This document shows positions 1-20,098 of a stretch of DNA of 20,098 nt, in pieces; positions within the stretch are counted from its first letter, which is position 1, and every line of letters begins with the position of its first letter. A program made the position numbers and the translations under genes. Source of the DNA: a virus; IMG/VR virus record IMGVR_UViG_3300024265_000236, positions 1 through 20,098 of that record; one strand, written 5' to 3'. The notes under the pieces were generated by a model. That model had not been told where the DNA came from, made no database searches, and worked only from the letters and a program-made list of their open reading frames with translations.

Positions 1-465
1 GGCCACTGCCACTACTGCAAGGCCGCTGCACACTGCCCGACTCTGCAAGCTGCGGGCATGGGCGCGATGGACACCGGCAGCGCGGGCGTCAGCGTGGCAC
101 TGACCGAACCTGAGCTCGCACACGAAATCGGGCTACTCGATCGCGCCAAGGTTCTGGTACGCGCCCGGCTCGATGCGCTTGAGGCGCTGGCCGTCGCGCG
201 GATCCAAGCGGGGCGGCCGGTGCCCGGCTACGAGAACCGCCGCGGTCTGGCTAACCGATCGTGGACACTACCCGCTCCCCATATGCTAGCGATGGGCGAG
301 CTGTGGGGCCTCGATCTGGCAGAGCACAAGCCGCTCAGCCCGAACCAAGCCGAGGGCCGCGGCATGCCGCGGAGCGTGATCGATCTATTTACTGAGCGTG
401 CGGAAACTGCGGCCAAATTGGTCCGCACTGACCGTGCTGCAGCAAGGGAGATTTTTCAAACATGA
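1..465 (+). CDS. DUF2800 RecB/Cas4-like phage nuclease, C-terminal part
   Basis: The reading frame is open from the left edge, so the gene starts outside the window. The first visible residues are GHCHYCKAAAHCPTLQAAG; this Cys-x2-Cys-x5-Cys cluster is typical of the Fe-S/zinc end of Cas4/RecB-type PD-(D/E)XK nucleases, here the phage DUF2800 family. The remaining ~130 residues fit the family tail: an LTEPELA helix, a G-x-x-VPGYE segment followed by NRSW, and a KPLSPNQAE stretch. The catalytic PD-(D/E)XK residues would lie upstream and are not seen. Its TGA overlaps the ATG of the DUF2815 gene by 4 bases, the usual DUF2800-DUF2815-PolA order of phage replication modules. Likely role: exonuclease in phage recombination or replication (family inference). 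An internal ATG at 58 would cut through the cysteine cluster and is unlikely to be the start. Confidence 0.8.
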   Translation, partial: GHCHYCKAAAHCPTLQAAGMGAMDTGSAGVSVALTEPELAHEIGLLDRAKVLVRARLDALEALAVARIQAGRPVPGYENRRGLANRSWTLPAPHMLAMGELWGLDLAEHKPLSPNQAEGRGMPRSVIDLFTERAETAAKLVRTDRAAAREIFQT

Positions 466-1325
466 GTGAGCAAGCATACGTCGCGAGTCCGGTCGGCCGA
501 TTGGTGTGGGGTAGCCTGTGGGAGGGCGGCTCCAAGGGGTTCCAGGGCAAGTCGCTAACCGATCGGCAAGGCAATCCCCGCGTTGAATGGTCTGTCGGTC
601 TGGCGATCCCGAAGGGTCCGGAGCTCGACGCCTTCTGGGCGCAGATCGTCGCCAAGGCGCAGCAGGATTTCCCCGCCGGCGAGTGGCAGCTCCCCAATTT
701 CTCGTGGAAGTGGAAGGACGGGGACGCCGCGGACCAGATCGCGAAGGAAGGGCGCGCCGGTCACGTCGTGCTACGTCTGGCCTCGGGCTTCAACCCCGGC
801 GTGTTCGATCCGAGCTACAACCAGCTGATCGACCCCCAGAGCGTGACGCCCGGCGACTACGTCCGGATCAACGTGGGTGTGCAGGGCAACGGCGACAACG
901 CCGCGGGGAAGCCGGGTATCTACCTGAATCTGGGCGCGGTGCTGTTCGTGGCCAAGGGCGCACGGATCGTCGCCGGCCCGAGCCCCGAGCAGATCTTCGG
1001 TGCGCCCGCACCCCAGCCGATCACAGGAGCGCCCGTTCCGATCACAGGAGCGCCCGTTCCGATCACAGGAGCGCCCGGTGCGCCTCTGCCAGGCACCACA
1101 GCCCCCGTGCCGCTACAGCCCGCCGTGGGCGCCCCAGTACCACCCATGCCCGGGACGGCCGTCCCGGTGGGCACGATCTATCCTGCAGGTACGACCGTTC
1201 CCGTGGGCACTGTCGTACCCGTACCGGGCGCAATCTACCCCGCGGGCACGACCGTACCGGTCCAGCAGCCCGGAGTGCCCACAGCAGCGCCCCCGTTCCT
1301 GACGCCCGGCAAGCCGCAGGGGTAG
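462..1325 (+). CDS. DUF2815 ssDNA-binding protein (gp2.5-like) with proline-rich repeat tail
   Basis: A 287-residue protein. Residues ~1-175 look like the DUF2815 family, an OB-fold single-strand-DNA-binding protein related in role to T7 gp2.5: an N-terminal strand beginning ASPVGRLVWGSLWEG, a basic and aromatic middle (LPNFSWKWKDGD), and the YNQLIDPQSVTPGDYVRINV strand. It would coat ssDNA for the downstream family A polymerase. From ~178 the protein becomes a low-complexity Pro/Gly/Ala/Val/Thr tail with three PITGAPV-type heptads (186-206) and two IYPAGTTVPV units. The family core is usually about 170-200 residues, so this tail is an addition. The C-terminus (PGKPQG) lacks the acidic tip of classical SSBs. 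The ATG overlaps the upstream TGA; AAGGGAG lies 11 bases upstream. Confidence 0.78.
   Translation: MSEQAYVASPVGRLVWGSLWEGGSKGFQGKSLTDRQGNPRVEWSVGLAIPKGPELDAFWAQIVAKAQQDFPAGEWQLPNFSWKWKDGDAADQIAKEGRAGHVVLRLASGFNPGVFDPSYNQLIDPQSVTPGDYVRINVGVQGNGDNAAGKPGIYLNLGAVLFVAKGARIVAGPSPEQIFGAPAPQPITGAPVPITGAPVPITGAPGAPLPGTTAPVPLQPAVGAPVPPMPGTAVPVGTIYPAGTTVPVGTVVPVPGAIYPAGTTVPVQQPGVPTAAPPFLTPGKPQG
1017..1079 (+). repeat. Three tandem 21-bp repeats within the DUF2815 gene
   Basis: Three copies of ccgatcacaggagcgcccgt(t) follow one another at 1017-1037, 1038-1058 and 1059-1079; only the last base or two of the third copy differ. They encode Pro-Ile-Thr-Gly-Ala-Pro-Val/Gly. The near-identity at DNA level, not just protein level, suggests recent duplication or slippage. 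Confidence 0.95.
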
Positions 1326-1350
1326 TCTCACGAGATAATTGATTTAGGTC

Positions 1351-1379
1351 TTGCATTATTCGTAGGGGCGGCCGATACT
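1351..1379 (+). promoter_or_regulatory. Possible weak sigma70-like promoter upstream of the 98-residue gene at 1428
   Basis: In the 102-base gap 1326-1427 there is TTGCAT (1351-1356), a 17-base spacer and GATACT (1374-1379). This matches the -35 at 3 of 6 and the -10 at 4 of 6 bases. The gap is the longest in the + strand block and is locally AT-richer, which fits a promoter for the small-gene/polymerase segment, but the boxes are weak and the call is tentative. Confidence 0.25.
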
Positions 1380-1427
1380 GCGTCTATTCACCTTAACCGA
1401 CCCCAAACGGTCAGAAAGCGAGAAGAA

Positions 1428-1724
1428 ATGAGCGATACGATCGACACCACCGGGATAGACCGAGCGCAGCTGCTCGCAGGGCTGTTCAACGCTGCACTTC
1501 CGGGCCAGAACAGGGCGCTGCTAGCCTACAACGCAGCGCCCGAGCCAATGACGGCCATTGAGGCACAAAAGTTGCTCGACTCGGGCCGCGACTACTTCGA
1601 CTACCACCGAGGCCGAGTCATCAAGTGCGATGTCACGCGGGACCAGATCAGTGTCCTGTCGTACGACCGCGACAATGGCGAGGGTGCTGCTGCTCGTGTC
1701 GTCGCAGATTTGCGCAAATTCTGA
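1428..1724 (+). CDS. Conserved phage hypothetical protein (98 aa, YDRDNGEG motif)
   Basis: A 98-residue soluble acidic protein without signal or membrane segment. Its C-terminal half reads MTAIEAQKLLDSGRDYFDYH, then GRVIKCDVTRDQISVLSYDR and DNGEGAAARVVADLR. The FDYHRGRVIK and YDRDNGEGAA blocks resemble a small conserved protein I have seen in phage and prophage genomes, with no function known to me. The start is supported by the purine-rich AGAAGA directly upstream (1421-1426) and by the long gap before it, so it may open a new transcript. No enzyme motif is recognised. The position between the SSB and polymerase genes suggests early expression, possibly a replication accessory or host-takeover protein (inference from context only). 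Confidence 0.75.
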   Translation: MSDTIDTTGIDRAQLLAGLFNAALPGQNRALLAYNAAPEPMTAIEAQKLLDSGRDYFDYHRGRVIKCDVTRDQISVLSYDRDNGEGAAARVVADLRKF

Positions 1725-1736
1725 CCGCTGGAGGCG

Positions 1737-1789
1737 AGGCGTCTCCTGACGTCTCTGCTCGAACGGTCACCAACCACAAGGAGACGCCT
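1737..1789 (+). promoter_or_regulatory. Inverted repeat that would sequester the ribosome binding site of the gene at 1794
   Basis: AGGCGTCTCC (1737-1746) and GGAGACGCCT (1780-1789) are perfect 10-base inverted copies separated by 33 bases. The right arm contains the GGAG of the Shine-Dalgarno AAGGAG (1778-1783) that serves the ATG at 1794. If the stem forms in the mRNA, that site is paired. Possible role: translational control or a protein-binding hairpin; the function is inferred. Confidence 0.55.
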
Positions 1790-1793
1790 AGTT

Positions 1794-2090
1794 ATGCCCA
1801 GACTCACCGGAACGGAAGCAATCACGTACGCAGCACTCACCGCCACGCAGCTAGACAGCTACACCCCTCCGGTCGCACAGCCCCGCGACGACCTGACGAC
1901 CGCACAGGCCGAGAAGGTCGTACACGACGACGGCGGCTTCGTCTGGACCGACACGAGTAAGTGGGCTGATGGGGGACTCGCGGCCCTCGGCGTCAGCAAG
2001 GCTCTGGAGCAGCTGGCAGACGCTGGCCACCCCCAGGATTCAAACACTGTGGAACGTGTACTGGCCGCAGCTCGCGAGCGGGCTAAGTGA
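1794..2090 (+). CDS. Hypothetical protein (98 aa)
   Basis: A 98-residue soluble protein of no family I recognise. It starts MPRLTGTEAITYAALTATQL, has a proline-containing linker, a short HDDGGFVWTDTSKW segment and a C-terminal helix ending ERVLAAARERAK. The start is well supported: AAGGAG (1778-1783) lies 10 bases before the ATG. That ribosome binding site sits inside the right arm of a perfect 10-bp inverted repeat, so translation may be controlled. Its TGA overlaps the GTG of the ribbon-helix-helix gene (GTGA). No signal peptide, membrane segment or catalytic motif is visible. Confidence 0.7.
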   Translation: MPRLTGTEAITYAALTATQLDSYTPPVAQPRDDLTTAQAEKVVHDDGGFVWTDTSKWADGGLAALGVSKALEQLADAGHPQDSNTVERVLAAARERAK

Positions 2091-2266
2091 CCCCCAGCGG
2101 CGGAACGCGACCCGGGGCGGGACGGCCAGCGACCGGCACAGACCCTAACTTCACGGTCCGACTCCCGCCGGAGCTGCTCGCTAACGTGCGTGCAGCGGCC
2201 GAGGTCGAGGGGCTAACCGTAAGCGAGTGGCTTCGCGGAGTGATTGAGAGGGAGATATCAAACTGA
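2087..2266 (+). CDS. Small ribbon-helix-helix (Arc/CopG-type) DNA-binding protein
   Basis: A 59-residue protein with a GTG start that overlaps the upstream stop codon (GTGA). The first ~18 residues are a flexible Gly/Arg/Pro stretch (TPSGGTRPGAGRPATG), a lead often seen before small RHH domains. Residues ~20-57 fit one ribbon-helix-helix unit: strand NFTVRLPPEL, helix 1 LANVRAAAEVEG, turn LTVSEW, helix 2 LRGVIEREI. Such proteins bind operator DNA as dimers, with the strand residues entering the major groove. In this position it is likely an early phage regulator or an autoregulator of the small-gene cluster; the target is unknown. There is no neighbouring toxin-like gene, so an antitoxin role is less likely. 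Confidence 0.75.
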   Translation: MTPSGGTRPGAGRPATGTDPNFTVRLPPELLANVRAAAEVEGLTVSEWLRGVIEREISN

Positions 2267-2442
2267 TGGACACCGCGGAATTCGAGAAGATGCACTACAA
2301 CACATGTGAGGAAAGTGACGCAGCGGCACGAGCGTGCCAACCTACCGCTGTAGCGATCCTACACGCAGTAGGCGATCTAAGCCGCGTCCTGTTCGACATT
2401 GTGTTGGAGCTGCGGGAGCTGAACAAGCGAGAGGCGAACTGA
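2266..2442 (+). CDS. Hypothetical small protein (58 aa)
   Basis: A 58-residue frame between the RHH gene and the next small gene; it is called from context. The ATG overlaps the upstream TGA by one base (TGATG), and its own TGA overlaps the following ATG in the same way. The sequence begins MDTAEFEKMHYNTCEESDAA and ends with an amphipathic helix (VGDLSRVLFDIVLELRELNK). It has two cysteines and no signal or membrane segment. It resembles the small helical proteins packed in phage early regions; no function can be assigned. Support comes from perfect stop/start coupling on both sides and the absence of any other frame filling this interval. Confidence 0.6.
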   Translation: MDTAEFEKMHYNTCEESDAAARACQPTAVAILHAVGDLSRVLFDIVLELRELNKREAN

Positions 2443-2753
2443 TGGGCACGATCATTCACCACGCGATAATTGCCACAGCATGCACAGACGATTTCAGCAA
2501 GCTAGTGGCCCTCGTTGGTGCGAGGGGCGACTGCTGGGTCAGCGACATGGGAATCAACGCGTATCGTACGTTTTTCCTAGCTCCGGACGGCAGCAAAGAG
2601 AGCTGGGCCGAATCCGACACCGGCGATGACCTACGCGATGATGTGGTGAAGTGGCTTAGCCGTGATGATTTTTACGGTGAATGGTGCGAGATCGCGATGG
2701 GTGAGCTACCTGGCCATGACAGTGATGCGATAGTCACGCGACGCCCCGGGTGA
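2442..2753 (+). CDS. Hypothetical protein (103 aa)
   Basis: A 103-residue protein. I place the start at the ATG of 2442 because it is coupled to the preceding TGA; the frame stays open upstream to 2334, but that part overlaps the previous gene. The sequence runs MGTIIHHAIIATACTDDFSK, later WVSDMGINAYRTFFLAPDGS and a very acidic stretch around SWAESDTGDDLRDDV. A small alpha/beta fold is plausible. The tone (two short strands, acidic centre, solvent-exposed aromatic residues) resembles uncharacterised phage early proteins. The stop overlaps the GTG start of the DNA polymerase (GTGA), so the two are translationally coupled. No family recognised. Confidence 0.68.
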   Translation: MGTIIHHAIIATACTDDFSKLVALVGARGDCWVSDMGINAYRTFFLAPDGSKESWAESDTGDDLRDDVVKWLSRDDFYGEWCEIAMGELPGHDSDAIVTRRPG

Positions 2754-4939
2754 CTGACCACCTCTACGGCACCCAGCTCCCCGCCGGCCACTCCGTCTCC
2801 ACCGTGCTCGCCTCGGGTGATTTCGAAACGTACAGCGAGGCCGGCTTCATCTGGACAGGCGAGCGCTGGGCCGCGGCCAAGAAAGGCTCCCCCGGCATCG
2901 CTGCTGTCGGCGCGTGGTCGTACAGCGCCCACCCGTCCACCGAGGTGCTCGTATTCCGCTACGACCTGAAGGATGGCGCGGGGCTCCGCTACTGGCGCCC
3001 GGGGTGCCCGCCGCCCGCCGAGCTCTTCCAGCATCTCGCCGCCGGCAAGCTCTTCGAAGCAACGAACAGCTTCTTCGAGTACGTGATCTGGTCCAACGTA
3101 TGCGTCCGCCGCTACGGCTGGCCGGCACTCCCGCTCGATCAGGTGCGCGACGTCGCAGCGAAGGCCGGCGCCTGGACGCTCCCCCGGAAGCTCGAGCATG
3201 CGGCGAACGTCCTCGAGACGTCCGAACGGAAGGACACCGAGGGGCATCGCGTGATGCTGCGGCTCTCAAAGCCGCGGAACCCCACCAAGACAGACGACAG
3301 CCTCAGACACACCCGTGAGGGCGTGCCCGGGGACTTCGCGCGACTCGACGCCTACTGCGCCGACGACGTGCGCGCTGAGGATGCGGTGAGCGCCCGCTGC
3401 CCAGACCTCTCACCGTACGAGACCCGCGTGTTTCTCGCCGATCAGGTGATCAACGTGCGCGGAGTCCGCTGCGACCGGGAGGCCGTGGACGCCTCGCTCG
3501 CAATCATCGAGCAAGCCGCAGCCCGCTACAACGTCGAGCTACAGCACGTTACGGGCGGCACGGTCGGCACCGCTGACGAGCTGGACAAGATGAAGGCGTG
3601 GCTGCTCACCCAGGGGGTGAACGCACCGGAGATCACAAAGGACACACTGCCCGTACTGCTCGCCAGCCCCCTACCCGACGCCGCCCGCCGTGTCCTGCAG
3701 ATCCGGGAGCTAATGGGCTCACTGAGCGTCAAGAAAACGCGCTCCATGAGCCTTATGATGGATCCACGTGACGACCGAATCAGAGGGCTCTACACGTACG
3801 CAGGAGCGCCTCGCACGTGGCGCTGGTCGGGCGGCGGTGTCCAGCCGCAGAACCTCCCGAAGGACGGCCCTGACGTCGTACGGTGCGTCAGGTGCAGCAC
3901 CGTCCACTGGTCCGGGCTCGGCTATTGCCCGAGCTGCTTCGGGACGCACAGCAAGCCCGCAAAGTGGGGCATCGAAGCGGCCGAGGCGTGCATCCCCGCG
4001 TTGCTCACCCGCTCGCTCGATATCGTCGAGTCCCTGTGGGGCGATGCGCTGCTAGCAATCGCGGGGTGCTTGAGGTCGTTCTTCATCGCTGGCCCGGGCT
4101 GCGTGCTGCGCTCGTCGGATCTCAGTTCAATTGAGGCTGTGGTGATCGCGGAGCTGGCTGGCGAGACCTGGCGACAGGAAGTGTTCCGGACACACGGGAA
4201 GATCTACGAGATGACCGCGAGCAAGCTCACGCACACCCCGTTCGAGGAGTTTGCGCGGTACAAGGCCGAGACAGGTCTTGACCACCCGCAGCGGGCGCTC
4301 GGTAAGGTGGCGGAGCTCGCCTCAAGCTTCGGGGGGTGGGGTAAGGCGTGGGCTAAATTCGGCGCCGCTGAGTTCATGACCGAGCACGAGATGGAGGTCA
4401 ACAGCAGTAAGTGGCGCAAGCAATCACCTATGATCGTGGCGCTCTGGAAAGGCCTCGAGACCGCGGCCATAGCTGCAATCGAGAACCCCGGACAGTGCTA
4501 CCGGTACCGCCAGCTCGCCTACCAGATGCACGCAAACGTGCTCTACTGCCAGCTCCCAAGCGGCCGGGCGATCCCTTACCACGCCCCCCACGTGTTCGAA
4601 GAGATCCGCTACGACAAACCAACGAAGAGCATCGCCTACATGGGCGTTGACTCACAGTCCAAGCAGTGGCGACAGCAATTTACGTACGGCGCGAAGCTCG
4701 CCGAAAACTGCACGCAAGCTACGGCCCGCGATATCTTCGCGGCCGGGATCGTGCGGCTCGAGGATGCGGGCTACCCCGTTGTCCTACACACTCACGATGA
4801 ACCAACGTGCGAGCTGCCCGAGGGCGTGGGCTCCGTTGAAGAGATCGAGCGGCTCATGACTGTGCCGCTCCCGTGGTGTCCGGACTGGCCGGTACGCGCT
4901 AGCGGGGGCTGGTCTGGACAGAGATATCGGAAGGGGTAG
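2750..4939 (+). CDS. Family A DNA polymerase with 3'-5' exonuclease and inserted zinc ribbon
   Basis: A 729-residue replicative polymerase, close in length to T7 DNA polymerase. The exonuclease domain opens with DFETYSE (D24, E26) and closes near YCADDVRAEDA. The polymerase motifs are: the pre-palm signature PRTWRWSGGGVQPQNLPK; motif A SSDLSSIEAVVIAELAG with the metal-binding D457 (DLSSIE replaces the common DYSQIE); motif B RALGK...SFGGWG with R515 and K519; motif C HTHDEP with H682-D683-E684. Between the QNLP element and motif A sits an extra segment with C379-x2-C382 and C393-x2-C396, a zinc ribbon not usual in this family. The GTG start is coupled to the upstream stop. With the DUF2800 and DUF2815 genes it forms a phage replication module acting on the viral genome in the cytoplasm. 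Confidence 0.92.
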   Translation: MTDHLYGTQLPAGHSVSTVLASGDFETYSEAGFIWTGERWAAAKKGSPGIAAVGAWSYSAHPSTEVLVFRYDLKDGAGLRYWRPGCPPPAELFQHLAAGKLFEATNSFFEYVIWSNVCVRRYGWPALPLDQVRDVAAKAGAWTLPRKLEHAANVLETSERKDTEGHRVMLRLSKPRNPTKTDDSLRHTREGVPGDFARLDAYCADDVRAEDAVSARCPDLSPYETRVFLADQVINVRGVRCDREAVDASLAIIEQAAARYNVELQHVTGGTVGTADELDKMKAWLLTQGVNAPEITKDTLPVLLASPLPDAARRVLQIRELMGSLSVKKTRSMSLMMDPRDDRIRGLYTYAGAPRTWRWSGGGVQPQNLPKDGPDVVRCVRCSTVHWSGLGYCPSCFGTHSKPAKWGIEAAEACIPALLTRSLDIVESLWGDALLAIAGCLRSFFIAGPGCVLRSSDLSSIEAVVIAELAGETWRQEVFRTHGKIYEMTASKLTHTPFEEFARYKAETGLDHPQRALGKVAELASSFGGWGKAWAKFGAAEFMTEHEMEVNSSKWRKQSPMIVALWKGLETAAIAAIENPGQCYRYRQLAYQMHANVLYCQLPSGRAIPYHAPHVFEEIRYDKPTKSIAYMGVDSQSKQWRQQFTYGAKLAENCTQATARDIFAAGIVRLEDAGYPVVLHTHDEPTCELPEGVGSVEEIERLMTVPLPWCPDWPVRASGGWSGQRYRKG

Positions 4940-4943
4940 GGCA

Positions 4944-5291
4944 GTGCGCTACGACCCCAGTCTCAAGCCGGGTAAATCCTGGGCTCACTTGCGTCTTACG
5001 AGCACAGACACATACGATAAACCGTGGCTAACAGACGTCACGGTCGGCGAATGCCAGCACGCGGAGAGTCTTGCTGAAGCTGGGGCTGAACGTGCGGTAG
5101 CACTTCCTGGGGTAGCGCGCATCTTCACAGAGCGGCACGGAACAGACGATCTGCCGCCTCTGATGGGACACCAGTACGCTAGTCGCACCTCGCGTAAGCA
5201 GACCGAGTGGCGCTGTCAGAAATGCGGCGTATTGTGGGAGACCAACCGGACCGATCCGCAGTGGTGCTGCGCACTAGGGGGCGTGACGTGA
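4944..5291 (+). CDS. Hypothetical protein with C-terminal Cys-rich (zinc-ribbon-like) segment
   Basis: A 115-residue protein with a GTG start four bases after the polymerase stop; AAGGGG/AGGG lies just upstream as ribosome binding site. The N-terminal two thirds (DPSLKPGKSWAHLRLTSTDT...) are unrecognised. The C-terminus holds WRCQKCGVLWETN...PQWCC, a CxxC followed by CC after ~15 residues, which could bind one zinc ion. The protein may be a small nucleic-acid-binding accessory factor of the polymerase or of the following cassette; this rests only on position and the cysteines. Its stop overlaps the GTG of the IbrA-like gene (GTGA), so it may be the first gene of that cassette. Confidence 0.68.
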   Translation: MRYDPSLKPGKSWAHLRLTSTDTYDKPWLTDVTVGECQHAESLAEAGAERAVALPGVARIFTERHGTDDLPPLMGHQYASRTSRKQTEWRCQKCGVLWETNRTDPQWCCALGGVT

Positions 5292-6598
5292 AGCGAGCGG
5301 CAAGAGTGTACGACGGCACTAAGAACGTCTACGACGCTGCGCTCGAGCGCATCGCGTTCACGTTCGAGCATTTCGATCGGATCTACCTGTCCTTCTCGGG
5401 CGGGAAAGACAGCGGTGTGATGCTCAACATGTACATCGACTACATGCGAAAGCACGGGATCAAGCAGAAGCTGGGCGTAATGATCCTCGATAATGAGGCG
5501 AATTACGAGTATTCCATCGATTTCATGCACTCAATACTCAGGGCGAACCTCGACCTCCTGGACGTGTATTGGTGCTGCCTCCCGATCACCCTTCCGTGCA
5601 CGGTCAGCTCCTACGCCGTTGAGTGGCAGTGCTGGGGTGAACGCGACCGTGACCGCTGGATTCGGCCGATGCCCAAAGATAGCTACATCGTCAACGTCGA
5701 TAACTGTCCATTCGATTTCTTCCGCGAGGACATGAACTACGACGAGTTCTGGGATTCATTCGGCGATTGGTACGGCCAAGGGAAACGGACCGCGTGTTTG
5801 ATCGGCATACGAACCGTTGAGAGCCTGAACCGCTACCGCGCGATAATGAACACGCGGAAGGAAACGCTACACGGGGAGATGTGGACAAAACGAAACACCC
5901 CTACAGTCTACAACTGCTACCCCCTGTACGACTGGCGAACCGAGGATATCTGGGTTGCTAACGCCCGGTTCGAGTGGGAGTACAACCGACTCTACGACAT
6001 CTTCTATAAGGCTGGTGTGCCTGTCCATTCGATGCGGGTCGCGTCGCCGTTCATGAGCGAGTCGAAATCCAGCCTCGGGCTATACCGAGTCATCGACCCG
6101 CACGTCTGGGCCAAATTATGCGCCCGGGTTCAGGGCGCTAACTTCATAGCCACTTACGGGAGGCAGCTCAACTACAACTCGTTCAAGCTACCACCTGGCC
6201 ACACTTGGAAATCATTCACCAAGTTTCTTCTCGATACGCTTCCGGAGGAAGTGGCTGAGAATTTTAGACAACGGTTCATCCAATCGTTCAAGGTGTGGGG
6301 CAGGGTGGGCCGGGGATTGCCCGAGAGTGTGATACAAGAGCTGCGGGATCACGGCATCCCGTTCCGTCTGAACGGTAAGACGCACCACGGAAACAAGACG
6401 CTGGACCGGGTCCGAATCCAACGGTTCCCGGATCACCTCGACATGCTGAGCTGCCACAACGGGACGGTCGCCTCGTGGAAACGTTTCGCGCTAACGATCC
6501 TGAAGAACGACCACACATGTAAGTATATGGGGCTAGCCCCAACCAAGGGGCAAGCACTCCGTCAACGCCAGATCATGGAGAAATACAAGACACTATGA
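5288..6598 (+). CDS. IbrA-like PAPS-reductase/PP-loop protein (DUF3440)
   Basis: A 436-residue protein from the GTG at 5288, which is coupled to the upstream stop; the frame is open back to 5207, but that part overlaps the previous gene. The PP-loop motif SGGKDS lies at residues 37-42, defining the PAPS-reductase/adenine-nucleotide alpha-hydrolase fold that activates a substrate by adenylation. The middle contains YNCYPLYDWRTEDIW and later YNRLYDIFYKAGVP, hallmarks of the DUF3440 branch that includes E. coli IbrA, a protein linked to regulation of prophage-borne immunoglobulin-binding proteins but of unknown chemistry. The C-terminus (WKRFALTILKNDHTC, ~397-411) is a separate helical module that recurs in the gene at 7540. 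ATGA overlap with the EctC-like gene and an IbrB-like gene two positions on indicate one functional unit. True PAPS reduction is unlikely; transfer of sulfur, or of a nucleotide-activated group, is possible. Confidence 0.87.
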   Translation: MKRAARVYDGTKNVYDAALERIAFTFEHFDRIYLSFSGGKDSGVMLNMYIDYMRKHGIKQKLGVMILDNEANYEYSIDFMHSILRANLDLLDVYWCCLPITLPCTVSSYAVEWQCWGERDRDRWIRPMPKDSYIVNVDNCPFDFFREDMNYDEFWDSFGDWYGQGKRTACLIGIRTVESLNRYRAIMNTRKETLHGEMWTKRNTPTVYNCYPLYDWRTEDIWVANARFEWEYNRLYDIFYKAGVPVHSMRVASPFMSESKSSLGLYRVIDPHVWAKLCARVQGANFIATYGRQLNYNSFKLPPGHTWKSFTKFLLDTLPEEVAENFRQRFIQSFKVWGRVGRGLPESVIQELRDHGIPFRLNGKTHHGNKTLDRVRIQRFPDHLDMLSCHNGTVASWKRFALTILKNDHTCKYMGLAPTKGQALRQRQIMEKYKTL

Positions 6599-6984
6599 TA
6601 GTCATCGACATCGAAAAGCACATTGCGGGGACTTGCCAGGAGGTCCAGTGCCCAAAGGACGGGTTTACGAGCTTTCGGGCCCTGCTAGCTGCGGACGGCA
6701 TGGGATTCTCGATGAGCAAAACCTTAATCCCGCGTGGCGAGACGCAACACTGGCACTACAAGAATCATCTCGAAGCGTGCTACTGCGTGTCTGGCCTAGG
6801 GTTGCTCACCGTTGATGAAACGGGCGACAATTTCGTGATCAGACCCGACGTCGTTTACGCCGTTGACAAACACGACTCGCATCATTTCATCGCTTTCGAG
6901 GACGTGGTCTTGATCTGCGTATTCAACCCACCCCTCAGAGGCCGCGAGCTTCATCGTGTGGATGGTTCCTACCGTGCCGGATGA
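6595..6984 (+). CDS. Ectoine-synthase-like cupin (EctC family), phage-encoded
   Basis: A 129-residue protein of almost exactly EctC length and layout. EctC (EC 4.2.1.108) cyclises N-gamma-acetyl-diaminobutyrate to ectoine on an iron-containing cupin. Family blocks are clear: MIVIDIEKHIAGT, FRALLAADGMGFSMSKTLI, HYKNHLEACYCVSGLG, VYAVDKHDSHHFIA and LICVFNPPLRGRE. The residues equivalent to the iron ligands described for Paenibacillus lautus EctC (Glu57, Tyr85, His93) are present with constant offset as E60, Y88 and H96; R28, T43, Y55, H58, C108 and F110 also match substrate-site positions, while the expected Trp is F24. No ectA or ectB is in the window. The gene sits between IbrA-like and IbrB-like genes with overlaps on both sides, so it may act on a different substrate in that system, or be an auxiliary metabolic gene. 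Confidence 0.88.
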   Translation: MIVIDIEKHIAGTCQEVQCPKDGFTSFRALLAADGMGFSMSKTLIPRGETQHWHYKNHLEACYCVSGLGLLTVDETGDNFVIRPDVVYAVDKHDSHHFIAFEDVVLICVFNPPLRGRELHRVDGSYRAG

Positions 6985-7543
6985 CCCCTTCGCACCGGTC
7001 TTCTGCTCTCCGGTATACAGGGTTCTCGCGGTCCCTATCGAGCAAGTCGTGGCGAACGCCTACAACCCGAACGCTGTCGCCCCGCCCGAGATGGCGCTGC
7101 TAGAAACGTCTATCTGGGAGGATGGCTTCACGCAACCGATCGTCACTTACTACGACGCTGAGAATGCGCAATACGTTGTCGTGGACGGGTTCCATCGATA
7201 CCTGACGATCAAAAACAGCGAACGGATTCGTACACGTGAGCGCGGCCTGCTGCCCGTCGTCGTGATCGATAAAGACATCTCGGACCGGATGGCCTCTACG
7301 ATCCGGCACAACCGAGCGCGGGGCGCGCACAACGTGGAGCTGATGAGCGCCATCGTTGCCGAGCTCGTGGAGATGGGGAAAGGTGATCGGTGGATCTGCA
7401 AGCACATCGGGATGAGCGCCGATGAACTGCTGAGACTGAAGCAAATCACCGGGGTCGCCGCGCTGTTCGCGAACCAAGAGTTCTCCAAGAGCTGGCAGGC
7501 GGACGTGTCATCCGAGGACATGCACTTCGAAGATGGATCGTGA
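6956..7543 (+). CDS. IbrB-like ParB/sulfiredoxin-fold protein
   Basis: About 195 residues if the GTG at 6956 is used; ATG 6962 or GTG 6974 are alternatives, all overlapping the end of the EctC-like gene. The domain spans ~18-110: VPIEQVVANAYNPNAVAPPE, LLETSIWEDGFTQPIVTYY, and the signature VVDGFHRYLTI in place of the ParB GxxR box. This is the IbrB branch of the ParB/Srx superfamily, which usually travels with IbrA. Residues ~115-165 (IRHNRARGAHNVELMSAIVA, then ICKHIGMSADELLRLKQI) look like the helical HTH-type domain that follows in ParB proteins. Role in IbrA/IbrB systems is unresolved: DNA binding, nucleotide binding or phosphotransfer have all been considered for this fold. The stop overlaps the GTG of the next gene. 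Confidence 0.82.
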   Translation: MWMVPTVPDDPFAPVFCSPVYRVLAVPIEQVVANAYNPNAVAPPEMALLETSIWEDGFTQPIVTYYDAENAQYVVVDGFHRYLTIKNSERIRTRERGLLPVVVIDKDISDRMASTIRHNRARGAHNVELMSAIVAELVEMGKGDRWICKHIGMSADELLRLKQITGVAALFANQEFSKSWQADVSSEDMHFEDGS

Positions 7544-8220
7544 GGGTCTTTCGGCACTGGGAGACCTGGGAGTGCGTTCCCGCCGGCATGTACGAGTCAG
7601 CGCCCCCCGTTGGGATAGACACAGAAAGGGCTCGTGCGCTGTACGCCGAGTTTCTGGGCGACGTCGCCCGATTCGCCCGGGCTATGCAACGCGTGTTTGA
7701 TGAGTGGCCGGTGTCGTGCGAGCACTTTCTTTCGAACGACAAGATCAACCGAATCGCCTGGCTCGGGCAGTCGGCCATGTGCATCGAGAGGGCAATCCCG
7801 TCGACCTCCCGAGGCGGCTTCAAGCTCTTGAGCGATCAGAAGCAGCGCGAAGCGAACGCTATCGCCGAGATCTACCTGAACCACTGGCTGACCACCGTGG
7901 AATCGGGGCTGCAGTGGCCAGGAACGCTTCCTACGCGACGAAAGCTCACTCCGGGGGTCCGTAGCCGGGTGCGGGAATACGAACGCCAGTGGCGGGCCCG
8001 AGGCTATGCAGAGGGGCTCCCTGATGAGGTCCCCGTGGTCCTGATGCGAGACAACCTCGCGCCCTCGCACAAAGCCCTTGCTCTCGCGATCCTCCGGAAC
8101 GACGTCACGGGACAGTCACTTGGCTTCACGCCTCGGCCGTCCCGCTACTACGGTATCCTGAAGCGGCTGGAACTCGAGGGCCGCGGGGGAAGGAGAAGTA
8201 GATGGCCGAATGGCTTCTGA
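7540..8220 (+). CDS. IbrA/IbrB-associated phage protein with C-terminal module shared with IbrA
   Basis: A 226-residue protein with a GTG start coupled to the IbrB-like stop. The N-terminal part opens HWETWECVPAGMYESAPP; the centre contains WPVSCEHFLSNDKINRIAWL and GQSAMCIERAIPS, resembling an uncharacterised phage family found near IbrA/IbrB genes (recalled, not searched). The C-terminus, residues ~174-215 (SHKALALAILRNDVTGQSLG followed by a Pro and a basic helix), aligns with the C-terminus of the IbrA-like protein (SWKRFALTILKNDHTCKYMG): same spacing of S-x-K, A-L-x-I-L, N-D-x-T and G-x-x-P. The repeated module may be a docking or nucleic-acid-binding unit common to both proteins. No catalytic motif recognised. 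Confidence 0.75.
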   Translation: MRVFRHWETWECVPAGMYESAPPVGIDTERARALYAEFLGDVARFARAMQRVFDEWPVSCEHFLSNDKINRIAWLGQSAMCIERAIPSTSRGGFKLLSDQKQREANAIAEIYLNHWLTTVESGLQWPGTLPTRRKLTPGVRSRVREYERQWRARGYAEGLPDEVPVVLMRDNLAPSHKALALAILRNDVTGQSLGFTPRPSRYYGILKRLELEGRGGRRSRWPNGF

Positions 8221-8408
8221 TCGTGACTGTTCTGTGGAAGCAGAGCGAGGGGCTTGCGACCGAGTGGGTGCAGCCGATGAAGAGTGAGGCATCCTGTTTG
8301 GAGGCGGTGGCAAAGTGGCCGGAGCGGCGCCAGGTCTACAACGGCCTAGACTTCAGCTTGGTGCTCGGGGAGATTCGATGCCAGCTGCGCGCCGACTACG
8401 AGCGGTAG
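8202..8408 (+). CDS. Small hypothetical protein with hydrophobic N-terminus (68 aa)
   Basis: A 68-residue protein overlapping the end of the previous gene by 19 bases. The start is fixed by a strong GGAAGGAG seven bases upstream of the ATG. The first 12 residues (MAEWLLIVTVLW) are hydrophobic but short for a transmembrane helix or a standard signal peptide. Two cysteines (C32 and C60) and the overall layout recall small phage proteins that may fold with one disulfide outside the cytoplasm. No function recognised. It is followed at once by another small gene. Confidence 0.6.
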   Translation: MAEWLLIVTVLWKQSEGLATEWVQPMKSEASCLEAVAKWPERRQVYNGLDFSLVLGEIRCQLRADYER

Positions 8409-8419
8409 TGAGGGAAGCG

Positions 8420-8611
8420 ATGAACGAGGAAGACTATGTGGCCGAGGAAAAACGCGAACACCCCTGGCTCTGGAGGCGAGAAGTAGTCCTTAACTGGTTC
8501 AGAGGCGTGTGGTGGTGGGTCATCGACGACCCTGTGTTGGATTTCAACGAAGGTAAGCCGCAAATGTATGGCCGCAGGACTGGGCGCGATATCGAAGGGC
8601 CAAGCAGCTGA
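8420..8611 (+). CDS. Small Trp-rich hypothetical protein (63 aa)
   Basis: A 63-residue protein from the ATG at 8420, with GAGGGA five to six bases upstream; an in-frame GTG at 8408, touching the previous TAG, is the alternative. The N-terminus is highly acidic (MNEEDYVAEEKREHPWLWRR), and the centre has a tryptophan cluster, NWFRGVWWWVIDDPVLDF, possibly an amphipathic membrane-surface helix. It is the last + strand gene and overlaps the 3' end of the convergent exported-protein gene by 68 bases. No family recognised. The coding case is moderate: good ribosome binding site and coupling to the upstream gene, but short length. Confidence 0.55.
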   Translation: MNEEDYVAEEKREHPWLWRREVVLNWFRGVWWWVIDDPVLDFNEGKPQMYGRRTGRDIEGPSS

Positions 8612-8972
8612 TCCCAACCACCAACCCCAGCAGCACCGGAGGCTCCGGCACGTAGAGCGTCGGCGGGATCGGGACTGACTCGCTCATCACCCACTCCCCT
8701 GCATCATACCGCCAAGCGCGTAGTTCAACGTGCACCCCGGGTGCCGTCACTTCCGGCGGCGTCGCCATCATGCGGCCCATGTGCACACCGTCGGTGACCC
8801 ACTCCTCATCGAATGCATGCCAGCCGGTATTCCCGAAACCGTGGCTAAAGCGGTACTCAACCTCATCTCCCGGCTCCTCCTGCGTCCAGCCGATGAGGTT
8901 GGCCCTCGCTGGCTGGGGGAGCAGAGCGACCGCAATCAACACAGAGAGTAGAATCGGCGTTAGCTGTTTCAC
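8544..8972 (-). CDS. Exported protein with PEP-CTERM-like sorting signal
   Basis: A 142-residue protein with a GTG start. It begins with a classical signal peptide: KQ, hydrophobic core LTPILLSVLIAVALL, then PQPARA as cleavage site near residue 24. The mature part (NLIGWTQEEPGDEVEYRFSH...) is a small, likely beta-rich domain. Near the C-terminus (residues 108-126) is VPEPPVLLGLVVGISCLAL followed by RYR. This tripartite PEP / hydrophobic / arginine pattern is the PEP-CTERM sorting domain recognised by exosortase (EpsH) in exopolysaccharide-producing Gram-negative bacteria. Unusually, ~14 residues follow the basic end. The last ~21 codons overlap the convergent + strand gene. Likely destination: the host envelope or extracellular matrix, if the host has exosortase. 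The Shine-Dalgarno is weak. Confidence 0.72.
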   Translation of the reverse strand: MKQLTPILLSVLIAVALLPQPARANLIGWTQEEPGDEVEYRFSHGFGNTGWHAFDEEWVTDGVHMGRMMATPPEVTAPGVHVELRAWRYDAGEWVMSESVPIPPTLYVPEPPVLLGLVVGISCLALRYRAQSCGHTFAAYLR

Positions 8973-9046
8973 GTAGCCCGCAATCTAACGCAAAACGCCG
9001 CCCCAGGGAAGGGACGGGCCTCAGCGTCTGGGGATGTGTCTGACCG

Positions 9047-9385
9047 TCAAGTGTCGGGCATAGGCAGCCCAGACATCGCCGCGCGGCGACTCAATGCGAT
9101 CTCTATAGGAGCTAAAGGCTCTGCGGCTGTCGGCAGCAGGTCCTTCACCCAGGGTATCAGTCTAAGCAGTCCGAGTGTGTCGACTTCGGCGCCCACACAT
9201 CCCCGTGCACCGTAATCCGCCACCCCGACCTCGAACCGGAACACCGCGAAATCGAGGCCAACACCCGCCGGATACGTGTACGAAAACACCTTGGCGTCGA
9301 ATGTCGGGTCGAAATCACACTGCCCCGCGAACACAGTTGCCGGAGCGAACATCGCCACGGCCAGTACTACAAGTAGCCACCTCAC
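9047..9385 (-). CDS. Secreted small protein with signal peptide (112 aa)
   Basis: A 112-residue protein with a GTG start overlapping the preceding TGA (GTGA on the - strand). Residues 1-20 (MRWLLVVLAVAMFAPATVFA) are a clear signal peptide with cleavage after VFA; there is no lipobox because Gln precedes Cys23. The mature ~92 residues start GQCDFDPTFDAKVFSYTYPA and include a second cysteine in GARGCVGAE, so one disulfide is possible in the periplasm. The C-terminal third (LLRLIPWVKDLLPTAAEPLA...) is helical and moderately hydrophobic. No family recognised. In this cluster of membrane and exported proteins beside the tail fibre gene, a lysis, spanin-like or envelope-modifying role is possible but unproven. 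Confidence 0.65.
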   Translation of the reverse strand: MRWLLVVLAVAMFAPATVFAGQCDFDPTFDAKVFSYTYPAGVGLDFAVFRFEVGVADYGARGCVGAEVDTLGLLRLIPWVKDLLPTAAEPLAPIEIALSRRAAMSGLPMPDT

Positions 9386-9525
9386 TTCTCGTCCTCCTTA
9401 TTGGCGAGATCACCAAGCTTCCGAAGCTCCTCTTCATCGAACACAGCGCACCGTCTCGCGTTCACACGCCGTAACGCAATTAACAGAGCCAGCCCGACTA
9501 CAGCGAACACGAGGGCCTCGATCAT
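9382..9525 (-). CDS. Small single-span membrane protein (47 aa)
   Basis: A 47-residue gene that I read directly from the - strand. The ATG at 9525 overlaps the upstream stop (ATGA), and its TGA overlaps the GTG of the next gene. The translation begins MIEALVFAVVGLALLIALRR, one transmembrane helix, then a basic stretch (VNARR) and an acidic, helical tail (FDEEELRKLGDLANKEDEK). The positive charges after the helix suggest the C-terminus is cytoplasmic. AAGGAGGACGAGAAGTGA near its end gives a good ribosome binding site for the next gene. Size and topology fit a phage lysis accessory or small regulatory membrane protein; function unknown. Confidence 0.65.
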   Translation of the reverse strand: MIEALVFAVVGLALLIALRRVNARRCAVFDEEELRKLGDLANKEDEK

Positions 9526-9827
9526 TCTTTTGGCAACAGAATCTTGAGCTTCTCCGCGACTGCGCCGCGGAACTCAGCTTGGCGCAGTCGAGCTGCCGCC
9601 GCTCGCTCGCGCTCCTGCTTAGCATCCTCGAGATGCAGCTCGAGGACGCGGCGTAGCTCGGCATCTCGCGCCTTCGACGCTTCGTCAACCTTCACGAGGT
9701 CAGCGTCCGATGCGTGCCCCTGGAAGCTGGCGAAGATCATAGAGCCGGATAGGATGAACACAGTGGCCAGCAAGGTAACGACGCCGGAGCGGAGCGAGCC
9801 GGCCCAATCCTCCAGCCAGACACTCAC
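9522..9827 (-). CDS. Membrane-anchored coiled-coil protein (holin or i-spanin-like candidate)
   Basis: A 101-residue protein with a GTG start overlapping the tail fibre stop. An N-terminal amphipathic lead (MSVWLEDWAGSLRS) precedes one transmembrane helix (~15-35, GVVTLLATVFILSGSMIF). After it, residues ~45-95 form a charged Ala/Glu/Arg-rich coiled coil (DEASKARDAELRRVLELHLE, then QERERAAAARLRQAEFRG). One N-terminal helix plus a long coiled coil is the layout of inner-membrane spanins (Rz type), though the same layout occurs in other phage membrane proteins. No endolysin is visible next to it. It is translationally coupled to the 47-residue membrane protein. Confidence 0.65.
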   Translation of the reverse strand: MSVWLEDWAGSLRSGVVTLLATVFILSGSMIFASFQGHASDADLVKVDEASKARDAELRRVLELHLEDAKQERERAAAARLRQAEFRGAVAEKLKILLPKE

Positions 9828-10849
9828 GGTATGATCCCCTCATCTAGCCAGCCCCGGCCGATGGTCCGGAATAGCGTCCCCCCGTCGAGCACGTCAGCTC
9901 TCGCGTATATATTGCCATTCAGGTCTGCCATAACGTCCAAATTCGCCGCAACCCGGCTAGTCGAACTCTCAGCAGACATCAGCGTAAAGACCGCTGAGGT
10001 AACAGCGGAGTCCGTCTGCGCCAAGCTCGTAACTAGCACACGGACGAGCGCTTGTGTATCCATGCGAAATGTGAAGCTACCAAGGGAGTCCGGAGGCGCC
10101 AGCTCTCCTACGGCGATCAACCCCTGTCGAGAACCCGTACCGGGCTCAAGCGGGAACGTGGCCTCTCGAGGCACGTCCCACACGTATCGGCGCGGATCAT
10201 CCTCGGGGCTGAAATGGTTATCTATCGTTGACCCCGTGCCAGAGAACGTCCAGCCATAGCGTCGGTAGAGCGTCGCGTCTGTGTAGCCAGCCGCGATTGC
10301 ATTAGCATCAAGGAAGAAGTTTGCCGCTGTGGCGCTCGTATCCCAGCACAGGTCGGTGCCGCTTCCGTCCGCCTTGCCGGCGATAAACCGTCGATACCAC
10401 GTGTCGGCAGCGATCGTGAGTGGATCAGGCAGGCCGCCGTTACCATCGCCAGCAACCCACGTACCGGAAATATCCTTCTGCGTTGCAGCCGGGAGTACAA
10501 GATTACGCGTGTTCGCGAAGTTGCGCGCACTGCCCGGTAGCGTTGTCATCAACACGGTGGAATCGCGGGTGATGCGCAGCCCCTCGAGATGATTCTTAGG
10601 CAGCCCGAGCAGAGCCTTCAGCCCGTCCAGGACATCCGAGGCAAGCGCCGTGTCAGGTGAGCCGCTGACCGTGATGCCCGCTTCATCGACAGCTGCGTTC
10701 ATGAATCCGAGAATGTCATTCAGGAGCTGCTGCTCCCAGGGCGTTCCCGTCCCATCGCCACTCACCGTGACGTTCCGCGCCTGGCCGTTCGGGTAATTGG
10801 CGTTGGTCCCGGCAGTCTGCCCGGGATAAGTGGTGTCAATGTTCAGCAT
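9824..10849 (-). CDS. Tail fibre / baseplate-attached receptor-binding protein
   Basis: A 341-residue protein and the last structural gene of the tail operon. Residues ~28-80 contain the typical phage tail-fibre attachment segment: VSGDGTGTPWEQQLLNDILG, then EAGITVSGSPDTALASDVLD. This block is common in fibres of Mu-like and P2-like phages and attaches the fibre to the baseplate. The remainder is beta-rich and of low similarity to anything I recognise, as expected for a receptor-binding region (VLPAATQKDISGTWV, then DPRRYVWDVPREATFPLEPG). It should recognise the host surface. No tail-fibre chaperone gene follows. GAGGG lies ~10 bases upstream of the ATG, after an 11-base gap. Confidence 0.75.
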   Translation of the reverse strand: MLNIDTTYPGQTAGTNANYPNGQARNVTVSGDGTGTPWEQQLLNDILGFMNAAVDEAGITVSGSPDTALASDVLDGLKALLGLPKNHLEGLRITRDSTVLMTTLPGSARNFANTRNLVLPAATQKDISGTWVAGDGNGGLPDPLTIAADTWYRRFIAGKADGSGTDLCWDTSATAANFFLDANAIAAGYTDATLYRRYGWTFSGTGSTIDNHFSPEDDPRRYVWDVPREATFPLEPGTGSRQGLIAVGELAPPDSLGSFTFRMDTQALVRVLVTSLAQTDSAVTSAVFTLMSAESSTSRVAANLDVMADLNGNIYARADVLDGGTLFRTIGRGWLDEGIIP

Positions 10850-10860
10850 CAGTCAAGCCC

Positions 10861-11724
10861 TCACGTTGGGGTGTAGTCTACCAGAATTCCGAGCCATTGC
10901 TGCCCGGGATTTAGCTTGAGCAGCAGATCCTCAAACTCATCGCGCCGAAGCCCATCGACGGCTGCTTGATCGGGGAAGCTCTCGGCGCCCCAATAGAGGA
11001 AATGACGCCACGGATCAGGATCATCCGGAATCTCGTACTGACGTGTGCCAACCGTGATCGACACCGGTTGACCGCAGAAAGCAAAATTTTCGACAGAATC
11101 TTCAGTGGGCCCCCGGTCTGAACACTCATAATCATCATCCCCGCAACCTGACGCAATGGTAAGAGATGTCCGGATCTTGTTGACAAGCACATAGCCCACC
11201 GGGTCCGTCGTCTGACCACATACGACAGGCGCGACGATCGGGGGTGACGTAGCGCTACCATCTTCACCGCAAAGCGCCTCCGGCTCCCCACAGAGAACGG
11301 CCAACGCCGGCCCATCACTGTCGCTGAGGTAGACCCGCGGATCTCGTGGGGTCGGGTCGCCCCCAATCACCGGAAGCTCCCACCACTCATGCACGAACAC
11401 GTTGAAGCCATTAGCCTGCAGAATGTCTTGCAGATACCGCGGCGACTGGCCGCCCACAGCTTTCCACTCAGCGTCCAACCGTGTGCGTCGGTCCGCTTCG
11501 GATAGCCCACTCGCAGGGAGCGCGAATTGCTCTTCCCACTCTGAAAGCTCCCGCGTGTCCGCAGGCTGCGTGTCCCCCCACACAAGATCTACGAATGCAC
11601 GTGCGTCAGTCGGCAGACCTGCAAGCCCTTCGAAAAATTGACGTAGCTGACTCCCGCTCTGCCAGAAGAAGAACGCTCGCGCACGCGGCAACAGCCGCTG
11701 ATAGACGCGACTGAACAAGCTCAT
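10861..11724 (-). CDS. Baseplate/tail protein, DUF2313 family (Mu gp48-like)
   Basis: A 287-residue protein. The N-terminal ~130 residues fit DUF2313 (Mu gp48 / YmfQ): LLPRARAFF, a helix with LRQFFEGLAGLPTDARAFVD, the TRELSEWEEQFALPASGLSE block and QSPRYLQDILQANGFNVFVH. In Mu-like tails this protein completes the wedge between baseplate J and the fibre. The C-terminal half, rich in Cys and Asp (ALCGEPEALCGED, later VCGQTTDPVGYVLVNKIRTS), matches the extension found in many family members. The gene order (J, this protein, fibre) is the Mu order. Its ATG overlaps the baseplate J stop by 4 bases. Confidence 0.82.
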   Translation of the reverse strand: MSLFSRVYQRLLPRARAFFFWQSGSQLRQFFEGLAGLPTDARAFVDLVWGDTQPADTRELSEWEEQFALPASGLSEADRRTRLDAEWKAVGGQSPRYLQDILQANGFNVFVHEWWELPVIGGDPTPRDPRVYLSDSDGPALAVLCGEPEALCGEDGSATSPPIVAPVVCGQTTDPVGYVLVNKIRTSLTIASGCGDDDYECSDRGPTEDSVENFAFCGQPVSITVGTRQYEIPDDPDPWRHFLYWGAESFPDQAAVDGLRRDEFEDLLLKLNPGQQWLGILVDYTPT

Positions 11725-12926
11725 GTCGAAAAGATCACGTTAGAAGCTTTCGCTTTCTCACCACGACCAAGCGAATAGGTGAAAAGAAGACTGCCACTCG
11801 TATCCAATGTGAAGTTAATACCGTCGAAGGTCCCGTTCGCAGCCGACACAATGTCCTCAACCACCCCAGAAAGCCCGGCGTTCGTAATCGTGTCCGTACG
11901 GGGACCGAGCGTCAGCCCCGAAATGAACGGCGCACGATCAAGCATGAACTCCTCTAACGCAGACGTCACCAACACCTGTACGTCTGCCAAGTTGTCAACA
12001 TTCACAATCCCGAAAACCGTGATGTTAAACCCCGTTCGAGTAATGGCCGCAACGTTCACGAAGCTACCCGCCGGCCGCCTGGAGGCCAGCCCCTCATCGT
12101 CAAGCTCGATCGATGCCGCCACAGCGTCTAGTAGTGCCTGATCCGGGATCCCGTCCGGAGGGAAGCCGGCCGTTGTGCCTTCCGCAAACACATCTATCTC
12201 GCCGGCCTCATCTCCGGTGTACGGGAATATCTTCTCGACACCCGCGACCTCTTCGCCCCAGATCTCGTAATCAAGCAACGCGCCGCCCTGGGGCCGCTGC
12301 TTGAAACGATCGATCACCCGCTGCCGGTATACCTCCGTGTCCTCAGCATCCGCGCCCGTAACGACAGTCGCCGCAACAGCTGTGTCTTTCGCTACGTTCG
12401 CGATCGGGTTGGCGAAGCTGACCAAGTCGCCCACCGAAGCGTTACCGATCGTCCCCGCACCGTTCCCGCCGCCCTGGTCGCCAGCCGCGCGGACCAAACC
12501 TTGGACGACCGCCGCGTCAAGATCAACCGAGCCGACCAGTAGGTAGGTCACGCCAGTCGCCGAGTTGACAAGCTGTGTTCCTGACGCCAGCGAACCCGTC
12601 TGTGTCTCGACCGTGATGTCGATCGTAAGCTGCGCCTGCACCGCGGCGATCGGATCCCCAACACCGATGAGTCGCCCCCACTCTTTCAGAGGCGAAACGA
12701 TCCGACCGTTGATCGTGACATCTTCGATTGTCGCCGTCTTGACGAAGATCTGCAGGAAGATGAACCCGGAGTATTTCCACAGTAGCACGAACACAGCGGC
12801 CAGCGTCTTGGCGAGTACGCGGTTGAACGCTTTCGGAACGAGCGGGATCGTCTGATTTAGCGTGGCTTCAAGTTGCGCAATGATGTTGTTGTTGATCTGC
12901 GCCACGGTCGGCGTTACGAGTGCCAT
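11721..12926 (-). CDS. Baseplate J-like wedge protein (Mu gp47-like)
   Basis: A 401-residue protein of the Baseplate_J family, the wedge core that links hub and fibres and drives sheath contraction. Typical signs: an N-terminal helical region with LKEWGRLIGVGDP; a beta domain with GSLASGTQLVNSATGVTYLL; the VTGADAEDTEVYRQRVIDRF block, which matches the family signature G.d.EtDe.yR.Rl; and GGALLDYEIWGEEVAGVEKI in the J core. The C-terminal part (ITRTGFNITVFGIVNVDNLA) corresponds to the conserved beta domain. The length is normal for Mu-type J proteins. Its ATG shares a base with the stop of the LamG-fused wedge gene. Confidence 0.9.
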   Translation of the reverse strand: MALVTPTVAQINNNIIAQLEATLNQTIPLVPKAFNRVLAKTLAAVFVLLWKYSGFIFLQIFVKTATIEDVTINGRIVSPLKEWGRLIGVGDPIAAVQAQLTIDITVETQTGSLASGTQLVNSATGVTYLLVGSVDLDAAVVQGLVRAAGDQGGGNGAGTIGNASVGDLVSFANPIANVAKDTAVAATVVTGADAEDTEVYRQRVIDRFKQRPQGGALLDYEIWGEEVAGVEKIFPYTGDEAGEIDVFAEGTTAGFPPDGIPDQALLDAVAASIELDDEGLASRRPAGSFVNVAAITRTGFNITVFGIVNVDNLADVQVLVTSALEEFMLDRAPFISGLTLGPRTDTITNAGLSGVVEDIVSAANGTFDGINFTLDTSGSLLFTYSLGRGEKAKASNVIFST

Positions 12927-14152
12927 CAGTCTACTCCGGGTGCATCGTTGGTGATGTTGCTTGCGTCTAGATTCACTAGAACGGTGAGGTCATGGTCCGT
13001 CCCGTTCCCGTAGTCTTTGCCTATGTCTGAGGGGTCTAGTCCGAGCTGGTACCAGTGCTGCAGCGACGCCGAGGAGCTGTAGAGCACGCTGTCAACGTCC
13101 AGCGCTACGCCCGTTACGCCCGCGTTGTAGATCCGCTGGATTTCCGTTTCCGTGAGCACGGTGCTCCACACGGCCGCTTGATGAAGCTGGCCTTCGTAGC
13201 TTTCATTTTCGGATAGCCGGATTACACGCTGGGAGGTCCCAACGACGTCCACTAGATCGAAAGTCTTCGAAGTCACGGTAGCAAGCACACCGTTCACATA
13301 AACGTCGATAGTCGTTCCGTCCCAGGTGGCAACAACATGAGACCATTCGTCGGTCCCGATAACGCTGTCCCACTTCCATACCTTGAATGCCGGAACCGTA
13401 AGACTCGACAGACGGACAACGACCGCATCGTTGAGACCCGTCGAATCTGAATCGGCGACCCGAAAGCTGATCTTGTCAACATCCCCGCCAGCGAATTCCT
13501 GAACCTCGAAGATACGATTCCCCGAGGTAAGCTCCGGCTTGATCCACATCATTAGCGTAAAGACATTGCCGAAACCGAGGTCCACATCCGCCGCGCCCTC
13601 GATGCTGTTCGTATCATCGAACACGACGCTAACGCCAGTCACCGGCGCGACAGGTGTAGGCGCCACGATCCCGGGCGCTATCGGGGCCAGGCCAACGCCA
13701 GACCGCCAGTTCTCAGTGAAGCTGAAGACCGACTCAGAGCCCACAGCCTTGATATCCCCGGTGATCCGCACGTGATTTGGGGCCGGGAGCGTCGCCTGAA
13801 TGTTTTCGATGCTGCTCGCTATGCCAGACGTGAGGAACCAAGCCAGGTCTGCAGCCGCAGCTTCTTCGATCTGCCGGAGACTGGCGCTAGTGAGCGGCAA
13901 CGAGCGCAGTAGGTGCTGCGTCCGGCTCACCATCTTGAACTGCTCTTCGTTCTCGAGCAGATTCCCCCAGTACTCCTCTATGTTGTCGGCCGACCCATCG
14001 TCAAGCTCGTTACCACCCCAAAACGAGAGCTTCACGGCCGTGTCGAAGCTCCCGGTCATCGTCATCGTACCGTTCACGATCTCAATGCCGAACTCCACGC
14101 CGCCCGGCTCTTCCGGGTTATTGATAATCAGAACGTCTCCGGCTTGACTCAT
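12926..14152 (-). CDS. gp46-like baseplate wedge protein fused to a LamG domain
   Basis: A 408-residue, two-part protein. Residues 1-150 resemble Mu gp46 (gp25/W-like wedge subunit): TAVKLSFWGGNELDDGSADN, then EYWGNLL, a helical centre and a closing strand IQATLPAPNHVRITGDIKA. A Pro-rich linker (~155-172, VAPTPVAPVTG) leads to a LamG/concanavalin-like domain (~174-348, with weaker sequence to the end): FTLMMWIKPELTS, EWSHVVATWDGTTIDVYVNG and YEGQLHQAAVWSTVLTETEI are its classic strands. Mu gp46 is only ~140 residues, so the lectin-like half is an addition, probably displayed at the baseplate rim to bind host or environmental glycans. Gene order (between spike and J) supports the wedge assignment. 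Confidence 0.82.
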   Translation of the reverse strand: MSQAGDVLIINNPEEPGGVEFGIEIVNGTMTMTGSFDTAVKLSFWGGNELDDGSADNIEEYWGNLLENEEQFKMVSRTQHLLRSLPLTSASLRQIEEAAAADLAWFLTSGIASSIENIQATLPAPNHVRITGDIKAVGSESVFSFTENWRSGVGLAPIAPGIVAPTPVAPVTGVSVVFDDTNSIEGAADVDLGFGNVFTLMMWIKPELTSGNRIFEVQEFAGGDVDKISFRVADSDSTGLNDAVVVRLSSLTVPAFKVWKWDSVIGTDEWSHVVATWDGTTIDVYVNGVLATVTSKTFDLVDVVGTSQRVIRLSENESYEGQLHQAAVWSTVLTETEIQRIYNAGVTGVALDVDSVLYSSSASLQHWYQLGLDPSDIGKDYGNGTDHDLTVLVNLDASNITNDAPGVD

Positions 14153-14736
14153 TGTGGCAACCCGCTCAATCCGCCGCCCAGCGGTGCCGGCGAGACAGGA
14201 TCGGCATCGCCCAGATACGTGCCAGCGCTGTGTACGTGAGTACCGAGCACGATACCGCCAGCATCGATGACCTCACCGGCTGCGGTGATCACAGCCCCAT
14301 TCACATTGAAATTGCCCGAGGCGTCAAGCGCGAAGCTACCCGCCGCATTGAACCCGGTGACCGAGCCGTCCGCGCCGAGCGTCAAGCCGCTCGCGCCCAA
14401 CACACTGCTCAGCTCGATGGACCCGTCTCGGAAGAGATGGACGCTCGAAACGATCGTGCCGGCTGCGTCCCGCCCATACCGCCGCACCTCGCCACCTAGC
14501 GCAATACCGGGATTGCGCGAATCAACGTACCCGCTGGCGACGAACCGCCCCGTACCCTGCACGGGGATCCCCCCCAAGAAATCCGCCGGCAGGGGGGCGG
14601 AGTCATCGCCAGCGGGCCCGAAGTGGTCGGGTGTTACGTTGGCCCCGCCACCCGGGTCAGCCTTCACCTCGAGCCGAGACACGCCGTCGCGCGTGACGCG
14701 CAGCGTGGACAGTACCCTCGCGATTATGCCAGCCAT
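14149..14736 (-). CDS. Baseplate central spike protein (gpV / Mu gp45-like)
   Basis: A 195-residue protein that starts with an OB-like segment (MAGIIARVLSTLRVTRDGVS) and continues into a beta-helix-like repetitive region (GSIELSSVLGASGLTLGADG, SVTGFNAAGSFALDASGNFN). Near the C-terminus is GTHVHSAGT, with H167-x-H169. In the P2 gpV and phi92 spikes an H-x-H pair from each of three chains binds one iron ion at the tip; this motif is therefore likely to cap the trimeric needle that punctures the outer membrane. Position between hub and gp46-like wedge fits Mu order. The protein is on the short side, and the C-terminus (GGGLSGLPQ) is Gly-rich. ATG and neighbour stops overlap on both sides. Confidence 0.82.
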   Translation of the reverse strand: MAGIIARVLSTLRVTRDGVSRLEVKADPGGGANVTPDHFGPAGDDSAPLPADFLGGIPVQGTGRFVASGYVDSRNPGIALGGEVRRYGRDAAGTIVSSVHLFRDGSIELSSVLGASGLTLGADGSVTGFNAAGSFALDASGNFNVNGAVITAAGEVIDAGGIVLGTHVHSAGTYLGDADPVSPAPLGGGLSGLPQ

Positions 14737-15953
14737 GGCAGTGCCTCCGGGATCTTACCGGCGAACGCGCCCGGCAACACACACAGCAACGACGCGGTAT
14801 CTTTCTTGGCGTCACGCCTGAGCGTCACGGATCGAATCAGAAACCGGCTGTCTGTATAGATCATCGCACGAGGGGCGAGCAGCCGCACCGACGTGTTGGG
14901 GCTCCACAGCTCGCCGCGGACGTTCCGCCACCCAGCGAGTTCAACGCGATAAGCGATTGCGTTGGCAAACATCCGGCCCATCTTCGCGTTTACGGCCGTG
15001 ACTTCTTCGCCAGCTTTCAGATCGTCCGCTTGGAACGTCAGCGGGCGTGTGATCCCACGGAGAAAGGGGTTCACCTTGGTATGCTGAACGCCGTCGATAA
15101 CTCCCAGAAACGAAGGCGTAACGACCGTCACGTGTGAGTAGTACTGCTGCGGGTTGAACTCGGGCAGAATGCTCACAACAGGCGAATCCCCGAGCCGGAG
15201 CAGCTGAACCGGGGCTGCCTCAGACTCAGCTCGGAACACCGGCTGGCCGAACTCATCGTTACCCACCACGAGCCCGCGCTGATTCGCCAGCTTCGCCCAG
15301 AAAGGGAGTACCTTGCCGCCCTCGTTGATCGCAACACGCTCGAATACCGCGCCCGGCTCCGCATCGAACACAGGGGTAAGGCCGAACGGGCGCGCCTGCT
15401 GGTCGGCGATCCCGCGGAGATCCAGGCCCTCGTATTCGATCGGGAAGCTCGAGCCCGGCATCGGGCAGTCGTTCAGCACGCCGGCCAGCGCGTAGCCCTC
15501 AGCCGTCACTGTGGCGCCGTCCAGGGCCACCTGTGGCACGTTGCTGGGGTTCACGCCCGTATAGAGCCGCTCGCCGCCTACGAACAGCTCAGCGCGCTGA
15601 AACGACAGCGGCGCGAAGGCTTCGCGGAACCCCGGCTCGTCAGGCTCGAAGGGTGCGGTCAACGAGAACTGATCGAAGCTGTCGATTGAGCGCTCGATCG
15701 CCATGCTGGTCCAGAAACGGAACAGCTCACCCGCGAGCATCACAGAGACTTCGTTCTCACGAGCTGCCGGGACGGCAGTCGTCACACCCGCATCGGCTGG
15801 CCCGGGCGGGATCGTCAGAATCATGCCCGCCGCTAGACCGCCAGAGACCTCCGGGTTGGCGGACCGAATCCGGTCGACCTCCGCGGCTGTCCCGTACGCA
15901 ATCGTTGAGATGCGTTCGAGAGTGTCGCCGGTTACGACGGGGTACGTTTTCAT
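14724..15953 (-). CDS. Baseplate hub protein (Mu gp44 / gpD-like) with N-terminal LysM domain
   Basis: A 409-residue protein. Residues ~4-49 form a LysM domain (YPVVTGDTLERISTIAYGTA, ending AAGMILTIP), which binds peptidoglycan or acts as a structural module in tails. From ~65 it follows the gp27-like hub family: NEVSVMLAGELFRFWTSMAI, SIDSFDQFSLTAPFEPDE, the GATVTAEGYALAGVLNDCPM block and RGIADQQARPFGLTPVF. In many contractile-tail phages a LysM protein (gpX-type) is a separate gene; here it is fused to the hub. The hub trimer carries the spike encoded just downstream. Start and stop overlap both neighbours. Confidence 0.86.
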   Translation of the reverse strand: MKTYPVVTGDTLERISTIAYGTAAEVDRIRSANPEVSGGLAAGMILTIPPGPADAGVTTAVPAARENEVSVMLAGELFRFWTSMAIERSIDSFDQFSLTAPFEPDEPGFREAFAPLSFQRAELFVGGERLYTGVNPSNVPQVALDGATVTAEGYALAGVLNDCPMPGSSFPIEYEGLDLRGIADQQARPFGLTPVFDAEPGAVFERVAINEGGKVLPFWAKLANQRGLVVGNDEFGQPVFRAESEAAPVQLLRLGDSPVVSILPEFNPQQYYSHVTVVTPSFLGVIDGVQHTKVNPFLRGITRPLTFQADDLKAGEEVTAVNAKMGRMFANAIAYRVELAGWRNVRGELWSPNTSVRLLAPRAMIYTDSRFLIRSVTLRRDAKKDTASLLCVLPGAFAGKIPEALPWLA

Positions 15954-17191
15954 GCGTAGTAGACCACGCTTCGCCCGATGGGCACCTCGAGTAGCTCTTC
16001 CCCGACGAACGCATTTGAGTTGATCAGGAAATCGAGGTTCTCATCGATCGTCCGGTAAAATCGGGCCTCGAGCTCGATGGGCGTCATAGGCGCTACGAGA
16101 ATCACGCTCCGCTCCTGCTTGAGACTGAACGAAATTTCTACGAGAAACCCCGCGGCCGTCGAGATAACGTTGATCACTTGCTGATACACTGACCCGGTGT
16201 CAACGATCGCGAGCGCGGACAAGTTACCGTCTCGCCACACGGTGAACTCATCAAGCAAACCTAGCAACACATCCGCGGCCGCGAGCGCGTCTGTCTTCGT
16301 CTCGAACTCCGCGTTCAACACAGCTAGAGCTGAACCGACCAGAAGATTTGACGCCAGCATATCATCGCTTCGAAAGCTGTTGGGTGCCTGCGAGTCCGTT
16401 GTAGGCGTGTAGGTCGTTCCGTTCGTGGTGAGTGAAACGAGCATACCCCCATACGCCTCGAGCCGTGCAGTGATCAACGCTACGGACCGAGCGGGAGTCT
16501 GTACCAGGATGCTGGTCTGAAACGCCAGTGCCAACGGATCACTTATAAATACCTGGATAGCATCGTCAATGGAGTCGTTTACTGTATCGAACACACTCTG
16601 CACGGTGGCCTCAACGTCGGCAACAGCCTGCAGACCCTTTTTTACCTGATCCTTGACGGCCTGGTATCGGTCCCGAAGCGAAACTTCCTCAATCGTCGAG
16701 CTAGTCTCAAGAGTCTCTTCGAACTCAACGGGCGCTGATTCCGTGTAGGCCGCTATGGATGCCTGCAGTAGCTCAGACGCTGACTCAGTCTGAAGTGGGA
16801 ACACGAGGCGGTTCGTCTCGTAGAAGGTGACGTTGAAGATCGCTTGGTTACCCCGCGTCTTCAGCTCGTCTATGCGCTCAACACGACCGAACGGCACGAC
16901 ATCAAACACGCCGTAGACCGGGTGCTCGAGCACGCCGATCCCGTCCTCGCTGAGCATCGCGTCAAACGTGTTCGCCTCGAGATCGTAGTTGTCCCCGCTA
17001 ATCATGAACCGTAGCGGGAACTGCCGACCGCTACGGCCGAGACTCTGCACGAACGTTCCGGGGGCGTCGGGGAACTGGAACGCCGTAGTATGCTTGTCTA
17101 CGCGCTTCGACACGTTCTCGTACTGAAACTCGAGCCGAACGCCGCTAGGCGACGTGTACGCGGCGGGCTTGATCCGATCTTGCCAGCCCAT
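15950..17191 (-). CDS. DNA circularisation N-terminal domain protein (Mu gp43-like)
   Basis: A 413-residue protein. Its N-terminal ~110 residues match the family known by the historical name DNA_circ_N: MGWQDRIKPAAYTSPSGVRL, TTAFQFPDAPGTFVQSLGRS, FPLRFMISGDNYDLEANTFD and EDGIGVLEHPVYGVFDVVP. In Mu this is gp43, between tape measure and hub, and is thought to be a tail/baseplate component at the tube end; real DNA circularisation activity is not established. The remainder is largely helical, with a coiled segment (LRDRYQAVKDQVKKGLQAVA). The ATG overlaps the tape-measure stop. Confidence 0.85.
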   Translation of the reverse strand: MGWQDRIKPAAYTSPSGVRLEFQYENVSKRVDKHTTAFQFPDAPGTFVQSLGRSGRQFPLRFMISGDNYDLEANTFDAMLSEDGIGVLEHPVYGVFDVVPFGRVERIDELKTRGNQAIFNVTFYETNRLVFPLQTESASELLQASIAAYTESAPVEFEETLETSSTIEEVSLRDRYQAVKDQVKKGLQAVADVEATVQSVFDTVNDSIDDAIQVFISDPLALAFQTSILVQTPARSVALITARLEAYGGMLVSLTTNGTTYTPTTDSQAPNSFRSDDMLASNLLVGSALAVLNAEFETKTDALAAADVLLGLLDEFTVWRDGNLSALAIVDTGSVYQQVINVISTAAGFLVEISFSLKQERSVILVAPMTPIELEARFYRTIDENLDFLINSNAFVGEELLEVPIGRSVVYYA

Positions 17192-18897
17192 CAGGGGGCG
17201 CCCGTCGAGAGCAGCTGGAGGTTGAACCCGCGCTCACGGCCGCGCCGTTCGATATCAACTAGATCAGCGTGGCCCTTAATGAAGATATCGAGCTGGCTAA
17301 GCTCGCGACGCTCGATAATGCTCTGTGTCAATCGGCTTTGCGGACCGATCACCTCCGGCCGTCCGCCGGGCGGTGCACCGCCTTCGGGCTCGCCAGCACG
17401 CTCGAAACCGAAAAGGCCGAGCGCCCGATCGAAACCGGTTGATACCAAATCGAGGCCCGCGAGTATCCGCCCCGTAGCTCGGTCGAAGCCCTCTTCCATA
17501 CCGGCCAGCTGCCCCAGCCACACACCAAACTGAAACGCAACGCCAGCCGCAGCTACGCCCAGACCGATCAGACCTGCCGTCGAGCCAACTATAAAGCTGA
17601 TCGCGACACCTATCCCCGCGAATACCAGTCCCAGGGCAACTGCGATTGCGGAAAGACCGGTGAGGAGGAAGGTCATCTTCGTTAGCGCAGGATTGAGCGT
17701 AATGAATGCGTCGATGCCTCGCGTAAAGCCTGTGAGCGATTCGAAGAGCGATTCAGTCGCCCCAGCTGTCTTGAAAAGTGTCAGCTCTACCGACTCGGCT
17801 GCACTCGTAAACTCCTTCATTGCGCCCCGTGTCGTGTCGCGCATGACAGCGGCCATGGCTTTCGTTTCGCCCTGGACGTTGACTAGTCGGCCCTGGAGTT
17901 TCCGCAACTCATCAGACCCCTGTGTCAGAAACGAGAGAACCCCCCGGCCACCCCGGATCTCGAAGAGCTGCGAGATCACACCCGCCTGCTGCGCGGGGGT
18001 AAGCTTCCGAAGTGACACGCCGATATCGTCGAGGATATCCGCGAACGGACGCATGTTGTTCGCTGAGTCCAACACACTCACGCCAAGGCGCTCCAGGTTC
18101 TTCTGGACCTTTGGGTCAACAAGCTTCGTAAACATCGCGTTCAGAACCGTCCCACCCCGGGAGCCCTTGATCGCAACTTGCGCGAGTCTAGCCGTGATCG
18201 CGATTAGCTCGTCCATCGACACACCGGCAGCAACGGCCAGCGGCGCACCGAGCTTGACCGTCTCGAACATATCTTCCATCGTTAGATTCGCGCTGTTCGT
18301 CGCCTTCACCATCTGGTCGGACGTCCGGGTAAGCGCCTCCATGTTCTGCGCAGCATCGTTCGTGATGAGCCCGAACGCTGCCATCGAGTCGCTGACGATA
18401 TCGGCCGCTCGAGCTAGCTCCTGCTCCGAAGCCGTAGCCAGGTCGACCAACGCAGGAAGCGCCCCAATCGAAAATTGCGCATCGAAGCCAGCCTTGGCCA
18501 TGAATTTCAGAGCCAGCGCACCTTGATTCGCCGTGAACTCCGTAGTGCGGCCGGCCTCCCGGGCCGCCCCTTCGAGCTCCGCGAACGCCTTTGTGCCGCG
18601 CCGAATAGGCTCTTCGAAGCGAACGCCCGCGCTCACAAGACTCTGCTCGAACTCCGCGCCTAGGGTCACCACGTCGGCCATAGCCATTTTGACGGCCAGC
18701 AACGCACCCGCAACGCCTGCAACGCCAAGCGCAGGACCGATAGACTTCCCCAGCTTCCGGAAGCCCGCAGTCACCCGCTTGACGCCTGCGTTGATCCCGC
18801 GCAGAGTCTTGCCGACGCGGTTCCCCATGCGTGTAACTGGGGCGGTGATCTTGTCGATCGCCTTAAACACAGCTTCTACGGTGAATCTACCGGCCAT
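17191..18897 (-). CDS. Tail tape measure protein (TP901-type core)
   Basis: A 568-residue protein that sets tail length and lies in the tube lumen. The N-terminus is basic (MGNRVGKTLRGINAGVKRVT). Residues ~75-400 carry the TP901 core: GAEFEQSLVSAGVRFEEPIR, AREAGRTTEFTANQGALALK, LPALVDLATASEQELARAAD and SRGGTVLNAMFTKLVDPKVQ. Residues ~408-460 are strongly hydrophobic (MTFLLTGLSAIAVALGLVFA, then GIGVAISFIVGSTAGLIGLG), as in tape-measure segments that contact the host membrane. At roughly 0.15 nm per residue the length predicts a tail of about 85 nm, which is short (inference). The ATG overlaps the end of the frameshifted chaperone by 11 bases; GGGGTGA precedes the start. Confidence 0.9.
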   Translation of the reverse strand: MAGRFTVEAVFKAIDKITAPVTRMGNRVGKTLRGINAGVKRVTAGFRKLGKSIGPALGVAGVAGALLAVKMAMADVVTLGAEFEQSLVSAGVRFEEPIRRGTKAFAELEGAAREAGRTTEFTANQGALALKFMAKAGFDAQFSIGALPALVDLATASEQELARAADIVSDSMAAFGLITNDAAQNMEALTRTSDQMVKATNSANLTMEDMFETVKLGAPLAVAAGVSMDELIAITARLAQVAIKGSRGGTVLNAMFTKLVDPKVQKNLERLGVSVLDSANNMRPFADILDDIGVSLRKLTPAQQAGVISQLFEIRGGRGVLSFLTQGSDELRKLQGRLVNVQGETKAMAAVMRDTTRGAMKEFTSAAESVELTLFKTAGATESLFESLTGFTRGIDAFITLNPALTKMTFLLTGLSAIAVALGLVFAGIGVAISFIVGSTAGLIGLGVAAAGVAFQFGVWLGQLAGMEEGFDRATGRILAGLDLVSTGFDRALGLFGFERAGEPEGGAPPGGRPEVIGPQSRLTQSIIERRELSQLDIFIKGHADLVDIERRGRERGFNLQLLSTGAP

Positions 18898-19494
18898 TCA
18901 AGTCACCCCGAAGGCCGTCGTAGAAGAACTGTATCTCGTGAAGCTCGATCTCGTTGAGAGGCGGCAGCGAAGAGTAGTCGAGGTAGATCTGTTTCAGCAT
19001 CACTGAGACCCCCTCGATTCCTCTGTGTGGTACCTCTCTAGCCTCGCCCTTCGTCCGGACGACGAGCAGCGACGCTACGAAGCCAAAAAAATTGTCGCTA
19101 CCGCCTGGACGATCTTCAGGTCCCGGCCATCCATTTGCGAGAAGATTGCCGGATTCTGCTTGCACATCGCGGCCATGTAGGCGTTGAGCTTTGCAATGGC
19201 TTGCTGCTCCTTAAACTTGTCGAACGCGACGAGAGCTGAGCCAGGCGGTATGCGCATCTCAAGCTCGGTGATGCCTCCGGTCTGCGGAAACTGAAGCCGA
19301 TACGTCAGCCCACTATCCCCCGCCACGTCGAGGTGCCCACCCATGATCGCACTGACGATCTTCCGCTTCAGATCTTCGAAGCTGTCGCTATCTTTCTCCC
19401 GCATCGACGCCGTGTCTGTGTCCAAACACCACGCCTCAGCAAAGCGATCGAAGTCACTCTCTGCCGTCTCTCGGTTTACCCTCTCTTCAGACAT
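18887..19494 (-). CDS. Tail assembly chaperone, -1 frameshift extended form
   Basis: Predicted fusion of the chaperone frame (19494 to 19084) with the -1 frame (re-reading base 19084, then to the stop at 18887), about 202 residues. After the slip at T-TTT-TTG the new frame reads GFVASLLVVRTKGEAREVPH, later IYLDYSSLPPLNEIELHEIQ and FFYDGLRGDLNGR. The second frame has no credible start of its own: its first ATG lies inside the upstream gene without a ribosome binding site. It ends just inside the tape-measure start. This architecture is that of the lambda G/GT and Mu gp41/gp41' pairs, in which the minor long form recruits tape measure and tube subunits during tail assembly. The frameshift is predicted, not observed. 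Confidence 0.78.
19075..19494 (-). CDS. Tail assembly chaperone, short (unshifted) form
   Basis: A 139-residue protein encoded between tube and tape measure, the position of the tail assembly chaperone in Mu-like and most other long-tailed phages. It is acidic and mostly helical: MSEERVNRETAESDFDRFAE, SFEDLKRKIVSAIMGGHLDV, a short strand LTYRLQFPQTGGITELEMRI, and helices to the stop after VQAVATIFLAS. The last codons include the slippery ATT TTT TTG. AGGAGA lies nine bases upstream of the ATG. It is a non-structural chaperone expected to coat the tape measure in the cytoplasm during tail building. Confidence 0.82.
   Translation of the reverse strand: MSEERVNRETAESDFDRFAEAWCLDTDTASMREKDSDSFEDLKRKIVSAIMGGHLDVAGDSGLTYRLQFPQTGGITELEMRIPPGSALVAFDKFKEQQAIAKLNAYMAAMCKQNPAIFSQMDGRDLKIVQAVATIFLAS
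19084..19090 (-). other. Programmed -1 ribosomal frameshift site, T TTT TTG
   Basis: On the - strand the chaperone reads ATT TTT TTG GCT TCG TAG. The in-phase heptamer T_TTT_TTG fits the canonical X_XXY_YYZ pattern, with both tRNAs able to re-pair after a one-base slip. The zero frame stops three codons later, while the -1 frame stays open for 65 more residues. CTTCGT (19082-19077) and ACGAAG (19054-19049) could pair into a 6-bp stem right after the site; its spacer is shorter than usual. Confidence 0.78.
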
Positions 19495-19512
19495 TTGGGG
19501 CTGTCTCCTGGG

Positions 19513-19899
19513 TTATGGTTGCTGTGTCATCTTCCCCGAGCCCTTCAGCCCGACCGCAGCCGTGGCGTTCGCGCTCGATACCTTCATCTCACCAACGATC
19601 TGACCGCTACCCTGGAAGATCGCACCGCTGGCGTAGCCCGCGGTGATCGCAAACAGGCTGTTGCCGTCGGCAAGATTCTGCAGGAACTCGTGATCCCCGT
19701 TCAGGTCGTCAATCGACAACGTGAGGTCGGACGCCTCCCAGGGCATCCGCGTCTTGAGCAGTCGGCTCGTGCCGTTGCCGTTCGCCTCGACCTCGTTGTT
19801 GAAGCCACCGAGAGAACGCTGTGAGTCCGCGTCAGCCGCGACGGCGAACGTCCGGCCGTCCAGCGTCACGCTTTCGATACTGCCGCCTGTTGCGCCCAT
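19513..19899 (-). CDS. Contractile tail tube protein (Mu gp40-like)
   Basis: A 128-residue protein between sheath and chaperone genes, the Mu tube position. The sequence matches small tube proteins in length and strand pattern: an N-terminal GSIESVTLDGRTFAVAADAD, then LGGFNNEVEANGNGTSRLLK, TRMPWEASDLTLSIDDLNGD and the C-terminal strands SGAIFQGSGQIVGEMKVSSA. These proteins stack as hexamer rings inside the sheath. GGAGG lies seven bases before the ATG and could pair with the spacer next to it (19900-19911). Confidence 0.82.
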   Translation of the reverse strand: MGATGGSIESVTLDGRTFAVAADADSQRSLGGFNNEVEANGNGTSRLLKTRMPWEASDLTLSIDDLNGDHEFLQNLADGNSLFAITAGYASGAIFQGSGQIVGEMKVSSANATAAVGLKGSGKMTQQP

Positions 19900-19911
19900 G
19901 GAGGTGCCTCC
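19900..19911 (-). promoter_or_regulatory. Tube-gene ribosome binding site within a small hairpin
   Basis: On the - strand GGAGGCACCTCC directly precedes the tube ATG. The Shine-Dalgarno GGAGG can pair with CCTCC in its own spacer (about 4 bp with a four-base loop). The site decides the start; a regulatory role for the hairpin is only a possibility, as the stem is very short. Confidence 0.4.
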
Positions 19912-20098
19912 CTACGCCGCCAGCGCGGCGGTGCCGAAGAAGAATCCGAAGTTGAGGTCGATCGAAATGATCCCAGTGTTCCCCGAGATCTGGACCGTCA
20001 GCTCAACGTTCAGACGGTTCGGATTGCCCGAGTCGATCACCGCAGTGGTGAGCGCCTTCGCCGTCTCCGGATCGCTGAGAATCGCCGCGAGCGCCAGG
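19912..20098 (-). CDS. Tail sheath protein, C-terminal end (partial)
   Basis: The frame is open to the right edge, so only the last 61 residues or so are visible; they run LALAAILSDPETAKALTTAV, then a GNPNRLNVELTVQISGNTGI segment and IISIDLNFGFFFGTAALAA before TAG. The pattern 'G-x-P-x-R-L-N-V ... I-x-I-x-L-x-F-x-F' with a terminal hydrophobic strand fits the C-terminal domain of contractile sheath proteins (Mu gpL, P2 FI), whose last strand inserts into the neighbouring subunit. The gene order (next gene is the tube) strongly supports this. The fragment alone would not suffice for a firm family call. Confidence 0.68.
   Translation of the reverse strand, partial: LALAAILSDPETAKALTTAVIDSGNPNRLNVELTVQISGNTGIISIDLNFGFFFGTAALAA

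Follow-up and report, generated by a model that had tools for sequence, protein, structure and literature searches.

A phage cassette combining an IbrA/IbrB pair with a divergent EctC-like cupin: a probable nucleic-acid hypermodification module

IbrA and IbrB form a long-orphan gene pair that is widespread in phages and is present in E. coli K-12. In the window analyzed here, the whole 20,098-nt stretch of IMG/VR virus record IMGVR_UViG_3300024265_000236, a gene of the ectoine synthase family lies between the two, which raises the question of what the combination makes and on which molecule it acts. The reading favored here, with a probability of roughly 0.55, is that the cassette encodes a phage pathway for nucleic-acid hypermodification, with replicated phage DNA as its most likely target.

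An open reading frame check indicates that the cassette comprises four real genes on the plus strand: A (positions 5288-6598, with a GTG start), E (6595-6984), B (6956-7543), and ORF4 (7540-8220). An earlier note on this DNA had described four genes joined by short start/stop overlaps, and its coordinates were correct, the overlaps being 4 nt (A/E), 29 nt (E/B), and 4 nt (B/ORF4). It had also placed the cassette directly after the polymerase gene; the polymerase (2750-4939) does lie upstream, but an ORF of 115 amino acids (4944-5291, plus strand), whose 3' end overlaps the start of A by 4 nt, stands in between. This neighboring ORF, at most a candidate member of the cassette, carries C-x2-C and WCC near its C-terminus and matched no family at a useful E-value in Pfam and PHROG profile searches. 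At 0.55, A and E are lower in GC than the polymerase gene (0.65), a difference compatible with transfer of the cassette as a unit.

Protein A is IbrA/YbdN-like and consists of a PP-loop adenylating domain (approx. residues 8-270, with SGGKDS at 37-42) followed by a C-terminal DUF3440 region (PF11922, 4e-58; 196.6 bits where the cut-off is 25; matched over residues 270-449 of the long ORF). The PAPS_reduct match (PF01507, 3e-10, 40.8 bits) precedes the DUF3440 domain, and it is this order, DUF3440 behind a PP-loop, by which IbrA members are recognized. Moreover, A matches phrog_2302 at 4e-108, and YbdN matches the A profile at 5e-74. SGGKDS, D68, E70, and GIRxxESxxR are strictly conserved in the family, and the adenylating PP-loop of A is intact. 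The folds nearest to an AlphaFold2 model of A (pLDDT 85) are the PP-loop domains of FAD synthase, PAPS reductase, and CysD (VIA Z 13-15), with TilS and the tRNA thiolases NcsA/TtuA at lower scores (Z 10-12); the model is also compatible with the activation of a free metabolite or with tRNA modification, which counts against the favored reading. Of the two activities suggested earlier, adenylation or sulfur chemistry, the latter is less likely because no cysteine is conserved across the whole A family. Cys97 and Cys411 are invariant in 60 phage A proteins of cassettes that carry D1 (the N-terminal part of ORF4, see below); persulfide chemistry via these residues was rejected, since YbdN lacks Cys97 and Lactobacillus phage CR28 lacks Cys411. 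In addition, A contains no CG[ILV]H corresponding to the CysH catalytic motif E-C-G-[LI]-H, having the SGGKDS PP-loop instead, and does not reach the CysH equivalog cut-offs. A weak DndC match (1.5e-4) was obtained in PADLOC, but the score against DndC TIGR03183 is 14.5 bits, with a cut-off of 290.4.

B is an IbrB/YbdM-like protein (phrog_2159, 4e-75) of the ParB fold. Its profile matches include phage IbrB (3e-81) and E. coli YbdM (9e-58); the ParB_N match (9e-5) is under the cut-off, and an alignment of relatives displays the motifs DGFHR, which is conserved, and TIRHNRARG. Lying in the same operon as A, it has the IbrB/YbdM-like ParB domain adjoining IbrA that marks IbrB members. By profile, B matches solved ParB/Noc structures at 4e-6 to 1e-4 and the serine kinases SbnI and SerK at 0.002 and 0.16, respectively. 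Among solved structures, B comes closest to partition proteins and not to modification enzymes, which speaks against a hypermodification role. Of 29 non-redundant type I cassettes, 15 carry E and B as a fusion; in many phages this ParB-fold protein is physically coupled to E.

Protein E, found between A and B as the earlier note had reported, is an EctC-like cupin (Ectoine_synth, PF06339, 5e-40) that scores 136.9 bits against the NCBIfam ectoine synthase profile (cut-off 128) and matches solved ectoine synthases at 2e-25. The roles of the EctC metal ligands and substrate residues have been described (PMC6344544). The ligands E57, Y84, and H92, as well as S23, R25, T40, and Y52, are kept in 95/95 phage E proteins and in all 24 found blind via B, so that the disrupted active site that the earlier note had allowed for is not seen. 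The pocket, however, is altered. Trp-21, which does not vary among 437 bona fide EctC proteins and is required for activity (PMC6344544), is replaced by F in 93 of the 95 phage copies and is W in none; the B-found copies have G, F, or C (24/24). Trp-51 has become His in nearly all phage E proteins, N38 is mostly T or H, and the first cupin motif reads HY where EctC has WY. A Pfam scan of the cassette and nearby proteins gave no EctA or EctB family match, and the recurring neighbors of E are A, B, D1, and D2. A further candidate phage E, MT835761 (L085), turned out to be a bacterial ectB-ectC fragment and was retained as a control; it has W at the Trp-21 position and an ectB-like gene beside ectC. 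Plain ectoine synthesis was rejected on the loss of Trp-21 together with the absence of ectA and ectB from that Pfam scan and from the recurring neighbors. Because the metal ligands and most substrate residues are kept but Trp-21 never is, E is a distinct phage subfamily and not an ectoine maker, with an intact EctC-type metal and substrate site within a changed pocket; the earlier assignment to the ectoine synthase family holds, though not as a plain ectoine synthase. When the E alignment was searched against bacterial genome contigs, the phage motif WHYKxHxE gave one short match of 20 residues in 84,980 genomes, which suggests that it is essentially absent from bacterial genomes. A search of one literature collection found no paper tying a phage ectoine synthase to ParB.

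ORF4 had been said to share its C-terminal module with IbrA. This is upheld, but ORF4 is a fusion of two proteins, D1 (7540-7905) and D2 (7951-8220), both on the plus strand. The C-terminus of ORF4 matches DUF3440 positions 138-175 at 2e-4 (0.03 against all Pfam) and phrog_15645 at 0.002; the weak DUF3440 match becomes solid once D2 relatives are used, as stand-alone relatives match the C-terminal profile of A at 1e-14 to 1e-19 (hmmsearch). D2 is a duplicate of the C-terminal DUF3440 module of A. D1 and D2 are usually separate genes (D2 in nearly all relatives), and their fusion was found in the window and in one other locus (L104); the D2 of L028 shares its reading frame with a DNA polymerase processivity factor. 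D1, seen in alignments of relatives and modeled with a pLDDT of 95-99, is a helical domain for which Foldseek and VIA returned no convincing PDB match (best E 0.77, Z 3.6). It is conserved in cassettes both with and without E and has at least 589 candidate loci in IMG/VR. In a search run without a positive control, and hence of little weight, its profile matched 0/369 genomes of one bacterial class; plasmids likewise gave no match.

The arrangement recurs in unrelated phages, as the earlier note had asked to be checked. Among loci with enough flanking sequence, to which both counts are confined, A, B, and D1 lie beside E in 44/44 E-containing viral loci, and A and B are present in 37/37 D1-seeded loci. 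Mycobacterium phage Gaia and Pseudoalteromonas phage XCL1123 carry the cassette as well, and cassettes sit among recombination and replication genes. Distances of E and A correlate (Mantel r 0.64, p 0.001). On these comparisons, the cassette is an old phage module, not a one-off. The proposal that E always goes with D2 was abandoned, as a B-seeded scan found D1-D2-A-B without E. Bare A-B pairs lacking E, D1, and D2 are found in Streptococcus, Lactobacillus, and E. coli K-12; Streptococcus thermophilus phage CHPC1230 is one phage with such a pair. The presence of IbrA/IbrB (YbdN/YbdM) on bacterial chromosomes such as that of K-12 counts against hypermodification, and we know of no DNA modification for these chromosomal pairs.

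The slot between A and B is modular. Elsewhere it holds a GNAT acetyltransferase gene (L204, L232, and L260, above the Pfam cut-off) or methyltransferase-like genes (L211, L229, and L254, below the cut-off); Pfam support for the latter is weak. In Microbacterium phages, A adjoins annotated glycosyltransferases, an acetyltransferase, and a methyltransferase, and in Microbacterium phage Hendrix it lies near tRNA genes; a Rhizobium "DNA methyltransferase" beside A proved to be merely a ParB domain. In cluster B mycobacteriophages, the A-B pair occupies the position of the dPreQ0 or TET/glycosyltransferase module of relatives. In particular, a comparison of Bclasvirinae anchored on homologous terminases (54-67% identical) gave, upstream of the terminase, ParB...A-B in Gadjet, ParB-DpdA-QueC-QueD-QueE-FolE in Godines, and TET/JBP (weak), TAGT, PIG-L, and P-loop kinase in Acadian; Gadjet gp1 and the Godines ParB are 48% identical. 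In Rosebush, of the Godines genus, dPreQ0 replaces approx. 28% of G (PMC6884629). The modification pathway proposed earlier fits both the tailoring slot and this swap.

The hypermodification reading is favored because of the recurrence of the cassette, the E-B and D1-D2 fusions, the conserved site of E, the modular slot, the Bclasvirinae swap, and the replication-gene neighbors. The support from gene location and the syntenic swap is circumstantial. As a mechanism, A would adenylate a base (or a small-molecule donor) with ATP, which would permit attachment of an amine-bearing group by TilS-like chemistry. DpdB has been proposed to be a ParB-type nucleotidase or DNA-bound factor; B might act in the same way and drive the reaction or position it on DNA. 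Ring closure within the attached group would come next, through an EctC-type cyclocondensation by E; in phages whose slot holds a GNAT acetyltransferase or methyltransferase-like gene instead, the same group would receive another decoration. The gain for the phage would presumably be escape from host restriction. DNA is somewhat favored as the target, and the cyclization by E is tentative. Equally speculative is the fuller proposal that this is a class of DNA hypermodification not described before: a PP-loop/ParB core would add a side chain bearing an amine to a base, an EctC-type cupin would close it into an ectoine-like cyclic amidine, and acetyl- or methyltransferases could take the place of the enzyme in the A-B slot.

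Other readings are less probable. The cassette might modify RNA, most likely tRNA, during infection (e.g., to resist tRNA-cutting defenses), with A acting like TilS/TtcA and E finishing a cyclic side chain. TilS and NcsA/TtuA are indeed fold neighbors of A, albeit more distant than FAD synthase and PAPS reductase, and Hendrix has A near tRNA genes; however, no tRNA gene was found in the window, the swap partners in Bclasvirinae are DNA-modification modules, and many ParB-type proteins (DpdB, partition proteins) work on DNA, so that this is unlikely. Similarly unlikely is a product other than modified nucleic acid, namely a small metabolite, nucleotide-linked or resembling ectoine, that serves as a signal, as an NTP-pool or stress compound, or to inhibit a host defense. 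FAD synthase, ATP sulfurylase, and PAPS reductase, the closest solved folds to A, all work on free substrates, E retains most EctC substrate residues, and some ParB-fold proteins, including SbnI and SerK, are serine kinases. Against this, neither ectA, ectB, nor another metabolite-pathway gene was seen recurring with the cassette, Trp-21 is missing from every phage E, and the recurrent neighbors are DNA recombination and replication genes.

A purely regulatory role, in which IbrA/IbrB and the attached proteins control phage or host transcription with reused enzyme folds, is less probable still. IbrA/B have been described as co-activators of prophage gene expression (PMC4490671), a label also borne by phage IbrA/IbrB genes in GenBank. 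This published role in gene activation weighs against hypermodification; nevertheless, regulation alone would not need the strictly conserved motifs of A or the metal ligands of E, and phage E accompanies the cassette in every complete locus. Finally, it is extremely improbable that a host osmolyte gene landed by chance between ibrA and ibrB. Nothing was found in favor of this reading, the lower GC of A and E fitting whole-cassette transfer instead, and it is contradicted by the 44/44 complete loci in unrelated phages, the correlated distances of E and A, and the near absence of WHYKxHxE from bacterial genomes; recurrence and the E-B fusion rule out a recent insertion of E.

These findings offer three handles on the IbrA/IbrB reaction: a ring-forming enzyme whose mechanism is known and which is joined to the ParB partner, a slot in which nature offers a series of alternative tailoring enzymes, and an exchange with DNA-modification modules, among them one whose product has been measured in a related phage. 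The specific, measurable prediction is that isolated phages, Gaia for example, have an unusual nucleoside in their virion DNA; should this hold true, it would mean new base-modification chemistry and a role for the orphan pair.

Compared with known systems, A and B are clear members of the IbrA/IbrB (YbdN/YbdM) pairs, beyond which the window encodes an EctC-like enzyme together with D1 and D2. E shares with EctC the cupin family, the Glu57/Tyr84/His92 ligands, and S23, R25, T40, and Y52, but differs in Trp-21 and mostly in Trp-51, has no ectA/ectB partners, and is often fused to ParB. With the DndC/BrxP phosphorothioation systems, A has in common a PAPS_reduct-superfamily PP-loop domain and the weak DndC match; however, it falls far under the DndC cut-off and has no cysteine conserved family-wide, and DndA/D/E do not occur among the cassette proteins. 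DpdA, QueC/D/E, and FolE were not found among the four cassette proteins, and A belongs to another PP-loop family than QueC; nevertheless, the Dpd (7-deazaguanine) system is likewise a multi-enzyme phage operon with a ParB-like protein (DpdB), and in Bclasvirinae it fills the position upstream of the terminase that an A-B pair can also hold. Finally, although no dioxygenase, glycosyltransferase, or P-loop kinase was found among the four proteins, the cassette resembles the TET/JBP-TAGT modules (Acadian) in its genomic slot and in its combination of a core enzyme with tailoring enzymes.

The cassette proposed in the earlier note is present in the window as four plus-strand genes, recovered with their coordinates and families: A (5288-6598, GTG start), an IbrA/YbdN-like PP-loop protein with DUF3440 and PAPS_reduct matches; E (6595-6984), an EctC-like cupin of the ectoine synthase family; B (6956-7543), an IbrB/YbdM-like protein of the phage ParB family phrog_2159; and ORF4 (7540-8220), with a weak C-terminal match to the last third of DUF3440. 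The A/E, E/B and B/ORF4 junctions overlap by 4, 29 and 4 nt, and a further 4-nt overlap joins the start of A to the ORF upstream. The placement of the cassette directly after the polymerase gene is nearly, but not exactly, correct, as a 115-aa ORF (4944-5291) intervenes before the family A polymerase. This small ORF, for which no family was found, carries a zinc-ribbon-like CxxC and a WCC end. The window, a complete IMG/VR record of 20,098 bases, also encodes an Enc34-type ssDNA-binding protein (462-1325) with a repetitive tail rich in Pro, Gly and Val (GAPVPIT repeats).

That E stands beside A and B in other phages too was established by an E-seeded scan of IMG/VR (119 loci, 80 fetched), whose query comprised window peptides, QHWHYKNH among them. 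Profiles made from the window proteins placed A, B and D1 (the N-terminal helical domain of ORF4) near E in 77-78 of the 80 fetched loci, and the full set in 44/44 loci having at least 3.5 kb on either side; loci were sorted by similarity, so the counts given here are not population frequencies. The cassette is also found in isolated phages, namely Mycobacterium phage Gaia (gp103-107) and Pseudoalteromonas phage XCL1123, where the depositors annotated an 'ectoine synthase/ParB multidomain protein'. The commonest order is A-E-B-D1-D2, in which D2 is a copy of the C-terminal DUF3440 module of A; permuted orders also occur, for example B-D1-D2-A-E in L003, L023 and L029. Nearly all relatives encode D1 and D2 separately; the two are fused in ORF4 and in L104. 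E is fused to B in 15 of 29 non-redundant cassettes, a fusion already remarked by GenBank annotators and on which a search of the accessible literature found no paper.

Co-occurrence in two scans blind to E shows that A and B form the core, that D1, alone or together with D2, is often added to it and that E is optional, lying mostly between A and B. In the D1-seeded scan, A and B accompany D1 in all 37 flanked loci and E in 8, the remainder being B-D1-A with a shorter A; in the B-seeded scan, 24/80 loci yielded usable E sequence, and the others hold the A-B pair alone or D1-D2-A-B lacking E. Elsewhere in the B-seeded set, the place between A and B is taken by GNAT acetyltransferases (L204, L232 and L260 over the Pfam cut-off, L246 weak) or methyltransferase-like genes (L211, L229 and L254, under the cut-off), and in D1-D2-A-B cassettes a PD-(D/E)XK nuclease-like gene (L212:4349-4879, L231:2213-2743). 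A phrog_11826 methyltransferase lies beside the A-B pair in Arthrobacter phage Salgado and Bacillus phage 031MP004, and in Microbacterium phages Hendrix and Dewdrop A follows annotated glycosyltransferases, an acetyltransferase and a methyltransferase. Sequence distances of E and A are correlated (Mantel r 0.64, p 0.001), to which common phage ancestry could contribute. Near a B-D1-A cassette in L158, an ORF (1574-1978) resembles, by eye, another PAPS-reductase-like protein.

In its AlphaFold2 model (pLDDT 85; models were computed without partners or ligands), residues 8-270 of A fall into the PP-loop group of FAD synthase, PAPS reductase and CysD of ATP sulfurylase (VIA Z 13-15 across 170-196 residues). 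SGGKDS (one Gly variable), D68, E70, W116, GIRxxESxxR and P212/D215/W216/D220 are kept across a varied set of 20 A sequences, E. coli YbdN among them, and no cysteine is common to these 20. Because the PP-loop residues are kept, a family-wide cysteine is lacking and the CysH motif is missing from A, the sequences favour adenylation over reduction or persulfide transfer; 'PAPS reductase' names the fold of A, not its function.

B is the most conserved part of non-redundant E-containing cassettes (mean identity 77%), with NPN, PPEM, DGxHR and TIRHNRARG motifs, and by profile it is closest to ParB/Noc (4e-6 to 1e-4), followed by SbnI (0.002) and SerK (0.16). D1 is predicted to be all-helical (pLDDT 95-99); its model gave no convincing match in the PDB, and its profile matched 0/369 genomes of one bacterial class in a search run without a positive control. 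At L028:4074-5330, D2 and a DNA polymerase processivity factor (phrog_947, 1e-34) are encoded in a single open reading frame, an isolated case that could be an assembly artefact.

The active site of E, for which disruption had been considered, is intact: relative to Paenibacillus lautus EctC, with residue roles taken from PMC6344544, the metal ligands Glu57, Tyr84 and His92, together with Ser23, Arg25, Thr40 and Tyr52, are unchanged in 95/95 phage E sequences and 24/24 B-seeded ones. Trp-21, invariant among 437 bona fide EctC proteins and required for activity (PMC6344544), is absent from every one of these sequences. Trp-51 is replaced by His, which restores the leading His of the usual cupin motif, in 93/95 phage E, a count partly biased by the query peptide QHWHYKNH, and in 22/24 B-seeded E, free of that bias; the Asn-38 position is occupied in most copies by Thr or His. 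A bacterial EctC with an adjacent ectB-like gene (L085), also caught by the E profile, has both Trp residues and serves as a control; NRPS-like genes accompany the ectB-ectC pair in its record (MT835761, 'Bacteriophage sp.'), which appears to be a bacterial contig deposited under a phage name. In 84,980 genomes, the phage motif WHY[KTQ]xH[LQ]E[AST] was matched once, over 20 residues. These features make it very likely that E is catalytically active, on a substrate other than N-acetyl-diaminobutyrate.

The strongest hint that the cassette may target DNA comes from location, upstream of terminases (54-67% identical) in cluster B mycobacteriophages (Bclasvirinae). At this position Godines carries ParB-DpdA-QueC-QueD-QueE-FolE, and Acadian a TET/JBP-like gene (1.4e-4, below cut-off), TAGT (6.5e-38), PIG-L and P-loop kinase 3; in Rosebush, of the Godines genus, dPreQ0 makes up ~28% of its G (PMC6884629). 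Gadjet has ParB-gp2-gp3-A-B there, its gp1 sharing 48% identity with the ParB of Godines and its gp5 38% with B of the window. Given this shared position, a distant A-B pair fills the slot where sister phages keep DNA-modification modules. Genes near the cassette in its phages include recombination exonucleases, SF2 helicases, clamp and clamp-loader.

The left ends of Bclasvirinae genomes (L178 1-2717, L181 1-4246, L179 1-3588, L182 1-2382) show the pre-terminase slot of cluster B as interchangeable, with dPreQ0 genes, TET/TAGT/PIG-L/P-loop kinase or a PP-loop/ParB pair. The slot of Gordonia phage Axumite (L184) holds ParB, an 'ABC-like' protein and a methyltransferase. Fusobacterium phage phiFN37 (L089) has a second ParB-like gene (8745-9266) directly 5' of a queuine tRNA-ribosyltransferase (DpdA-like), ~3 kb from its A-B pair.

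Conserved active sites, the E-B fusion and the co-occurrence are what has been shown. In the mechanism that we infer, A would adenylate either a donor or a position on a base, an amine-bearing group would be attached, B would position the substrate or couple nucleotide turnover to DNA, and E would close the ring of the attached group with loss of water. Because the A-B slot is modular, the same installed group may be acetylated or methylated in other phages. The IbrA/IbrB pair is already known, though uncharacterised, and bacterial YbdNM is repressed by CitR (PMC9068703). The cassette is filed as a variant among phage modification cassettes built on the PP-loop/ParB pair, with a real chance that its chemistry is new; compared with EctC, its cupin shares the metal ligands and differs at Trp-21 in all cases, at Trp-51 in nearly all and at Asn-38 in most.

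Follow-up and report, generated by a model that had tools for sequence, protein, structure and literature searches.

Identity of the viral EctC

Does a relative of ectoine synthase (EctC) encoded in viral DNA make ectoine, or has it been put to another use? The question is raised by an ORF in IMG/VR virus record IMGVR_UViG_3300024265_000236, a fragment of 20,098 bases that was analysed over its whole length and is referred to here as the window. Two 2026 virome papers interpret viral genes for ectoine synthase or ectoine as aiding the hosts osmotically (PMC13079714, PMC13288924), and those genes may or may not belong to the clade described here. We have high confidence that the EctC-like cupin of the window is dedicated to the ibrA/ibrB-type phage cassettes of a single clade, and that it is not an ectoine gene.

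The ORF scored 137.1 bits (E 5.2e-40, cut-off 27) against the Pfam model Ectoine_synth (PF06339) and 136.9 bits (cut-off 128) against the NCBIfam ectoine synthase model. In a sequence search of the PDB, the top matches were the EctCs of P. lautus and S. alaskensis (E 2e-25). An AlphaFold model (mean pLDDT 87.5, pTM 0.81) gave structures of the same two enzymes as its eight top Foldseek matches, with TM scores of about 0.8 and 40–42 % identity. Judged on these matches, the ORF is a genuine EctC-family cupin. The preliminary description had named placement among generic cupins, or misplaced ligands in a predicted structure, as evidence that would count against it. A generic cupin is ruled out, as the EctC model is far above its cut-off and the best Foldseek matches are EctC, whose fold the model shares.

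The cassette in the window

The EctC gene is the second in an overlapping set of four, in the order ibrA-like, EctC, ibrB-like, P4 (Table 1). The stop of the ibrA-like gene and the start of EctC overlap in ATGA (6595–6598), and the ibrB-like gene overlaps EctC by 29 nt in a different frame. The likely start of the ibrA-like gene is GTG 5288, since the alignment to relatives begins only at about residue 29 and this codon shares bases with the stop of the ORF before it. P4b is a copy of the C-terminal domain of DUF3440.

Table 1. Genes of the cassette in the window
Feature	Position	Strand	Domains and motifs	Evidence
ibrA-like gene	5207..6598	+	PAPS-reductase-fold PP-loop domain and DUF3440; SGGKDS, residues 64–69	Pfam, PHROG 2302
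EctC-family cupin, 129 aa	6595..6984	+		Pfam, NCBIfam, PDB sequence matches, AlphaFold/Foldseek
ibrB-like gene	6956..7543	+	ParB-fold protein; NTP-binding P-motif GFHR	Pfam, PHROG 2159
P4	7540..8220	+	P4a (about residues 1–130) and P4b (about residues 140–212)	GTGA overlap with ParB gene

DUF3440 and ParB together make up the ibrA/ibrB pair, and the names IbrA and IbrB occur in several phage records. As the window has adjacent genes for a DUF3440/PAPS-reductase-fold protein and a ParB-like protein, its cassette was classed as IbrA/IbrB-type. The description of this EctC as an orphan is thus correct for ectA and ectB only, since the gene lies inside a conserved cassette. The remaining genes of the window are phage-type, namely those for a family A polymerase, a single-stranded DNA-binding protein, and baseplate and tail proteins. 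The G+C content of the cassette region (5001–7500) is approximately 0.56–0.57, compared with 0.60–0.67 in the preceding genes, which is consistent with recent acquisition.

Active-site residues

Residue roles and reference numbering follow PlEctC (PMC6344544), and 63 ectB-linked cellular EctCs were used as the comparison set. E60, Y88 and H96 of the window protein align with the PlEctC iron ligands E57, Y84 and H92, in agreement with the preliminary description, and this placement is based on the alignment and the overall fold match. S26, R28, T43, Y55, H58, C108, F110 and E118 are also conserved relative to PlEctC, and all but S26 and E118 had been named as active-site matches before. The catalytic Trp (PlEctC Trp21), the replacement of which by Ala leaves 9.7 % activity (PMC6344544), is indeed replaced by F24. 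However, it is not the only replacement, as had been stated. S41 is found at the position of the substrate-binding (carboxylate) Asn38, which is H or N in 61 of the 63 ectB-linked EctCs, and C62 is found where 61 of the 63 have Val.

Across the viral clade, the metal triad is retained (E and Y in 147/147, H in 146/147), and T43, Y55 and R28 are invariant or nearly so. The Trp is absent from 145 of 146 viral EctCs and present in 60 of 62 that are ectB-linked. All 147 viral sequences carry Cys at position 62, and 133 of them have Lys or Arg at position 42. The Asn38 position is T in 89, H in 42 and N in 2 (n=147). This site was considered as a diagnostic feature but the case for it was weakened, as His and Thr vary in both the viral and the ectB-linked groups; because His is the usual residue in the ectB-linked enzymes, the site alone is not diagnostic. 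On the aligned sequences, C62 and loss of the Trp are better markers of the viral type. H54 was rejected as a phage novelty, since ectB-linked EctCs, too, most often have His at this position.

Ectoine genes in the neighbourhood

A tblastn search detected neither ectA nor ectB in the viral loci, those from IMG/VR included, with one exception (L004), and the ectB family model had no match in eight phage records, which include the complete genomes of Gaia and XCL1123. The same model matched 14 of 14 control genomes. The earlier statement that there is no ectA or ectB nearby holds in the other viral loci tested and, for ectB, in the phage records. The exception, 'gut phage' MT835761, was ruled out as a source of phage EctC, as there is ectA/ectB similarity nearby and its EctC groups with cellular ones. 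This entry (MT835761.1) is an unverified faecal scaffold labelled bacteriophage, and is probably bacterial DNA.

Linkage of EctC to ibrA-like and ParB genes

A search of viral contigs identified 119 relatives of the EctC, of which 80 were fetched. EctC was scored as present when a tblastn match lay inside the fetched 4–6 kb flanks. Nearly all of the 80 loci have ibrA-like, EctC, ParB and P4 genes. Loci were also fetched using partner genes alone, which avoids selection on EctC. EctC was present in 74 of 75 new loci fetched with the ibrA of the window and in 73 of 75 fetched with its ParB, and in none of 80 fetched with a distant ibrA (Streptococcus phage CHPC1148). When all loci were pooled, including those fetched with EctC, there were 157 distinct ibrA-like genes with at least 58 % identity to that of the window, and 156 of these have EctC within the fetched flanks.

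Eleven gene orders were seen among the pooled loci, with fused and separate forms counted apart, and EctC and ParB are fused in one reading frame in 77 loci, about half. That the linkage persists although the genes have been rearranged, and repeatedly fused and split, points to a joint function. The fused form is found in Mycobacterium phage Gaia (gp103–gp104), a soil phage with M. smegmatis as host, and the same cassette with EctC and ParB split is found in Pseudoalteromonas phage XCL1123. In the phage collection, only five records have EctC; the ibrA and ibrB families are each in >200, with a nearly identical host spread.

Phylogeny, co-divergence and selection

The EctC tree included 81 EctCs and, as there are few columns, its inner forks were not relied on. 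The 26 viral-type rows are on one side of a branch with 100/100 support and a length of 0.87; they comprise the window, phage and viral-contig sequences, and a copy from a Planctomycetota genome (L085) that is apparently carried by a prophage. On the other side of the branch are 41 ectB-linked and 13 unlinked cellular EctCs, and L004. The phylogeny, a check proposed in the preliminary description, hence places the EctC of the window outside the ectB-linked ectoine synthases. In the ibrA tree, the EctC-bearing rows form a single branch (100/100, length 0.87) with one nested exception, L210, which has a peroxiredoxin gene in the slot and represents a secondary replacement.

Pairwise distances of EctC correlate with those of ibrA (r 0.45; 0 of 2000 permutations as high), and the correlation with ParB is lower (r 0.16). 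In addition, L413 and L427 have a ParB 75 % identical to that of the window, a distant ibrA and no EctC. Together, these observations indicate that EctC tracks the ibrA-like enzyme, despite the frequent fusion to ParB, and that the two enzymes diverged together, as far as sequence comparison can show. For close viral pairs, dN/dS was approximately 0.04 for EctC and 0.04 for ibrA, which indicates that EctC is under purifying selection.

We also considered whether the basal 'group 1' EctC-like proteins of M. abscessus (PMC5924519) could belong to this cassette as prophage genes. Among 298 genomes of the order that includes M. abscessus, 104 have EctC, and the actinobacterial loci examined were all ectB-linked (31/31). 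Genes 20 and 23 of M. abscessus prophages are described as cysteine-dioxygenase-like (a cupin-type fold) and PAPS-reductase-like, respectively (PMC8092301), and are possibly another cupin/ibrA pairing.

The slot between ibrA and ibrB in cassettes lacking EctC

In cassettes that lack EctC, the position between ibrA and ibrB is occupied by other genes. A GNAT acetyltransferase was identified by Pfam in L413/L427, L325 and L335, and by similarity in L319 and L324, neither of which reaches any Pfam GNAT model. A methyltransferase-like gene is found in L342, L344, L346, L347, L349 and L352; it is PHROG 9361 in the two tested, and Pfam matches were below cut-off. The slot gene in L343 is exonuclease-like, and similar-looking ORFs are present in L337 and L357. 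In L210, a 1-Cys peroxiredoxin gene (3868–4617) is exactly at the position of EctC in its relatives, beside a gene for a ParB/sulfiredoxin-fold protein. A search of viral contigs did not find a second case of peroxiredoxin in the slot. That EctC, GNAT, methyltransferase and peroxiredoxin genes replace one another at a single position is as expected of a tailoring slot.

Among the 80 distant loci, 24 have an SNF2-like helicase and 53 have P4, but never both. In L285 (2206–4002) and L286 (2226–3998), the SNF2-like helicase has a GNAT-like C-terminal domain and is directly upstream of ibrA.

Other neighbourhoods were noted. In L305, a 90-kb viral contig, ibrA/ibrB are flanked (1988–7158) by ORFs that by eye resemble RAMP and Csf1, and by a second gene for a PAPS-reductase-domain protein. 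This flank is suggestive of a type IV-B CRISPR-Cas locus, with Pfam naming the PAPS-reductase domain only. In Fusobacterium phage phiFN37 (L276, 7466–8495), a second ParB-like gene adjoins a gene resembling queuine tRNA-ribosyltransferase, near ibrA/ibrB, a pairing that resembles the Dpd deazaguanine one.

Proposed function and alternatives

The explanation that we favour, at even odds, is that EctC has been recruited as an exchangeable tailoring enzyme in a cassette for nucleic-acid or nucleotide modification. The cassette would act on nucleotides or on nucleic acid, in the latter case most likely on the DNA of the phage itself, to protect it. The ParB and helicase partners make DNA the leading candidate, RNA and free nucleotides also being possible. 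PP-loop enzymes of the DndC, TtcA and TilS kind use ATP to activate substrates, and the IbrA-like enzyme may likewise activate with ATP, or install, a group on the nucleic acid or nucleotide. The IbrA relative of a Fusobacterium phage matches DndC (P0009, 2e-9), the match of the IbrA itself to DndC is partial, and a sequence search did not find a relative of IbrA with a solved structure. The ParB-fold protein would serve as the NTP-dependent switch by which the machinery is brought to DNA. Domains of the ParB fold bind CTP, ATP or GTP; cupin, ectoine and PAPS partners go unmentioned in the 2025 survey of this fold (PMC12704722).

The EctC domain, with Fe(II) or another metal held by E60, Y88 and H96, would then tailor the IbrA-dependent group, probably by closing a ring or removing water in a metal-dependent step. 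In the reaction of EctC, the amide carbonyl is polarised by Fe(II) and the adjacent amine closes the ring, with loss of water (PMC6344544), and the same Lewis-acid chemistry could lead to ring closure, or to hydration or dehydration of an amide-like bond. That the step is ring closure itself is possible, though we would not count on it; it presupposes that conservation of the active-site residues extends to the chemistry. Our fullest proposal is speculative, namely that the cupin has become a nucleic-acid-modifying enzyme that cyclises a side group which the IbrA-type PP-loop enzyme has placed on a base or nucleotide, a chemistry not described before, and that this is one of several alternatives (acetylated, methylated, oxidised or cyclised) on one ibrA/ibrB core.

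The preliminary description offered two readings. One was an auxiliary metabolic gene that uses host N-acetyl-diaminobutyrate in a saline habitat. In its fuller form, the phage EctC would make ectoine from host N-gamma-acetyl-diaminobutyrate and aid osmotic tolerance during infection. This is consistent with the retained EctC fold and metal ligands, with the interpretation in the two virome papers, and with the finding that the solitary cellular EctC of P. syringae can make ectoine (PMC5924519). However, it is very unlikely and was rejected on neighbourhood, tree and pocket. The ectB model had no match in the eight phage records and matched all controls, the Trp21 equivalent is lost, and the viral EctCs are on a separate branch. 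The near-invariable linkage and frequent fusion are to ibrA/ibrB genes, of a DndC-like and ParB type, and the EctC–ParB fusion occurs in a soil phage of M. smegmatis. The second reading, an EctC derivative with a new substrate, is supported by the same separate branch, changed pocket, linkage and frequent fusion.

The main rival to a tailoring enzyme is a non-catalytic EctC domain, acting as a ligand or metal sensor that controls the ParB-fold NTP switch, with the cassette serving as a transcriptional or partition-type regulator. Cupins act as sensor domains in other regulators, half of the loci have the ParB fusion, and the annotation of E. coli IbrA/IbrB as co-activators in prophage gene expression would be in line with regulation. 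We nevertheless consider it improbable, as about 147 divergent sequences retain the core catalytic and metal residues, EctC distances correlate better with the IbrA-like enzyme than with ParB, and the slot is otherwise occupied by enzymes. It is more improbable still that the cassette forms a pathway of small-molecule or sulfur metabolism, with a true PAPS-reductase-like step followed by EctC, and is unrelated to nucleic acid. Although the fold family includes PAPS reductases and PHROGs classes the ibrA family under auxiliary metabolic genes, the IbrA of the window has an intact PP-loop, SGGKDS, and lacks ECG[LI]H, the motif of PAPS reductases. The constant ParB partner and the SNF2 helicase of sister cassettes also count against this pathway.

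The exchange of EctC in the slot with GNAT, methyltransferase and peroxiredoxin points to a series of enzymes that share an intermediate. It also opens the function to testing in a harmless laboratory pair of phage and host, Gaia and M. smegmatis mc2 155. The findings remove the basis for reading such a viral 'ectoine synthase' as a salt-stress or osmolyte gene, and extend the ibrA/ibrB cassettes of one clade by a third enzyme, which is nearly obligate. In the open-licence literature, we found no paper on an association of EctC with phage ParB or PAPS reductase, though earlier descriptions elsewhere are possible, and no description of the biochemistry of the ibrA/ibrB pair.

Comparison with known systems

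With the Dnd phosphorothioation system, the cassette shares a PP-loop enzyme of PAPS-reductase fold (DndC) and a ParB-fold partner (the regulator DndB). However, EctC has no Dnd counterpart, none of the cassette genes encodes a recognised Dnd protein, and membership of the window IbrA in DndC was ruled out on score (14.5 against a cut-off of 290.4 bits).

Ectoine synthase (PF06339; P. lautus 5onm–5ono, S. alaskensis 5bxx/5by5) shares with the viral EctC the cupin fold, approximately 40 % identity, the Glu/Tyr/His metal triad, the equivalents of Arg25, Thr40, Tyr52 and Phe106, and the C-terminal lid region. Unlike ectoine synthase, the viral EctC has lost Trp21, has Cys62 fixed in place of Val, mostly has Thr (Ser in the window) in place of Asn/His38, and has Lys/Arg at 42. 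It is also found without ectA/ectB, is linked and often fused to ParB, and is on a separate 100/100 branch.

The 'Ectoine synthase/ParB multidomain protein' of Gaia (gp104) and XCL1123 belongs to the same cassette, with a PAPS-reductase-like gene followed by EctC and ParB, and has been known as a database label only. The IbrA/IbrB pair of phages and E. coli prophages consists of the same two core families, adjacent to one another, in >200 phage records. Compared with other ibrA/ibrB cassettes, the clade that includes the window adds EctC in the slot, and P4 replaces the SNF2-like helicase of many sisters.
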